Assembly: GCF_900113415.1 (NCBI RefSeq)
Contig: NZ_FOPH01000001.1
Span: 1-64,000, forward strand
From: Oribacterium sp. WCC10
Lineage (GTDB): Bacteria > Bacillota > Clostridia > Lachnospirales > Lachnospiraceae
Reading direction: 5' to 3'
Length of the DNA stretch: 64,000 nt
A program made the position numbers and the translations under genes. The notes under the pieces are model-generated. The model made no database searches, was not told the DNA's origin, and saw nothing but the letters and a program-made list of their open reading frames with translations. Shown here piece after piece: positions 1 to 64,000 of the stretch (within the stretch, counting starts at the first letter, position 1; each line of letters starts with the position of its first letter).

Positions 1-66
1 TGCAGCTATAATGCAGCAATCATGTTTGTACTTGGAAATATCAATTCCAGCAAAGAACATAGACAT
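1..66 (-). CDS. IS110-family transposase, N-terminal fragment (runs off the window)
   Basis: On the minus strand an ATG at 66 (or the second ATG at 60) opens a frame reading MSMFFAGIDISKYKHDC..., which stays open to the window edge. The G-I-D-[IV]-[SA]-K-x-K-H-D start is characteristic of the RuvC-like DEDD domain of IS110-family transposases, whose first catalytic Asp lies in this motif. A strong AGGAGG ribosome binding site (forward 76-81) sits 9 bases upstream. Only about 22 codons are visible, so integrity of the element cannot be judged. The family call rests on one motif plus the long non-coding leader next to it. Confidence 0.72.
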   Translation of the reverse strand, partial: MSMFFAGIDISKYKHDCCIIAA

Positions 67-345
67 TAGATAAAACCTCCTGACTATTATAGTTGGCACT
101 GTTGTCTACCACAGAGAGATCGACTGTGTAATCACGTAAATCTAAACGTCAAGCGTTAACAAACTAATTACCAGTATTAGACGACAAGCTGTGGTCTGAG
201 TCACCTCCTACCAGTCAAAGCTGTAATTAATGAAAAACAAATCCACAGTGCCTAGATAAATATATCAGAAAAGGATTAGAAATAGCCCAGAGAACCTGGG
301 AGAAAGGAAGAATCCAATCACTTTTCTAACATGATTGGATTATAC
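67..345 (-). mobile_element. Non-coding left end of the IS110 element, candidate bridge-RNA region
   Basis: There is no gene in this stretch, which lies directly upstream of the transposase start on the minus strand. In the IS110 group of the family the non-coding end before the recombinase gene encodes the bridge RNA that pairs with donor and target DNA. Visible pairing includes ACCACAG at 108-114 with CTGTGGT at 189-195, and the hairpin arms AATCCAATCA / TGATTGGATT between about 311 and 341. The outer boundary of the element is not visible because IS110 elements lack terminal inverted repeats; it probably lies just before the gene at 353. The RNA call is inference. Confidence 0.45.
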
Positions 346-352
346 GTGACTA

Positions 353-1384
353 ATGAAAAAAGAGATAAAATCAGGATTCAGGAATGAGATGAAGAAACTC
401 GGTTCCATGTCCTTTGGCAAGAAGATTGAATATATATTTGACTATTATAAGTTTCATATCATAGGTGTTGTGGTTGCGTTGGTTCTGATATTTTCGGTGG
501 TGGGAACACTGCTTAACAACAAGCCGTTGGGATTTTATGCCATGTTACTCAATGCTCAGGGTTCAGGCTTCAGCACTGAGGAAAAGGTGCTGGAGGCGAG
601 ATTTGCAGATATGGCAGGTATAGATGGAAGCGAGAAAGTGGTCATTGATACTACGGCGACCTACAACCCCAATGTGAACAGCCAGTTCAATATGGCAGAG
701 AATGCAAAGATTACGGCATTGTTCGCATCTCACGATCTGGATGCCCTGGTGATTGATCCGGGAGTTTTCACATATTATGCATTAAATGGTGCATTTACAG
801 ACCTTCGTGAAGTTCTAAGTGAAGATGAGTTCGGGAAGTATGAGAGCGAGAACAGAATCTACTATATAGATGGTGCTATCCGGGAAAAGATGAAGAGCCT
901 TGATGCTGCAGATATTGATGCAACTTCGCTTTCTGCAGAAGAAAGCGGTATTCAGGAAAAAACGGTTTCCGGACAGGCGGATAATGCTTCGAAAGAAGCC
1001 GAAGTAAATCAGGATTCGGATAATATTTCCGGCGGCAATTCTGTAAATGAAAATACTGAAAGTAAGAATTCAAAGAACTCAGATGATGAGTCAACCACAG
1101 ATGTTGAAAGCTTGAACCAGAACGCCGCTGAAACTCTGGATGAAATGGAGCAGTTTGCTGCAGATCTGATGGGCACACCGGATGTTGTGGCAAGAGAGGA
1201 TTTCATGTTACCGGATCCTGAAAAGATGGAAAAGCCGATTCCAGTGGGAATCATCGTGACAGATGTAAAGCTCCTTTCTGAAAACGGCTATTTCGAGAGA
1301 ACCGTGCCGGTGTTCGGAGTGCCGGTGGTTTCAGACAGAAAAGAGCTGGCTGTTAAGTTTCTTCAGTTCCTGGAAGAATGTTGA
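353..1384 (+). CDS. Membrane-anchored extracytoplasmic protein of unknown function
   Basis: 343 residues. A basic N-terminus of about 35 residues is followed by one hydrophobic segment (about residues 36-56, HIIGVVVALVLIFSVVGTLL) and a long hydrophilic region, so the protein is likely anchored in the cytoplasmic membrane with its bulk outside. A low-complexity Ser/Glu/Asn-rich linker (about 185-260) splits two more ordered parts; the C-terminal part (PIPVGIIVTDVKLL...) resembles the end of an extracellular ligand-binding fold, but I cannot name a family. There is no clear ribosome binding site before the ATG, possibly because the IS110 element ends just upstream and replaced the native leader. 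The coding frame is intact. Confidence 0.7.
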   Translation: MKKEIKSGFRNEMKKLGSMSFGKKIEYIFDYYKFHIIGVVVALVLIFSVVGTLLNNKPLGFYAMLLNAQGSGFSTEEKVLEARFADMAGIDGSEKVVIDTTATYNPNVNSQFNMAENAKITALFASHDLDALVIDPGVFTYYALNGAFTDLREVLSEDEFGKYESENRIYYIDGAIREKMKSLDAADIDATSLSAEESGIQEKTVSGQADNASKEAEVNQDSDNISGGNSVNENTESKNSKNSDDESTTDVESLNQNAAETLDEMEQFAADLMGTPDVVAREDFMLPDPEKMEKPIPVGIIVTDVKLLSENGYFERTVPVFGVPVVSDRKELAVKFLQFLEEC

Positions 1385-1493
1385 AAAGATATAGAACATG
1401 ACAGATACAGCTCACAAAGCAGGATTTTTAGAAGAGCCGGAGGGAGACCAGGTTTCTGCATCGGTTTAACTGGTAAATAATGCTGTGAGGATA

Positions 1494-2903
1494 TCACTCC
1501 AGGTTCCCGTTTTTCTCAAAGTATGTAAGCATCAGATCAACCACGTGCCCGTAGCTCTGTACCCCGCTGGTCTGACCATTGTACTTTAGATATGCATCAT
1601 TTATCTTTTCATGGGCTTCTGCAACTTTTGTATCGTAGCGGTCCCAGTATTCGTTGTTATAGCGAAGATCCTGAAGGGTATAGGCATTAAGCTGAGAGTA
1701 GAGCGCTGAAAACTTTGCGCTGTCTGCCCGGGCAAGAGCATTACCTGCATATACCCATGCTGAGACGTAACCGGAGTAGTTGAAGTACGGATCATCTGAA
1801 CCGACAGTTGCAAGAATGGCGATGAAATTTGCCTCTTCCTCCTGCATGTAGCCCCGAAGGTGCGACAGCTCATGACAGATAGTGAAGGGAATGTCGTAGC
1901 AGGGGATGTCTCTGTTATAGTTTGCTTCGATGGTGAATGGAGAATAAATGCCGGTGACCTGCTGGATGCTGAGCAGTAAAGAATTAATGACAGGTTTTGG
2001 GAATGGATAATGTCCTGAAAGCCTGTCATATTTTTTACCTAAGCTTTCCATGGCGATCTGTCCGGTTTTTCCCATGCTCCAAAGGTTTGAGGGAGAAATA
2101 CCATAGCCTGTCGCATCTTCTCCGAGGTAAGCGCCGTTATACAGTTTTACCGGTGAAATGCCTGAGTTTCGCGATGCTTCCCCATTTTCCTTCGAAGCTG
2201 ATGCATCAGCATTTTCAGAAGTTTCCGGAGGATTTTCCTTTGATGATTCGCCGGAATTGTCAGGAGTTTGTGCCTGACTCTCGAGCTTTTCAACTGAAGC
2301 ATTGATTTCCTTAACCAGATATTCACAGAGTTCTGCCAATGTTTCTTCATTTACATCGTCGCTTACTGCGCTGAGTCCGGCTTCTGCGGAAAAACTTGTG
2401 CGACGGTAGTTTATTCCGCAGTTAAAGACATAAAGAGTCAGAAGTATCGAGGCAATAAGAAAAAGATGTCCTGCAAAAGTTAAGACCGGTTTAAGACAGG
2501 AGATGATTTTATATATGGTACTATGATGAACGTTCTGATTGCCTGAGGAGAGGGAAGACTCCTGATTTGTGTTCATATAATAAGAAAAATGTCTGTTTTC
2601 CGGTGTTTTTTTTATTTCAGGTGATAATCGTTTCAGGTTATGGAAACAGTGTATAAGCTGTCTTCCTGAATCAAAAATGATGAAAAGCAGAATCAGGTAG
2701 AGCAGAAGCTCGGATATGGAAAACGGAAGAAGTCCTGTGAGGGAACTTACAACGAGACTTCCGTAACGGTAGACGCTGCGGGAGTAGGCATTGGCAAATG
2801 CAGGATCAGCAGAGGAAAGCATATAAAAGATTACAGTGATAATGTCTGCTGAAAGCGCGATGATATAGGGTGTGTTTTTCTTGAAGTGTACTATTGGTTT
2901 CAT
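1494..2903 (-). CDS. DUF3810 family membrane protein with HExxH motif
   Basis: 469 residues. It has an N-terminal membrane segment, a second membrane region near residues 55-80 and a third near 135-160, then a soluble domain. ICHELSHLRG with a downstream E-E-E-A-N-F is the HExxH...E arrangement of a zinc metallopeptidase (gluzincin-like) and is typical of DUF3810 proteins. A Pro/Ser/Glu-rich linker (about 205-245) lies between the membrane part and the catalytic-looking part. It is convergent with the gene at 353. Known: DUF3810 has no established substrate. Inferred: a membrane-bound peptidase acting outside the membrane. Confidence 0.82.
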   Translation of the reverse strand: MKPIVHFKKNTPYIIALSADIITVIFYMLSSADPAFANAYSRSVYRYGSLVVSSLTGLLPFSISELLLYLILLFIIFDSGRQLIHCFHNLKRLSPEIKKTPENRHFSYYMNTNQESSLSSGNQNVHHSTIYKIISCLKPVLTFAGHLFLIASILLTLYVFNCGINYRRTSFSAEAGLSAVSDDVNEETLAELCEYLVKEINASVEKLESQAQTPDNSGESSKENPPETSENADASASKENGEASRNSGISPVKLYNGAYLGEDATGYGISPSNLWSMGKTGQIAMESLGKKYDRLSGHYPFPKPVINSLLLSIQQVTGIYSPFTIEANYNRDIPCYDIPFTICHELSHLRGYMQEEEANFIAILATVGSDDPYFNYSGYVSAWVYAGNALARADSAKFSALYSQLNAYTLQDLRYNNEYWDRYDTKVAEAHEKINDAYLKYNGQTSGVQSYGHVVDLMLTYFEKNGNLE

Positions 2904-3006
2904 ATTTTATATCTACGGATGAAGTGGGGGTGTGTTATAAAGCCTATACCCGCACACTCAAGCAAGCCTGATCAGTGGGACAGGCTTTTGAGCCTTGAAT
3001 CATATA

Positions 3007-3068
3007 GATGTGAGTGTCAAAAGTATTTGCCGCTCACTGAATAGCGCCAACGCACATATTCGTGTGTA
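3007..3068 (-). repeat. Copy of the GACACTCACGTCAT-end intergenic repeat
   Basis: The reverse complement closely matches the fullest copy at 58382-58470, including GCACACGAATATGTGCGTT, the GGCGCT core, CAGTGAGCGGCAAATAC and TTTTGACACTCACATC. It lies in the 345-base gap between the DUF3810 gene and the carboxypeptidase. The outer left end seen at 58382 is missing here. Confidence 0.75.
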
Positions 3069-3158
3069 AAGTGTTTCAGTGTTTTCTCAGTTTGGTGTAT
3101 CAGTTTTTTGACAAAATAGCAATAAAAAGTATGTCATATATTGTAAACAAATTGTCCG

Positions 3159-3187
3159 TTTTCATGAACTGATACATCGGATATAAT
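3159..3187 (+). promoter_or_regulatory. Predicted sigma-A promoter of the M14 peptidase
   Basis: TTTTCA (3159-3164), a 17-base spacer and TATAAT (3182-3187). The -10 box is perfect and the -35 box matches four of six consensus bases. It sits about 60 bases before the start codon at 3249. Confidence 0.5.
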
Positions 3188-3248
3188 GACGTCAGGTTAA
3201 CGGGTGATTTCCCGTCAGATCGAAGATCTGCATTATCAAGGAGAGAGT

Positions 3249-4553
3249 ATGAGAAAAAAAGCATTATTTGTCATGGCGGGAGCCCTGGCGATGAGCATGA
3301 GTTTATATATGAATGTATATGCAGAGGAGCTGCTTCCCGGGTCTGATTCGGGGAATGTTGTAGTGGCTACTGCGCCTGTAGACGGGGCTTCAGCAGGAAC
3401 GGAACTGTCTGCGAGTGCCGAAACAGTGTCGAACGGACCTGCAGTCGGGACAGCGGTAAATGCTGCCCTGGAGTTCGGACCTACAGCAGGCGGGAATTCT
3501 TCAAACTCTGCAACCGGTGCCGATACATCTTCCGGAACAGGATCACAGGACACGACAGCGGCGCAGACGACAGTGACTGACGCTTACAGTGATACATTGA
3601 CACTTCCATCCGGGTATCATTTCAATAACATCGATGCCTATACCTATCAGAATATGGTGGATGACTTAAGTGTTATGCAGAGTGTTTATCCGGAGATGAA
3701 GATGGATGTACTTGCCACAACCCCCGATAACAGAAATATTTATCACGTTGTAGTTGGTAATCCTCAGGCATCACACAAGATTCTTGTTCATGCCGGTATA
3801 CATGCGAGAGAATATATCGTTTGCCAGGTTGTCATGAGACAGATGGCCTCACTTCTTGAGATGCAGAAGAACGGCGAAGTATACAATGGCTGTGCCGTAA
3901 AGGATCTTCTTCAGAATACCTGCATTCACTTTGTTCCGATGGTGAATCCGGACGGTATCACACTGGTACAGGGCGGCATTGACGCACTCAATACAGATGC
4001 GGCCAAGATGTCTGTTCTTAAAATCGCCGAGATGGATGGTGCAACAGATCTTGCGGCTTATCTCAAGACCTGGAAGAACAACATTAACGGTGTCAACCTC
4101 AACAGAAACTTCGATGCAAACTGGGAACAGGCTTCGGAAAAGGTTGCGCATCCTTCATCCATGAACTACAAGGGAACTTCTGCAGAATGTGAGATTGAGT
4201 CAAAAACACTTGCGGATCTCGCACGTTCCATCATGCCGGAGGTTACGCTGAGCTATCATACTCAGGGCAGAGTTATCTACTGGTATTTCGGTGAGACCGG
4301 AACCTATAAGGACAGAGGATTCAATCTCGCCAACATAGTTCATAACAATACAAACTACAGCATCTCAAATTCGTGGTCGGAAAAGGATGCTGCGGGATTC
4401 AAGGACTGGGCTGTACAGAAGCTTGATATTCCTTCCGTTACCATCGAGTGCGGTCTCGGAACATCACCGGTTGAAGAGTCTCAGATAAACAGAATATGGG
4501 CAGAGAATGATGGCATCCTTCCGGATGTCATGATTGACCTTGTGTGCAGATAA
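3249..4553 (+). CDS. Secreted M14-family zinc carboxypeptidase
   Basis: 434 residues from the ATG at 3249, which has GGAGAG 5-10 bases upstream and gives a clean signal peptide (MRKKALFVMAGALAMSMSLY...YAEE). A Gly/Ser/Thr/Ala-rich linker covers about residues 30-115. The catalytic domain carries the M14 landmarks: HAGIHAREY (first zinc ligands His and Glu), NPDG and NLNRNFDANWE (substrate-binding Asn-Arg), SYHTQG (third zinc His) and TIECGLG (catalytic Glu). All key residues are present, so activity is expected. Known: M14 enzymes remove C-terminal residues or trim peptidoglycan peptides. Inferred: an extracellular or wall-associated peptidase; the linker may span the wall. A terminator follows directly. 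Confidence 0.92.
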   Translation: MRKKALFVMAGALAMSMSLYMNVYAEELLPGSDSGNVVVATAPVDGASAGTELSASAETVSNGPAVGTAVNAALEFGPTAGGNSSNSATGADTSSGTGSQDTTAAQTTVTDAYSDTLTLPSGYHFNNIDAYTYQNMVDDLSVMQSVYPEMKMDVLATTPDNRNIYHVVVGNPQASHKILVHAGIHAREYIVCQVVMRQMASLLEMQKNGEVYNGCAVKDLLQNTCIHFVPMVNPDGITLVQGGIDALNTDAAKMSVLKIAEMDGATDLAAYLKTWKNNINGVNLNRNFDANWEQASEKVAHPSSMNYKGTSAECEIESKTLADLARSIMPEVTLSYHTQGRVIYWYFGETGTYKDRGFNLANIVHNNTNYSISNSWSEKDAAGFKDWAVQKLDIPSVTIECGLGTSPVEESQINRIWAENDGILPDVMIDLVCR

Positions 4554-4559
4554 TCATCA

Positions 4560-4612
4560 GTGTCTGCGGATTGGAATTACAGATTGTATTTTCAGTCCGC
4601 AGACGCTTTTTA
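4560..4612 (+). terminator. Rho-independent terminator after the M14 peptidase
   Basis: GTGTCTGCGGA (4560-4570) pairs with TCCGCAGACGC (4596-4606), then TTTTT. Confidence 0.8.
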
Positions 4613-4757
4613 TATGCTTATACTTCGTTGACTTTGTCATAGGCGAATGTATATAATTTAAGTAATAGAGTGAGTTTTTATGTTTTCGTGAATTTTATAT
4701 TTGGACCTTAAAAATTGTCAGAATGGCTTGATTTATAAGACACGTATAGGGTGTAAT

Positions 4758-7295
4758 ATGAACAATTTTGAGCTCGAAGAGCATATCGTCAAAAACATTG
4801 ACAATGCGATAGAAAATAAATGGATCAGGGTATATTATCAACCGGTCATACGAGTGATCAATGACAGGCTGTGTGGTCTTGAAGCCCTTGCCAGATGGGA
4901 TGATCCTAAATATGGTTTGATCATGCCGAATGATTTCGTACATGTGCTGGAAGAACATGATCAGATAGGTAAGTTTGACAGTTTTATCATTGATGAAGTC
5001 TGCAGGACTATCCATGAGAGGATGAAAAACGGTGATAAGCTGGTGCCTTTCTCGTTCAATCTTTCCGGCAGAGATTTTTTGCTGTGCGATATTTTCGGAA
5101 TCATTGACACTACCGTCAGAAGATATGAGGTGCCGAAGGAGTATCTTCATGTTGAGGTTGCGGAGGAAGTTCTTTCTCATGACTATGAGAGGATGAGAAG
5201 GGAGGTTGAACGTTTCCGAAGTGCCGGATATCAGGTCTGTATGGATGATTTCGGAAGCGGATATGCATCCCTTAATGTGCTTAATGACTTCGAAATCGAC
5301 GAACTTAAGATAGATATGAAGTTCATTCAGAATTTCAGCAGAAAGTCTCGTCGCATTATCATTGCCGTCATTGATATGGCCAAGGAGATGAATATCAAAA
5401 CCCTTGCTGAAGGTGTCGAGACGGAAGAACAGTTTGAGTTCCTTAAGGTCGTAGGATGTGAAAAAGCCCAGGGCTATCTTTTCGGAAAGCCTATGCCGCT
5501 GGACCAGTGCATGTATGAGGTCGAAGCCAGAGGCTATGAGTTAGAGAAGCTCAGTGAGATAAAGTATTATGATGAGATAGGAAGGATCAATCTTCTCAGT
5601 AACAGGCCACTTTATGAAACCATGGGGGATGAGAACAGCCTCAAGGAGGAAAGATGGGACAGTTCCATACCGCTTGCCATAGTTGAGTATGATGGTAAAA
5701 GCTTCAGATATCTCTATCACAATATGGAGCATCTGAATTCCCTGAAAGCCATGGGATACGAAAGTATAGAAGATTCCATAGAGAGTATTATGGCTAACAG
5801 CGGAACGGATGCCAAGAAATTCTGGAATGCTCTTGAAACTACCAGACTTAAAGGAAAAGCACATTATGACTGCACATTGGATGGCAATTATTCATCTCTT
5901 GAGTTTAGAAGGATAGTTCAGGATGATGAGCGTTGTGCCATTGTATTCAGCGCTGTAAACATTAACAAGGACGGCAGACTGGAAAGAGCGGAAAAGCTGG
6001 ACGCCAATCTTCGTTATCTGTATGGAATCTACAACGGCGTTTATCTTCTTGATCTGGAACAGGATTCCTTTGAGGTTCTGTACCTCGGTTCATCGGATAA
6101 TGATGTCATTGAAAACGGAAAGATTTCTACCGTGACCAATGATTTCGTTGATAAGTATGTATTTGACGAGGACAGTAAGCATTACCGCAAGTTCTTTGAG
6201 ATAAGCACGCTGGAACAGAAGATCAATCAGTCTGATCGGGGATTTATCAATGCTTACATCAGAACCATGACTGTACACGGTGACTATACGTGGAAGATAT
6301 ATCTTGCCATGATGGTTGCGCCGAAGCAGGCCCTTGTATTTGTCAGAAATGCGGATTCCATCAAGGCTAACGCCTGGTCGGAGTATTATCAGACTTTCCC
6401 CGTTAATGTGAGCCAGGATGTCGGCGCCGAGCTGACGACAGAGCTTCTTTGGGACAATTTTGTCAGGAATTCATCGCTAGGTATCTTCTGGAAGGACAAG
6501 CAGCGTCGTTTTGTCGGTGCGAACCAGAAGTTTATGGATTACTATGGCTTCAGGAATAAATCCGATTTTGTCGGCAAAACAGATGAGGACATGGGATGGC
6601 ATGTTGCTTCTGAACCCTATAGAAGAGACGAGTATCGTGTGCTGAGAGAAGGCGCTGTAACAAATAAGGTTCCGGGACACTGTATCGCTCACGGAAGCAT
6701 CAGAGATATTCGTGCATCCAAGATGCCGATATACGATAACGGTCGAATAGTAGGACTTGTCGGTTATTTTGAAGATGTTACGGAAACCGAACGGAATCGG
6801 GCAAGAAAATTCAATCTTCAGGAGACAGACAATCTGACCGGACTGCTCAATTCCAGAGGAATGGGTACTGCAGTATTGACGTATAAAGATGAGTATGACA
6901 GAAGAGGAAACGACTTTGCGGAGATTTATTTCAGCATAGACAATTTCCAGGAGCTCATAAGCCAGCAGGGGCATGCATTTGGCGATGAGATTCTTTATGC
7001 CACAGGAAAGAAGCTCTCCGTAGGTTTGGGAACAAGTGCGACGCTTGTCAGACATTCAGGCTTTGATTTCGTTGCGATTATGCAGTGCAACAACCAGCGT
7101 GATGTAGATGTCATGGCGGATAAGATAAGAGGCCTGGTATCTGATATACATCAGGTTAACGGATATATATGTGATCTGAAGCCGTCTGTTGGAGGGGTAA
7201 GATATTCCGAAGTCGGTGACCTGAATGAGATGCTTAAGCTGGGATTGGAACGAATGCACAAGGAGAGAGATTCCAAGGATGAAAAAATTCAGTGA
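4758..7295 (+). CDS. EAL-domain phosphodiesterase with PAS and degenerate GGDEF domains
   Basis: 845 residues from ATG 4758; a TTG at 4701 would add 19 residues without a better ribosome site. Residues about 15-260 form an EAL domain with the catalytic set intact: EALARW, the NLS motif, E-V-A-E-E, DDFGSG, DELKID, E-G-V-E-T and GYLFGKP. It should hydrolyse cyclic di-GMP. A PAS-like domain lies about residues 555-690 (GIFWKDKQRRFVGANQKFMDYYGF...), preceded by a second PAS-like region. The C-terminus (about 680-845) is a GGDEF fold (DNLTGLLNSRG), but the signature is SGFDF instead of GGDEF, so diguanylate cyclase activity is not expected. No membrane segments are seen. The EAL-first order is unusual, since most dual proteins put GGDEF before EAL. 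Inferred: a cytosolic phosphodiesterase with C-terminal sensory control. Confidence 0.9.
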   Translation: MNNFELEEHIVKNIDNAIENKWIRVYYQPVIRVINDRLCGLEALARWDDPKYGLIMPNDFVHVLEEHDQIGKFDSFIIDEVCRTIHERMKNGDKLVPFSFNLSGRDFLLCDIFGIIDTTVRRYEVPKEYLHVEVAEEVLSHDYERMRREVERFRSAGYQVCMDDFGSGYASLNVLNDFEIDELKIDMKFIQNFSRKSRRIIIAVIDMAKEMNIKTLAEGVETEEQFEFLKVVGCEKAQGYLFGKPMPLDQCMYEVEARGYELEKLSEIKYYDEIGRINLLSNRPLYETMGDENSLKEERWDSSIPLAIVEYDGKSFRYLYHNMEHLNSLKAMGYESIEDSIESIMANSGTDAKKFWNALETTRLKGKAHYDCTLDGNYSSLEFRRIVQDDERCAIVFSAVNINKDGRLERAEKLDANLRYLYGIYNGVYLLDLEQDSFEVLYLGSSDNDVIENGKISTVTNDFVDKYVFDEDSKHYRKFFEISTLEQKINQSDRGFINAYIRTMTVHGDYTWKIYLAMMVAPKQALVFVRNADSIKANAWSEYYQTFPVNVSQDVGAELTTELLWDNFVRNSSLGIFWKDKQRRFVGANQKFMDYYGFRNKSDFVGKTDEDMGWHVASEPYRRDEYRVLREGAVTNKVPGHCIAHGSIRDIRASKMPIYDNGRIVGLVGYFEDVTETERNRARKFNLQETDNLTGLLNSRGMGTAVLTYKDEYDRRGNDFAEIYFSIDNFQELISQQGHAFGDEILYATGKKLSVGLGTSATLVRHSGFDFVAIMQCNNQRDVDVMADKIRGLVSDIHQVNGYICDLKPSVGGVRYSEVGDLNEMLKLGLERMHKERDSKDEKIQ

Positions 7296-7420
7296 TGACA
7301 GGGAAAATCCAATCATTCTGTTGCGTATAACCGCGGAAAGTTGTAAAATTCAGTAAGTTTTAGAGTATATGCCAGATTGACTGGAAGGTTATATTTCAGC
7401 CGTCTGGCTTTTATATTAAG

Positions 7421-7487
7421 ATGTGAGTGTCAAAAGGATTTGTCCTTTACATCATTACATGGCTGCATTAGCGCATCTGCCATGACT
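7421..7487 (-). repeat. Degenerate copy of the GACACTCACGTCAT-end repeat
   Basis: ATGTGAGTGTCAAAAG (7421-7436) matches the repeat end, and GCATTAGCGCATCTGCCATGAC recalls the core. The middle has diverged. It lies in the leader of glnS. Confidence 0.45.
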
Positions 7488-7520
7488 TATTTAATACATT
7501 GTGATTCAAGGAGAACTATT

Positions 7521-9230
7521 ATGTCTGAGGAAATTAGAAACGAGAAGGGCGAACTTGAGGTCAAGCCACAGGAGTCCAAGAATTTCATAGAGCGTGAGAT
7601 CGACAAGGATCTTGCAGAGGGAGTTTATGATCATGTGCAGACCAGATTTCCTCCGGAACCAAATGGATATCTTCATATCGGCCATGCCAAGTCAATCATC
7701 CTCAATTCCGGTATAGCAAAGGAATATGGTGGAAAGTTCAATCTTCGTTTTGATGATACAAACCCTACAAAGGAAAAGACAGAGTTTGTAGAGGCTATAA
7801 AGAGAGATGTACAGTGGCTGGGTGCAGAGTTTGAGAACAGAGTTTTCTTTGCATCTGATTATTTTGACGTTATGTATGAGAAGGCTGTACTTCTCATCAA
7901 GAAGGGGCTTGCTTTCGTTGATGATCTTACAGCAGAGCAGATCACAGAATACCGTGGAGATTTCACCACACCGGGTAAGGAGTCACCTAACAGAAACAGA
8001 AGCATCGAAGAGAATCTTCAGATGTTTCAGGATATGAAGGATGGAAAGTACGAGGACGGAACACTTACACTTCGTGCAAAGATCGATATGGCATCTCCGA
8101 ATCTCAACATGAGAGACCCGATCATTTACAGAGTTGCTCACATGCATCACCACAACACAGGAGATAAGTGGTGCATTTATCCTATGTATGACTTTGCACA
8201 TCCTATCGAGGATGCTGTTGAGGGTATCACACACTCTATCTGTACACTTGAGTTTGAGGATCACAGACCTCTTTACGACTGGGTAGTTAAGCATTGTGAT
8301 TTTGAGAATCCTCCAAGACAGATTGAGTTTGCAAAGCTTTATCTCACAAATGTTGTTACAGGAAAGAGATATATCAAGAAGCTTGTTGAGGACGGAGTGG
8401 TAGACGGATGGGATGATCCTCGTCTTGTTACCATCGCAGCTCTCAGAAGACGCGGATATACACCTGAGTCCATCCGTATGTTTGTAGAGCTTTCAGGTAT
8501 TTCAAAGGCAAACTCAAGCTCTGATTATTCACTTCTTGAGTACTGCATCCGTGAGGACTTAAAGCTTAAGGATAAGCGTATGATGGCAGTTATCGATCCT
8601 ATCAAGCTTGTTATCGACAACTATCCTGAAGGACAGGAAGAGATGCTTGAAGTACCATACAACCTCGAGAACGAGGAGCTTGGTTCACGTCAGGTTCCTT
8701 TCTCAAGAGAGCTTTACATCGAGCGTGATGACTTCATGATCGAGCCGCCTAAGAAGTACAAGAGACTTTATGTAGGTAACGAAGTTCGTCTCATGTCTGC
8801 ATACTTTGTAAAGGCTGAGTCATACGAGACTGATGCTGATGGTAATGTTACTGTTGTGCATTGTACTTATGACCCTGAGACAAAGTCAGGTTCAGGATTT
8901 ACAGGCCGTAAGGTAAAGGGAACTATCCATTGGGTAAATGCTCCTACCGCAGGTCAGGTTACAGCACGTCTTTACGAGCAGCTTATCGATGAAGAGAAGG
9001 GTAAGCTCAATGATGACGGAACACTGAACTTCAATCCAAACTCTCTTACAACTGTGACAAACTGTATGGTTGAGCCTGAGCTTATGAAGGCAAAGGCATA
9101 TGACAGTTTCCAGTTCGTTCGTAACGGATTCTTCTGTGTAGACAGTAAGGATTCAACAGAGGGACAGCCTGTATTCAACAGGGTTGTAGGACTTAAGTCA
9201 TCCTTCAAGCTTCCTGAGCAGGGAAAGTGA
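7521..9230 (+). CDS. glnS: Glutaminyl-tRNA synthetase
   Basis: 569 residues from ATG 7521, which has AAGGAG 10 bases upstream; the open frame extends further back but without a ribosome site. Class I synthetase signatures are clear: [14 protein letters not shown] (HIGH motif), the GlnRS-specific [18 protein letters not shown], and [11 protein letters not shown]...GWDDPRL, where the KMSKS loop is the variant VVTGKR in place of the VMSKR form seen in enteric GlnRS. The C-terminal anticodon-binding beta-barrels are complete. It charges tRNA-Gln directly with glutamine, so this organism need not rely only on the GatCAB route. It is monocistronic by context, with a strong terminator after it. Confidence 0.96.
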
Positions 9231-9240
9231 TTTTAATGAA

Positions 9241-9276
9241 TTGACGTGAATGGCTTACTTTTGACACTCGCGTCAT
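9241..9276 (+). repeat. Short internally deleted copy of the GACACTCACGTCAT-end repeat
   Basis: It starts TTGACGTGA and ends GACACTCGCGTCAT, with only about 12 bases between the two inverted ends. It directly follows the glnS stop codon. Confidence 0.65.
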
Positions 9277-9294
9277 TTTATGGCAATATCAGAG

Positions 9295-9342
9295 CTCCGG
9301 CCCCGAATTGATATGATCATCAATTCGGGGCCGGGGCTTTTT
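9295..9342 (+). terminator. Terminator of glnS
   Basis: CCGGCCCCGAATTGAT (9297-9312) pairs with ATCAATTCGGGGCCGG (9319-9334), a perfect GC-rich stem with a 6-base loop, followed by GGGGCTTTTTC. Confidence 0.9.
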
Positions 9343-9415
9343 CATTCCGGAATATCCGCTGCCTAAGTTCCGGATATATACTTTGACTGTGTAGTTTACA
9401 GCAATATTCATGTTT

Positions 9416-9466
9416 TGGCTTTACGGTCTTAAATGGATACCACCAGACTCTTCTGACAATCATGCA
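9416..9466 (+). repeat. Solo end resembling the 229-bp palindromic element at 58510
   Basis: GGCTTTACGGTCTTAAATGG (9418-9437) matches AGCTTTACGGTTTTAAATGG at 58701-58720 with few differences, and a CTTCTGA follows in each. The rest of the gap from 9343 to 9669 shows no gene or clear signal. Confidence 0.4.
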
Positions 9467-9669
9467 CAGGTTGAACTGTTACCATGCACTTGATTTTGGA
9501 CTTTCGCGCATTGAATCAGGTAAAGACTTTTCTGAATTTTCATGATTATGTTCTTATCAGAATAATAATTTTGTGTCGACATAAGACCATGGGAGATTGG
9601 GCATCGATTTTCTCTGTAATTGATTGTAATTACAGGGAAAATTGGCAGATAAGATATGGAGGTCCTGGT

Positions 9670-10008
9670 TTGAAAAGAAGGAACTTATGCGGAAGAAGAC
9701 TACTGGCTATCATACTTGCGGCATCAATGTGCCTTAGTCAGGCAGTTACGGTAATAGCGGAGCCTGTTGAGGCTTTTTCTGAGGTGCAGCATGAAGCCTT
9801 AATAGAAAGGGATTTTGCCGATACAAACGATGGCACACCGGCTGTGAGCATTTCAATGAGCGGCGGAGATGAAGTGACTGTCAAGATCAGGGAGGATGTT
9901 ACAGTTGCGGGTGACAGTGATGGTCAGTCGTATGTGGCCGGCGCAAGTGTCGAAGCTGTTGGATGGGATACAGATACAGAAAATACTTCCAAAACTAGCA
10001 CTCGATAA
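9670..10008 (+). CDS. Short secreted protein, possibly the truncated N-terminus of a larger surface protein
   Basis: The likely start is TTG 9670, with GGAGGT (9658-9663) upstream, giving 112 residues: a basic n-region (KRRNLCGRRL), a hydrophobic core (LAIILAASMCLSQAVTV) and a signal peptidase-like IAEP site, then a short acidic, Thr/Ser/Gly-rich tail ending in TENTSKTSTR. Nothing resembles a finished domain after the signal peptide, so it may be the stump of a deleted adhesin or surface protein. It could also be a genuine small secreted protein. The family is not recognised. Confidence 0.5.
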   Translation: MKRRNLCGRRLLAIILAASMCLSQAVTVIAEPVEAFSEVQHEALIERDFADTNDGTPAVSISMSGGDEVTVKIREDVTVAGDSDGQSYVAGASVEAVGWDTDTENTSKTSTR

Positions 10009-10054
10009 AGTGCGATTCTCTTTTCACTGTTTTATTTTACATTAAGGGAGGATT

Positions 10055-10102
10055 ATGAAAAAAATAAAATTGATTATTATGAAAAATAAGAGTCTCGTTT
10101 GA
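10055..10102 (+). CDS. Possible 15-codon mini-ORF overlapping a terminator
   Basis: GGGAGGA at 10045-10051 precedes ATG 10055, which encodes MKKIKLIIMKNKSLV and stops at 10100-10102 inside the hairpin at 10088-10112. A strong ribosome site on so short a frame could mean a leader peptide or the remnant start of a deleted gene. Translation is not shown. Confidence 0.3.
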   Translation: MKKIKLIIMKNKSLV

Positions 10103-10112
10103 GACTCTTTTT
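10088..10112 (+). terminator. Terminator overlapping the mini-ORF
   Basis: AAGAGTCTC (10088-10096) pairs with GAGACTCTT (10101-10109) across a 4-base loop, followed by a T run. Confidence 0.75.
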
Positions 10113-10248
10113 ATAAAATCTATGTTTTCGTTGAAACCTGATAGTGGTATCATTAAGATATGTTTGGAAGTAAAGGGTTAAGACCCGAATTGTATGTCGG
10201 ATAAATGACATGCAGCACGTAAGGACACTTTTGAGGTCCGGGAGTGCG

Positions 10249-10292
10249 GATGTGGGAAAAGCGGTACGATATCGGCTTTTGACACCCACATC
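10249..10292 (+). repeat. Degenerate short copy of the GACACTCACGTCAT-end repeat
   Basis: GATGTGGG at the left end is inverted relative to CCCACATC at the right, and TTTTGACACCCACATC (10277-10292) matches the right end of other copies. It lies just upstream of the gene at 10333. Confidence 0.45.
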
Positions 10293-10332
10293 GTATGACG
10301 TTATGACGTCAACTGAAATGGAGGACATAATT

Positions 10333-10965
10333 ATGGCTAGAAGAAAAAGTGGTTTAGGCGGTCTGTTAGGTTTAGCTGCACTCGTTGGCGGAGTTGCTGC
10401 TGTTGTTTCGTACCTCTACAAGTATCAGAAGTTCTCTGAGGAGGTAGACAAAGATTTCACGGATGTTCTTGATTCCGCACAGGGAGTCAAGGATTCTGCA
10501 AAGAGATCATATGTAACTCTGAAGAACAGTCAGGCAAAGGAAGACATCAAGGCGGCAGCCAAGGATCTTGGATGTGCTGCAAAGAATCTTGCTATCGATA
10601 CCAAAAACCTTGCTATCGATGCCGGTAAGGACGCATACAAAACAGTTAAGGATGCATTGAACGATAAGCTTGGTTCACAGGAAGAAGAGGATGATGAAGA
10701 CATCTGCGATGAAGATGTTGTTTCCGATGACGATGTAGAGATCGAGTTCTATACAGTCGAAGACGAGGATACTGTAAATGAGGAAGTAAAGGAAGAGGCG
10801 GCGGAAGAGACTTCTGAGGCTGTTTCTGAAGAGGTTTCAGAAGAAGCTGCCGATAGAGCAAAGGATGCTGCAGACAGTGAGACAACTTCTGATGTAGCTG
10901 AAGCATCAGAGGAAACCGAAAAAGCAGATAAAGCTGTTGAAGAGGCAGCCAAAACAAAGAAGTAA
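10333..10965 (+). CDS. Acidic membrane-associated protein of unknown function
   Basis: 210 residues from ATG 10333, with GGAGGA 8-13 bases upstream. A basic head (MARRKSG) is followed by one hydrophobic segment (LGGLLGLAALVGGVAAVVSYLY, residues 8-29), a helical stretch with lysine- and alanine-rich repeats (residues 45-110, including a tandem NLAID-TK / NLAIDAGK repeat), and a very acidic Glu/Asp/Ala-rich tail to the end. The shape recalls YtxH-like stress proteins, but I cannot support that assignment. Inferred: an N-terminally anchored cytoplasmic protein with a disordered tail. It is a single gene with its own terminator. Confidence 0.75.
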   Translation: MARRKSGLGGLLGLAALVGGVAAVVSYLYKYQKFSEEVDKDFTDVLDSAQGVKDSAKRSYVTLKNSQAKEDIKAAAKDLGCAAKNLAIDTKNLAIDAGKDAYKTVKDALNDKLGSQEEEDDEDICDEDVVSDDDVEIEFYTVEDEDTVNEEVKEEAAEETSEAVSEEVSEEAADRAKDAADSETTSDVAEASEETEKADKAVEEAAKTKK

Positions 10966-10990
10966 AGTAAGATGTATATTTTGTAGACCG

Positions 10991-11020
10991 AAAAACCCGC
11001 CTCAGATGAGGCGGGTTTTT
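10991..11020 (+). terminator. Terminator of the acidic membrane protein gene
   Basis: AAAAACCCGCCTC pairs perfectly with GAGGCGGGTTTTT across a 4-base loop. The A and T runs make it usable from both directions, so it may also stop asnB transcription arriving on the minus strand. Confidence 0.9.
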
Positions 11021-11160
11021 CGCATTATAGGGAGTATTAGTTTATCGGCTGAGAGCCGTAAACTACAATATCCACTCTGCTCAAAAGTCAGGAGAAGCAG
11101 AGTGTCGGGAGGAAGAAATCACCTCCCGGTCAAAAATAAGGAATTAGCAATTGAAAGGAT

Positions 11161-12747
11161 TTATTTTCCTGAGTCACCGTAGTTTGAAAGTACACGGGCA
11201 GAAGGATCCTTTACATCGCAGCCCGGCCATGTCTTGTTTGGCATCCAGAAGTCAACAACCATTTCTGACTGACCCGGATAGTACTTTTCGAATATCTCGC
11301 GGAAAAGCAGAGATTCCTTGGTGAAAGGAGTTGCGTGAGTGTATTTTGCGCATTTTTCGGCAAATTCACTGTCGGTGTACTTTGACTCTGCGTACTCTGC
11401 GATGTCATCCTTGAGGGAATGACCTACAGCGTCTGAAAATGCTGCTTTTTCACGCATAAGGATGTCTTCAGGAAGAATATGATCCTTTTCAAATGCGTGA
11501 CGAAGAAGATATTTACCCTTGTTGTACTTGTTGAGCTTCTTCTCGGGATCTATATGCATAACATAATCAACGAAATCAAGGTCGCCGAATGGAACACGGG
11601 CTTCCAGAGAGTTAACACTTATGCAGCGGTCCGCACGGAGTACGTCGTACATATGGAGCTCGCGTACACGCTTTTCGGCTTCCTTCTGAAATTCTTCTGC
11701 AGAAGGTGCGAAATCGGTATATTTGTAGCCGAAGAGCTCATCGGAAATCTCTCCCGTAAGGAGAACTCTGACTTGAGACTGCTCGTGGATGGCCTTACAG
11801 ATAAGGTACATACCGATGGAAGCACGAACTGTTGTGATATCGTAGGTTCCAAGGGCAGCTATGACAGGCTCGATGGCATTTATAACATCATTACGGTCAA
11901 TTATTATCTCGTGATGATTTGAACCGATGAAGTCTGCAACTTCACGGGCATACTTTAAGTCGATAGCATCGATGTCCATGCCGATTGCATAGGTTTCGAT
12001 AGGCTTGTTCAGAAGCTTTGCTGAAATTGCACATACGAGTGATGAATCGAGACCGCCGGAAAGAAGGAATCCGACAGGGGCATCGGCATCAAGTCGCTTC
12101 TCAACACCTTTTATAAGAAGGTCATGGATGTGTGAAGAGATGGTATCCATGTCATCGGTACAGTTATATTTATTTACCTTGGACACATCGTGGTAGCAGA
12201 CGAATTTTCCGTCCTTATAGTAGTGTCCGGGTGGAAATGGTTTGATTTCGTGGCAGAGACCTACAAGGTTCTTGGGCTCTGATGCAAATGTCATGATGCC
12301 GTCTTCTGTGGTTCCGTAGTAAAGAGGGCGGATTCCAAACGGATCACGGGCTGCGATGTAGGATTCAGTCTCTGCATCGTAGATGATGAGAGCGTACTCT
12401 GCATCAAGCATTCTGAACATGTCTGTGCCGTATTCTTCATAAAGAGGGAGCAGTATCTCGCAATCTGAATCAGATTTAAATGTATAGCCCTCTGTGATAA
12501 GACGCTTCTTCATGGCGCGGAAACCGTAAATCTCTCCGTTGCATACTACCCATGAACCATCAAGTCCGAATGGCTGCATGCCGGCTTCATTGAGTCCCAT
12601 TATAGAAAGACGATTGAAACCGAGATAACCGTTTCCTGTATCGATGATCCTTGTTGAGTCAGGCCCTCTGGATAATGTTTTAAGGAGGGCGGTTTTCACT
12701 ACTTCGTACTGTGCACGTCTGTCACAGAAACCAATGATACTACACAT
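11161..12747 (-). CDS. asnB: Asparagine synthase, glutamine-hydrolysing (AsnB type)
   Basis: 528 residues from the minus-strand ATG at 12747, which places Cys at position 2 (MCSIIGF) as needed for the class II amidotransferase nucleophile; AAGGGAG precedes it. The glutaminase half shows NGEIYGFRAMK and the glutamine-binding residues; the synthetase half shows SGGLDSSL (PP-loop for ATP) and SLEARVPFGDLDF. The reaction is aspartate + glutamine + ATP to asparagine + glutamate. It is transcribed divergently from dapL. Its leader (12748-13015) carries its own sigma-A promoter and an ANTAR-like hexaloop/terminator, so it is probably controlled together with the nitrogen genes on the other strand. 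Confidence 0.96.
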   Translation of the reverse strand: MCSIIGFCDRRAQYEVVKTALLKTLSRGPDSTRIIDTGNGYLGFNRLSIMGLNEAGMQPFGLDGSWVVCNGEIYGFRAMKKRLITEGYTFKSDSDCEILLPLYEEYGTDMFRMLDAEYALIIYDAETESYIAARDPFGIRPLYYGTTEDGIMTFASEPKNLVGLCHEIKPFPPGHYYKDGKFVCYHDVSKVNKYNCTDDMDTISSHIHDLLIKGVEKRLDADAPVGFLLSGGLDSSLVCAISAKLLNKPIETYAIGMDIDAIDLKYAREVADFIGSNHHEIIIDRNDVINAIEPVIAALGTYDITTVRASIGMYLICKAIHEQSQVRVLLTGEISDELFGYKYTDFAPSAEEFQKEAEKRVRELHMYDVLRADRCISVNSLEARVPFGDLDFVDYVMHIDPEKKLNKYNKGKYLLRHAFEKDHILPEDILMREKAAFSDAVGHSLKDDIAEYAESKYTDSEFAEKCAKYTHATPFTKESLLFREIFEKYYPGQSEMVVDFWMPNKTWPGCDVKDPSARVLSNYGDSGK

Positions 12748-12956
12748 AATAGATACTCCCTTGAAAAAATGTATTGAAAAGGGCATAAGCTACGGATTGT
12801 TTCGAGCCAGTGGCACCCTGACAATCCTGCATAAATCTCGAATCCGTGCTATCACACTTCTTCTCGATTTCTGTTGCCCGTAGAGTATTTGAACATTCGT
12901 CCACGCAAGGATATATGAATATTCAAAGGCCTACATATGACACAGGACTTATGCAC

Positions 12957-13008
12957 GAAAAAAGACGGCAAAAGAAACCCGGTGGTTAAAACCGACTCCT
13001 TTGCCGTC
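12957..13008 (-). promoter_or_regulatory. asnB leader: ANTAR-type hexaloop hairpin overlapping a terminator
   Basis: Read on the minus strand, CGGC-[AAAGGA]-GTCG (13006 down to 12993) is a 4-bp stem with a hexaloop that has A at position 1 and G at position 4, matching the ANTAR target rule and the enterococcal AANGRR loop. The same bases form the left arm of GACGGCAAA...TTTGCCGTC (13008-13000 with 12972-12964), followed by six U. The two folds exclude each other. It begins about 16 bases after the -10 box. A canonical first ANTAR hairpin is not visible. Confidence 0.7.
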
Positions 13009-13021
13009 TTTATGGCTCAAG

Positions 13022-13050
13022 ATTATTGCGCAGAGGAAAGAGAATGTCAA
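13022..13050 (-). promoter_or_regulatory. Sigma-A promoter of asnB
   Basis: On the minus strand, TTGACA (13050-13045), a 17-base spacer and AATAAT (13027-13022). Confidence 0.7.
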
Positions 13051-13101
13051 GGGGAATTTATCGGCTATAACTGATATGAAAAATAGTGATTTGAAAATTT
13101 C

Positions 13102-13129
13102 TTGACATAACCGGCTCATCCCGTATAAT
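13102..13129 (+). promoter_or_regulatory. Sigma-A promoter of dapL
   Basis: Perfect TTGACA (13102-13107), a 16-base spacer and perfect TATAAT (13124-13129). The expected transcript start lies only a few bases before the hairpin at 13138. Confidence 0.8.
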
Positions 13130-13137
13130 TAGCGCAA

Positions 13138-13185
13138 AGGGCAACGGCGTCCTGGTTTGAGACCAGGTGTACGTTGCCTTTTTTT
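13138..13185 (+). promoter_or_regulatory. dapL leader: ANTAR-type hexaloop hairpin overlapping a terminator
   Basis: AGGGC-[AACGGC]-GTCCT (13138-13153) is a 5-bp stem with a hexaloop having A1 and G4. Its left arm and loop also form the left arm of the terminator GGCAACG...CGTTGCC (13140-13146 with 13172-13178), which has an inner stem CCTGGT/ACCAGG and ends in seven T (13179-13185). Unless an antiterminator binds, a transcript from the adjacent promoter should stop after about 50 bases. Confidence 0.75.
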
Positions 13186-13246
13186 AAGTGTATAAGTCCG
13201 GTGTCAAGCTTACTTGTACAGTTAGAAAATACTGGGGAGTATAAAA

Positions 13247-14446
13247 ATGTCAGCAAAAATCAATCAGAATTTCTTGAAATTAAATGAGAGCTACCTTTTT
13301 TCTGAGATTGCAAGACGCATTCGTGTATGGCAGTCTGAGAATCCTGAGGTGGCAGATAAACTTATCCGTATGGGAATAGGAGATGTCACAAGACCTCTTC
13401 CTAAAACGGTAGTGGAAGCAATGGTAAGCGCTGCAAGAGAGATGGGAGAGGCGGAAACATTCCGCGGCTACGGTCCCGAGCAGGGCTATGATTTCTTAAA
13501 AGATGCGGTTCAGAAGTACTACACCAGGTTCGGTGTGGAACTTAAATCCGATGAGATTTTCATTTCGGATGGAGCCAAGTCTGATCTGGGTAACATTCTT
13601 GATTTATTCGACAAGGATAACACCGTCCTGGTGACTGATCCTGTCTATCCCGTTTATGTTGATACCAACATGATGGATTCAAGAAAGATAGTATATGCTG
13701 AAGCAGGCGAGGAAAATGATTTCCTTCCGATGCCTGCACCGGAGTATGCGGCAGACATTATTTATCTCTGCAGTCCAAACAACCCTACAGGTGCTGTATA
13801 TGACAGAGCAGCACTCACAAAGTGGGTAGAGTTTGCAAAGGAGCAGGGTTCTATCATCCTTTTTGATTCCGCTTATGAATGTTTTGTGACAGGTGACTAT
13901 CCTCACAGCATTTACGAGATTCCGGGAGCGAGAGAAGTTGCCATAGAGTTCTGCAGTCTTTCAAAGAAGGCCGGATTCACAGGCACAAGATGCGGTTACA
14001 CAATCGTTCCCGATACACTGGAAAGATGCGGCGGAAACCTTAATAAGATGTGGCTCAGACGCCAGACGACCAAGTTCAATGGAGTAAGTTACATTACACA
14101 GAAAGGCGCTGAGGCAGTATTTTCACAGGATGGCGAAGAAGAGATAGAGGAGAATATCCGTTACTATCGTGATAATGCAAAGATCATTACCGATACCATG
14201 GATAAGCTAAACATCTATTACACCGGAGGTAAGAATTCCCCATATATCTGGCTCAAGTGTCCGGGAGAGATGGATAGCTGGGAGTTCTTTGACAGACTCC
14301 TCAAGGAGGTCTATGTTGTAGGAACTCCGGGAGCCGGTTTCGGAAAGTCAGGAGAGAGGTTCTTCAGACTAACAGCTTTCTCTACACATGAGAATACCAG
14401 AGAAGCCATGGAGCGATTTGAAGTTTTCGTAGAAAAACTGAGATAG
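13247..14446 (+). CDS. dapL: LL-diaminopimelate aminotransferase
   Basis: 399 residues. A fold-type I PLP aminotransferase with the DapL-specific start (INQNFLKLNESYLFSEIARR), the GDVTRPLP motif, YCSPNNPTGA-type substrate/PLP Asn (YLCSPNNPTGA), FDSAYE for the PLP Asp and SLSKKAGFTGTR with the Schiff-base Lys. It converts tetrahydrodipicolinate directly to LL-diaminopimelate using glutamate, feeding lysine and, after epimerisation, peptidoglycan. The start ATG 13247 follows TGGGGAG. Its place among glutamine/glutamate genes and its ANTAR-type leader tie it to nitrogen status. It is probably cotranscribed into glnA, since no terminator is seen between them. Confidence 0.95.
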   Translation: MSAKINQNFLKLNESYLFSEIARRIRVWQSENPEVADKLIRMGIGDVTRPLPKTVVEAMVSAAREMGEAETFRGYGPEQGYDFLKDAVQKYYTRFGVELKSDEIFISDGAKSDLGNILDLFDKDNTVLVTDPVYPVYVDTNMMDSRKIVYAEAGEENDFLPMPAPEYAADIIYLCSPNNPTGAVYDRAALTKWVEFAKEQGSIILFDSAYECFVTGDYPHSIYEIPGAREVAIEFCSLSKKAGFTGTRCGYTIVPDTLERCGGNLNKMWLRRQTTKFNGVSYITQKGAEAVFSQDGEEEIEENIRYYRDNAKIITDTMDKLNIYYTGGKNSPYIWLKCPGEMDSWEFFDRLLKEVYVVGTPGAGFGKSGERFFRLTAFSTHENTREAMERFEVFVEKLR

Positions 14447-14468
14447 TAATGCAGGAAAATGGCGGGAT

Positions 14469-14602
14469 GTGTACCAGGCTTGCGAGTTGAAAGAACATCT
14501 CGCAGACATGTACGTGATCGGATGCACTTTGTGCAGACGAGACGAACATGTTAAGAGGATGTACTTTCAATCGAGTGAGTCGGTACACGCCCGACGTTTT
14601 CC
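14469..14602 (+). ncRNA. Structured glnA leader RNA sharing a conserved core with the gltB leader
   Basis: Conserved blocks are CGAACATG (14543), GGATGT (14557), TTTCAATCGAGTG (14565), CGCCC (14588) and TTTTCC (14597), each also found in order and with nearly the same spacing before gltB. Visible pairings: TGCGAG/CTCGCA (14481-14486/14499-14504), TGCAC-TTT-GTGCA (14523-14535), ACATGT/ACATGT (14506-14511/14546-14551), and long-range GTGTACC/GGTACAC (14469-14475/14582-14588). It does not fit the glutamine-I, SAM, cobalamin or c-di-GMP consensus that I know. It is probably a cis-regulatory RNA. Confidence 0.65.
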
Positions 14603-14775
14603 GGATGATTATGTAAGTAGAACAGCGAGTTTAAAAAATGAGTTTCAACAATACAATTTTCAGTTCTTATGATAATATTGTGTCAGACTTTGATGACAAG
14701 TCAGACATTCAGCGTCAGTCTATCGGGTCCCGGGGACCAGGAGATATGACGTTCCCGAATATAGAGGTGAAAGAC

Positions 14776-15990
14776 ATGAATTCTTATGAAGATGTCCTCG
14801 AGTTTGTTGAAGAGGAAAATGTCAAATTTATAAGACTCGCATTTTTTGATGTGTTTGGAGTTCAGAAGAACATCGCAATCATGCCGGATGAGCTGAAAAG
14901 AGCATTTACAGAAGGGGTAAGCATTGACGCAAGTTCGGTTGCAGGCTTCGGTGCAGAGGTACATTCGGATCTTTTCCTTAGACCGGATCCTACCACGATG
15001 TCTATAGTCCCCTGGAGACCTATAGACGGAAGAGTTGCCAAGATGTTTTGCGATATAGAGTATCCTGACGGAAGCCTTTTTCAGAGGGATAGCCGCTGGC
15101 TCCTTAAGCAGGCAGTGAACTTCGCAGAGGAAAAAGGATTCCGCATCAATTTCGGAACAGAGGTTGAGTTCTACATCTTTAAGCTTGATGAGAACGGAAA
15201 CCAGACCAATATTCCTCAGGACAATGCAGGCTATATGGACATCGCACCTGAGGATCATGGTGAGAATATCAGAAGAGACATCAGCCTTGCTCTGGTGGAC
15301 ATGGGTATTCGTCCTGAGTCCAGCCATCATGAGATGGGACCGGGGCAGAATGAAGTTGATTTCAGGTATGCTGATCCGCTTCTTGCAGCGGATAATGCAT
15401 CAACCTTCAAATGGGTGGTTAAGTCAGTTGCGCATTCCGATGGCGTTTGGGCTGATTTTGGCCCGAAGCCTCTTCCCAATAAACCTGGAAACGGAATGCA
15501 TATCAATATCTCCGTTGAGGCCAGGGATGGTCAGGACTACACAAAGTACTTCATGGCGGGAATCATGGAGCATATCAGAGAGATCTCGCTGTTCCTGAAT
15601 CCGACCAGAGAGAGCTATGAGAGACTTGGTGACATGAAGGCGCCTAAGTTTGTAAGCTGGTCCGAGCAGAATCGTTCACAGCTTATCAGAATTCCGGCCA
15701 CAAGATCGAAGCTTAAGAGAATAGAGCTTCGTTCCCCGGATCCTATGGCCAATCCGTACCTTGCATTTACACTTCTTATCTATGCGGGTATAGATGGTAT
15801 CGACAGAAAGATTGAACCTATGGATCCACTGGATGTAAATCTTTTCAAGGCAGATACCACTGTGACTGATGGTCTTAAAAGACTTCCGCAGTCACTGGAC
15901 GAGGCTATAGCATACGCAAAGGGGTCAGACTTTGTGAGAACACTTCTTCCGGAGGGATATCTTCAGGCATATTCCGGAGAAGAGCTGTAG
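14776..15990 (+). CDS. glnA: Glutamine synthetase, type I family (short form)
   Basis: 404 residues from ATG 14776, preceded by AGAGGTGA; this gives the usual N-terminus (MNSYEDVLEFVEEENVKFIRLAFFDVFG). An upstream in-frame ATG at 14638 would add 46 residues with no family resemblance and a poor ribosome site. Active-site blocks are present: FGTEVEFYIF, SSHHEMGPGQNEVDF, GNGMHIN, SWSEQNRSQLIRIPA and ELRSPDPMANPYLAF. It joins ammonia to glutamate with ATP. It ends at LPEGYLQAYSGEEL, about 30-35 residues earlier than Bacillus GlnA, lacking the C-terminal segment that in Bacillus contacts GlnR/TnrA. The adenylylation loop is not present. It is followed by an ANTAR regulator. Confidence 0.92.
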   Translation: MNSYEDVLEFVEEENVKFIRLAFFDVFGVQKNIAIMPDELKRAFTEGVSIDASSVAGFGAEVHSDLFLRPDPTTMSIVPWRPIDGRVAKMFCDIEYPDGSLFQRDSRWLLKQAVNFAEEKGFRINFGTEVEFYIFKLDENGNQTNIPQDNAGYMDIAPEDHGENIRRDISLALVDMGIRPESSHHEMGPGQNEVDFRYADPLLAADNASTFKWVVKSVAHSDGVWADFGPKPLPNKPGNGMHINISVEARDGQDYTKYFMAGIMEHIREISLFLNPTRESYERLGDMKAPKFVSWSEQNRSQLIRIPATRSKLKRIELRSPDPMANPYLAFTLLIYAGIDGIDRKIEPMDPLDVNLFKADTTVTDGLKRLPQSLDEAIAYAKGSDFVRTLLPEGYLQAYSGEEL

Positions 15991-16086
15991 GTTTATTGAA
16001 GATTAAGGACGATTTCCAAAAGTAAGTTATTGTGAACATACACGATACAGCTTTTCGGGAGAAGGGGCATGTTTTTTGAGGATTTC

Positions 16087-16109
16087 CGGTACTGCAAAAG
16101 TACCGTTTT
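16087..16109 (+). terminator. Terminator-like hairpin between glnA and the ANTAR gene
   Basis: CGGTACT (16087-16093) pairs with AGTACCG (16099-16105) across GCAAA, followed by TTTT. It is short, so it may only attenuate read-through into the ANTAR gene. Confidence 0.5.
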
Positions 16110-16121
16110 AGGGAGATAAAC

Positions 16122-16724
16122 ATGGAGAGAGCGGAGCAAGGGAGCAGCGTACTCATCGCAGCGGCTGCTGAAAAGATAGCTGTCCAGATCAAGGGCATAC
16201 TACCTGCCGGATTCGGGAAAGTCTCATTTCAGCCATCCATGACAAAACTTAAGCAGAAGCTGACGGAGGAGAGATACGATGTAGTCATTATCTGTACACC
16301 TCTTCCGGACTACGGACTTCAGTCGGTCATCGAACTTGCGGCCAAATATCCTGCTTTAAGCATACTGATGCTGGTAGACAAAGACGTTTATCAACAGGCG
16401 GTGTACAGGGCGGGGGATTCCGGCATCATGATGCTGGCGAGACCGCTCAGTGCATCAAGCTTCCAGGCTACAGTAAGGATGCTTGGTACCATGAGCAGAA
16501 AGGTTCAGAGACTGGTCAATGATAACCTAAAGCTGCAGCAGAAGCTTTCAGATGAGAGATATATTTCAAGAGCAAAGGGACTCCTCATTGAAAGAGGAGG
16601 CATGACAGAGGCCGATGCCCATAGATATCTGGAGCAGCAGGCTATGAATACTTCCGTTACAAAACGCGAGGTGGCTATGAAAGTCATCCGGGACAGCGGA
16701 AGGATAATTATAAGCACACAGTAA
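16122..16724 (+). CDS. ANTAR-domain RNA-binding antiterminator with a pseudo-receiver domain
   Basis: 200 residues; the start ATG follows AGGGAGA. Residues 1 to about 125 resemble a response-regulator receiver, but the phosphoacceptor Asp is replaced (DVVIICTPLPDYG has Cys where LLD is expected) and the conserved Lys near the end is Arg (LARPL), so phosphorylation is unlikely, as in AmiR. A short coiled coil (RKVQRLVNDNLKLQQKL) leads into an ANTAR domain (about 140-195: RYISRAKGLLIERGGMTEADAHRYLEQQAMNTSVTKREVA). Known: ANTAR proteins bind hexaloop hairpins in nascent RNA and block terminators. Its location between glnA and glnN, beside three leaders with such hairpins, makes it the likely regulator of asnB, dapL and glnN. 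The signal it senses is unknown. Confidence 0.9.
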   Translation: MERAEQGSSVLIAAAAEKIAVQIKGILPAGFGKVSFQPSMTKLKQKLTEERYDVVIICTPLPDYGLQSVIELAAKYPALSILMLVDKDVYQQAVYRAGDSGIMMLARPLSASSFQATVRMLGTMSRKVQRLVNDNLKLQQKLSDERYISRAKGLLIERGGMTEADAHRYLEQQAMNTSVTKREVAMKVIRDSGRIIISTQ

Positions 16725-16843
16725 AAACTTTTCGATCAGGAGAATGACGATTTGTACAGAGGATCATTCACTTAAGGAGTTTTGATGATCGGAAGGCCTT
16801 TTCAAGAGGCCGGATAGAAATATTAATTAAATATGTATTGACT

Positions 16844-16892
16844 GAGAGGACAATGGCGTTCTGCGAATTATTTCGTACGCTGTTGTCCTCTC
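16844..16892 (+). promoter_or_regulatory. glnN leader: ANTAR-type hexaloop overlapping a long hairpin
   Basis: AGGAC-[AATGGC]-GTTCT (16847-16862) is a 5-bp stem with a hexaloop having A1 and G4. The overlapping alternative is GAGAGGACAA (16844-16853) paired with TTGTCCTCTC (16883-16892), enclosing GCGT/ACGC and CGAA-TTAT-TTCG. The following TTCATTTAT is a poor U tract, so termination may be weaker than at dapL. The sequence GG-C-AA-[CT]-GGCGT-[CT]-CTG is shared with the dapL leader. Confidence 0.65.
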
Positions 16893-16995
16893 TTCATTTA
16901 TAAAAGTGCAAAAACCTGTCAATGGAATAAATCACTGTGCAGGATAAGCAAAGATCAGATTGAATTCATCTGATTTACATAAAAGGAGGAAAGCT

Positions 16996-19104
16996 ATGAG
17001 TACATCAACCATTTCTGAAATCTACGGTAGTCTTGTTTTCAATGACAAGATCATGAGGGAGAGACTCCCTAAGAACATCTATAAAGCCGTTCATAAGACG
17101 ATACAGAACGGAACACATCTGGAGATAGATGTTGCCAATACTGTAGCTGCAACTATGAAGGAGTGGGCTCTTGAAAAGGGAGCAACACATTACACTCACT
17201 GGTTCCAGCCTATGACAGGTCTTACTGCTGAAAAGCACGACAGCTTTATCACACCTACAGCGGATGGTGGTGTACTTCTTGAGTTCTCAGGCAAGGAGCT
17301 TGTAAAGGGTGAGCCGGATGCATCATCATTCCCATCAGGCGGTCTCAGAGCAACCTTCGAGGCACGTGGATATACCGCGTGGGATCCTTCATCACCTGCA
17401 TTTATCAAGGACGGAACTCTTTATATCCCTACAGCCTTCTGTTCATACACCGGTGAGGCTCTTGATAAGAAGACTCCGCTTCTTCGTTCAATGGAGACTC
17501 TCAGCGAATCAGCCACAAAGCTTCTTCATATCCTTGGAAAAACCGAGGTAACAAGAGTCGATACAACAGTTGGTTCAGAGCAGGAGTATTTCCTTATCGA
17601 CAAGGATCTTTATAAGGAAAGAGAGGATCTGCTTCTTACAGGACGTACACTTATCGGTGCATCAGCTCCCAAGGGACAGGAGATGGAGGATCACTACTTC
17701 GGAGTTCTCAAGCCAAAGGTTTCCGCATTCATGCATGATCTTGATGAAGAGCTCTGGAAGCTTGGAATTCCTGCAAAGACAAAGCACAATGAGGTAGCTC
17801 CTTCACAGCATGAGCTGGCTCCGGTTTTTGAGACCGCAAACATCGCTGTTGATCATAACCAGCTCACTATGGAAATCATGAAGAAGGTTGCAGATAAGCA
17901 CAACTTCGCATGTCTCCTTCATGAGAAGCCATTTGAGGGAATCAATGGTTCAGGTAAGCACAATAACTGGTCAATGATCACATCAGAGGGTGAGAACCTT
18001 CTTGATCCCGGAAAGAATCCTGAAAAGAATACGCAGTTCCTTCTTTTCCTGTCAGCCATCATCAAGGCTATCGATGAGTATGCAGATATCATGAGAGTTT
18101 CCGTTGCAACAGCCGGAAATGACCACAGACTCGGCGCAAATGAAGCACCACCAGCTATCGTTTCCGTATATGTAGGTGATGCCCTTGAGAAGGTTATCGA
18201 GTCAATCGAAAATGAAGAGGCAGACTTCAAGTCAGATGCATTGGCACAGATGGAGACAGGTGCTCACGTACTTCCTCATTTCAGAAAGGACAACACAGAC
18301 CGTAACAGAACATCACCGTTTGCATTTACAGGTAACAAATTCGAGTTCCGTATGCCGGGATCATCACTTTCAGTTGCAGACCCTAACATCGTACTTAACA
18401 CAGCTGTGGCAGAGGCTCTTGATCAGATAGTTGAGAGACTTTCAGGAGTCGCTCCTGAGAATCTCGAGGAAGAGGCAGGAAAGCTTATCAAGGAGCTCAT
18501 CGAAAAGCACAGAAGAATCGTTTTCAATGGAAACGGTTATACAGACGAGTGGGTTGAGGAAGCAGAAAGAAGAGGACTTTACAACCTTAAGTCACTTCCC
18601 GAGGCTATGCCAAGACTTGTAGCTGAGAAGAACAAGGCGCTCTTTGTAAAGCATCATGTATTTACTGAGACTGAGATTGATTCAAGATACGAGATCTTCC
18701 TTGAGAACTATTCAAAGACAATCCGTATTGAGGCACTCACAATGCTTGAGATGGTAAAGAAGGATTTCACTGAGGGACTTCTCAAGTATCAGATAGAGGT
18801 TACAGCCACAGCGCTTTCCAAGAAGCAGCTTATTTCCGGTGTGACATGTGCACTTGAGACAGGTATCCTTGCAAAGCTTGATAAGGCGGCAGAGGAGATC
18901 AGCAAGGGTGTTGAGAAGCTTGAAAATGATATCCATGATGCAGAGGGACTTGAAGACAGCCTCGCTCAGGCAAAAGCTTATCATGACAGCGTTCTTGCAG
19001 ACATGGATGCTTTGAGAGTGCATGTTGATTCAGCAGAAGCTATGATTCCTGAGAGCTGCCTGCCATATCCGACATATTCAAAGCTTCTGTTCTCACTTAG
19101 ATAA
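16996..19104 (+). CDS. glnN: Glutamine synthetase type III
   Basis: 702 residues from ATG 16996, which has AAAGGAGG 6-7 bases upstream. Length and sequence fit GSIII: the N-terminal GSIII-specific domain (ISEIYGSLVFND...), THYTHWFQPMTGLTAEKHDSF, the SGGLRATFEARGYTAWDPSSP loop region, GSEQEYFLID, NEVAPSQHELAP, GINGSGKHNNWS and FRMPGSS. It makes glutamine from glutamate, ammonia and ATP as large oligomers. It sits after the ANTAR gene and its ANTAR-type leader, and before gltB, so glutamine and glutamate formation are coupled in one locus. Confidence 0.96.
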   Translation: MSTSTISEIYGSLVFNDKIMRERLPKNIYKAVHKTIQNGTHLEIDVANTVAATMKEWALEKGATHYTHWFQPMTGLTAEKHDSFITPTADGGVLLEFSGKELVKGEPDASSFPSGGLRATFEARGYTAWDPSSPAFIKDGTLYIPTAFCSYTGEALDKKTPLLRSMETLSESATKLLHILGKTEVTRVDTTVGSEQEYFLIDKDLYKEREDLLLTGRTLIGASAPKGQEMEDHYFGVLKPKVSAFMHDLDEELWKLGIPAKTKHNEVAPSQHELAPVFETANIAVDHNQLTMEIMKKVADKHNFACLLHEKPFEGINGSGKHNNWSMITSEGENLLDPGKNPEKNTQFLLFLSAIIKAIDEYADIMRVSVATAGNDHRLGANEAPPAIVSVYVGDALEKVIESIENEEADFKSDALAQMETGAHVLPHFRKDNTDRNRTSPFAFTGNKFEFRMPGSSLSVADPNIVLNTAVAEALDQIVERLSGVAPENLEEEAGKLIKELIEKHRRIVFNGNGYTDEWVEEAERRGLYNLKSLPEAMPRLVAEKNKALFVKHHVFTETEIDSRYEIFLENYSKTIRIEALTMLEMVKKDFTEGLLKYQIEVTATALSKKQLISGVTCALETGILAKLDKAAEEISKGVEKLENDIHDAEGLEDSLAQAKAYHDSVLADMDALRVHVDSAEAMIPESCLPYPTYSKLLFSLR

Positions 19105-19296
19105 TGTGATGATGTCAGGCTGCATATACATATGAACTAGTGCACCGGTGCATTATCAGTAGGGGGTAAAAGGATCGAATTGAGTGCTTGCACAACAATT
19201 TGATATTTAATCCGCTTGAAATTCAGTGTTTCCGCTTGTTGAATCCGATGAATTATTCGGCAATACGGGCGAAATCATACATAAGACTAAGATTTC

Positions 19297-19522
19297 CTGA
19301 CTGCTGATCTTTTGTCAGCAGTCAGGGCAAATCCTGCAGGGGTGAGAGATCATTCCTGCTTGATTTGTAGCATCAACCCGACAATGAATGTCGTTCTTGC
19401 ACGAGCAGACATTGTCCGGTGCAAGAACATGGAGCGCAAAGTGCGGAATGTTCACGGGTGCGAACATGACAAACAGGATGTTTTTTCAATCGAGTGGGCC
19501 GGCACCCGCCCAAACATTTTCC
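19297..19522 (+). ncRNA. Structured gltB leader RNA, paralogous to the glnA leader
   Basis: This fills the gap between glnN and gltB. Upstream hairpins are CTGACTGCTGA/TCAGCAGTCAG (19297/19315) and CAAATC..GCAGG/CCTGC..GATTTG (19328-19367). The core has GTTCTTGCAC/GTGCAAGAAC (19393/19419, 10 bp), a small AAA-loop hairpin (19434-19444), ATGTTC/GAACAT (19448/19462), and a likely pseudoknot of its loop CGGGTGC (19455-19461) with GCACCCG (19502-19508). Blocks CGAACATG (19461), GGATGT (19476), TTTCAATCGAGTG (19484), CGCCC (19507) and TTTTCC (19517) match the glnA leader. The region 19105-19296 shows nothing clear. Confidence 0.7.
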
Positions 19523-19570
19523 TTAATGAATGTTTTGAAAAAATACAACATTTAGAGGGAGTATATATAA

Positions 19571-22500
19571 ATGGAGAATTATCAAAATTTAAACCAGGAG
19601 GCCAATATAACATACGGTAACTGCTATACAGTTCCGGAAGAGCTTCGCGGCCACAATACGTTATGGAGACCGGTGTCCGGAGGACATCCCGAGGAAATGG
19701 GAAATGATGCCTGTGGTATCGGAACAGTGGTTAATATCGACGGCTCAAAGGACAATAAGGTCCTTGATGATGCTCTTCACATCGTTGAGAAGCTTGAGCA
19801 CAGAGCAGGAAAGGATGCCAGCGGAAAGGTCGGTGACGGTGTCGGAATTCTTCTTCAGATCAGTCATGATTTTTTCAAAAAGGCTGCTAAAGCTGCGGGT
19901 ATTGAACTGAAAAATGAGAGAGACTACGGTGTCGGCATGTTCTTCTTTCCGGAGGATGAAAAGAAGAGAGCATTTGCGAAGCGCATGTTTGAAGTTATCG
20001 CAAAGAAGAACGGGCTTACCGTCCTTGGATGGAGAGCAGTTCCCACACATCCGGAGATTCTCGGTAAAGTGGCACTTGATTGCATGCCATATATCGAGCA
20101 GTGCTTTATAGCAAGACCTTCAGGTGTTGATGCCGGGATAGATTTTGACAGACGTTTATATGTACAGAGACGGGAATTTGAGCAGTCATCGGAGGACACA
20201 TATATCTGTTCATTAAGTTCCCGTTCCATCGTTTACAAGGGAATGTTTCTGGTGGGACAGCTTCGTGCCTTCTATGATGATCTGAGAGATCCGGACTATA
20301 AGACAGCCATCGCCATAGTTCACTCCAGATTTTCGACAAATACCACTCCAAGCTGGGACCGCGCGCATCCTTACCGCATGCTTGCCCATAACGGTGAGAT
20401 CAATACCATCCGGGGAAACATTGACAGAATGCTTGCCCGTGAGGAGACCATGTCGGGACCTTTCCTTGAGAAGGAAGTTGAAAAGATATTCCCGGTGGTC
20501 GACAGAAACGGTTCCGATTCTGCGATGCTGGACAATTCCCTTGAGTTCCTTTACATGAACGGAATGGAACTGCCCCTTGCCATGACAGTCACCATTCCTG
20601 AGCCATGGAAGCACAACCGCTTCATGGATGACAAGAAGAAGGATTTCTATCATTACTATGCAACCATGATGGAACCCTGGGACGGACCGGCAGCCATCAT
20701 TTTCTCAGACGGAGACGTGGTGGGAGCAACTCTTGACAGAAACGGTCTGAGACCATCGAGATATTACATTACCGACGACAACAGACTGATACTTGCTTCA
20801 GAAGTGGGAGTTCTTGACATTGACCCTAAGCATATAGTTGAAAAGTCAAGACTTCAGCCGGGGCGCATGCTTCTTGTGGATACAAAGGAGAAGAGAATAA
20901 TTTCTGATGATGAAGTAAAGCGGCATTTCGCTGAGGCACATCCTTTCGGAGAGTGGCTGGACAGAAATCTTCTTCATCTTGAAGATATCAAGATACCGAA
21001 CCACAAGGTTGAGACTCACAGCAAGGAACTCCGCGGCAAGCTTTACAAGGCATTCGGCTACACCTATGAGGATGTGAAGTCCATCATTCTTCCTATGGCG
21101 CAGAATGGTGTGGAGGACACAAATTCCATGGGGCACGATACACCTCTTGCTGTTTTTGACAAGAGACATAAGCCCCTGTTCTGTTACTTCAAGCAGCTTT
21201 TTGCCCAGGTTACCAATCCGCCTATCGATTCTCTTCGTGAGAAGGTGGTTACGGATACAACTGTATATCTCGGCTCCGACGGAAATCTCCTTCAGGATAA
21301 GGCGGAGAACTGCCGTGTGCTTGAGATTTCAAATCCTATCCTTACAGGGGTTGAACTTCTGAAGATAAAGGAACTTAATGCTCCCGGCTTCAAGACTGCG
21401 GTCGTTTCTTTACTTTATTATCAGAATACGTCTTTGGAGCGTGCCATCCAGCAGCTTGAGATCGCTGTGGATCGTGCATACCAGAGGGGGTATAACATTA
21501 TCATCCTGAGCGACAGAGGAGTTGATGAAAACCATGTGGCCATCCCTTCACTTCTTGCTGTAAGTGCGGTGGAGCAGCACCTTGTCCTTACAAAGAAGAG
21601 AACTGCGGTATCCCTGATTCTCGAGTCTGCAGAGCCAAGAGATGTGCATCAGTTTGCGGCAATTCTTGGATTCGGTGCCCGTGCCATAAATCCTTACCTC
21701 GCACACGAGTGTATAGCCGAGATCATTGACGAAGGACTTCTTGATAAGGATACTCATACTGCCATCGAGGACTACAACAAGGCGGTAATGGGAGGTATCG
21801 TTAAGATTGCAGCCAAAATGGGTATTTCAACCATTCAGTCTTATCAGTCTGCAAAGATTTTTGAGGCCATCGGACTCAGCCGTGAGTTTACGGATAAATA
21901 TTTCACCGGAATCGTTTCAAGAGTAGGCGGTATCGGTATTCCGGAGATCTCTGAGAGTGTCAATTGGAGACATGAGCTGGCCTTTGACCCTATGGGTGTG
22001 AACGGCAATGTGGAGTCTGAATTTGTGAACTTCAACGGCAGCAATTTCTGCCGCGGAAAGGACTTTGAGGATCACCTCTACAATCCTAAGACCGTCATGG
22101 CGCTTCAGAAGGCAGTACAGAAGGGAGACTACAAAAAGTTCAAGGAATATACTGCTATGGTAGATGATGCCACAGTACCGCATACACTTCGCGGTATCAT
22201 GAAGTTTGTTCCGAAGAACAAGCCCATCCCTATCAATGAGGTCGAGCCGGTGGAGTCTATCGTGAAGCGTTTCAAGACAGGGGCAATGTCTTACGGCTCC
22301 ATTTCTCTTGAAGCCCATGAGGCAATGGCCATCGCCATGAATCGTCTGGGCGGAAAGTCCAACTCCGGTGAAGGCGGTGAGGATCCTTCAAGATACGGAA
22401 CAGAGAGAAATTCTGCCATCAAGCAGGTGGCTTCAGGACGTTTCGGTGTGACAGGCGCATATCTTAATTCAGCAAGTGAGATTCAGATAAAGATGGCTCA

Positions 22501-24214
22501 GGGTGCGAAGCCCGGTGAGGGCGGACATCTTCCGGGAAAGAAGGTTTATCCATGGATTGCAAAGACCAGATTTTCAACTCCGGGAGTATCATTGATTTCA
22601 CCTCCGCCGCATCACGATATCTACAGTATCGAGGATCTGGCACAGCTTATATATGATCTCAAGAATGCAAATCGCCGTGCACGTATTTCAGTAAAGCTTG
22701 CTTCTGAAAACGGTGTAGGAACCATCGCCTGCGGTGTTGCCAAGGCGGGAGCCCAGGTGATACTAATCGCGGGCTACGACGGAGGAACGGGAGCAGCGCC
22801 GATGACTTCCATTCACCATGCCGGACTTCCATGGGAGCTTGGTATCACTGAGGCTCATCAGACACTTATCCGTAACGGACTTCGTAACAGGGTAATGCTG
22901 GAGACGGACGGTAAGCTCATGACCGGTCGTGATGTTGCAATCGCAGCCCTCCTTGGTGCAGAGGAGTATGGTTTTGCCACAACAGCACTTGTGAGTCTCG
23001 GATGCATGATGATGAGGGTCTGCCACAAGGATACCTGTCCTTTCGGTGTTGCAACCCAGAACGAGAAGCTTCGCGCAAAGTTCAAGGGTAAGCCTGAGTA
23101 TGTTATGAACTTCATGAAGTTCGTGGCTACTGAACTTCGTGAGATTATGGCAGAACTTGGCTTCAGGACTGTTCAGGAGATGGTTGGACGTACTGACTGT
23201 CTTGCAGTTTCCGAGGAGAGGACCGCAGTTTCGGAGAGAGCAAAGAAGGTTGATCTTTCGGCAATTCTTGATCCTGAATTTGCAAGTCTTCCTGAGAATG
23301 TGCGTCATTTCGATCCTGAGCATATTTATGATTTCCATCTGGAGAAGACATTGGATGAAGACGTGCTTCTGCCTAAGTTCAAGAAGGCTTTGGAGAAGGG
23401 CGAGCATCATGAGGAAAAGGTTAAGGTTTCAAGCACAAACCGTACTTTCGGAACTATCCTTGGCTCAGAGATAACCGATAACTACTGGATGGGCGCTAAG
23501 ACCCAGGAGCTTCAGGATGATACCTTCGTGGTTGAAGCGATAGGCGGAGGTGGACAGTCATTCGGTGCATTTATTCCAAAGGGTCTCACCATAAGACTCC
23601 ACGGTGATGCAAATGATGGCTTCGGAAAGGGCTTAAGCGGAGGAAAACTGATACTTACTCCGAACCGTGAGAGTAAATTCCGTGCCTGTGAGAATATCAT
23701 CGTCGGTAATGTTGCCCTTTACGGAGCAACTTCAGGAAAGTGCTACGTTGAAGGTGTTGCGGGAGAAAGATTCTGCGTAAGAAACTCAGGAGCAACAGCT
23801 GTAGCTGAGGGCTGTGGTGACCACGGTCTTGAGTACATGACAGGCGGTCGTGTAGTAATCCTTGGCCGCACCGGAAAGAACTTTGCAGCTGGTATGTCCG
23901 GCGGAATCGCTTATGTTCTTGATGAGGATCATTCATTGTATCTGAAACTCAACAAGGATATGGTACAGCTTCATGAAGTTACAGAAAGATATGATGTAAA
24001 GGAACTTAAATCCATACTTAAGGACTATGTGCTGGAAACAAATTCAGCCCGCGGAATGGAGATACTTGAGAACTTTGAGGAGTTCCTGCCATCCTTTAAG
24101 AAGATAGTTCCGAATGACTATCAGAAGGTTCAGAATGCGGTTAACCACTTCGAGGACAGCGGCTCATCACCTCAGGATGCCGAGATGGAAGCATTCAGGA
24201 TGCTGTTCAGCTGA
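19571..24214 (+). CDS. gltB: Glutamate synthase, large subunit
   Basis: 1547 residues; the ATG follows AGAGGGAG. The class II glutaminase domain begins at GNDACGIGTV, whose Cys would become N-terminal after removal of about 45 residues of propeptide. Next come the central and FMN-binding domains (MSYGSISLEAHEAMAIAMNR, GEGGHLPGKKV, AGYDGGTGAAP), the 3Fe-4S cysteines in CMMMRVCHKDTC (C-x5-C-x4-C), and the C-terminal GXGXG beta-helix (GGGGQSFGAF to GGIAYVLD). It transfers the glutamine amide to 2-oxoglutarate, making two glutamate. No gltD small subunit lies next to it in this window, so the electron-donating partner must be elsewhere. Confidence 0.96.
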   Translation: MENYQNLNQEANITYGNCYTVPEELRGHNTLWRPVSGGHPEEMGNDACGIGTVVNIDGSKDNKVLDDALHIVEKLEHRAGKDASGKVGDGVGILLQISHDFFKKAAKAAGIELKNERDYGVGMFFFPEDEKKRAFAKRMFEVIAKKNGLTVLGWRAVPTHPEILGKVALDCMPYIEQCFIARPSGVDAGIDFDRRLYVQRREFEQSSEDTYICSLSSRSIVYKGMFLVGQLRAFYDDLRDPDYKTAIAIVHSRFSTNTTPSWDRAHPYRMLAHNGEINTIRGNIDRMLAREETMSGPFLEKEVEKIFPVVDRNGSDSAMLDNSLEFLYMNGMELPLAMTVTIPEPWKHNRFMDDKKKDFYHYYATMMEPWDGPAAIIFSDGDVVGATLDRNGLRPSRYYITDDNRLILASEVGVLDIDPKHIVEKSRLQPGRMLLVDTKEKRIISDDEVKRHFAEAHPFGEWLDRNLLHLEDIKIPNHKVETHSKELRGKLYKAFGYTYEDVKSIILPMAQNGVEDTNSMGHDTPLAVFDKRHKPLFCYFKQLFAQVTNPPIDSLREKVVTDTTVYLGSDGNLLQDKAENCRVLEISNPILTGVELLKIKELNAPGFKTAVVSLLYYQNTSLERAIQQLEIAVDRAYQRGYNIIILSDRGVDENHVAIPSLLAVSAVEQHLVLTKKRTAVSLILESAEPRDVHQFAAILGFGARAINPYLAHECIAEIIDEGLLDKDTHTAIEDYNKAVMGGIVKIAAKMGISTIQSYQSAKIFEAIGLSREFTDKYFTGIVSRVGGIGIPEISESVNWRHELAFDPMGVNGNVESEFVNFNGSNFCRGKDFEDHLYNPKTVMALQKAVQKGDYKKFKEYTAMVDDATVPHTLRGIMKFVPKNKPIPINEVEPVESIVKRFKTGAMSYGSISLEAHEAMAIAMNRLGGKSNSGEGGEDPSRYGTERNSAIKQVASGRFGVTGAYLNSASEIQIKMAQGAKPGEGGHLPGKKVYPWIAKTRFSTPGVSLISPPPHHDIYSIEDLAQLIYDLKNANRRARISVKLASENGVGTIACGVAKAGAQVILIAGYDGGTGAAPMTSIHHAGLPWELGITEAHQTLIRNGLRNRVMLETDGKLMTGRDVAIAALLGAEEYGFATTALVSLGCMMMRVCHKDTCPFGVATQNEKLRAKFKGKPEYVMNFMKFVATELREIMAELGFRTVQEMVGRTDCLAVSEERTAVSERAKKVDLSAILDPEFASLPENVRHFDPEHIYDFHLEKTLDEDVLLPKFKKALEKGEHHEEKVKVSSTNRTFGTILGSEITDNYWMGAKTQELQDDTFVVEAIGGGGQSFGAFIPKGLTIRLHGDANDGFGKGLSGGKLILTPNRESKFRACENIIVGNVALYGATSGKCYVEGVAGERFCVRNSGATAVAEGCGDHGLEYMTGGRVVILGRTGKNFAAGMSGGIAYVLDEDHSLYLKLNKDMVQLHEVTERYDVKELKSILKDYVLETNSARGMEILENFEEFLPSFKKIVPNDYQKVQNAVNHFEDSGSSPQDAEMEAFRMLFS

Positions 24215-24320
24215 TATATGAGGCAGAGCAGCAGGGATATCCAGACAGGATGTCAATACTAGAGATAAAAATCAGTTATGGATTAATGCACATTCTTATT
24301 GGATTGTTGGAGAGACTAAA

Positions 24321-24358
24321 AGAGGGGACGGCTAATAAATAGAGCCGTCTCTTTTTTG
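24321..24358 (+). terminator. Terminator of gltB
   Basis: GACGGCT (24327-24333) pairs with AGCCGTC (24343-24349), extended by G-T and G-C pairs, then TCTTTTTT. Confidence 0.8.
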
Positions 24359-24479
24359 CATATAGATCGGCAAAACTGATCATATATTTTGACTGAAATC
24401 TGGTTATTTCTTGATGATCAGATTTGAATTAAACTCAATCCTAAATGAGATTCAAATAATATAGAGGAGGATGGAAGAA

Positions 24480-25319
24480 ATGAAGAGAATACTTACGATT
24501 CAGGATATATCATGCTTTGGGAAATGCTCACTGACAGTTGCCCTGCCGCTATTTTCAGCAATGGGAATAGAGGCCGTTATCCTTCCTACGGCCGTTCTCA
24601 GTACCCATACGATGTTTAAAGGGTTCACCTGCAAGGATCTGTCAGATCAGTTAAAACCCATTACTGATCATTGGAAGCAGGAAGGGATAACCTTTGATGC
24701 AATTTGTACAGGGTATCTTGGAACTGAGGAAGAAATTGATACAGTCATAGACATTATAAAAAATTTCAGAAATGAAAATACTTTGGTTTTCGTGGATCCT
24801 GCCATGGGAGATAACGGAAAGCTGTATCCTGCTTTTGATGAACATTATGCAAAGAAAAATGCTTCTCTTTGTGCAGTGGCAGACATCATTGATCCTAATA
24901 TCACAGAAGCAAGCTTTATGACCGGACTTCCATACAGGGAAAATTACGACGAGGATTATGTGAAGGAACTGCTTCTTAAGCTTGCTCAGTTTGGAACAAA
25001 GACTCCGATTCTCACAGGTGTTTCTCTTTCAGACGGAAAGACCGGTGCCATGGGATATGATGCCGGTACAAAGACATTTTTTAATTATCAGAATGACAGG
25101 ATTCCGGCAGCCTATCATGGAACAGGAGATATTTTCTCAAGTGTTCTTGCGGGAGCTTTTGTGCTTGGAATAGAAAGAACCAAGGCACTGAAGATAGCTG
25201 CGGACTACACAGCTCTCACAATCTCGGAAACAGAAAAAAATCCGGATAAGCCCTGGTACGGAGTTGATTTTGAGGCAACCATACCGGCGCTTGTGGATGT
25301 GCTAAGGGAATTATGCTAG
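24480..25319 (+). CDS. Pyridoxal/pyridoxamine kinase (PfkB-like family)
   Basis: 279 residues. The start is set at ATG 24480, because GAGGAGG (24464-24470) abuts the earlier ATG at 24471 but is 9 bases from this one. Family marks: QDISCFGKCSLTVALPLFSAMGIEAVILPTAVLSTHT, VDPAMGDNGKLYP, DIIDPNITEASFMTGL and HGTGDIFSSVLAGA, with the catalytic Asp in G-T-G-D. It phosphorylates B6 vitamers to the cofactor form. It is followed by YggS, a PLP-binding homeostasis protein, so the pair forms a small B6 unit. Confidence 0.9.
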   Translation: MKRILTIQDISCFGKCSLTVALPLFSAMGIEAVILPTAVLSTHTMFKGFTCKDLSDQLKPITDHWKQEGITFDAICTGYLGTEEEIDTVIDIIKNFRNENTLVFVDPAMGDNGKLYPAFDEHYAKKNASLCAVADIIDPNITEASFMTGLPYRENYDEDYVKELLLKLAQFGTKTPILTGVSLSDGKTGAMGYDAGTKTFFNYQNDRIPAAYHGTGDIFSSVLAGAFVLGIERTKALKIAADYTALTISETEKNPDKPWYGVDFEATIPALVDVLRELC

Positions 25320-25518
25320 TATTTAGGTATCAGCGGAGCGGTGTTTGGACTAATGGCATCCGGTAAAGCGAGGTGGGATTTTCGGATAGAAAGCTGCCGA
25401 CAGGTATTCAGGGGGGTTGAAAAGATAAGGGAAGCGGCATTTGATTCCGAAAAGAGAAGTCTGTCAGATTGGGCTGTAGAGTAGAGTGAAAATCTATTAC
25501 TCAAAAGGAGATGAGAGA

Positions 25519-26280
25519 ATGCGCGATGAAAGAAATGCAGAAGCGGATGTTGAAAACAGTATAGCGGAGAACCTTCGGCACGTAAGAGAAAGAATAAATG
25601 CAGCCTGTGAAAGAGCCGGGCGGGATCCGAAGGATGTTTCGCTTATTGCAGTGAGTAAAACCAAGCCTTTTTCAGATGTAATGGCGGCTCATAAAGCAGG
25701 GTCAACACAATTCGGAGAGAACTATGTTCAGGAATTGATGGACAAGATAGAGGAGCTTAGTAAAAGCGGAGAGACAGAATCTGTAAAGTGGCATATGATA
25801 GGGCATCTTCAGAAAAACAAGGTGAAGTATCTTATAGGACATACAGCATTGATTCATTCGGTTGATTCCATAGCTCTTGCGGAGCAGATCGAGAAGGAAG
25901 CGTCAAAAAAGAATGAAGTCATGCGGGTGCTTTTGGAGGTAAATATTGCCAAAGAAGAGAGTAAATGGGGCTTTGACAGGGACTCTGTTGAAGAGGCATG
26001 TAAAGAGATAATGTCTTTCTCTCATGTGAAAGTGCTGGGGCTCATGACTTCGGCCCCATATACGGAAGATCCCGAAACCAACAGGCTTTTCTTCAGAGAG
26101 CTTAATGCACTGGCTCACGAACTGTATGATAAAAAGCTGATAGTGGATTCGGATCCGGACTTCAATGTTCCTGTGCTCTCCATGGGAATGACAGGAGACT
26201 TCGAGGTGGCAGTTGAAGAGGGTGCCACGATGGTGAGAGTCGGAACTGCAATTTTCGGCAAAAGAAATTACGCGAATTAA
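25519..26280 (+). CDS. YggS/PLPHP family PLP homeostasis protein
   Basis: 253 residues from ATG 25519, with AAAGGAG 8 bases upstream; a GTG at 25486 is less likely. Family signatures are clear: LIAVSKTKP (Lys binding PLP), FGENYVQELMDK, WHMIGHLQKNKVKYL, IHSVDSIALAEQIE, VNIAKEESKWGF, LGLMTSAPYTED, LSMGMTGDFEVAVEEGATMVRVGTAIFG. Known: it binds PLP without a catalysed reaction and affects B6 and amino acid balance. It is about 200 bases downstream of the pyridoxal kinase with no terminator seen between. Confidence 0.94.
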   Translation: MRDERNAEADVENSIAENLRHVRERINAACERAGRDPKDVSLIAVSKTKPFSDVMAAHKAGSTQFGENYVQELMDKIEELSKSGETESVKWHMIGHLQKNKVKYLIGHTALIHSVDSIALAEQIEKEASKKNEVMRVLLEVNIAKEESKWGFDRDSVEEACKEIMSFSHVKVLGLMTSAPYTEDPETNRLFFRELNALAHELYDKKLIVDSDPDFNVPVLSMGMTGDFEVAVEEGATMVRVGTAIFGKRNYAN

Positions 26281-26388
26281 GCAGCACAACTGCCTTCGAT
26301 TTTTAATCGAAGGAGTCACGCGGCTTTGAACGGTACTACAGTTTTTCTTTTGAGCAGGATAAGTGCCTGATAAAAAGGTAAAAGAAAT

Positions 26389-27360
26389 ATGGACGTTATG
26401 GAGACTATAGAAAAGAATAGATCTGGCAATATGTGGTCAAAACCTGAAAAACGTGCGCTTCTGATGGTTAATCAGAGCGCTGGTATGGGTAATGCGAAGG
26501 ACAAGATTTTTGAGCTTATCACAGAACTTGTGAAACAGGGTTTTGAGGTTGTGACTTTTCCTGTTATTCCTGATCGCGGCATCACTTCGGAGCAGGTGAT
26601 ATCGGAGTATCGTCATAGGAAGTTTCATATTGTGGCATGCATAGGAGGGGATGGGACATTAAACCATGTGGTAAATGCCCTCATGACCGTGAATGATCGG
26701 AAAAAGGCCGGAGTCCCCGTGATCTATATCCCCAGTGGAACCACCAACGATTATGCAAAGACACTTGGCCTGAGCGGAGATATTCAGAAACTGATGCAAA
26801 GTGTACAGGCTGCCAATGTCTACGGTCTGGACGTCGGAGATTTCGGCGGAAAGTTCTTTAACTACGTGGCGGCATTCGGAGCATTCACAAATGTAAGCTA
26901 CGAAACGCCTCAGGATCAGAAAAATATGCTCGGGTACCTTGCCTATCTTTTTAACGGCATAATTTCAGCACCTTCATCGCTCCAGACCAGGTATCATATA
27001 AAAGTGACTCACGAGGGCGAAACGGAAGAAGGAGACTATATCTTCGGAGCGGTTTCCAATGCAACATCCGTGGCCGGATTCAAGACTCCGGCATTGGCAC
27101 ATGCATCTCTCAGTGACGGAGTTTTTGAGGTTATGCTTATCAAAGCTCCGGAGGATCTTCAGGATGTGGGGGAAATATTTAAAGCCGCAATGGATGGCAA
27201 TTATGACAATCCCTATATTCATGTTTTTACTGCAAAGGAAGTGCATTTTGATTCAAGTCAGGATGTGAGCTGGACTCTTGACGGAGAGTTTGGCGGTATG
27301 AGGAAGGATGTGAAGGTCACAGTGATTCCGAAGGCAATAAAGATATATAAAGAAGTATAA
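26389..27360 (+). CDS. Diacylglycerol/lipid kinase family protein (YegS/DgkB-like)
   Basis: 323 residues. The DAGK catalytic domain shows ALLMVNQSAGMGNAKDK, the nucleotide-binding CIGGDGTLNHVVNAL, and IPSGTTNDYAKTLGL, then LDVGDFGGKFFNYVAAFGAFT, with a C-terminal YegS-like beta domain (WTLDGEFGG). It probably phosphorylates diacylglycerol or a related lipid at the membrane inner face to recycle it into phospholipid synthesis. The exact lipid is not readable from the sequence. A hairpin CTTCGAT/ATCGAAG lies in the 100-base gap before it. Confidence 0.92.
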   Translation: MDVMETIEKNRSGNMWSKPEKRALLMVNQSAGMGNAKDKIFELITELVKQGFEVVTFPVIPDRGITSEQVISEYRHRKFHIVACIGGDGTLNHVVNALMTVNDRKKAGVPVIYIPSGTTNDYAKTLGLSGDIQKLMQSVQAANVYGLDVGDFGGKFFNYVAAFGAFTNVSYETPQDQKNMLGYLAYLFNGIISAPSSLQTRYHIKVTHEGETEEGDYIFGAVSNATSVAGFKTPALAHASLSDGVFEVMLIKAPEDLQDVGEIFKAAMDGNYDNPYIHVFTAKEVHFDSSQDVSWTLDGEFGGMRKDVKVTVIPKAIKIYKEV

Positions 27361-27523
27361 CTCAAAGATAAAAAGCTGTTGTTAATTTTGAAAAGGTTAA
27401 TTAAAATGTTTGAAATTGAAGCAATATATAAGACTATGTATTTGCACTGTTTTTATCAGTATCAATTCAGAAATACCGACTGAGTTGCATCTAAGGTCAA
27501 AAACTTTTTTAAAGGAGACAACA

Positions 27524-28855
27524 TTGGCACAACATAATCTTTCAAAGGGAAATCTTCTTCATAATATGATATGGTTTTCGCTGCCGTATCTTCTCAGCTA
27601 CTTCCTGCAGACACTTTACGGACTCGCAGACCTTCTCATTGCAGGACGCTACAACGGGGCAGATGTCATATCTGCGGTATCCATCGGATCTCAGGTTATG
27701 CACATGGTGACGGTAATGCTGGTGGGCCTCGCCATGGGATCAACAGTTATGATCGGGCAGTTTGTAGGTGCTGAAGATGAAAAGAGAGTCAGCAAAACCA
27801 TCGGTAATACCATCACACTTTTTTCCGGTATAGCAGTGGCAGTGACATTGCTGTTGCATGTGTGTATCCACCCCATAGTCGGAGCACTGTCGACCCCGGC
27901 AGAGGCGGTACGGGGAACTGTGAGTTATCTTCAGATCTGCTTCACGGGAATCCCTTTTATCATCGCATATAACATACTAAGCTCTATCTTCAGAGGCATG
28001 GGTGACTCAAAAAGTCCGCTGATCTTTATTGCTATAGCCTGCTTTGTGAATATAGTGCTGGATTTCATCTTTATGGGTCCAATGCACATGGGGGCAGCCG
28101 GTGCGGCATACGGAACTGTTCTTGCTCAGGCGGTGAGCGTCATCATCGCATTTGCTGCAATAGTAAAGAAAAAGCTGTTTGAGGTTCATCTGTCGGATCT
28201 GAGACCGGACAGATTTGTGCTGGAAAAGATTCTGGGCGTAGGAGTTCCTGTTGCCTGTCAGGATGGATTCATACAGATTTCATTCCTTATCATAACGGTT
28301 ATAGCCAATCAGCGTGGTGTAGACATTTCCGCTGCGGTAGGCATCGTGGAAAAGACTATCAGTTTCCTGTTCCTGGTGCCATCCAGCATGCTTTCGACAG
28401 TCTCCACCATAGTTGCACAGTCCGTGGGTGCGGGAGACAGGGTAAGAGCACGCAAGACATTAAAATACGGTGTGATAATGTCTTTCTCCATCGGTGTGTT
28501 CTTCGCGATACTTTTTCAGTTTATTTCACCGTGGTTTTTCAGAATGTTCACGGATGATCCGGTTGTGAAGGAGTATGCAGTACAGTATATGCAGACTTAT
28601 GTCATCGACTGTGCCATAGCGGGAGTGCATTTCCCGTTTTCCGGTTTCTTCAGTGCCTGCAATATGTCGGTACTTGGATTCGTTCACAATATCATGTCGG
28701 TTGTTCTCGTGCGTGTGCCCGGGGCGTGGCTTGCCACTAAAATGTATCCGGAAACTCTGTACGCCATGGGACTTGCGGCACCGGCAGGATCACTTCTCAG
28801 TGTTATCATATGTGGAGCATTTTATTTTCATTATAAAAAGAAGGGGAAGTTCTGA
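27524..28855 (+). CDS. MATE-family multidrug/sodium antiporter
   Basis: 443 residues from TTG 27524, which has AAAGGAG 7 bases upstream; the open frame extends back to 27410, but those 38 residues are not MATE-like. Twelve hydrophobic segments arranged as two halves are seen, with MATE signatures near the start (MIWFSLPYLLSYFLQTLYGLADLLIAG, family pattern P-x6-L-x5-D) and in the middle (FRGMGDSKSPL). It expels organic cations or metabolites using a sodium or proton gradient. The substrate is unknown. It is a single gene closed by a terminator. Confidence 0.93.
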   Translation: MAQHNLSKGNLLHNMIWFSLPYLLSYFLQTLYGLADLLIAGRYNGADVISAVSIGSQVMHMVTVMLVGLAMGSTVMIGQFVGAEDEKRVSKTIGNTITLFSGIAVAVTLLLHVCIHPIVGALSTPAEAVRGTVSYLQICFTGIPFIIAYNILSSIFRGMGDSKSPLIFIAIACFVNIVLDFIFMGPMHMGAAGAAYGTVLAQAVSVIIAFAAIVKKKLFEVHLSDLRPDRFVLEKILGVGVPVACQDGFIQISFLIITVIANQRGVDISAAVGIVEKTISFLFLVPSSMLSTVSTIVAQSVGAGDRVRARKTLKYGVIMSFSIGVFFAILFQFISPWFFRMFTDDPVVKEYAVQYMQTYVIDCAIAGVHFPFSGFFSACNMSVLGFVHNIMSVVLVRVPGAWLATKMYPETLYAMGLAAPAGSLLSVIICGAFYFHYKKKGKF

Positions 28856-28954
28856 AGCTCTGTGAATGTTTTCGAGGAAACATTGTTGGGCGACGTTTAC
28901 ATGTGAAAGAGTATTTCGGATTTGTACAGAAGATATAAAAATATAGAATCCGTC

Positions 28955-28984
28955 AGGGCATGGTCGTTGGGCCATGCCTTTTTG
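28955..28984 (+). terminator. Terminator of the MATE gene
   Basis: GGCATGG (28957-28963) pairs with CCATGCC (28972-28978), then TTTTT. Confidence 0.8.
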
Positions 28985-29063
28985 TTATAAGGAGAGAATT
29001 TGCGGGAAGGAGACATTTTATTTCCGGCCTTGAATGTGAAATAAATGTGAAAACTGAAAATTG

Positions 29064-29090
29064 TTAGCACTCGATGCTTGACGTTGCTAA
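29064..29090 (+). promoter_or_regulatory. CIRCE operator (HrcA site), right half degenerate
   Basis: TTAGCACTC, nine bases, then CGTTGCTAA. The left arm is perfect; the right arm differs from GAGTGCTAA at three positions. It overlaps the -35 box at 29078-29083, so HrcA bound here would block RNA polymerase. Confidence 0.8.
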
Positions 29091-29106
29091 TAATGCGTTT
29101 TATAAT
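29078..29106 (+). promoter_or_regulatory. Sigma-A promoter of groESL
   Basis: TTGACG (29078-29083), a 17-base spacer and TATAAT (29101-29106), about 130 bases before groES. Confidence 0.8.
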
Positions 29107-29232
29107 ACGATTTGTTGCTAGAGAAAAAGTCTTTTAGACATAAAAACAGAAATCCGGTTGGTTTAATGTGGATTTTTGTGAAAATTCAATATCCCGTTCT
29201 AGCCGGACAGATTATAAATTAGGAGGTCAATC

Positions 29233-29523
29233 ATGAAGTTAGTTCCATTATTTGACAGAGTAGTTCTTGAGAAAGAGAAGATGGAAGAGACAACAGCCAG
29301 CGGTATCGTTCTTCCTGGACAGAATGACAAGGAGAAGCCTGGTCAGGCAGTTGTTGTTGCAGTTGGTCCTGGCGGAGTTGTTGACGGAAAAGAGATCACA
29401 ATGCAGGTAAAGGTTGGAGATCACGTTCTTTTCTCAAAGTATGCAGGTTCGGAGGTAGAGATCGAAGGAACCAAGTACACTGTTGTTAAGCAGAATGACA
29501 TTCTCGCTATCGTAGAGAAATAA
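29233..29523 (+). CDS. groES: Co-chaperonin GroES
   Basis: 96 residues, the normal family length. It starts MKLVPLFDRVVLEKEK and carries the mobile loop (EETTASGIVLPGQNDKEKPGQA) and the conserved VGDHVLFSKYAGSEVEIEGTKY and NDILAIVE. It forms the heptameric lid of the GroEL chamber. AGGAGG precedes the start by 7 bases. It is first gene of the CIRCE-controlled operon with groEL 135 bases downstream. Confidence 0.98.
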   Translation: MKLVPLFDRVVLEKEKMEETTASGIVLPGQNDKEKPGQAVVVAVGPGGVVDGKEITMQVKVGDHVLFSKYAGSEVEIEGTKYTVVKQNDILAIVEK

Positions 29524-29646
29524 TTGAATATATTGTCGGAACCGGAGAGATGATGAAGACATTGTCACGAAGGACCAACAGAACATAAATTGATATTTCC
29601 CGTCGGGAAGCGCTATGGAAAGATAGCGCAGGACGGAGACATTTAG

Positions 29647-31281
<1,635 letters not shown>

Positions 31282-31293
31282 GCGTATAAGTCC

Positions 31294-31352
31294 TGTGTCA
31301 AGCGGCGTTTCATCCTTCAAGCTTGCTTGTAAGGATGAAGCGACATTTGACA
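31294..31352 (+). repeat. Imperfect palindrome downstream of groEL
   Basis: GTGTCAA...TTTCATCCTT (from 31296) pairs with AAGGATGAA...TTTGACAC. There is no T run, so it may be an mRNA 3' stabiliser rather than a terminator. A second structured stretch follows at 31359-31440, with GGATATC/GATATCC and GCATTGC/GCAATGC arms. Confidence 0.5.
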
Positions 31353-31445
31353 CGACAACGGATATCGAAAATAAGCGCGTTAGCGCGGTTTGAGATATCC
31401 GTTAGCATTGCGGGAGTTGCGAAGCAATGAAGCAATGCGTGGGAC

Positions 31446-31474
31446 TTGTACTATGTATATAAAGTTCGTATAAT
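31446..31474 (+). promoter_or_regulatory. Strong sigma-A promoter immediately before a terminator
   Basis: TTGTAC (31446-31451), a 17-base spacer and perfect TATAAT (31469-31474). The only thing in its first 40 transcribed bases is the terminator at 31476-31512. Confidence 0.65.
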
Positions 31475-31475
31475 T

Positions 31476-31512
31476 AAGCTCGGATTGCGTAAAAGCAATT
31501 CGGGCTTTTTTA
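31476..31512 (+). terminator. Terminator or attenuator directly at the promoter
   Basis: AGCTCGGATTGC pairs with GCAATTCGGGCT (one G-T pair, one mismatch) and six T follow. It may be an attenuator for the gene at 31649 or the end of read-through from groEL. Confidence 0.75.
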
Positions 31513-31648
31513 AATAATCGCGAGGCGGCCAATTGGAAAATGTTTTCTATGCAGACAGGCAACCCGCAGACGAGCCAATGGGGTGTTTCCCGTTACTCGA
31601 TTAATAAATTGCCGGCTTGATCCAACATCCGGCGGAACGGAGACATAT

Positions 31649-32140
31649 ATGGACGAATATGTAGAGCACATGGTGAAAAGAAACGATCCCGTTTACTGGA
31701 AGGCGGCATTAGGTGTTGCAGCAGTTTTGACGGTTATCTCTCTGTTTTTGGCACTTCAGTATGCATTTGCGTTGCTTTTGCTTCTCGCGATGCTTGCAGC
31801 TGACTATGCTGTATGGCTGTTTTCAAGTGTTGAATATGAGTACACCTATTTCGGCGGTGGATTGGAACTTGATGAAGTTCTGAACAAGACCCGCAGAAGA
31901 AAGATCGTTGAGACAAATGGTGAAGAACTTGTTCTTTTTGCTCCGAAGAATTCCGATGCAGCCAAGGCAGAGATCGGCAATGCCAAGGTTCTCGACTATT
32001 CCGGCAACGGCCCTGAGGATAAGAAGTATGCATACATTTATGTAAGAAACGGAAACAAGGTATGCATGTATATCGAGGGTAATGATGAACTCGTTAAGCA
32101 GGTGAGAAGAAATACACCACAGAAATACAAAGCATATTAA
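31649..32140 (+). CDS. Small membrane protein of a Lachnospiraceae-type uncharacterised family (DUF6106-like)
   Basis: 163 residues from ATG 31649, with CGGAGA 6 bases upstream; the longer frame from 31583 has no ribosome site. Residues about 18-55 are two close hydrophobic segments (ALGVAAVLTVISLFLALQYAFALLLLLAMLAADYAVWLF), followed by a soluble C-terminal domain (VEYEYTYFGGGLELDEVLNKTRRRKI...) that ends with a basic tail. The sequence suggests the family named here, but that label is from memory of similar proteins. The function is unknown. Confidence 0.72.
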   Translation: MDEYVEHMVKRNDPVYWKAALGVAAVLTVISLFLALQYAFALLLLLAMLAADYAVWLFSSVEYEYTYFGGGLELDEVLNKTRRRKIVETNGEELVLFAPKNSDAAKAEIGNAKVLDYSGNGPEDKKYAYIYVRNGNKVCMYIEGNDELVKQVRRNTPQKYKAY

Positions 32141-32270
32141 AGAAACACGGATTGACACAATGTTTCCTTAGGACTCCCGGTGTCGGGGCACGGATTTTTG
32201 AGGCAAATTGATGCTTCACTTTGAAAATCCGGCCAGAGAAACGCTTTGCTCAGTGTTTCATTAAAACCAA

Positions 32271-32315
32271 GACTGTCGCATGAAGGATGTAACAATCCGG
32301 ATGCGGCAGTTTTTT
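32271..32315 (+). terminator. Terminator in the 32141-32612 gap
   Basis: ACTGTCGCAT (32272-32281) pairs with ATGCGGCAGT (32301-32310) through one G-T pair, then TTTTTT. A second hairpin with CGGATTTT/AAAATCCG arms lies at 32190-32232. From 32316 to 32597 I see an AT-rich stretch with no gene or convincing promoter. Confidence 0.8.
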
Positions 32316-32612
32316 CTGTATCAGATGATAATAAAAAAACAGAGTTGTTAAAAACAAGGTTATAAAAAACAAGTCATATTTGAGAAAAGATTATAAGAAG
32401 TATGGTGATGACGATAAAACTGATATAGTAACAAAACGGCATTTTTGAGCCGTGAAACTTGTATTAGCGTTTTTAAATAGCTGTACCATACATCGCCTTA
32501 AACCTGGCGTAATTACAGCACTTTTATGATCTGCCAACAGTGACATTATTTAAAAACGGGTATACTGGTTATGTTTAAAAAGTGAATTCAATAGTTCATG
32601 AGGAGGCGGGGG

Positions 32613-34256
32613 ATGAAAGAATTTACTATCAAGGTGTTGCCGGAGCAGGGAAACTTAACAAATGCCATAGAGTTTATAGAAAAAAGGCTGATAGAGTGTA
32701 AGACCGGCAGCAAGGACAGGGCAAAGGCGGTGCTTCTTGCGGAAGAGTATCTAGTTGAACTTTTTAAGGTTACCAAAGAAAACCGAAGCGTGATCATACG
32801 TGTTAAAAGATTTTTTGGAAAAACCACCGTAACTCTAATAAGTGAAAGCAGGAATGAAGTAACAGCGGGTACAGTAAATTCCATTTTGGATCTTGACTGC
32901 TATGAATCTGCCCCCAATGCCGAGGCGGCTATCAGGAGCATGATAATCAATGCCAACAGCGATATTCTCAGACAGAGCTACAGAAACGGAATTAATAAGA
33001 TCGTCATAACTGCAGGAATATCAAGCCAGAAAAATCTTATGAATGTTCTATTTTCAATGCTTCTTGCAGTAATCGTATGCAGCATCATGAGGTTTGCTTT
33101 AAGCGAAAATATATGTAATGCAATAAATGACTATGTGTTTATGACTATTAAAACCATTTTCTTAAATGCTTTAAAAGCAGTTATTGCACCGCTTATATTC
33201 TTTTCCATCGCTGCGTCGGTTTCTTCTGTTACAGACCTCAGTGAATTAGGGAAGATAGGTGCCCGGGTAATGGGCTTTTATGCCATGACCACCCTTGCGG
33301 CTACTATAGTTGCGTTTACTGCCTACAATATCATTAATCCCGGAACCTTCAATGAACTTTCCTATATGATAAGTGAAACACAGCAGGTCGGAGGACAGGA
33401 GACGGTCAGCATCCTTGATACGATTATCGGAATAGTTCCTGACAATTTCATAGGTGCTTTTGTTAATTCTGCAACGCTGCAGCTTATTTTCCTCGGCATA
33501 CTTGTGGGTGGAGTGGTACCGCTTATGGGCGAAAAGACTGAGAAGATTACGTCTTTTATTTCTGCGGCAAACGATTTGTTTCTACGGGTGGCTTCTACCA
33601 TAACAAAGTGTCTGCCTATAGCAGTATTTGCCTTTATAGGCTCAATGGTCATGACTATGGATTTCCAGTTAATAATGACGCTGTTGTCATTGTTCTTCTG
33701 TATCTTGCTTGGAATGATCGTGATGCTGATTTTCTATTTAACCGTGGTTTTTATCATGACAGGAAGTAATCCTTTTGAATTCTTCAAAAATGCCGTACCT
33801 GCCTGGCTAAATGCTTTTGCCCTGTCATCAAGCAGCGCAGCCATGCCGTTTACTATGGATACCTGTGATAAAAAGCTTAATATTTCTCCAAAGCTGTATT
33901 CATTTTCCATCCCGCTTGGAGCAACCATAAACATGGATGGATTTGTCGTAGTACTTACTATCTCCACGCTGTTTCTGGCAAAAGTATTCGGAGTTGAATT
34001 ATCGGGCGGCGAAATCGCATCCTTGATAGTGACTATTGTCTTGCTTTCCTTCGGAGCACCGGGAATACCCGGCGTTTCAACCATATGTATGTCGGTGCTT
34101 CTTATGCAGTTCCATGTGCCTATGGAAGCACTCGCAATTTTCATAGGTATCGATGCCATAACAGATCCGCTTAATACAGCCAATAATGTGTTTGGCGATA
34201 TCGTGGGAACCTTTTGCGTAGGAAAAAGAAGTGGAATGATGAATGGCAGACATTAA
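32613..34256 (+). CDS. Sodium:dicarboxylate/glutamate symporter fused to an N-terminal ATPase-like regulatory domain
   Basis: 547 residues from ATG 32613, with GAGGAGG 6-12 bases upstream (the ATG at 32598 lies before it). Residues about 140-545 are a DAACS/GltPh-type transporter: multiple membrane helices, the serine-rich SSSSAAMPFTMDTCD hairpin loop, NMDGFVVVLTI (NMDGT-like motif of helix 7) and DPLNTANNVFGD in helix 8 for substrate binding. Residues 1-125 are soluble, not part of the usual transporter, and resemble an anti-sigma/HATPase N-box (LLAEEYLVELFKVT) without clear G-boxes. Inferred: a transporter controlled by a cytosolic domain. Likely substrates are dicarboxylates or acidic amino acids. 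Confidence 0.85.
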   Translation: MKEFTIKVLPEQGNLTNAIEFIEKRLIECKTGSKDRAKAVLLAEEYLVELFKVTKENRSVIIRVKRFFGKTTVTLISESRNEVTAGTVNSILDLDCYESAPNAEAAIRSMIINANSDILRQSYRNGINKIVITAGISSQKNLMNVLFSMLLAVIVCSIMRFALSENICNAINDYVFMTIKTIFLNALKAVIAPLIFFSIAASVSSVTDLSELGKIGARVMGFYAMTTLAATIVAFTAYNIINPGTFNELSYMISETQQVGGQETVSILDTIIGIVPDNFIGAFVNSATLQLIFLGILVGGVVPLMGEKTEKITSFISAANDLFLRVASTITKCLPIAVFAFIGSMVMTMDFQLIMTLLSLFFCILLGMIVMLIFYLTVVFIMTGSNPFEFFKNAVPAWLNAFALSSSSAAMPFTMDTCDKKLNISPKLYSFSIPLGATINMDGFVVVLTISTLFLAKVFGVELSGGEIASLIVTIVLLSFGAPGIPGVSTICMSVLLMQFHVPMEALAIFIGIDAITDPLNTANNVFGDIVGTFCVGKRSGMMNGRH

Positions 34257-34521
34257 AGAACGGACTTTTCTTGTTTTTTACTGAATGTTTGTTTGACGAT
34301 AACGAGTGGTGATGGTAGATACAGGTAGCACCTGTAGTATTATAGCAAACTAATGTTCGCTCGATAATGAGAAAGAATATTTGTAAAAGAACATTTGACA
34401 AAAGCAGATTCCGGAATGCATAGATCGTGAACAAGGTGGTATTCTCACACCGGATGGAGTGATATTCATATGTGAAGTTTGTTATTATGAACCTGAAACG
34501 ATAGGTAGACACTCAGTATAA

Positions 34522-34746
34522 ATGGATTTACAGTTCAAGTCTGAAAGAGGAAGTGCCAATGATGAGAGTGATGTGGATATTTATATCGAAAAAAGGAAAC
34601 TCAAAAGCCTTATAAGATATTACTGCTTTGTTTCAGATCTTGAGAAAGCACTTAACTGTCATGTTGATGTTGTCACTACGGGTATAGAAGACAAGACCTT
34701 TCTAAATGCTATTCAAAGGGAAGGGATTTTGCTGTATGAAGAGTGA
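34522..34746 (+). pseudogene. Remnant of a MNT-type nucleotidyltransferase (antitoxin family)
   Basis: The 74-codon frame reads ERGSANDESDVDIYIE...VDVVTTG...FLNAIQREGILLYEE, which is the second half of a minimal nucleotidyltransferase domain. The first half, including the L-F-G-S-x-A-R-G motif, is not in frame: KWIYSSS in the +1 frame just upstream looks like its damaged remnant, with a frameshift near 34540 and an upstream TAG. There is no ribosome site and no HEPN toxin partner nearby. It was probably once part of a HEPN-MNT toxin-antitoxin pair. Confidence 0.65.
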
Positions 34747-34861
34747 TGACAGAATAATCAAAATGCCGGAGCTGTGGCGTGATTAAACATTGAATAAGAA
34801 AAACTTTGGTGCTATCATGGTTAGCGAAAGCTAACCGGGTTCTGCGAGAAGATGATTTGTA

Positions 34862-34895
34862 TGTGAGGAGTCGGGATTTGGCTCCTCATTTTTTG
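34862..34895 (+). terminator. Terminator upstream of the MacAB-like operon
   Basis: TGAGGAG (34864-34870) pairs with CTCCTCA (34882-34888), then TTTTTT. A smaller hairpin GGTTAG/CTAACC precedes it at 34821. Confidence 0.8.
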
Positions 34896-35042
34896 CAATA
34901 AGCCCATCAAACTCACCCATGGGTGTTGTGCTTGTACAAAAGATCATGGATGTATTTGACAGCCAATGCGGGCGGAGGGGTAAGAAGATGAAGCGAGTTA
35001 GTGCTGAATATTCGCCACAACGGTAGTTTTCAGAGGCACTTT

Positions 35043-35759
35043 ATGACAGATAACAGAAAACCAATACTTAGAGCTATCAATATAAAGAAAGAATATCAGT
35101 TAGGTGAAGTGACGGTACAGGCCCTTAGGGGTGTCAGTTTTGACATTTACGATAAGGAACTGATCGTCATACTGGGACCTTCAGGCTCCGGCAAGTCTAC
35201 AACTCTCAATATCCTTGGAGGCATAGAGACAGCCACTGAGGGAGAGATATGGTACGGCGGTGAGAAGCTCGACTGGGATGATAAAAAGAAGCTCACTCTG
35301 TACAGACGTAAGCACATAGGTTTCGTATTTCAGTTCTACAACCTACTTCCCGGGCTTACGGCTCTTGAAAATATCGAACTTGCGGGGGAGATGGGAAGCT
35401 CACCTATAGATGCACTGGAACTTATAAAAGAGGTGGGGCTTGAGGAACGTTCTCATCATTATCCCAACAGACTCTCCGGAGGTGAACAGCAGCGAATAGC
35501 TATTGCGAGAGCTCTTTGCAAGAATCCGGATCTTCTTTTGTGCGATGAACCGACAGGCGCTCTTGATTCCAAAACAGGAGTTCAGGTTCTTCGTTTGATT
35601 CACGATTTTTGCCGAAGATACGAAAAGCCTGTGGTGATCATCACACACAATGTAGATATAGCAAAGATTGCAGACCGGGTATTCCATTTTAAAGACGGCA
35701 TACTTGAATCGGTGAATATAAATCCGAATCCCATGGATCCCGGTGACATCGAGTGGTGA
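35043..35759 (+). CDS. ABC transporter ATP-binding protein, MacB/LolD class
   Basis: 238 residues from ATG 35043 (AGAGG upstream). It has Walker [10 protein letters not shown], the Q-loop [20 protein letters not shown], signature [15 protein letters not shown], Walker [13 protein letters not shown] and H-loop ITHN. The sequence around the Q-loop and the EPTGALD box are typical of the MacB/FtsE/LolD group that powers mechanotransmission rather than transport through the membrane. It is first gene of a three-gene exporter unit with the permease 140 bases downstream. Confidence 0.95.
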
Positions 35760-35900
35760 AACGATACAAAGTTCCGGCAATATGCCAGAGAGATGCCGGT
35801 AAACCATGGAGCTGTCTGGATTGAAATCTGTTTTACAGAAATAAAGGAAAAGACAGCTTTACAGAGAAGGAATAACTAAGGTGTCTGACAGGAAGGCAAA

Positions 35901-38285
35901 ATGAAACAGTTTCGGAAAAATGCATTGAGACTGGCATGGCGTAACAAGGGATCATTTCTCGGTTCGGTCTTTATTATCGCCATAGGCATCATGGCCATGG
36001 TCTCCATGTTTGATACACTTACAAATCTGGAAGGCCAGATTCGGGAATTATATAAAGAACGTAAGCTAACAGATGTATTTGCCACGGTCATAGGCATATC
36101 TCCCGAAGATCTAGAACGTTTTACAGAGATTCCGGGGATAATGGAGGCAGGAGGGAAGATAGCTTCCGATGTTCGTTTGGTCACGGATGGTCAGGAGGAG
36201 ATAGTTACAGTTCATCTTATGAGCTACAGCAAGGATGATAAGGTAAACCTGTCTTCTTTGATTCGTTGTGATGGAGATTTGGAAAGTGTTCTGCCTCTGG
36301 GAAGTGAGTTCCCCGATGATAATGCTATTTTCCTTGGGACAAGCATGGAAAAGGTATACGGCTTTTCCCCGGGGGATGAAATAAGGCTTGTAATCAACGG
36401 TGAAAGTTACAGATTTACATATGCAGGCACTGTCAATGAACCTGACTATATCTATGCTATGCCTCCGGGGGGCGCTATGATACCGGACGGGTCTGTCTAT
36501 GATATCGCGGTCATCTCCATTGACAGGATGAAAAGGATACTTGGCAGTTCAAACTTTACGGAGATCGGATTTATCCTTGAAGATGGCTTTGAATATGCTG
36601 ATGTGAAAAGAAAACTTGAGGACAGACTCCAGCCATATGGCCTTATGAGCCTCTGCGATAAGGAACATCAGGCGAGCTTTGAGGAGATGGAGGGAGAGTT
36701 TGAAGAACTTAGCTCCATGGGGACAGTAATTCCTTTTCTTTTCATGAGTATATCGGTGTTCATGCTTTATGTGGTGCTTAACAAGATGATCGACAGGGAC
36801 CGGAGTCTCATAGGAACCATGAAGGCCTTTGGCATGACAGATTCGGAACTCATGAGTGCATACATGCTGCAGGGACTTTTCATAGGAATTCTCGGAGCAC
36901 TGGCGGGATGCGTCTTCGCTTCACCATTTGGCAGATCCATGTTTGATCTCTACAGAAATTTCTATAATCTTCCCGATCCCGTTTACTATGAACCGATAAT
37001 GTCAAAGGTTCTTGCATTTGTTATTGCCATAGTGACAAGCGTGGCTGCAGTATTTGCGGGAATAAGAGGGATACTCGGGATAACTCCGTCAATGGCTATG
37101 CGCGCACAGAGCCCTCAGGTTTTTGGAGACGTAAAGCTTACGGATTTTGTCAGGGAGAACATAAGCTTTATGACGAAAATGGGACTGATGTCTATACTCA
37201 GAAATCCCTTCAGAGGTTTTCTTATAGCGCTTGCCATAGGTTTTCCGTTTGCCATGTCATCAGTCCTTATTTCCTACGGCCCCCTCATAAACAACGTTAT
37301 GGAATCCGAATATGATGACTGTAAAGCCTATGATCTGGAGGTACAGCTTGACAGATACAGTTCCCCCTCGAAAGTGTTGGATTCAGCTGCTTCTTTGATG
37401 CATGTCAGAAGGGCAGAACCGGTATTTGAAAGAGCCATAATGCTCAAAAAGGATTCAAGATCAGAGTATTCACTTCTCTCAGGGCTTCCGAAGGATTGCA
37501 GTCTGTGGAAGGTTCTGGATAATGAAAAGATGGAGTACGTAGACATTCCCGGGGACGGTCTTCTCATAAATGCGCGTCTCATGGATAAACTTCATGTGAA
37601 GGTTGGAGATACGGTGGAGTTTAATGTTCCGGGAATGATTTCCGGATGGAGAAAGGTAAAGATATCAGGAATCTTAAGTGAGACCTTCGGAAGCAGATGT
37701 TATCTTCAGCTTGAGAGTTTTCCGGATGTGCTTGGGATGGATTCCATGGCGGATATACTGCTTATCTCTGCGGAACCGGGACATTTTGACGAAGTGAAAA
37801 AGGAGCTTTATGATTCCGGGCGAGTGACATGGATAGTTGATAAGCTTAAGACCAGAAGAACTTTTTCTGATATGTTCGGGAGTATGACTATCATGGTGGA
37901 CGTTTTCAACATACTCTCAGTCATAGCGGGGGTGATACTTATCTACAACATTTCCATGATAAATCTGAGGGAACGTACCACTGAGCTTGTGACCCTGAGA
38001 GTCCTGGGGACAACTGACAGGGAGCTTGGATGGATGCTCTTTTTTGAAATGATGATATATTTTGCATTCGGGATATTCATGGGATTTCCGGGAAATTATT
38101 TCATAAGAAAGCTGTTTGAATCAATGATGAAGACCGACAGCTATGTATTCAGAATGAGATTTGATCCTCTGTCAGTGATTTACGCATTGCTGCTCTGCGC
38201 AGTGATAGCCGGCATTGCATGGTTTCTGGAATTGCGTCTCGTGAAAAGCATTAAGCTGACAGACGCGCTGAAGGAGAGGGAATGA
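35901..38285 (+). CDS. FtsX/MacB-type ABC transporter permease with duplicated core
   Basis: 794 residues. It starts with one membrane helix (NKGSFLGSVFIIAIGIMAMVSMFD), then a large extracytoplasmic domain, three helices in the middle (about 275-400), a second extracytoplasmic domain (about 460-640) and three helices at the C-terminus with the FtsX motif IYNISMINLRERTTELVTLRVLGTTDRELG. The doubled FtsX arrangement is that of Firmicute exporters of the peptide-resistance or lipoprotein-release type. It acts with the ATPase before it and the adaptor after it. The cargo is unknown. Confidence 0.92.
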   Translation: MKQFRKNALRLAWRNKGSFLGSVFIIAIGIMAMVSMFDTLTNLEGQIRELYKERKLTDVFATVIGISPEDLERFTEIPGIMEAGGKIASDVRLVTDGQEEIVTVHLMSYSKDDKVNLSSLIRCDGDLESVLPLGSEFPDDNAIFLGTSMEKVYGFSPGDEIRLVINGESYRFTYAGTVNEPDYIYAMPPGGAMIPDGSVYDIAVISIDRMKRILGSSNFTEIGFILEDGFEYADVKRKLEDRLQPYGLMSLCDKEHQASFEEMEGEFEELSSMGTVIPFLFMSISVFMLYVVLNKMIDRDRSLIGTMKAFGMTDSELMSAYMLQGLFIGILGALAGCVFASPFGRSMFDLYRNFYNLPDPVYYEPIMSKVLAFVIAIVTSVAAVFAGIRGILGITPSMAMRAQSPQVFGDVKLTDFVRENISFMTKMGLMSILRNPFRGFLIALAIGFPFAMSSVLISYGPLINNVMESEYDDCKAYDLEVQLDRYSSPSKVLDSAASLMHVRRAEPVFERAIMLKKDSRSEYSLLSGLPKDCSLWKVLDNEKMEYVDIPGDGLLINARLMDKLHVKVGDTVEFNVPGMISGWRKVKISGILSETFGSRCYLQLESFPDVLGMDSMADILLISAEPGHFDEVKKELYDSGRVTWIVDKLKTRRTFSDMFGSMTIMVDVFNILSVIAGVILIYNISMINLRERTTELVTLRVLGTTDRELGWMLFFEMMIYFAFGIFMGFPGNYFIRKLFESMMKTDSYVFRMRFDPLSVIYALLLCAVIAGIAWFLELRLVKSIKLTDALKERE

Positions 38286-38365
38286 AGAAACATCTATGAC
38301 AGGAGTATCATTTGTCATGAATTGTGGTGGATGTTATATCAGTATCTTGTATAGTGAGGCATGAA

Positions 38366-39742
38366 ATGAAGAAAAAAGTTATCTTGATAGCGACATGTAT
38401 TGCAGCGGTTTCGGCGGTACTTTTGATTTGCGGGTTTTCTTCGGGCTTTGGGGCGACAAAGGTCAGGACAGTTTCAGCCGGGCGAAAATCGGTTTCGGAC
38501 AGCTACACAGAGGACGGCACCATAAGTCTCGGGGAAAGCTTCAAAGTGGTTTCTGAGGTGAGCGGTCCGGTTCGGGAAGTGGAGGTTTCTGAAAATCAGT
38601 TTGTGAAAAAGGGAACGGTTCTTTACAGCGTAGGAACCGATGACTACAGCTATGAACTTGAGGTTTTGAAGGCACAGCTTGCAGGTTATGAAGCTCAATT
38701 TGAAAAGGCAAAGGTGGGTAATGTCATGACCCTTAGCCCGGAGGAGTACCTTGAGGATCTCAGAAAACAAAAGGAAAGCGCAGCGGCTTCGCTTTCAGCG
38801 GCATCGTCTACCTATACGGCATATACTGAACTCTTTGCGGCCGGAGATGTGGCAAAGACTGACTACGAGGGCATAAGAGCTGAGTACGAGAATGCTGAAG
38901 CTGCATATCAGAGCGCCAGTTCCCGTTACAGTGAGGCGGCTAAATACCTTAAGGAACTGGAGGAGGAAGGAATGTCCGGAGAGGACATAAGAAAAGCATT
39001 TTACAACTCGGATTCAGATGCAATTGAAGCAAGCATTGAGGGGACCAAGGCTCAGATTGAAGAGCTTAAGACAAGGATAGACAAGTGCACGGTTGTTGCC
39101 CGGGAAGACGGTGTGATTTCGGAACTTCCTGTAAAAAACCTGTCGGTGGTATCTGCAGGTCAGGAAACCGCAGAGATAAAAACCCGGGCTACGCCTAAGG
39201 TGGAATCGGATGTACTGACCGCAGTAGCACCCTATCTTCATATAGGTGATGATGTAGACATTAAACTGTCCCTGAGAGGGAAGGATGAGGTCTATAAAGG
39301 GGTGATCTCTGAAATCTACGATTATGCCGAAAGAGGGACTTCGGCTCTCGGTACTGATGAGTACAGAGTTCATGTAGTGATGGAACTTCAGGAACCGGCA
39401 GAGGAAAACGAAGAATCCAGGAAGGGAGCGCTTGGTGCTTCTTCCGGAAATGAGTCAGTGGAGGAGGCTTTTAAAGGACGGGAGGGATACGGTGTCAATG
39501 TGACATTTTCTCTTTATGACGCCAGAGATGTTCTTACTGTTCCGGCTTCTTCGGTATTTGACTCGGGCGACCGGGATTATGTATATACTGTAGAAGACGG
39601 GAAGGCTGTAAAAACCGAGATCACCGTAGAATACCGGACAGCCTCTGACGTGGTGGTAAAGAGCGGTATCAATGTCGGTGACCGGATTATAGAGAGGGCG
39701 GACGACGAGGGTACATATGATGGCGCAAGGGTGAAGGGGTGA
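38366..39742 (+). CDS. HlyD/MacA-like periplasmic adaptor (membrane fusion) protein
   Basis: 458 residues from ATG 38366. An N-terminal membrane anchor (VILIATCIAAVSAVLLICGF) is followed by a lipoyl half-motif (VVSEVSGPVREVEVSENQFVKKGTVLYSV), a coiled-coil hairpin about residues 100-230, the second lipoyl half (CTVVAREDGVISELPVKNLSVVSAGQ), and beta-barrel and membrane-proximal domains. With the preceding ATPase and permease it completes a MacAB-type exporter; with no outer membrane it would reach only into the wall. An acidic insertion at about residues 350-380 is unusual. Confidence 0.9.
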   Translation: MKKKVILIATCIAAVSAVLLICGFSSGFGATKVRTVSAGRKSVSDSYTEDGTISLGESFKVVSEVSGPVREVEVSENQFVKKGTVLYSVGTDDYSYELEVLKAQLAGYEAQFEKAKVGNVMTLSPEEYLEDLRKQKESAAASLSAASSTYTAYTELFAAGDVAKTDYEGIRAEYENAEAAYQSASSRYSEAAKYLKELEEEGMSGEDIRKAFYNSDSDAIEASIEGTKAQIEELKTRIDKCTVVAREDGVISELPVKNLSVVSAGQETAEIKTRATPKVESDVLTAVAPYLHIGDDVDIKLSLRGKDEVYKGVISEIYDYAERGTSALGTDEYRVHVVMELQEPAEENEESRKGALGASSGNESVEEAFKGREGYGVNVTFSLYDARDVLTVPASSVFDSGDRDYVYTVEDGKAVKTEITVEYRTASDVVVKSGINVGDRIIERADDEGTYDGARVKG

Positions 39743-39812
39743 AACGGCATGACTTGCGGAGGTAAGTTCTGAGTCTCATGTAGATAATGCTTACAAAATA
39801 ATTACAAATGTT

Positions 39813-39851
39813 AAGGAACAGACTTTTTTTGTAAAAGCCTGTTCCTTTTTT
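39813..39851 (+). terminator. Terminator of the MacAB-like operon
   Basis: AAGGAACAG (39813-39821) pairs with CTGTTCCTT (39839-39847), running into TTTTTT. Confidence 0.85.
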
Positions 39852-40001
39852 GTAGGGATAACTTCAACCAAAGTAAGGCGGATTTGGGGTAACATATAAA
39901 AACAGAGGGAGTGACGGTTGAAGGGAAAACTCATAGTGAGGGTGATGTCACATAGCCGGATATCACAGACCGAAGCGCCCGTAGGGAAGGTGTATTGCAG
40001 T

Positions 40002-42107
40002 ATGAGAGAACGTAAGAGTAGAAAAAGGCATGACGAAACAGATGAGAGGAAGGAAATTCAGGAACTGAATGAATTCAGACAGGATTCCGTGGAATTCTTC
40101 TCAAAACATAAAAAGGTTCTTTGTATGGGCGGCGGGTTAACAGTGGCAGTTCTTCTGCTGTTCGGAACCATGACTTATCATTTTATGAATCGCACTGCTG
40201 TAAATGAACAGATTCAGCAGCAGGTGGCAGAAGTTGAGACCACCGGAGAGATCATAAAGATTACAAGCGACGAAGGCCTCACTGAGGCAGCGGGTGCGCA
40301 GAGTGAAGGTGCGGAAGAGAGTCAGGCGGGCACCGGTGCTTCGACTGATGCATCAGGTATGGCGGCTGCCGCAGGCGAAGATCAGGCTTCGAAGGCAGCT
40401 GCCGTATCAGGGGATTCTAAAAAAGCTGATTCCAACGGTTCGTCAAGTGCTGCATCAAAGGCTGATGCTTCTTCGGGAAACGCTGTGGCTTCAAAGGCAT
40501 CAGGTAATAACGCGGATTCTTCAAAAGCCGGAAAATCCATTGCAGATTCAACAGTTAAGAGTACGGCAACAACTGAGATTTCCGATTCAACTCAGTCAAC
40601 ATCATCACAGAACGCAGGGGTATCACAGACTTCATCAGCACAGAACGGCGGTGCAGATCAGGGTTCGTCAGGTTCTTCCGGCGCTTCGCTTGGCATTGAT
40701 ATGTCAACTGCCAAGCTTGACAAGAGTTCAAACGGCAGCGGAACAAAAACCACAGAAACTCATATTCTTTTAAGCAATGAGCCGGTTATGGACGCGTCTT
40801 CCAAGGATAGTTCAGATTCTTCCGAGAAGATCGTTGAAAATTCAGGAGAAAAGGAGACTGTTGCGGAGACTTCGCAGCAGAAGCCAGAAAGTTCTTCTGA
40901 TTCAAAGAGCAGTTCTGTAGAGACGCCGCTTTCCAAGAAGAAACTTACCGTACTTGTATATATGATCGGTTCATCTCTTGAAACCAAGTCCAACCTTGCG
41001 GCAAACAGCATAGTGACTATGTTATCTGCCAATGTTGATACAAAGGATGTAAACATTATCATCGAAACAGGCGGCACAAAGAAGTTCCACAATATCTCAA
41101 CTGCAGATCAGAGCTTCGATTCTTCAAAGATTCAGCGCTGGATGGTGGATGGAACCAAACTTAAGTATCTTGGGGATGCGGGAGATGCGGAAGGCACCAG
41201 CATGACTTCAAAGGATACATTTGAAAACTTCCTTAAGTATGTGAAGAAGAACTTCCCTGCAGGCAGATATGAGGCGGTTCTATGGGGACAGGCCGGTGGC
41301 CCTGTCAGCGGATTCGGTTACGACGAGGTCAATACTTCAGCCGGACAGCTTGCGGTTTCAGATATTGCCGATGCACTTGGAAACACCGATATGGATCTTG
41401 ACCTCATGGTGTTTGATGCCCGCCTCATGGGTGCTATGGAAACGGGATATGCATTATCGTCCCACGTTGATTATCTCATTGCGTCAGAGGACAATGAGTA
41501 CTCAATAGGACTAAACTATACAAACTGGTTCAAGGGGTTGAGCAGCAATCCGTCCCAGTCGGCGGTTGATCAGGGCAAGCAGATACTTGATGATTTCATC
41601 AAGGTTAACAAGGGCAAGGGTGAAGGCAAGAATAATGTTGTTGCTGTATACTCGGTGGTTGACCTTAAGGCTCTGAAGCGAAACACTGCTGACAAGCTGA
41701 AGTATCTTGCAGAACTTCTGAGAGAGGCAGAGAAAACCGAGGACGGAAGAGATCATCTCAGACAGTCCGGAAAAGAGGCGTATGAATTTGCTGCAAGCTA
41801 CAGCTATGATCTTGTAGATGTCTGCAGCTGGCTTTCTGCTATAGAAGAGAACTATTCCGGTGACGGAAAGGACGGCATTGACTACAGTGAGATAAGAAGT
41901 GCCGCAAAGTCACTGAAGACTGCAATTCAGAAAACCGTTGAAGTGTGCCGATATGTGACACCGGAGGATGACGGCGGAGTTTCGGGACTTACCATTTATT
42001 TCCCGCAGACAGATACTGATAAGGAAAAGGCACAGAATATGATTTCAAAGTATGAGGGACTTTCCTTCAGTACTTCCTATCAGCAGCTGATAAAGCAGTA
42101 CTATTGA
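40002..42107 (+). CDS. Clostripain-like (C11) protein lacking catalytic residues, membrane anchored
   Basis: 701 residues from ATG 40002; a TTG at 39918 with GAGGGAG upstream is a real alternative adding 28 residues. After a charged head comes one membrane helix (about 40-65), then a Ser/Ala/Lys/Gly-rich low-complexity linker of roughly 240 residues, then a C11 fold (KKKLTVLVYMIGSSLE..., NIIIETGGT, YDEV, GLTIYFPQ). The catalytic His motif LW-x-HGGG reads LWGQAGG (His to Gln, residue 430) and the catalytic Cys motif DACLMG reads DARLMG (Cys to Arg, residue 474). It is therefore probably a binding or scaffold protein, not a protease. It follows the exporter operon but has its own transcription unit. 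Confidence 0.85.
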   Translation: MRERKSRKRHDETDERKEIQELNEFRQDSVEFFSKHKKVLCMGGGLTVAVLLLFGTMTYHFMNRTAVNEQIQQQVAEVETTGEIIKITSDEGLTEAAGAQSEGAEESQAGTGASTDASGMAAAAGEDQASKAAAVSGDSKKADSNGSSSAASKADASSGNAVASKASGNNADSSKAGKSIADSTVKSTATTEISDSTQSTSSQNAGVSQTSSAQNGGADQGSSGSSGASLGIDMSTAKLDKSSNGSGTKTTETHILLSNEPVMDASSKDSSDSSEKIVENSGEKETVAETSQQKPESSSDSKSSSVETPLSKKKLTVLVYMIGSSLETKSNLAANSIVTMLSANVDTKDVNIIIETGGTKKFHNISTADQSFDSSKIQRWMVDGTKLKYLGDAGDAEGTSMTSKDTFENFLKYVKKNFPAGRYEAVLWGQAGGPVSGFGYDEVNTSAGQLAVSDIADALGNTDMDLDLMVFDARLMGAMETGYALSSHVDYLIASEDNEYSIGLNYTNWFKGLSSNPSQSAVDQGKQILDDFIKVNKGKGEGKNNVVAVYSVVDLKALKRNTADKLKYLAELLREAEKTEDGRDHLRQSGKEAYEFAASYSYDLVDVCSWLSAIEENYSGDGKDGIDYSEIRSAAKSLKTAIQKTVEVCRYVTPEDDGGVSGLTIYFPQTDTDKEKAQNMISKYEGLSFSTSYQQLIKQYY

Positions 42108-42347
42108 TACTTTCCGGTTTCTTACTTACATAGATGACGGTGCAGAGGCGCTTGGCTTTTTGCTTCACATGTGCTTTACTGTCGAGCCGGTGTGCGTGAA
42201 AAGAACAACATTACAGAGTGCCGAATTTTTCGGCGGAGAAATTGTGCTCTTAGGAGATATTACACATAGAAATATCTGTGATTACGGAAGAATAACACAT
42301 TATTCAAGGTTTTTAATGATATATATAAAATACTTGTCTTAAAGAGC

Positions 42348-42381
42348 AAAAAAGGAGGGTTGATTTTAAATCCTCCTTTTG
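42348..42381 (+). terminator. Terminator before guaB
   Basis: AAAGGAGG (42351-42358) pairs with CCTCCTTT (42372-42379), with A run before and T run after, so it may work in both directions. Apart from this and the repeat below, the gap 42108-42565 shows nothing clear. Confidence 0.8.
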
Positions 42382-42441
42382 TTATACTCGTAAAAATTTT
42401 ATACAAAACACGTCAACCAGCTCCCTATCCTTTATTTCCAA

Positions 42442-42479
42442 ATGATGTAAGGGTCTATGATTTTGACACTCACGTCATT
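42442..42479 (+). repeat. Short copy of the GACACTCACGTCAT-end repeat
   Basis: ATGATGTAAG is a decayed left end and TTTTGACACTCACGTCATTC a perfect right end. It lies 90 bases before guaB. Confidence 0.6.
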
Positions 42480-42565
42480 CTTTTTCGGGATGTGAGCCCT
42501 CTAAAGCGCAGGCGATGCCGTACCGGTATCAGTTCTGTCTTTTGTTTTATTGAAAGGAGATTCCA

Positions 42566-44032
42566 ATGGCCAAGATTATCGGCGATGGCATTACATTTGA
42601 TGATGTACTTCTCGTTCCTCAGTATTCAGAGGTTGTACCCAATTCTGTTGATGTTTCAACTTATCTTACCAAGTCCATAAAGTTAAACATACCGTTTATT
42701 TCAGCGGGTATGGATACGGTTACAGAGCATCAGATGGCTATCGCCATGGCACGTTGCGGCGGTATAGGTATCATTCACAAGAACATGTCTATCGAACAGC
42801 AGGCAGAAGAGGTTGACATGGTTAAGCGTTCTGAGAACGGCGTTATCACAGATCCGTTCTTCCTCAGCCCTGAGCACACACTTAAGGATGCCAATGACCT
42901 TATGGCCAAGTTCAGAATCTCCGGTGTTCCTATCACAGTTGACCGCAAGCTCGTTGGTATCATCACAAACAGAGACCTTGTTTTCGAAGAGGATTTCAGC
43001 AAGCAGATCAAGGAGTGCATGACTTCTGAGAACCTTGTTACTGCAAAGGAAGGAACAACTGTAGAAGAGGCTAAGCAAATCCTTGCGAGAGCCAAGGTTG
43101 AGAAGCTTCCTATCGTTGATGATGACGGAGTTCTTAAGGGACTTATCACTATCAAGGATATCGAGAAGCAGATGAAGTATCCTAACTCTGCAAAGGATTC
43201 ACAGGGCAGACTTCTTTGCGGCGCAGCTCTTGGTATCACTGCCAATGTTGTAGAGCGTGCAGCTGAGCTCGTAAAGGCACATGTTGACGTGGTTGTGCTT
43301 GATTCTGCTCACGGACACAGTGGAAATGTTATCAAGTGTGTATCTCTTCTTAAGGAGAAGTTCCCTGACCTTCAGATCATCGCAGGAAATGTTGCTACAG
43401 GTGCTGCAACAGAGGCGCTTATCAAGGCCGGCGCTGATTGCGTAAAGATCGGTATCGGACCTGGATCTATCTGTACAACACGAGTTGTTGCAGGTATCGG
43501 TGTTCCTCAGATCACAGCTGTTATGAATGCTTATGAGGTTTCATCAAAGTACGGAGTTCCTATCATCGCAGACGGTGGTATCCAGTACTCAGGTGATGTT
43601 GTCAAGGCTATCGCTGCAGGTGGAAACACAGTTATGATGGGTTCTGTATTTGCAGGCTGTGATGAGGCTCCGGGTGAGTTCGAGCTTTATCAGGGACGTA
43701 AGTACAAGGTATACAGAGGCATGGGTTCAATGGGTGCCATGAAGCAGAAGAACGGTTCGGCAGATCGTTACTTCCAGGCCAATGCCAAGAAACTTGTACC
43801 TGAAGGCGTTGAAGGACGTGTCGCTTACAAGGGTAAGGTAGAGGATACTATCTTCCAGTTTGTCGGCGGTTTGAGAGCAGGTATGGGTTACTGCGGTGCA
43901 AAGGATATCCCTACACTCCAGTCAACAAGCGAGTTCGTGAAGATTTCAAGTGCTTCTCTCAAGGAGTCACATCCTCACGATATCCATATCACAAAGGAAG
44001 CGCCTAACTACTCAGTTGAGGATAATGGCTAA
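42566..44032 (+). CDS. guaB: Inosine-5'-monophosphate dehydrogenase
   Basis: 488 residues, the normal length; AAAGGAG lies 7 bases before ATG. Two CBS domains (about 95-210) are inserted in the TIM barrel. The catalytic loop [17 protein letters not shown] holds the nucleophilic Cys, followed by [19 protein letters not shown] and the flap GSMGAMKQ-type sequence. It oxidises IMP to XMP with NAD, the committed step to GMP. It is followed by a cluster of hairpins rather than a simple terminator. Confidence 0.98.
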
Positions 44033-44301
44033 TATCCGTGTTTCATTGAAACACGGATGCCGCCCAGGTGATGGGAACCCCAGCCCATGAGAAGTCGCAG
44101 AGCGAGGGCTGGGGCTATATGGCAGGTCCCTTTTGGGGACCTGTCACGAGTGGCGAGGCTGGTTTCGGCTTTGACGAAATCAAACGAAAACGCCCTGCGC
44201 GATTTGTGGCAGATTCCCTTGGGAATCTGCCATGTAGCGTCAGTTAATGGCGTTTTCTCCTTGCTAATATCCGTGTTTCATTGAAACACGGATGCCGCCC
44301 A
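44033..44301 (+). repeat. Hairpin cluster flanked by a 35-bp direct repeat
   Basis: The sequence from TAATATCCGTGTTTC through GGATGCCGCCCAG appears at about 44030-44067 and again at about 44264-44302, each with the palindrome CCGTGTTTCA-TT-GAAACACGG. Between them are CCCCAGCCC/GGGCTGGGG, GGCAGGTCCC/GGGGACCTGTC and GGCAGATTCCC/GGGAATCTGCC hairpins. TGCCATGTAGCGTCAGT (44228-44244) recurs nearly unchanged at 52888. No gene is present; a 65-codon frame here is only palindromic filler. Confidence 0.7.
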
Positions 44302-44341
44302 GTAAAATTCGCGTTTTTTCAATATAACATGTATAATAAAG

Positions 44342-44367
44342 GCTGTTCTGAAAGGAACAGCTTTTTT
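44342..44367 (+). terminator. Terminator or attenuator in the nadE leader
   Basis: GCTGTTC (44342-44348) pairs with GAACAGC (44355-44361) over TGAAAG, then six T. It starts 5 bases after a TATAAT box (44332-44337), so any transcript from that box meets it at once. The loop does not fit the ANTAR A1/G4 rule. Confidence 0.65.
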
Positions 44368-44391
44368 AATACTTTTCATTGGGAGGTCTCC

Positions 44392-46578
44392 ATGATAGAA
44401 GGATATATTAGAGTTGCATCCGCCACACCGAAGATAAAGGTTGCGGATGTTTCATTCAATAAAGAAGCAATCATAAATAATATAGAAGAGGCTGAGAAGC
44501 AGGGAGTAAAGCTCATTGTATTTCCGGAGCTGACATTGACTGCATATACATGCGCAGATCTTTTCCATCAGACGATTCTCATAGAGAAGGCGGGGCAGGC
44601 CCTTGACGAACTTGCCGAAGTGACCGAAGGAAAGGATATGGTAGTGGTTCTGGGAACCATCTGGTTTACGGATCATAAACTATATAACTGCGCGGTTGTG
44701 CTTCATGACGGTCGTATTCTTGCAGTCATTCCCAAGAAGAATCTTCCGAATTACGGTGAGTTTTATGAGAGAAGATGGTTCACCCCGGGACATGAAGATG
44801 TCCGGTTTATATCTCATAAGTCAAAGGCTACAGGAGAAGTTTATGAGATTCCTTTCGGAACAAACATACTTCTTGAGGCATCCGATATTCCGGAGTTTGT
44901 TCTTGCAGCAGAAATCTGTGAGGATGTGTGGGTGCCGAATCCACCTTCAACAAACCATGCTCTCGCCGGAGCAACTGTCATCGCCAATACTTCAGCTTCA
45001 GACGAAACGGTAGGAAAAGACAGCTATCGTCGCGAACTTATCCGATCCACAAGTGCAAGACTTATGGCGGCCTATGTCTATACCAATGCCGGTGACGGAG
45101 AGTCAACAACCGATCTTGTATTCGGAGGACAGGACATCATTGCGGAAAACGGTTCGATAGTAAAGGAAGGAAAGCGTTTTGAGACAGGCCTTTATATCGC
45201 AGACATCGACCTTCAGAAGTTAGTGCAGGAGAGAGCAAGGGCAACCACATATCCTGAGGTTTCAGAGGGATTGAGAGACAGATATAAAGTGGTGGAATTT
45301 ACATTTGAAACAAATAAAGCCGGAGGCGGAAAGGCTTCAGCCGGAGCACAGAGTTCTTTCGAGTCTTTTGGCGAGAGAGAAACCGCTGATGGGGCATCGG
45401 CATCTTCTGGCGATTCTGAAACATACAGAGTGATTGAAGAAGTAAATCACATTGCAAATGAAAGCGGTTCTTCAGAGGGCGAATACAATGGTATCTCAGA
45501 GGCGGAAAAACTTCGTGCCGATGCCGCGGATCTCAGAAGATTCATCGACCCGAAGCCATTCGTTCCGGGCAATGTGCAGGAAAGAACCAGAAGATGCGAG
45601 GAAATCTTCACCATTCAGGCTCTGGGACTTAAGAAGAGACTAGAGCATATCGGCTGTAAAACTGCCGTCATAGGCATTTCCGGGGGACTGGACTCTACCC
45701 TTGCTCTGCTCGTAACGGCGAGAGCTTTTGATATGCTTGGACTTCCGAGGGAAAATATCATTTCCGTAACCATGCCGGCTTTCGGAACAACCGACCGCAC
45801 CTATAACAATGCTGTGACTCTGACAAAGCGCCTTCATGCAACATTACGTGAAGTGAACATAAAGGCTGCCGTAATGCAGCATTTTTCTGATATCGGACAT
45901 GATCCTGAGGATCATTCCGTTACTTATGAAAATTCACAGGCGAGAGAGCGCACACAGATTCTCATGGATATCGCAAACCAGACGGACGGTATCGTTATCG
46001 GAACAGGTGATCTCAGCGAGCTTGCTCTTGGCTGGGCAACATACAATGGCGACCACATGTCCATGTATGCCGTTAATGTAGGTGTTCCGAAAACTCTTGT
46101 GAGATATCTTGTCAAGTTTGTTGCCGATACGTCGGAGGATAAGGACTTGAGTGCCTGCCTCAATGATATTTTCGATACTCCTGTGAGCCCTGAGCTTCTT
46201 CCGCCTACAGGGGACGGCCAGATATCACAGAAGACAGAGGATCTTGTGGGGCCTTATGAGCTTCATGATTTCTTCCTGTATCAGATTCTTCGTTTCGGAT
46301 TCAGCCCCAGGAAGGTATATGCATTGGCGCTTAAGGCATTTTCTGAGGAAAACCAGAAGTCGGTTGGAATCGAACAGGTTGAGACATATGATGCTGAAAC
46401 CATATACAAGTGGCTTAATAAATTCTACTGGAGATTTTTCTCTCAGCAGTTCAAGAGAAGCTGTCTTCCGGATGGACCAAAGGTAGGTTCTGTGGCAGTA
46501 TCTCCGAGAGGAGACTTAAGGATGCCAAGTGATGCTGTAGTGAAATTATGGATAGAAGAGTTGAAAAAACTGTCATGA
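44392..46578 (+). CDS. nadE: Glutamine-dependent NAD+ synthetase
   Basis: 728 residues from ATG 44392, with GGGAGGT 4-10 bases upstream; the longer frame from 44281 crosses repeat DNA. The N-terminal nitrilase-like glutaminase has its Glu ([11 protein letters not shown]), Lys ([13 protein letters not shown]) and Cys ([15 protein letters not shown]). The synthetase domain has [11 protein letters not shown] (PP-loop), [12 protein letters not shown] and the NAD-site residues. It amidates deamido-NAD using glutamine. A Gly/Ser/Glu-rich insertion of roughly 75 residues (about 310-385) separates the two domains, which makes it longer than typical members. Confidence 0.97.
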
Positions 46579-46600
46579 GCTATGCTCATGACAGTTTTTT
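46566..46600 (+). terminator. Terminator of nadE
   Basis: ACTGTCATGAGC (46569-46580) pairs perfectly with GCTCATGACAGT (46584-46595) over TAT, then TTTTT. The left arm overlaps the end of the gene. Confidence 0.9.
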
Positions 46601-46665
46601 GCTTATAAAACATTATGATCAGGTCGATATACTATAGAAATGGCTGATTGCAGTTTTCTGCATTT

Positions 46666-46747
46666 ATGAAGTCAGCATCACATTGCCCACGAATGTGTGA
46701 GTTGGCGCGAATCAGTGGGTGGCAAATACTTTTGACATTCATGTCAT
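46666..46747 (+). repeat. Copy of the GACACTCACGTCAT-end repeat before the peptide gene
   Basis: ATGAAGTCAGCATCACATTG, CCCACGAATGTGTGAGTTGGCGCGAATCAGTG in pieces, GGTGGCAAATACTTTTGACATTC and ATGTCAT follow the 58382 copy almost throughout. It ends 14 bases before the start codon at 46762, so it supplies most of the leader of that gene. Confidence 0.75.
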
Positions 46748-46761
46748 GAAATGAGGGTAAT

Positions 46762-46932
46762 ATGAGTGAAATAAATGGTATTAATAAGTCTCTTGAGAGC
46801 AATGAAGAATCAAAAGATATTTTTGACAATGAGTTTATCGATGGATTCTCCGGATTTGAACCTATAACTGACCAGGATTTGAAGAAAGTTTTGGGCGGGC
46901 AGGATACTATGGTTAAAAGTGATCTGTTCTGA
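46762..46932 (+). CDS. Double-glycine leader peptide precursor with a 10-residue predicted product
   Basis: 56 codons from ATG 46762 with GAGGG 5-9 bases upstream; it is too short for most gene finders. The leader is acidic (MSEINGINKSLESNEESKD...GFEPITDQDLKKVLGG) and ends in the L-x3-L-GG type cleavage site recognised by C39 peptidases (residues 45-46 are Gly-Gly). Cleavage would release QDTMVKSDLF, only 10 residues, without Cys and with little Ser/Thr, so lanthionine or disulfide maturation is impossible. It is immediately followed by the adaptor, the C39 ABC transporter and a second ABC transporter, which fits a cargo/exporter unit. Inferred role: an unmodified secreted signal or toxin peptide. 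Translation and cleavage are not shown. Confidence 0.8.
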   Translation: MSEINGINKSLESNEESKDIFDNEFIDGFSGFEPITDQDLKKVLGGQDTMVKSDLF

Positions 46933-46963
46933 TCATTCCGGTATGGACTGATGGTTTTGGAAT

Positions 46964-47479
46964 ATGGAAAAAAATAAACTCTTCAGAAAGAAAAGTTATG
47001 AGCATATCAATTCACCGGAGAAACTTGATCAGTTTCTTTCGATTCCGGGTCCCAATACATGGGCGCTTATCGCAGCATTGATCATAGCTGTCTCATCTGC
47101 GATCCTGTGGGGCATTTTCGGAAGTGTTCCGGAAACGGTGAGAGCCGTTGGAATCAGAACGCCGAAGGGGATAACCTGTTTTGTTTCGGCACAGGAGGCT
47201 CATCGTGTAAAGCCCGGAATGAAGATAATCATCAAGGATGATGATGACAGTATCGGCGGGATAGTGGATTTTGTGGGCATGAGTGTGTCTTATGACAATG
47301 CCGGAAAAGCCGTTAATGCTCCGTGGCTGCTTGAAAACAACCTTAATGAAACAGAGTGGGTAAGCTCTGTTATTGTAACAGTTAAAGACAATGATAAAGA
47401 AAAGCTTTCGGTCAATGCTGAACTGGATGCCAGAATCATTGTGGACGAAAGGACGCCATACGAAATACTGATGGAATGA
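46964..47479 (+). CDS. Short HlyD-like adaptor of an NHLM-type peptide exporter
   Basis: 171 residues. A basic head with FRKKSYEHINSPEKLDQFL, typical of the N-terminus of NHLM secretion proteins, leads to one membrane helix (WALIAALIIAVSSAILWGIFG) and a small beta-rich domain (PETVRAVGIRTPKGITCFVSAQEAHRVKPGMKIIIK...). The coiled-coil and lipoyl hairpins of full HlyD proteins are missing, so it is a minimal adaptor. It lies 31 bases after the peptide gene and ends 15 bases before the C39 transporter start, clearly one operon. Confidence 0.85.
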   Translation: MEKNKLFRKKSYEHINSPEKLDQFLSIPGPNTWALIAALIIAVSSAILWGIFGSVPETVRAVGIRTPKGITCFVSAQEAHRVKPGMKIIIKDDDDSIGGIVDFVGMSVSYDNAGKAVNAPWLLENNLNETEWVSSVIVTVKDNDKEKLSVNAELDARIIVDERTPYEILME

Positions 47480-47494
47480 CTTATGGGGAGGCAT

Positions 47495-49717
47495 ATGAGT
47501 AAAATCAAAAATATTCCTGTAGTTATGATGATGGAGAATACAGAGTGTGGTGCCGCCTGTCTAAACATGATATTGGGATACTACGGAAAGTGGGTTTCTC
47601 TTGAACAGGTTCGTCAGGATTGTGCCGTAAACAGGGATGGCAGCAATGCTTTTAATCTGGTATGCGCTGCCAGAAATTACGGCCTGGTAGGCGGCGGATA
47701 CCGGGCTTCTGTTGATGCGCTCAAAAATGTATCTGTTCCGTTGATACTTCACTGGAACTTCAAGCATTTTGTGGTTCTCTGCGGATTTAACAAGGATAAT
47801 GTCGAGATCATCGATCCGGCCATGGGTAAGGTTGTAGTATCTATGGAAGAGTTTGATGTGTCCTATACAGGCGTGGTTCTGAAGCTTGAACCGGGGCCTG
47901 ATTTCAAAAAGGAAGGTCACCGGGACACCGTTGAGAATTTTGTGCGGAGTAGACTGCAAAACTCCAGAAGAACATTTGCGGCAGCCGCAATATTCTCCAT
48001 TCTGGTAGGACTGGGTGGTCTCATAAGTCCGTTTATCAGCAGAGTTTATCTTGATTACATTCTCACCGGTTCAAATGAAGAATGGTTTGAGGCTGTTATC
48101 GGATTTATGGCACTTACGTTCGGGTTCATTGGAATCGCATCTATAGTTGAAGCTATATACGGACTGCAGGTTGAAGCGAAACTTGGTGTCAATGCCGGAA
48201 TAAGATTTATGTGGCATGTACTTCATCTTCCGGTGGAGTTTTTTAAACAGCGTTATGTGGGAGATGTGGTTCAAAGGCAGGAAAGTAATCAGAAGATTGC
48301 CAGAGTTCTCATAAAAAGTCTCGCACCGGTATTCATAGAAATATGTTTTACGATTTTCTTTGTGGCAGCCATGCTTCACTATTCGGTGGCGCTTACGTTT
48401 CTGGGTGTTTTTGTAATGTTCATAAACATTGTGGTGACACAAAGAGCGACTGCGGTGGACATAAACAGGAATCGCGCCCAGCTCCAGTACAAGGGGCGTA
48501 TTGACAATACAACCATCGCGGGAATCGAAATGATAGAAACCATAAAAGCCTCCGGAACTGAAGATGAATACTTTGAAAGATGGGCGGGACTTCAGGCAAA
48601 CTATCTGAACTATGGCAATACAACCCGCGGAGCCAGGCTTGAGGTACGTCTCGGATTTCTCAAGGACATCGCGAACTGGGCGGTTGTTATCGCCGGTGCA
48701 TGGCTGATACTCAGTGATAACATTACAGTGGGAATGCTTCTTGCCATACAGGGGTTTCTCAGCAATGCGTCAACGCCATTACAGAACCTGATTTCTGTGG
48801 GACAGCAGTTTCATGAGCTTTCAAATGCCATAAACAGGGTTGAAGATGTAATGCGATATAAGGCGGATGTCCCTGAAACATTTGATGAAGAGATGGAGAA
48901 AGCCGGAATTGTTTTATCGGACAGTGACAAGGAAAAGGGAGACATTGAAAAGGATTATATAGTAGAGAATCTGTACAGAAATGAAGAACCGAAGAAATTA
49001 AGCGGGGCAATAGAGATTAAGAATGTGACATTTGGCTACAGCAGATTGTCGGAACCGTTTATAGAAGATTTTTCTTTAAAGGTTCCTGCGGGAGGAAGCG
49101 TTGCATTTGTAGGGTATTCAGGCTGTGGAAAGAGTACTATGGCAAAGCTTTTGTCCGGTCTGTACAAGCCCTGGTCAGGCGACATTCTTTATGACGGAAA
49201 ATCCATAGATGATATTCCGAGGGATATATTTACCAGTTCCTTGTCGGTTGTCGATCAGGACATCGTGCTTTTTGAGGATGAGATTATCGAAAATATTTCT
49301 CTCTGGGACAAAACCATAGAGGATTTTGATGTTATCCTTGCCGCAAGAGATGCTCATATTCATGATGTGATAATCTCCAGAGAGGGTGGTTATCGAGGAA
49401 TGATAAGAGAAAACGGCAAGAACTTTTCCGGAGGACAGAGACAACGAATAGAGATCGCCAGAGCTTTGGCGGAGGATCCTACTGTGCTTATTCTTGATGA
49501 GGCCACCAGCGCACTTGATGCAGAGACTGAATATAAGGTCATGGAGTCCATCAAGAAAAGAGGCATTTCCATAATAGTGATAGCCCATAGGCTTTCAACT
49601 ATCCGTGAATGTGATGAGATAATCGTCATGGACAATGGCAAGATAATGGAGAGAGGAACTCATGATGAACTTATGGCAAGGAGCGGCAGGTATCGTCAGC
49701 TTATTATGATGGAGTAA
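47495..49717 (+). CDS. C39 peptidase-containing ABC transporter (NHLM bacteriocin/peptide exporter)
   Basis: 740 residues from ATG 47495, preceded by GGGGAGG; an ATG at 47483 is possible. The N-terminal C39 domain has the catalytic Cys in NTECGAACLNMILGYYGKW, His in LHWNFKHFVVLCGF and Asp in IIDPAMGK. Six membrane helices (about 155-440) follow, then the ATPase with GYSGCGKST, FSGGQRQRIEIARAL, VLILDEATSALD and IVIAHRL. It should cut the precursor after Gly-Gly and export the product. The gene lies between the adaptor and the partner ABC gene. A roughly 55-residue acidic stretch separates helices and ATPase. Confidence 0.95.
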   Translation: MSKIKNIPVVMMMENTECGAACLNMILGYYGKWVSLEQVRQDCAVNRDGSNAFNLVCAARNYGLVGGGYRASVDALKNVSVPLILHWNFKHFVVLCGFNKDNVEIIDPAMGKVVVSMEEFDVSYTGVVLKLEPGPDFKKEGHRDTVENFVRSRLQNSRRTFAAAAIFSILVGLGGLISPFISRVYLDYILTGSNEEWFEAVIGFMALTFGFIGIASIVEAIYGLQVEAKLGVNAGIRFMWHVLHLPVEFFKQRYVGDVVQRQESNQKIARVLIKSLAPVFIEICFTIFFVAAMLHYSVALTFLGVFVMFINIVVTQRATAVDINRNRAQLQYKGRIDNTTIAGIEMIETIKASGTEDEYFERWAGLQANYLNYGNTTRGARLEVRLGFLKDIANWAVVIAGAWLILSDNITVGMLLAIQGFLSNASTPLQNLISVGQQFHELSNAINRVEDVMRYKADVPETFDEEMEKAGIVLSDSDKEKGDIEKDYIVENLYRNEEPKKLSGAIEIKNVTFGYSRLSEPFIEDFSLKVPAGGSVAFVGYSGCGKSTMAKLLSGLYKPWSGDILYDGKSIDDIPRDIFTSSLSVVDQDIVLFEDEIIENISLWDKTIEDFDVILAARDAHIHDVIISREGGYRGMIRENGKNFSGGQRQRIEIARALAEDPTVLILDEATSALDAETEYKVMESIKKRGISIIVIAHRLSTIRECDEIIVMDNGKIMERGTHDELMARSGRYRQLIMME

Positions 49718-49720
49718 AGA

Positions 49721-51892
49721 ATGGGACTTCTTGATAATCAGATAAAAGCAAGAAGAAAAAATGATAATGATGCCATGGAGAAGGCGCTGGAAGAGCTCCG
49801 GGCGGCTGTGCTTGGAGAAGAACTGTTCTTCCAGAGTAAGGGTTCAAAGGAAGACGCCTTAAAAGAGATTCTTCTGTATTATGGGGTGAACTGCGAAGAG
49901 CCTCCAAGGATGCTTGAATCTTTTGAAGACAGAATGAATTATATGCTCAGCCCCACAGGTATCATGAAGCGACATGTGAAATTGTCCAAAGACTGGTGGG
50001 TACATGATGCAAATCCCATACTGGCCTATACAAAAAACGGTGGAGCATTGGCTCTTCTCCCGAAGAATTTCGGAGGATACCGGTGGTATGATTACAAATC
50101 CGGCAAATACATTAAGGCCGGCAGGAGTAATGTTGATATATTCACAGGAGATGCCATTATTTTTTACAGACCCATGCCTGTAAAGAAGATGACACTGATG
50201 GATTATTTCAAGTATATAGTAAAAGAAATAAGAGTATACCGGATTATATATTTCATTATTCTCAGTATGATGGTGAGTCTTATCGGACTGGCAACACCGG
50301 TTTTTACCAAAGTGATATTTAACTCAGTCATTCCTATGGAAAACGGACGGGCGCTTATGGTCATTGCAGCTTCTTTTTTGGGAATGCTTGTTTCCGCTAT
50401 GCTGATAAAACTCGGAAAAGCATTGTCGCTGAGGACTATCCAGAGAAAAGCTGAGATAGCTTCGGAAGGCGGAATCATGGGAAGGGTTCTGAATCTTCCG
50501 GTGAGCTTTTTTGAAGAGCATAATTCCGGAGAGATGCAGCGGAGAATAATGGCCGGAAAAGAGATCGTTGATACAGCTATCAATATCGCACTTGCTGCCA
50601 TAGTAGGAGCTGTGTTGGCTGTAATATATCTTTTTCAGATAATGGTGATGGTACCGAAACTTTTCCCTGTCACAATGGCTATAGTGGCCATACAGCTCTT
50701 TGTTTTTGTTCTCATCGCATGGATACAGCAGGACTGTAATTACGTTTTACTTGAAGTAAAGTCGAAGATAAACGGACTTACATATCAGCTTTTTTCCGGT
50801 ATTCAGAAAATCAAACTTGCGGGAGCCGAGAAAAGAGCATTTGCCAAGTGGGCAAAACTGTTCAAAATGGAGTCTGACTGTAATTACAATGCACCGACTA
50901 TAACCACGCTTCCCGTGGTTCTTGAAGAGTTTATCGTTTTGGCCGGGACGGTGGTGCTATGTGTGTCTGCTGTTGAACAGAAGTTGAGCGAGGCTGATTT
51001 TATGTCTTTTTATGCGGCCTTTTCGCTGTTTCAGGCATCTTTTTCGGCCTTGATATCTGTTGAAGGTGAAATCTGTATGATAGGACCGTTGAGCAGAGAA
51101 CTTAAGCCGATCCTGGAGGCGGTTCCGGAGGTGGGAGAAAGCAAAAAACCTCTGGCCCGTATGACCGGTGGAATCGAACTCAGCAATGTGAGCTTCAGAT
51201 ACACTGAGGATGGCCCTTTAGTCCTAAAGGAAATTAATCTGAAAATACTTCCGGGGCAGTACATCGCAATAGTCGGACATACAGGCTGCGGTAAGAGTAC
51301 ATTGATTCGCCTTCTGCTTGGGTTTGAGAAACCGACAGAAGGAGGAATTTACTATGACGGCAGAGATCTTGACTCTATCGATCTGAAGAGGCTGCGCCGG
51401 AATATCGGGGTGGTGATGCAGGATGCACATCTTTTCGCCGGAACTATTTTCTCCAATATCTCCATTGCATGTCCGGGGCTCACCATGAAAGAAGCATGGA
51501 AGGCGGCGGAAATGGCGGATATAGCTGATGATATACGGGCGATGCCGCTGGGGATGATGACCTTAATATCTGAAAGCGGAGGCACCATATCAGGAGGACA
51601 GAGACAAAGGCTTATGATAGCGCAGGCCATCGCCTGCAAACCGAAGATTCTTATGTTTGATGAGGCAACCAGTGCTTTGGACAATATCTCCCAGGATCAG
51701 ATAGCGGAGTCTCTTTCCGGACTTAAGTGTACCCGTCTTGTTATTGCACACAGATTGAGCACCATCAAAAAGTGCAATCGGATAATAGTTCTTGATAAAG
51801 GCGAGATAGTCGAGGACGGAAAATATGAAGAACTGCTTGAAAAAGGAGGACTTTTTGCGGATCTCATCAGGCGTCAACGGGTATATATCTGA
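49721..51892 (+). CDS. Second NHLM-type ABC transporter permease/ATPase without peptidase
   Basis: 723 residues, starting 3 bases after the stop of the C39 transporter. The N-terminal 160 residues hold a domain found in NHLM ATPases (ERMNYMLSP-like region, WWVHDANPILAYTKNGGALALLPK...GYRWYDY) instead of C39. Six membrane helices (about 165-450) precede an ATPase with GHTGCGKST, ISGGQRQRLMIAQAI, ILMFDEATSALD and VIAHRL. Known: NHLM loci pair a C39 transporter with such a partner. Inferred: the two form a heterodimer. A terminator closes the operon. Confidence 0.92.
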   Translation: MGLLDNQIKARRKNDNDAMEKALEELRAAVLGEELFFQSKGSKEDALKEILLYYGVNCEEPPRMLESFEDRMNYMLSPTGIMKRHVKLSKDWWVHDANPILAYTKNGGALALLPKNFGGYRWYDYKSGKYIKAGRSNVDIFTGDAIIFYRPMPVKKMTLMDYFKYIVKEIRVYRIIYFIILSMMVSLIGLATPVFTKVIFNSVIPMENGRALMVIAASFLGMLVSAMLIKLGKALSLRTIQRKAEIASEGGIMGRVLNLPVSFFEEHNSGEMQRRIMAGKEIVDTAINIALAAIVGAVLAVIYLFQIMVMVPKLFPVTMAIVAIQLFVFVLIAWIQQDCNYVLLEVKSKINGLTYQLFSGIQKIKLAGAEKRAFAKWAKLFKMESDCNYNAPTITTLPVVLEEFIVLAGTVVLCVSAVEQKLSEADFMSFYAAFSLFQASFSALISVEGEICMIGPLSRELKPILEAVPEVGESKKPLARMTGGIELSNVSFRYTEDGPLVLKEINLKILPGQYIAIVGHTGCGKSTLIRLLLGFEKPTEGGIYYDGRDLDSIDLKRLRRNIGVVMQDAHLFAGTIFSNISIACPGLTMKEAWKAAEMADIADDIRAMPLGMMTLISESGGTISGGQRQRLMIAQAIACKPKILMFDEATSALDNISQDQIAESLSGLKCTRLVIAHRLSTIKKCNRIIVLDKGEIVEDGKYEELLEKGGLFADLIRRQRVYI

Positions 51893-51932
51893 TATGTAGA
51901 ATAAAGAGACACATTTTTTATAAAACCAGTTG

Positions 51933-51986
51933 AAAAAGTCTAAATAGTGAGCAATATTTATAGTGCGCACTCTTTAGACTTTTTTG
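51933..51986 (+). terminator. Terminator of the peptide export operon
   Basis: AAAAAGTCTAAA (51934-51945) pairs with TTTAGACTTTTTT (51973 on), with inner AGTG/CACT pairing. Confidence 0.85.
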
Positions 51987-52062
51987 TTGTCTTTTGGACT
52001 TTTCGGGATATAAATGTATGAGATTAAACATTCATCGAAAAGGTGGGCAGATAGGGGAGAAA

Positions 52063-52860
52063 TTGGAAAGAATCACATCTACCGGAAACAAGTTCATAAA
52101 GGAAGTCAGGGAACTTGAAAAGAAATCAAGAGCAAGAAGAGACAGCGGGCTTTTTATCGCCGAAGGCGAGAGGCTGTGCAGTGAGATCCCTGCAGAAGAG
52201 ATAGTCCGGGTATTTGTGACTTCCGATTATAAAGGACGTTTGCCGAAGGGCATGGTGACGGATAAAGATGGTCATGCAGCAGGCACCCGATCAGGAAAGG
52301 TTCCGGTATTCGAAGTATCATCTCAGGTGATGGAGTACATGTCGGATACCAAGACCAGTCAGGGCATACTTGCAGTTGTGAGACAGAAACATTATTCCGC
52401 TTTATCCGGTGATTTCTTTATCATCCTGGATACACTGCAGGATCCCGGCAATATGGGTACTGTTTTCAGAACGGCTGAGGCAGCAGGTGTTGATGGCATA
52501 GTCATGAATCGCAACTGCGTGGACATTTATTCGCCGAAGGTCGTAAGAGCAACCATGGGAGCCATGTTCCGTATGCCGTTTCTTATCTGTGACGATCTTT
52601 CTGCCGAAATACTCAGGATGAAGAGACATGGTGTTTCCGTATTTGCTGCTCATCTTAAAGGGAACAAGAATCATTGGGAGTTTGACTACACCGGTCCTAC
52701 AGCATTTATGATCGGAAATGAAGGCAACGGTCTTTCTGATGAGATTGCATCATTGGCGGATTCTTATCTCAGGATTCCCATGAAGGGAGAAACAGAATCG
52801 CTAAATGCAGCTGTTGCAGCAACTGTATTGATGTATGAGGCAGTCAGACAACGCGCATAA
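52063..52860 (+). CDS. SpoU/TrmH-family RNA 2'-O-methyltransferase
   Basis: 265 residues from TTG 52063, chosen because AGGGGAGA lies just upstream and the family start (LERITSTGNKFIKEVRELEKKSRAR) begins there. An N-terminal substrate-binding domain (FIAEGERL) is followed by the SPOUT knot: FIILDTLQDPGNMGTVFRTAEAAGVDGIV, FMIGNEGNGLS and RIPMKGETESLNAAVAATVLMYE, the three SpoU motifs with SAM-binding residues. It methylates a ribose in 23S rRNA (RlmB-like) or tRNA; which one cannot be told here. Confidence 0.93.
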   Translation: MERITSTGNKFIKEVRELEKKSRARRDSGLFIAEGERLCSEIPAEEIVRVFVTSDYKGRLPKGMVTDKDGHAAGTRSGKVPVFEVSSQVMEYMSDTKTSQGILAVVRQKHYSALSGDFFIILDTLQDPGNMGTVFRTAEAAGVDGIVMNRNCVDIYSPKVVRATMGAMFRMPFLICDDLSAEILRMKRHGVSVFAAHLKGNKNHWEFDYTGPTAFMIGNEGNGLSDEIASLADSYLRIPMKGETESLNAAVAATVLMYEAVRQRA

Positions 52861-53032
52861 TTGAAGCCAAGGCAGGATATGACCTGCCGTGTAGCGTCAG
52901 TCATTCAGAGTGAAGCGTTGATTTAGTCAGTGTTTCCATAGATGTATTTCCCTGGTGGGGATACGGCAGTATGACCCGGGATCTGGGATATGAGCAGACG
53001 GGCTGACGTTCTAAACATGTGAGGAGGAAGCT

Positions 53033-54046
53033 ATGATAGATTTGACCGGAAGAGATTTTCTGAAACTTCTTGACTATTCACCGGAGGAGATAAAGTATCT
53101 TCTCGATATTTCAGCGCGTCTTAAGGCTGAGAAAAAGGCCGGCGTAAAGGATGGAAAGCCTTTACATGGCGTGGATTTCACGGGCAAAAACATTGCTCTT
53201 ATATTTGAGAAGAATTCCACAAGAACAAGATGCTCGTTTGAGGTTGCAGCTTCTGACCTCGGTATGGGTGTGACTTACCTGGGACCGAGCGGATCTCAGA
53301 TCGGTCATAAGGAGTCTATAGCAGATACCGCCCGTGTACTCTCAAGGATGTATGATGGTATAGAGTACCGCGGTTTCGGACAGTCTGTTGTTGAAGAACT
53401 TGCAGAATATAGTGATGTCCCTGTTTGGAATGGACTTACCAATGAGTTCCATCCGACTCAGATGCTTGCAGATATGCTGACTATACGTGAGCATAAGGGC
53501 GAGCTCAAGGGACTTAAGCTTGTATATATGGGAGATGCCCGTTATAACATGGCGGATTCATATATGGTTACCTGCGCTAAGCTTGGTATGCATTTTGTGG
53601 CGTGTGCTCCTGAGGAGTACTGGCCTGATAAGGATCTTATCAAGACCTGTCAGGAGGTTGCCGCAGAGAACGATGCTATACTCGAGTTCACAGAGGATGT
53701 TGAGAAGGCCTGCACAGGTGCCGACGTGATTTGTACAGATGTATGGGTATCCATGGGTGAGCCTGATGAAGTCTGGGAGAAGAGAATAAAGGATTTAAGC
53801 CCGTATCAGGTTAATGCCAAAGCATTTTCATATGCCAAAGAGGATGCTATCTTCCTGCATTGTCTTCCTGCTTTCCATGACACAAATACAAGAATCGGAA
53901 AGCAGATTTATGAGAAATACGGACTTAAAGAGATGGAAGTTACAAATGAGATCTTTGAGTCTTCGCATAGCGTTGTATTTGATGAGGCTGAGAATCGTAT
54001 GCATACGATCAAGGCGGTGGTTTATACAACACTTGGAGGAAAGTAA
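53033..54046 (+). CDS. argF: Ornithine carbamoyltransferase
   Basis: 337 residues; AGGAGG lies 7-12 bases before ATG. Carbamoyl phosphate motif STRTR, then [12 protein letters not shown], the ornithine-specific site with D-S-Y-M (ADSYMVT) and HCLPAFHD with its catalytic Cys. It makes citrulline from ornithine and carbamoyl phosphate. It is alone here without arginine biosynthesis or deiminase genes, so an anabolic or catabolic (arcB) role cannot be decided from context. Confidence 0.96.
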
Positions 54047-54055
54047 GGAGGTTAG

Positions 54056-54361
54056 ATGGCAAAAGTTAATACCGTATCGAGGGGAACATCGAGACAGCTT
54101 GATTTCATACATATCGTACTGGGGATTACCATCGCAGTGATGGCGGTTATGGCATTTATCAATCCGGTAGAGAATATGGTGCTGTTTCCATTGATTTTCT
54201 TCGCGGCTGCAGCATTAAAGATCATAAGCGGCGTTACGGTGATCATAAACGCAAATTCAGATCATGACCGGAAGTTCCATTTTCGCGGATCCTTTCAGAT
54301 TTTTGTGGGAGTAATCATATTGGGGATCGGGATCATTTCGGCTGTATCTATTTGGGGATAA
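54056..54361 (+). CDS. Small membrane protein of unknown function
   Basis: 101 residues, starting 9 bases after argF with AAGGAGG before it, so it is translationally close to argF. Three hydrophobic segments: IVLGITIAVMAVMAFI, MVLFPLIFFAAAALKIISGVTVII and FQIFVGVIILGIGIISAVSIW. It resembles small HdeD-like or DUF membrane proteins, without a firm match. A short gap leads to rpoD. Confidence 0.75.
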   Translation: MAKVNTVSRGTSRQLDFIHIVLGITIAVMAVMAFINPVENMVLFPLIFFAAAALKIISGVTVIINANSDHDRKFHFRGSFQIFVGVIILGIGIISAVSIWG

Positions 54362-54421
54362 AACAGCAAAAATCCGGGATAGCTTACCGGTGTCCGGTGG
54401 CTATAACCAAAAGGAGTTAGG

Positions 54422-55630
54422 ATGGCTAATAAAAAGAATGTAGACGAGACAACTGCAAATGTTTCAGGCAAGAAGGAACTCAGCAAGGAGGAACTTGTAA
54501 AGAAGATAGAGCAGCTTTGCAAGAAGGCTCAGAAGAACAAGAACTCTATTGATCAGGCAGAGATCAATGATATGTTTGCTGAGGACAATGTTACTGAAGA
54601 GCAGATGGACAATATCGGACGTTTGATCGAGAACAGGGGCATTGAGATCAATCCGATAGTGGATGAGAGTCTTCTGAAGGTTATGGAGACGGGGGCACTT
54701 CCGGTTGATTCAGATGATGATATCGAGCCTATAGATGATGAGCTCGAGAAAGAGGAAGAGGAAAATGTAGACCTGGATGCTGTAGATCTTCTTGATGGTA
54801 TCGGTACAGAGGATCCTGTACGTATGTACCTGAAGGAGATAGGAACGGTTCCTCTTCTTACAGCTGAAGATGAGTACAATCTCGCCATGAGAAAGGCAAA
54901 CGGAGATGAGGATGCCAAGCAGCGCCTTATCGAAGCCAATCTTCGTCTTGTGGTTTCGATCGCAAAGAGATATACAGGCCGTGGCATGAGTTTCCTTGAT
55001 CTGGTTCAGGAGGGAAACCTCGGACTTATCAAGGGTGTAGAAAAGTTTGACCCTGAGAAGGGATTCAAACTTTCCACATATGCAACATGGTGGATACGTC
55101 AGTCTGTAACAAGAGCTCTGGCTGATCAGGCCAGAACCATACGTGTGCCTGTTCATATGGTTGAGACCATAAACAAGATGTCAAAGATGCAGCGTAAGCT
55201 TACACTTGAACTTGGATATGAGCCGAGTGTAAAGGAACTTGCGGAGCATCTGGATATGACTGAAGAGAAAGTTCAGGAGATCATGCAGATCGCACGTGAG
55301 CCGGCTTCACTTGAGACACCTATCGGTGAAGAGGATGACTCTAACCTTGGCGATTTCGTTGCGGATTCCAATGTTGTATCACCTGAGGGTAATGTTGAAT
55401 CTGTTATGCTCCGTGAGCACATCGATACTTTGCTTGGAGATCTCAAAGAACGTGAGCGTCAGGTCATCGTGCTCAGATTCGGTCTGGAGGACGGACATCC
55501 GAGAACACTTGAGGAAGTTGGCAAAGAGTTCAATGTAACCCGTGAGCGTATACGTCAGATCGAAGCAAAGGCACTTCGCAAGCTTCGTAATCCGGTTCGT
55601 TCAAAGCGTATCAGAGATTTCCTTCAGTGA
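54422..55630 (+). CDS. rpoD: Primary RNA polymerase sigma factor (sigma-70/sigma-A)
   Basis: 402 residues; AAAAGGAG precedes the ATG. It has an acidic region 1.1 shorter than in E. coli, region 1.2 ([25 protein letters not shown]), region 2 ([57 protein letters not shown] in overlapping pieces), region 3 and region 4 ([40 protein letters not shown] in pieces). It is the housekeeping sigma that recognises the TTGACA/TATAAT promoters noted here. dnaG, its usual neighbour, is absent. Confidence 0.98.
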
Positions 55631-55642
55631 TGCCTGAGCGAA

Positions 55643-55754
55643 ATGACGTGAGTACCAAAAGTTGACATCGAATCGTTACGTGCAGTGCGCTTTCACGATT
55701 CTCCCACATTTGTGCGAACACAAGTGTGAGATAGACTTATGACACTTATGCCAT
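55643..55754 (+). repeat. Diverged full-length copy of the GACACTCACGTCAT-end repeat
   Basis: It begins ATGACGTGAGT right after the rpoD stop and ends GACACTTATGCCAT, with an inner CCCACATTTGTG...CACAAGTGTGAG palindrome. The core differs from the 58382 copy, but both ends agree. Confidence 0.55.
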
Positions 55755-55845
55755 AAAATAAGATGTATTGTATAAAATCAGCCGACTCATATGTGAGTCG
55801 GCTGATTTGGGGTATAATAAAACAAACCTGATATAGGAGAAAGAA

Positions 55846-56604
55846 GTGGAATATATCAAACCCGAACCAAATAAAAAGAATTATCAGCAGCTTTTGGAGA
55901 AGATCATTGAGACGTGGCAGAAGGATCCGGAAAAGTCAGAGCGAAGGCCACGGCTTCTCATGCATAGCTGTTGCGCACCCTGTTCCAGTGCAGTTCTTGA
56001 CTATCTTTGCCGGTATTTTGACATTACCCTTTTCTACTATAATCCAAACATCTCTACGGAGAAGGAGTTTATGCACAGAGTATCCGAGCTTAAAAGACTT
56101 ATTCATGAGATGGAAATCGATGTTGAGCGCTATGATGAAGATGGCAAACGCCTTGGGGCCGTATCAGTAGTGGTGCCGGATTACGATCATAAGGAATTTC
56201 TTGCCATAGCGAAAGGACATGAAAAGGATCCGGAAAGAGGAGAGAGATGCCATCTTTGTTATCGACAGAGACTGGAAAAGACTGCGGATTATATGGATGA
56301 GATACGTTCAAAGGCAGAAAATGCTGCCGACGGCGAGGTCTTGCCCTATGATTTTTTTTGTACGACACTTACCATTTCTCCGATGAAGTCTGCTCAGATA
56401 CTTAATGAGATAGGCGAAGAGGTTGGAGCCGGTCATGGAGAGAGTTTTCTGCCATCTGATTTCAAGAAAAAGGGCGGATATCAGAGGTCTATAGCACTTT
56501 CAAAGGAATATGATCTGTACAGACAGGACTTTTGCGGATGTGAGTTCTCGAAAGCAGCAAGCGAAAGAGAACGTGCGGAGCGAAAGATGAGAGATGATAA
56601 ATAG
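55846..56604 (+). CDS. queH: Epoxyqueuosine reductase QueH
   Basis: 252 residues from GTG 55846, with AGGAGAAAG upstream. The QueH cysteine pattern is present: HSCCAPCSSAVLDYL (adjacent Cys-Cys plus Cys), RCHLCYRQRLEKTA and DFCGCEFS, ligands of an iron-sulfur cluster and a second metal. The FFCTTLTISPMKSA and KKKGGYQRSIALSKEYDLYRQ blocks are also typical. It catalyses the final step of queuosine formation in tRNA, replacing cobalamin-dependent QueG. Confidence 0.93.
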   Translation: MEYIKPEPNKKNYQQLLEKIIETWQKDPEKSERRPRLLMHSCCAPCSSAVLDYLCRYFDITLFYYNPNISTEKEFMHRVSELKRLIHEMEIDVERYDEDGKRLGAVSVVVPDYDHKEFLAIAKGHEKDPERGERCHLCYRQRLEKTADYMDEIRSKAENAADGEVLPYDFFCTTLTISPMKSAQILNEIGEEVGAGHGESFLPSDFKKKGGYQRSIALSKEYDLYRQDFCGCEFSKAASERERAERKMRDDK

Positions 56605-56800
56605 GGAAATGCTGATTAGCAATTAGTGATATTGGGTGCCGACATTGACTTTGTATCAAAATCCTGTGCAAGAGCAATAAAAGTGGAATTTAGATTTGAT
56701 TCGAGTTATAATCTATTCGGAAAATTGGGCAGTAAATCATTTTCATGATTTATATTTCTCCACGCACATCAAAGAATTATTATTTTTAAGAGGATGGCAA

Positions 56801-57097
56801 ATGGTATCAGGCGAAGTAACCGTAGTAAATGAGTCGGGATTACATCTCAGACCGGCAGGAGTATTGACACAGACCTGCATCAAATATAAGAGTAACATTT
56901 ACCTTTATAACGGTGAAAGGAAAATAGTTGCTAAATCAGTTCTCAATGTTATGGCGGCAGGCGTAAAGAAGGGCGCACATCTCAGAGTTGAGTGTGAAGG
57001 TCCGGATGAACAGGAAGCTCTTCAGGCTGTTATAGAGGCTATTTCTTCAGGACTTGGAGAGGGTGTTGTGTATACCAGCGAGGACAGAGTTTTTTGA
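56801..57097 (+). CDS. HPr-family phosphocarrier protein
   Basis: 98 residues from ATG 56801 (AAGAGG upstream); the longer frame from 56696 is not HPr-like. The phosphorylatable His lies in ESGLHLRPAGVL and the regulatory Ser in VAKSVLNVMAAGVKKG. It carries phosphate from enzyme I to PTS permeases and may signal carbon state through Ser phosphorylation. The usual GIHARPA reads GLHLRPA. No ptsI or hprK lies in the window. Confidence 0.9.
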   Translation: MVSGEVTVVNESGLHLRPAGVLTQTCIKYKSNIYLYNGERKIVAKSVLNVMAAGVKKGAHLRVECEGPDEQEALQAVIEAISSGLGEGVVYTSEDRVF

Positions 57098-57247
57098 TGA
57101 AACTCTAAAATTTTCAGAAACTTGGTATTTTCTGTTATTAAATGACTGATAATGGACGAGATACACCTATAAATTTTTTTCTGAATATTGGTTTGTAAGC
57201 GGGTAACGGGCACTTGTTTGGGGTGTTGGTTATCTGAATTAAAAAAG

Positions 57248-57275
57248 CGCGGCCGGGAGTGAGCTCCCGGCCGCG
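57248..57275 (-). terminator. Terminator of the mrp-like gene (minus strand)
   Basis: CGCGGCCGGGAG (57248-57259) pairs with CTCCCGGCCGCG (57264-57275), a perfect 12-bp stem; the A run at 57241-57246 gives U6 on the minus transcript. Confidence 0.85.
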
Positions 57276-57308
57276 TTCTATATTATTGTATAAAGCCCGG
57301 TCACGAAG

Positions 57309-57347
57309 AAGTACACTGAATGCCGGCATTCAGTGTACTTTTTCTTT
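57309..57347 (+). terminator. Perfect 32-bp palindrome, terminator of the HPr-like gene
   Basis: AAGTACACTGAATGCC is followed at once by its exact inverse complement to 57340, then TTTCTTT. It faces the mrp terminator head on. Confidence 0.75.
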
Positions 57348-57350
57348 AGT

Positions 57351-57364
57351 GACACTCACGTCAT
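57351..57364 (+). repeat. Solo end of the GACACTCACGTCAT repeat
   Basis: Perfect GACACTCACGTCAT, directly next to the 3' end of the mrp-like gene. Confidence 0.55.
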
Positions 57365-57368
57365 ATGA

Positions 57369-58229
57369 TTACAGTTCCTCAATAGCTTTTACAGCGTCCT
57401 TTAACTCAGGAAGCTCGATGGCTTCTACAGCACCGGCGTCCATATATGCCGAATTCTTAGGATCCATAGGAAGCTTTGCAAGTACCTTCAGATTGTGCTC
57501 GGCAGCTACTTCATCGATGTGGCTCTCGCCGAAGACATTGATCTGTTCGCCGCAGTGAGGACACTTAAGGTAGGACATGTTCTCGATGAGACCGATGATT
57601 GGTACATTCATCTTGGCTGCCATGTTAACTGCCTTTGTTACGATCATGGAAACAAGCTCCTGAGGAGATGTCACGATGATGATTCCATCTACAGGAAGTG
57701 ACTGGAATACGGTAAGAGGTACATCGCCTGTTCCTGGTGGCATATCTACGAACATGAACTCTATATCCTTCCAGTTAACCTCTGACCAGAACTGCTTTAC
57801 AGCCTGTGCGATGAGTGAACCTCTCCAGATGATAGGATCTGTCTCATTCTCCAGAAGGAGATTGGCTGAAATGATCTCGATACCGTTGGCTGACTTGTCA
57901 GGGATCATTAACTTTCCGTCAATAGTTACACCTACACCGTCATTGGCAAGACCGAAGGCCTTAGGGATTGATGGTCCTGTGATATCTGCATCAAGGATAG
58001 CAGTTTTGAAACCGTCCTTGTTTGTTGCTGAAGCAAGAAGAGATGTTACTGTAGACTTACCTACACCACCCTTGCCGGAAACAATACCGATAACTTTTTT
58101 TACGCTGCATCCATCAGCGAGTTTTGCTTTAAGATCCGGAGCTGCTCCGTTACGGGAAGGACAGTCGCTGCCGCAGGAACTGCAATTGTTGTTGCATGAA
58201 CCGGGTGTCTGGTTTTCTAATTCTGCCAT
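57369..58229 (-). CDS. Mrp/NBP35-family iron-sulfur cluster carrier ATPase
   Basis: 286 residues. A Cys-rich head (CNNNCSSCGSDC) precedes the deviant Walker A GIVSGKGGVGKST, then DADITGPSIPKAFG, VDMPPGTGDVPLTV and a C-terminal C-x2-C (LKCPHCGE) that binds a bridging cluster between two subunits. Known: these proteins hold and deliver 4Fe-4S clusters. Here it would supply nearby iron-sulfur enzymes such as the aconitase-family genes at 60774 and 62954, although no operon links them. The minus-strand terminator at 57248 closes it. Confidence 0.94.
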   Translation of the reverse strand: MAELENQTPGSCNNNCSSCGSDCPSRNGAAPDLKAKLADGCSVKKVIGIVSGKGGVGKSTVTSLLASATNKDGFKTAILDADITGPSIPKAFGLANDGVGVTIDGKLMIPDKSANGIEIISANLLLENETDPIIWRGSLIAQAVKQFWSEVNWKDIEFMFVDMPPGTGDVPLTVFQSLPVDGIIIVTSPQELVSMIVTKAVNMAAKMNVPIIGLIENMSYLKCPHCGEQINVFGESHIDEVAAEHNLKVLAKLPMDPKNSAYMDAGAVEAIELPELKDAVKAIEEL

Positions 58230-58332
58230 ATATCTAAACTCCTTTCGGCACCTTTTGTACTTAGTGTTCGTGGTGCTTCGAAATATAAGCGGAATCTCTT
58301 TGATAGCGCTTAATGAATAATTCTACCATAGA

Positions 58333-58364
58333 AAAAAGCCCTCGTCCATGAGACGACGGCTTTT
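58333..58364 (-). terminator. Terminator downstream of the LysR gene (minus strand)
   Basis: AAAAGCC-CTCGTC (58334-58346) pairs with GACGA-CGGCTTTT (58352-58364); on the minus strand it is followed by U6. Confidence 0.65.
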
Positions 58365-58381
58365 AGATTGCACAAAATTTT

Positions 58382-58470
58382 ATGACGTGAGTGTTCAGCA
58401 ACACATTGCACACGAATATGTGCGTTAGCGCTAATCAGTGAGTGGCAAATACTTTTGACACTCACGTCAT
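58382..58470 (+). repeat. Fullest copy of the GACACTCACGTCAT-end repeat (89 bp)
   Basis: ATGACGTGAGTGT (58382-58394) and ACACTCACGTCAT (58458-58470) are perfect 13-bp inverted ends. Inside are CACACGAATATGTGCG and a TTAGCGCTAA palindrome. It carries no open frame, like a miniature transposable or REP-type element. Confidence 0.8.
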
Positions 58471-58509
58471 TTTATTAATCTGAACAGTTCTTCATTGGAT
58501 AGAGATTTA

Positions 58510-58738
58510 ATCAGGAACAGGAGGGCAGCCATTTAAAATCGGGGCCCTTCATCGGAAAAATCTGTAACAGACCCCCTAAGATAAATTAAGCCCTCACCAA
58601 TCGTCAAAGTTTTCCTGATGAAAACTTTGACGTTGGCGAGGGGTATAAGGAAAAGTTACTAAATTTATCTAAAGGGTTCTGTTACGATTTTTCACGACTC
58701 AGCTTTACGGTTTTAAATGGCTGCCTTCCTGTTCTGAT
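58510..58738 (+). repeat. 229-bp near-perfect palindromic element
   Basis: The outer arms ATCAGGAACAGGAGGGCAGCC-ATTTAAAA (58510-58539, shown in two parts) and TTTTAAATGGCTG-CCTTCCTGTTCTGAT (58711-58738) are inverted copies with two differences. The middle arms GAAAAATC..GTAACAGA..GATAAATT are also inverted, and the centre is CGTCAAAGTTTTC / GAAAACTTTGACG. It would fold into one long hairpin. There is no coding capacity. Confidence 0.8.
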
Positions 58739-58770
58739 CAGAATTCAATGCTCCGCTGAAATTGTTACAA

Positions 58771-59655
58771 TTAATCCAATACACTGAGGAAAGCATCAAG
58801 AGACTTTGAAGTGTTTCCTGAATTGAAAACAAAACCGATGTTTCTTGACGGGATAGGAAGCTGTAAAGGCAATTCAATAAGTGAACCTTCATCAAGTTCC
58901 TTCTGAACCAGCTCACGAACTACACAGCTTACACCGATGCCGATCTTGGCGAACTCGATGAGAAGGTCCATGGTTGTGACCTCAAGAATCTGAGAAGGCT
59001 CAATGTTCATGGCCTTGAAATAGTCATCTATGTGTCGTCTAGTCATGTTGTTCTGATCGAGAAGCATGAGATTTGCCTCTTCGAAGACATTGAAATCAGG
59101 ACCGCAGATGGATTTGAGATTCTCAAGATACTGAGGAGTTGCAACGAAAACATCGTGAATCTGTCTTGAGTGAACAAAACGCATCTCAGGGCGTCTTGAC
59201 TTAGGCTCTGCAGTAAGACCTACATCAAGCTTTTTGGCTTCGATAAGACCGAGTGTAGTTGCAGTTGCCTGAGTGTTGATGGATACACGGATATTCGGGA
59301 ACTTCTCCATGAACTTCTGAAGATACGGGAGAAGAATGTAACGGCAGAGTGTAGTGGAAACACCGATCTGGATGTGTCCGATATTGAACTCCTTCATGCG
59401 CTTAAGTTCAACTTCGGCATTATTGATATTGTCAAAGGCATCCTTGATATACTTATAGAGTATCTGTCCCTCTTCAGTCAGAGTAACTCCTCGTGAGTTA
59501 CGATTGAACAGCTTGGTGTCGAGACCATCCTCGAGTTTGACTATGGACTTGGAAATCGCCGGCTGTGAAATATAAAGTTTCTTTGCAGCCTTGGAAATGT
59601 TGCCGCAGCTTGCAACTTCGTAGAAGATCTTGTAGCCTGATAAATTCTGATCCAT
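58771..59655 (-). CDS. LysR-family transcriptional regulator
   Basis: 294 residues. The N-terminal winged helix-turn-helix (FYEVASCGNISKAAKKLYISQPAISKSIVKLEDGLDTKLFNRNSRGVTLTEEG in the usual order) is followed by a linker helix and a periplasmic-binding-like effector domain (HIQIGVSTTLCRYILLPYL..., GLTAEPKSRRPEMRFVHS). It is transcribed away from the leuDC genes across a 449-base gap, the usual layout for a LysR protein controlling its divergent neighbours, so it may sense a leucine-pathway or related acid intermediate. The effector is unknown. Confidence 0.93.
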   Translation of the reverse strand: MDQNLSGYKIFYEVASCGNISKAAKKLYISQPAISKSIVKLEDGLDTKLFNRNSRGVTLTEEGQILYKYIKDAFDNINNAEVELKRMKEFNIGHIQIGVSTTLCRYILLPYLQKFMEKFPNIRVSINTQATATTLGLIEAKKLDVGLTAEPKSRRPEMRFVHSRQIHDVFVATPQYLENLKSICGPDFNVFEEANLMLLDQNNMTRRHIDDYFKAMNIEPSQILEVTTMDLLIEFAKIGIGVSCVVRELVQKELDEGSLIELPLQLPIPSRNIGFVFNSGNTSKSLDAFLSVLD

Positions 59656-60104
59656 GTGAGATACCTTCTTTCTTTTGGGGTCTGCCAGCCCATTGAGATT
59701 TCGTTTTGCGAAGGGCTGATACTGTATGCCGTGTTATCGGGTGAAACCTGAAACATCCGCTATGATGATGGAAATGATGACTGCAATTGATAAGTACGCA
59801 GCAAGTGTCGATATATGTTTTTGAGATGGTGAACAGAATCAGACTCTGTAACGCTTTAACTCTTTGCAGTATCAAATTATCAGTACTATAACACACATCT
59901 GTGTCATAACACAAGATTATAATTAATGAGATATTGAACAGATATTAAGAATAGTGGTGAAGATAACCGTCAAATGTGATAACTATTGAGTATAATAATC
60001 ATCAAAAACATATATTAGAATTATATAAGCACAGATGATATAGTGGGATTATCAAAACTGTTTGTGCATTTTTCTACTATAATATATTCATACAGGAGAA
60101 AAAT
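59656..60104. promoter_or_regulatory. Divergent regulatory gap between lysR and leuD
   Basis: It is AT-rich. A TATAAT at 60078-60083 lies 21 bases before leuD but has no good -35 box at the right distance, as expected for an activator-dependent promoter. I could not fix a specific T-N11-A LysR box among the many AT-rich candidates. No gene is present. Confidence 0.4.
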
Positions 60105-60572
60105 ATGGGAAAAGTGTTTAAATATGGAAAAGATGTTGATACAGATCAGATCATAGCATCACAGTATCTGCTTTATCCGACTATAGATGAGATGAAAGAG
60201 CATACATTTGAGTCACTGGACTCTGAATTTGTGGCCAATGTCAAACCCGGGGACTTCATCGTTGCGGATGAAAATTTCGGCTGCGGTTCCTCAAGAGAGC
60301 AGGCGCCGGCAGTGCTTAAGGCATGCGGGATCAAGGCAGTGCTGGCAAAGTCATTTGCACGTATTTTCTATCGTAATTCTATCAATCTTGGCGTGCCTGT
60401 CATCGTTTGCAGCGAGGTTTATGACCATGTTGAGCGTGGAGATGAACTGGAACTCAATATGGAAGAGGGCTATGTGGAAGTAAAGGGTGTAAAGTATGCC
60501 TGCACCAAAGTGCCTGCTTATATGAAAGATATTCTGGATCAGGGAGGACTCCTTAAATCACTTGATAAGTGA
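60105..60572 (+). CDS. leuD: 3-isopropylmalate dehydratase-type small subunit (first copy)
   Basis: 155 residues; CAGGAG precedes the ATG. Swivelling domain signatures: GKDVDTDQIIASQYLLYP, GDFIVADENFGCGSSREQAPAVLKACGI and SFARIFYRNSINLGVPVI. The substrate-loop after DTDQII reads YLLY. In archaeal-type enzymes this loop helps decide between isopropylmalate, homoaconitate and similar acids. It pairs with the large subunit 200 bases downstream, although a 124-bp repeat element separates them. Confidence 0.92.
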   Translation: MGKVFKYGKDVDTDQIIASQYLLYPTIDEMKEHTFESLDSEFVANVKPGDFIVADENFGCGSSREQAPAVLKACGIKAVLAKSFARIFYRNSINLGVPVIVCSEVYDHVERGDELELNMEEGYVEVKGVKYACTKVPAYMKDILDQGGLLKSLDK

Positions 60573-60589
60573 TGTAAGGTGTTTGCTTA

Positions 60590-60713
60590 GGGAAACGCTG
60601 ATTAAAGCCGTTTCCCGAGGCCGGATTTTCGGTGCGAAGCATCGGTTTTCTTTGGGAATCCGTGTCCCTGCGCCGGAGGTTCTTAGGAAAAACCGAGTTA
60701 ATCAACGTTTCCC
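60590..60713 (+). repeat. 124-bp element with 16-bp inverted ends between leuD and leuC
   Basis: GGGAAACGCTGATTAA (60590-60605) and TTAATCAACGTTTCCC (60698-60713) are inverted with one difference. A related end, GGGAAATGCTGATTA, lies at 56604 just after queH. No coding capacity. Confidence 0.65.
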
Positions 60714-60773
60714 CTGGATATTTGATTACTGCTTACGGACAATCATTATAACGGGGCAGAATGGAGAAGTTTT

Positions 60774-62021
60774 ATGGGAATGACTATAGCTGAAAAGATA
60801 ATTGCAAGAGCGGCAAAGGTTCAAGAAGCTCACGCAGGTAACATATATGTGGTGGAACTTGACCATCTAATGAGTAATGATGGCACCACCCACCTTACTA
60901 TAGATATGTTCAACAAACTGAAGAATAAAAAGATCTATGATAAGTCAAAGCTTGTTTGGATAGTGGATCACAATGTTCCCTGCGACAGTCCGAAGACCGC
61001 CGCATCACAGAAGAAGATGCGCGATTTTGCAAAGGAGCATGGCATTACCTTCCATGAAGGTGACGGAATCTGTCATGAGCTTATGATTGAGAAGTATGTC
61101 AATCCAAAGGAGCTTATATTTGGCGCAGACAGTCACACCTGCTCTTATGGTGAGCTTGGTGCTTTCGGAACAGGCGTCGGATGTACCGACTACCTTTACG
61201 CCATGGTTACAGGAAAGTCATGGGTGCTTTGCCCGGAGACTTTGAGATTTAACTTTACGGGAGCTCTTCAGAATGGTGCAACCGCAAGAGATCTCATTCT
61301 TACCATCATCGGTCGTATCGGTGCCAACGGTGCAAACTACAAGGCGATGGAGTTTGCGGGACCCGGTATGAAGAATCTGACGATGTCCGACAGAATCTGT
61401 ATCTGCAATCTCTGCGTTGAGGCCGGAGCAAAGACAGCTCTTATGGAAGTCGACGATATAGCAAAAGCATATCTCAAAGAGCATGGACGTGAGGAGGCGG
61501 ATGGTTTCGTAAGTGATGAGGATGCTGTATTCGAGAAGGTCTATGACATTGACCTCTCGGAGATAGTTCCGGTGGTTGCAAAACCTCATTTTGTTGATAA
61601 TGTTTCTCCGGTTAAGGAAGCAGGCGAAGTTAAGATTAATGAAGCCTTTTTGGGATCATGCAACAATGGACGAATCGAGGATCTGAGACTTGGCGCTTCT
61701 ATCATAAAGGGAAAGAAAGTGGCAGAAGGTGTGAGATTCCTTGTCTCTCCGGCAAGCCGTGATGTCTATGATCAGGCTATGGAAGAGGGAATCATCGAGA
61801 CATTTATGGATGCAGGAGCCATTGTGGTGAATCCGAACTGCAGTGTCTGTTGGGGAAGCTGCCAGGGTGTGATAGGTGAGGGCGAGGTTCTTATCAGCAC
61901 GGGAACCCGTAATTTCAAGGGTAGAGCGGGAGACAAGAACTCCTTTGTATATCTTGGGTCAGCGGCAACAGTAACGGCTTCTGCTGTGGCAGGAAAGATC
62001 GTAAAAGCAGATATGATATGA
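60774..62021 (+). CDS. leuC: 3-isopropylmalate dehydratase-type large subunit (first copy)
   Basis: 415 residues; GGAGAAG lies 6 bases before the ATG. Aconitase-superfamily marks: WIVDHNVPCDSPKTA, HEGDGICHELMIEKY, FGADSHTCSYGELGAFGTGVG with the first cluster Cys, GSCNNGRIEDLRLGA and NPNCSVCWGSCQGV with the other cluster cysteines (C-x2-C). It isomerises or dehydrates a branched 2- or 3-hydroxy dicarboxylic acid, in leucine synthesis if it is true LeuC. At 415 residues it is the archaeal-type short form. Confidence 0.93.
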   Translation: MGMTIAEKIIARAAKVQEAHAGNIYVVELDHLMSNDGTTHLTIDMFNKLKNKKIYDKSKLVWIVDHNVPCDSPKTAASQKKMRDFAKEHGITFHEGDGICHELMIEKYVNPKELIFGADSHTCSYGELGAFGTGVGCTDYLYAMVTGKSWVLCPETLRFNFTGALQNGATARDLILTIIGRIGANGANYKAMEFAGPGMKNLTMSDRICICNLCVEAGAKTALMEVDDIAKAYLKEHGREEADGFVSDEDAVFEKVYDIDLSEIVPVVAKPHFVDNVSPVKEAGEVKINEAFLGSCNNGRIEDLRLGASIIKGKKVAEGVRFLVSPASRDVYDQAMEEGIIETFMDAGAIVVNPNCSVCWGSCQGVIGEGEVLISTGTRNFKGRAGDKNSFVYLGSAATVTASAVAGKIVKADMI

Positions 62022-62220
62022 AATCAAAGCTGAAGCTTGGACGAGATGATTCAGGAGCCTATCACACTTTTGGACGTAAGATCATAAGAAGTATAAAGGT
62101 ATGATATTGATCCTATAGATGCTGATTTAAAAGACGTGTTTTTGACGGATTTTGAATACCGGATGTATAGGCAGTATTTATGAATCCCGATTGCAATTAG
62201 ATAAAAAATGGAGGTTTTGA

Positions 62221-62712
62221 ATGGCTTCATTTACCGGAAAAGTTTTTGTACTGGGAGATGATATCGATACGGACATCATCATTCCTACAGAGTATCTTGC
62301 ATTAAAATCAATAGAAGATATGAGACCTTATGGGTTCTACCCGCTTCGGCCGGAGCTGCCTTCTCTGATCAAGCCCGGGGATATCATAGTTGCGGGCAGC
62401 AACTTCGGTTGCGGTTCATCGAGAGAGCAGGCACCGGAAGTGATAAAGGCACTGGGGGTCAAATGTGTGGTGGCGAAGTCATTTGCACGAATCTTCTACA
62501 GAAATTCCATCAATAACGGACTGCTTCTCATAGAGAACAGTGATATACAGGATAAGATCAAAGAGGGCGACGAGCTTACAGTGGAGCCTGGCAAGGAACT
62601 GGTTCTCAATGGGGAAGCTTTTAAAATAGGTTCGCTGCCTGACAATCTCATGGATATCCTGAATGATGGCGGGCTTGTAAACGCCATGAAGAAGAGAAAC
62701 GGTGTCAGATGA
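62221..62712 (+). CDS. leuD: 3-isopropylmalate dehydratase-type small subunit (second copy)
   Basis: 163 residues; GGAGGTTT precedes the ATG. Same family as the gene at 60105: GDDIDTDIIIPTEYLALKS, GDIIVAGSNFGCGSSREQAPEVIKALGV and SFARIFYRNSINNGLLLI. Its substrate loop is YLAL, not YLLY, so the two pairs probably act on different acids. The large subunit partner starts 241 bases downstream; that gap holds no visible gene. Confidence 0.92.
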   Translation: MASFTGKVFVLGDDIDTDIIIPTEYLALKSIEDMRPYGFYPLRPELPSLIKPGDIIVAGSNFGCGSSREQAPEVIKALGVKCVVAKSFARIFYRNSINNGLLLIENSDIQDKIKEGDELTVEPGKELVLNGEAFKIGSLPDNLMDILNDGGLVNAMKKRNGVR

Positions 62713-62953
62713 TGTGATGGCTAAGCCGTGGATGTTCACGTTTTGGTTAAATGGATTATCGCTGAACTGGTATTAGATTATTGACCTGAATTTTTCTGTT
62801 GTCATGTGTCCGGCATAGGAGTCATGTTGGATACGGATTTAAAAACATTAAGCGGCTTATACCGATACATGTATGTAAGATTTACAGACGGAAAAGCGGC
62901 AGTTGCAGATGGGAGAGAATCACGGGTCAGATTCGTTATATTTTGGAGGAAGC

Positions 62954-64000
62954 ATGGGAGCGACGCTTATTGAGAAGATCATCAGAAGAAATGTTCATGA
63001 TGATAATGTTAAGGCCGGAGACATCGTCTTCGTGAAGCCGGATCGCGTTATGATACACGACATTTTCATCCCTTTTGTTGCGGACAAGTTTCGGGAGATG
63101 GGATTTAAGAAGGTTTGGGACCCTGAGAAGGTGGTCATCATCTATGATCATATGGTGCCGGCAAGTCAGGTTGACGATACGAGACATTTCAGAATCGGAG
63201 ATGCATTTGCCAAAGAGCAGGGCATAGAGCATATACACAGAGCTGACGGTGTATGTCATCAGCTCATGCCGGAGCTTCGTTATGCAACGCCGGGAGATGT
63301 GGTTTTCGGTACAGATTCCCATACGGTGACCTACGGCGGAGTGGGAGCCTTTTCAACAGGCATAGGATACACGGAGATGGCGGGGATTCTGGGAACCGGA
63401 GAGCTTTGGATAAAGGTGCCGGAGACCATCAGAGTCAATGTCAACGGTAAGCTGCCTTATGGCGTAACCTCAAAGGATGTGATACTTACTATCATAGGGG
63501 ATCTCACTGCAGCAGGTGCTACATACAAGTCAATGGAGTTTGCCGGAGATACATTCGATGCGATGTCTGTTTCCGAGAGACTCACCATGGCAAACATGAC
63601 TATTGAAGCCGGAGCAAAATGCGGACTTTTCTACGCAGACGAGAAGACCGCTGAGTTTTCGGGAGTTCTCTGTGATGAAGCGCACGGATGCTTCAAGGAT
63701 GAAGGAGACGGAGACTATGCAGAGGTTCTCAACTACAAGGCGGAGGATTTTGTGCCGGTAGCGGCATGTCCGTCTCAGGTAGACAAGATAAGGCCGATCT
63801 CGGAACTTAAGGATATAAAGATCGATCAGGTGTTTATCGGTTCATGTACGAACGGTCGTCTCGAAGATTTGAGAGCCGCGGCTGAGATACTGAAGGGAAA
63901 GCATGTGGCACCGTATGTAAAGCTCATCATAACTCCGGCAAGCCGTTCGATCTACATAAAGGCTGTACAGGAAGGACTCATGAAAATCTTCAATGATGCC
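62954..64000 (+). CDS. leuC: 3-isopropylmalate dehydratase-type large subunit (second copy, cut by window end)
   Basis: It starts at ATG 62954, with GGAGGA 4 bases upstream, and stays open for 349 codons to the window edge. It begins MGATLIEKIIRRNVHDD. Family marks: YDHMVPASQVDDTRHF, HRADGVCHQLMPE, FGTDSHTVTYGGVGAFSTGIG and GSCTNGRLEDLRAAAE. In the first copy the third block reads ADSHTCSYG, but here it is TDSHTVTYG as in many LeuC and homoaconitase proteins. It partners the small subunit at 62221. The remaining cluster cysteines lie beyond the window. Confidence 0.92.
   Translation, partial: MGATLIEKIIRRNVHDDNVKAGDIVFVKPDRVMIHDIFIPFVADKFREMGFKKVWDPEKVVIIYDHMVPASQVDDTRHFRIGDAFAKEQGIEHIHRADGVCHQLMPELRYATPGDVVFGTDSHTVTYGGVGAFSTGIGYTEMAGILGTGELWIKVPETIRVNVNGKLPYGVTSKDVILTIIGDLTAAGATYKSMEFAGDTFDAMSVSERLTMANMTIEAGAKCGLFYADEKTAEFSGVLCDEAHGCFKDEGDGDYAEVLNYKAEDFVPVAACPSQVDKIRPISELKDIKIDQVFIGSCTNGRLEDLRAAAEILKGKHVAPYVKLIITPASRSIYIKAVQEGLMKIFNDA

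Follow-up and report, generated by a model that had tools for sequence, protein, structure and literature searches.

A probable palindromic repeat family of rumen Oribacterium with an intact member upstream of glnA and a truncated one upstream of gltB

The leaders of glnA and gltB in the window (the whole 64-kb stretch of DNA analysed here) very probably carry members, intact at glnA and truncated at gltB, of a palindromic repeat family that is dispersed through the genomes of rumen Oribacterium. The best fit is to class it with the known REPIN/ERIC kind of palindromic repeats, as a new family. The original prediction saw in the two leaders an unrecognised structured RNA specific to glnA and gltB. 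The RNA is indeed unrecognised, as neither leader matches Rfam at gathering thresholds. Its tie to the two genes is not supported: copies stand in either orientation in many unrelated intergenic gaps, gltB has only a fragment, and most of the relatives' glnA and gltB leaders that were read lack the element.

The glnA and gltB leaders

The glnA leader contains an imperfect palindrome predicted to fold into a single rod, whose termini GGAAAA and TTTTCC are base-paired in the predicted fold; a 180-nt stretch containing this rod has a predicted folding energy of -81.9 kcal/mol. Covariance model R2 matches the copy with 132.9 bits (E 1.9e-34, span 14455-14601), and 67 nt separate the end of the 5' strand of the outer helix from CGAACATG (14543). 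The gene 5' of the rod is dapL (LL-diaminopimelate aminotransferase; NCBIfam 503.3 bits). Reading the sequence by eye puts the probable start of glnA at 14776, 3' of the ORF start at 14638. Elsewhere in the 64 kb, two stretches match Clostridiales-1 RNA (31287-31448 on the plus strand and 12784-12939 on the minus strand).

Table 1. Coordinates of the features in and around the two leaders (positions are those of the window).
Feature	Position	Strand	Remarks
Complete type-A palindromic rod	14454..14602	+	149 nt, between dapL and glnA
Outer helix, 5' strand GTGTACC	14469..14475	+	Pairs with 14582-14588; helix covaries across copies
Conserved block GGCTTGCGAGTTGAAAGAACA	14477..14497	+	Most positions at least 90% conserved in 73 distinct copies
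Conserved block ATGTACTTTCAATCGAGTG	14559..14577	+	Conservation over 73 distinct copies
Outer helix, 3' strand GGTACAC	14582..14588	+	Pairs with 14469-14475; helix covaries across copies
glnA coding region, likely start	14776..15990	+	NCBIfam GlnA 356.8 bits, under the cut-off of 429.15
Two-hairpin gltB leader, outside the element	19297..19369	+	Similar in KHPX15, NK2B42 and RUI013 (by eye)
3' fragment of the element, gltB leader	19461..19522	+	79% identity to the glnA copy; 5' part unrecognisable

All five sequence blocks predicted to be common to the two leaders were found, in the order and at the positions claimed. The resemblance is above chance, with a local alignment score of 55 that none of 2000 dinucleotide-preserving shuffles reached (maximum 32), but at gltB it is limited to the 3' third of the element. 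There, blastn between the leaders returns a single 62-nt alignment (79% identical, E 6e-10), and the full R2 model scores merely 19.5 bits on the gltB region (E 0.18). The proposed long-range helix divides in the same way: GTGTACC/GGTACAC is the outer helix of the family at glnA, but CGGGTGC/GCACCCG at gltB is not homologous to it. Because CGGGTGC (19455-19461) overlaps the first base of CGAACATG (19461), it is not equivalent to an outer-helix strand. The element is also distinct from the two-hairpin leader of gltB, as had been claimed by the original prediction, which termed that leader ANTAR-type.

No Rfam family matches the glnA or gltB leader at gathering thresholds. Searches with E up to 10 returned snoRNA, microRNA and one malK-II match, all far under their gathering scores and mostly on the opposite strand or outside the element. 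Glutamine riboswitches include the glnA RNA and the Downstream-peptide RNA. One rod copy does lie 5' of glnA, but we rejected a glutamine riboswitch because neither leader has such a match at E up to 10 and the element is dispersed at unrelated genes. A limited literature search found no published description of the rod element, which does not establish its absence from print.

Structure and range of the family

An intact copy, about 150 nt in length, folds as a single long rod that includes A-A mismatches and G-U pairs as well as conserved internal loops. Across 73 distinct copies, standard pairs fill 93.6% of cells and 35 of the 57 pairs show two-sided changes. Two-sided compensatory cells number 432, versus 110 in shuffled and 44-74 in slid controls, in an alignment that was fitted to the model and is therefore biased towards structure; a model-free alignment of nine copies already has two-sided changes at 17 of 48 pairs. 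The compensating stems and conserved loops of the original prediction are in this way borne out by covariation in further copies, yet those copies lie mostly at other genes.

Conservation over copies concentrates in a GGCTTGCGAGTTGAAAG-ACA block and a TGT-TTTCAA-GTG block, and one U-G and one G-U pair are each invariant in 73 of 73 copies. The stems are free in sequence and nearly fixed in length. Of 68 copies, 61 fit the pattern for the arm between AACA and TGTNCG. Among these 61 the arm has 55 different sequences, yet in 60 of them it is 12 or 13 long, where 8-14 was allowed.

These properties recall known repeat systems. According to the available part of PMC3116915, REPINs have a variable part that is limited both in its length and in its capacity to form a hairpin, and compensatory changes are common; in REPs preserved palindromy is taken as selection for complementary mutations (available part of PMC2817692). 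The rod is likewise extragenic, dispersed, partly conserved and capable of a long hairpin, and we find in it the same length-constrained hairpin with compensatory changes that the consulted part of PMC3116915 attributes to REPINs. It differs from REPINs, which are hairpins of REP doublets linked to RAYT, in its length of about 150 nt with conserved internal loops, its strand polarity and the many sites that it shares between species. A search for a Y1 transposase also found none in its host or in three further carriers. Stem-loop repeats including ERIC, YPAL and Correia/NEMIS measure about 100-200 bp and give transcripts that form long stem-loops (PMC2229807, PMC2267715, both in part). Our family resembles them in size and in forming one long stem-loop, and has the many intergenic copies of about 100-200 bp, each a single long stem-loop, that characterise ERIC, YPAL and SLS. 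In contrast to ERIC, YPAL and Correia/NEMIS, whose sequences were compared with it via Rfam only, it occurs in an Oribacterium clade, has stems far more variable than its conserved blocks, and yielded no target duplication.

The copies are dispersed within the genome and narrowly distributed among genomes. In the 3.64-Mb genome to which the window belongs as contig 15 (G000), one 13-base block of the element has five exact matches. Covariance models were built from eight copies (R1), from 31 copies (R2) and, more broadly, as R3. With R1 and R2 this genome yields eight full type-A copies, the sister subtype B at five places, and short forms of 43, 91 and 92 nt. Rods of subtype B (L041, L044, L045 and L159) contain perfect hairpins between an A-run and a T-run, which by eye resemble bidirectional intrinsic terminators.

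Within the genus, 9 of 17 genomes have matches; the per-genome counts, which reach 70 in G162, include both strands of the palindrome, so that copies number about half. One of 397 genomes in the family sample matches R2 and one of 392 in the order sample matches R3, in both cases the window's own, under stricter filters that may have lost weak matches. Each sample holds one other genome of the genus, in which the element is absent. A scan of named genomes with one exact pattern found 46 stretches, comprising 39 from Oribacterium, five from Lachnospiraceae bacterium JC7 and two from Dysgonomonas. Both Dysgonomonas pattern matches lack a model match at E up to 0.01, and we dropped them as chance. 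Carriage by phages or plasmids was likewise rejected: the phage and plasmid collections hold no match to the element, nor do viral contigs contain the one exact pattern searched. In many copies the rod is followed 3' by a tail like TGTACCATTTCA (by eye), so the repeat unit may exceed the palindrome. Two JC7 copies, L064 and L072, have common upstream sequence reaching the contig ends, which suggests a longer repeat there.

Strand polarity, differences between sites and possible roles

The hairpin of the plus strand is the form that tolerates change. With mostly-wobble columns excluded, G-U pairs outnumber A-C combinations by 135 to 26, a count weakened by the relatedness of the copies; by column, the excess is weaker at 23 versus 8 (p 0.011). 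The copies are intergenic: in none of 68 does the overlap with a called gene exceed 30 nt. Their orientation is also biased. Between co-directional genes, 22 sites are sense and five antisense (22/27, p 0.0015), one of the 22 being a tie between two gene calls; nine further sites lie in convergent gaps, six in divergent gaps, and two have one neighbour unknown. Counted per copy, 29 are sense versus 11 antisense (p 0.006); for 44 copies, a simpler way of calling genes gave 23 versus 6. These orientation counts rest on gene calls from a custom codon-usage script and on copies chosen by the type-A pattern, which excludes sister subtypes and stubs.

Given the excess of G-U over A-C, the intergenic location and the sense bias, the target of selection is probably the hairpin of the transcribed strand. 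Sense bias and strand-polarised pairing together suggest that this hairpin acts in read-through transcripts. The sense bias could also be a by-product of replication direction, and replication-strand effects, relatedness of the copies and hairpin mobility remain as alternatives.

We propose that the rod is a non-autonomous unit which, in the manner of REPIN-, ERIC- and YPAL-type repeats, would have spread through the intergenic DNA of rumen Oribacterium, and whose fate would now differ from site to site, some copies being retained and others shortened, altered or lost. Copies may be read through from the upstream gene, with the hairpin then acting at the transcript level; its most likely role would be that of an RNase-processed or stability element between adjacent genes. 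At glnA, the rod would be such a processing or stability element between dapL and glnA. Comparable behaviour is described for ERIC, which has an orientation-dependent effect on upstream mRNA via an RNase E site (PMC2229807, in part), and for the Correia element, which binds RNase III and is cleaved or protected by it (PMC2649163, in part). In a more speculative extension, one that we think rather improbable, the strand-polarised and genus-specific RNA rod would be a common tag for a host RNA-binding or processing factor, its sequence-free stems would serve as rulers of fixed length, and its inner part would be exchangeable for another structured repeat.

A rival reading treats the rod as purely selfish hairpin DNA, whose fold serves mobility as single-stranded DNA and whose compensatory changes arise via mobility or via template switching in the palindrome. 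We give it a real, if minor, chance of being right. Complementary changes are also known from REPs and REPINs, and constrained length from REPINs (PMC2817692 and PMC3116915, both in part), and nested and partial copies of the rod occur. Orthologous sites supply a further point in its favour: at L107 and L141, whose flanks are 96% and 94% identical, six base pairs have changed on both sides and are still paired. Altogether, seven equal-length pairs of orthologues (one taken from outside an 18-pair comparison in which two pairs were missed by the pattern) comprise 449 base pairs, among which 10 changed on both sides and nine on one side while still paired, and nine are broken. Against purely selfish DNA, template switching should remove mismatches, which are nevertheless conserved; the sense bias and the excess of G-U over A-C indicate the transcribed strand; and a Y1 transposase was found in none of four carriers.

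The search for a mobiliser bears on the same question. Y1_Tnp has no match in carriers G000, G154, G156 and G157, whose assemblies are incomplete (G157 is 73% complete), while PF01797 matches 9 of the 17 genus genomes, including the non-carriers G150, G151, G163 and G165. We rejected a Y1/RAYT transposase as mobiliser, PF01797 being found in none of the four carriers examined and present in four non-carriers. Also rejected was an autonomous element flanked by two copies: for the one close pair whose intervening ORFs were read (L060), the ORF resembles homoserine dehydrogenase, an identity that NCBIfam confirmed for the same protein from L117.

Clustering on similarity of either flank yielded 44 site clusters, 16 of them with more than one copy; 15 of these span different genomes, and the remaining one consists of L064 and L072, two copies from one genome. 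As 15 of 44 site clusters are common to at least two genomes, the mobility of the family need not be recent. The site shared most widely, by five genomes, lies at the purine genes, and the copy there runs antisense to the gene on either side. Between species, sites differ by internal shortening, by a middle swapped for another structured repeat, or by absence; at the compared sites we saw no clean junction and no insertion flanked by a target duplication, but messy deletions or replacements instead. In 35 non-independent orthologue pairs, divergence is 8.2% in the conserved blocks (4 gap positions in 1641) and 17.7% in the middle, versus 11.8%, with many gaps, in the intergenic flanks. Taken as evidence of constraint, the lower divergence of the blocks is modest.

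The window also contains, at 44152-44201 and in the surroundings, part of another dispersed structured repeat. This multi-hairpin unit is found near mutS as well, and within the middle of several rods. In L043 (1501-1688) and L178 (19322-19506) the inner rod has been exchanged for this second repeat and the outer stem kept, and the same replacement is seen at the purL site of the window's own genome and of KHPX15.

Neighbouring genes and presence in relatives

Copies lie 5' of hisB, pyrB, argH, hom and a DAHP synthase gene (NCBIfam), and 5' of mutS and purL (genes recognised by eye). A dispersed RNA regulon, in which a trans-acting protein recognises the rod in transcripts and regulates many, perhaps mainly anabolic, genes, would accommodate the first five of these downstream genes, together with the strand-polarised pairing, the sense bias and the conserved unpaired positions and wobble pairs. 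We consider it unlikely, as the neighbours are mixed (mutS, recA and others, by eye) and presence at a given gene differs between species.

At glnA and gltB themselves, the element is rarely found in relatives. Among ten glnA leaders read, including that of the window, a full copy is present in the window's own genome only. In the KHPX15 leader, a short hairpin that is similar at its ends was recognised by eye at the equivalent place, and R2 and R3 miss it; the remaining eight contain no element by eye, and none of the nine relatives' glnA loci matches R2 or R3. NK2B42 and RUI013, whose loci are without the upstream gene, were left out of this reading. For gltB, two of eight relatives' leaders have a model match: RUI013 a short form of about 61-64 nt (R2, 46.8 bits) and G161 a full copy of the sister subtype C (R3, 71.7 bits). 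Both reading and models found no element in the gltB leaders of P6A1, KHPX15, NK2B42, C9, JC7 and UBA4274. Retention upstream of the same gene in relatives, as looked for in a cis-regulatory element, is seen at neither glnA nor gltB. The presence of some form at gltB in three of nine carriers may reflect an old insertion kept there.

This orthologue comparison largely refutes a nitrogen-sensing riboswitch or protein-binding leader controlling glnA and gltB, which we regard as very improbable even though two copies precede nitrogen-assimilation genes and the G161 and RUI013 forms both lie 5' of gltB, because a full copy is found in one of ten glnA leaders (the window's own) and none at gltB in six of eight relatives, the window's gltB copy is a fragment, many copies lie at unrelated genes, some of them antisense, and one precedes a ribozyme, that of glmS, which already senses.

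Conserved loops and compensating stems before two related genes make the classic argument for a riboswitch, and a dispersed hairpin repeat yields the same signature. Thus, where few copies of a riboswitch candidate are known, one should ask whether it is dispersed and whether relatives have it. With dozens of copies on which to measure the G-U/A-C asymmetry and the gene-sense bias, the family also offers a good test case for distinguishing selection on a repeat at the RNA level from mobility at the DNA level. The copy beside glmS lies 89 nt 5' of the ribozyme, and the gltB leader of UBA4274 has a different long hairpin.
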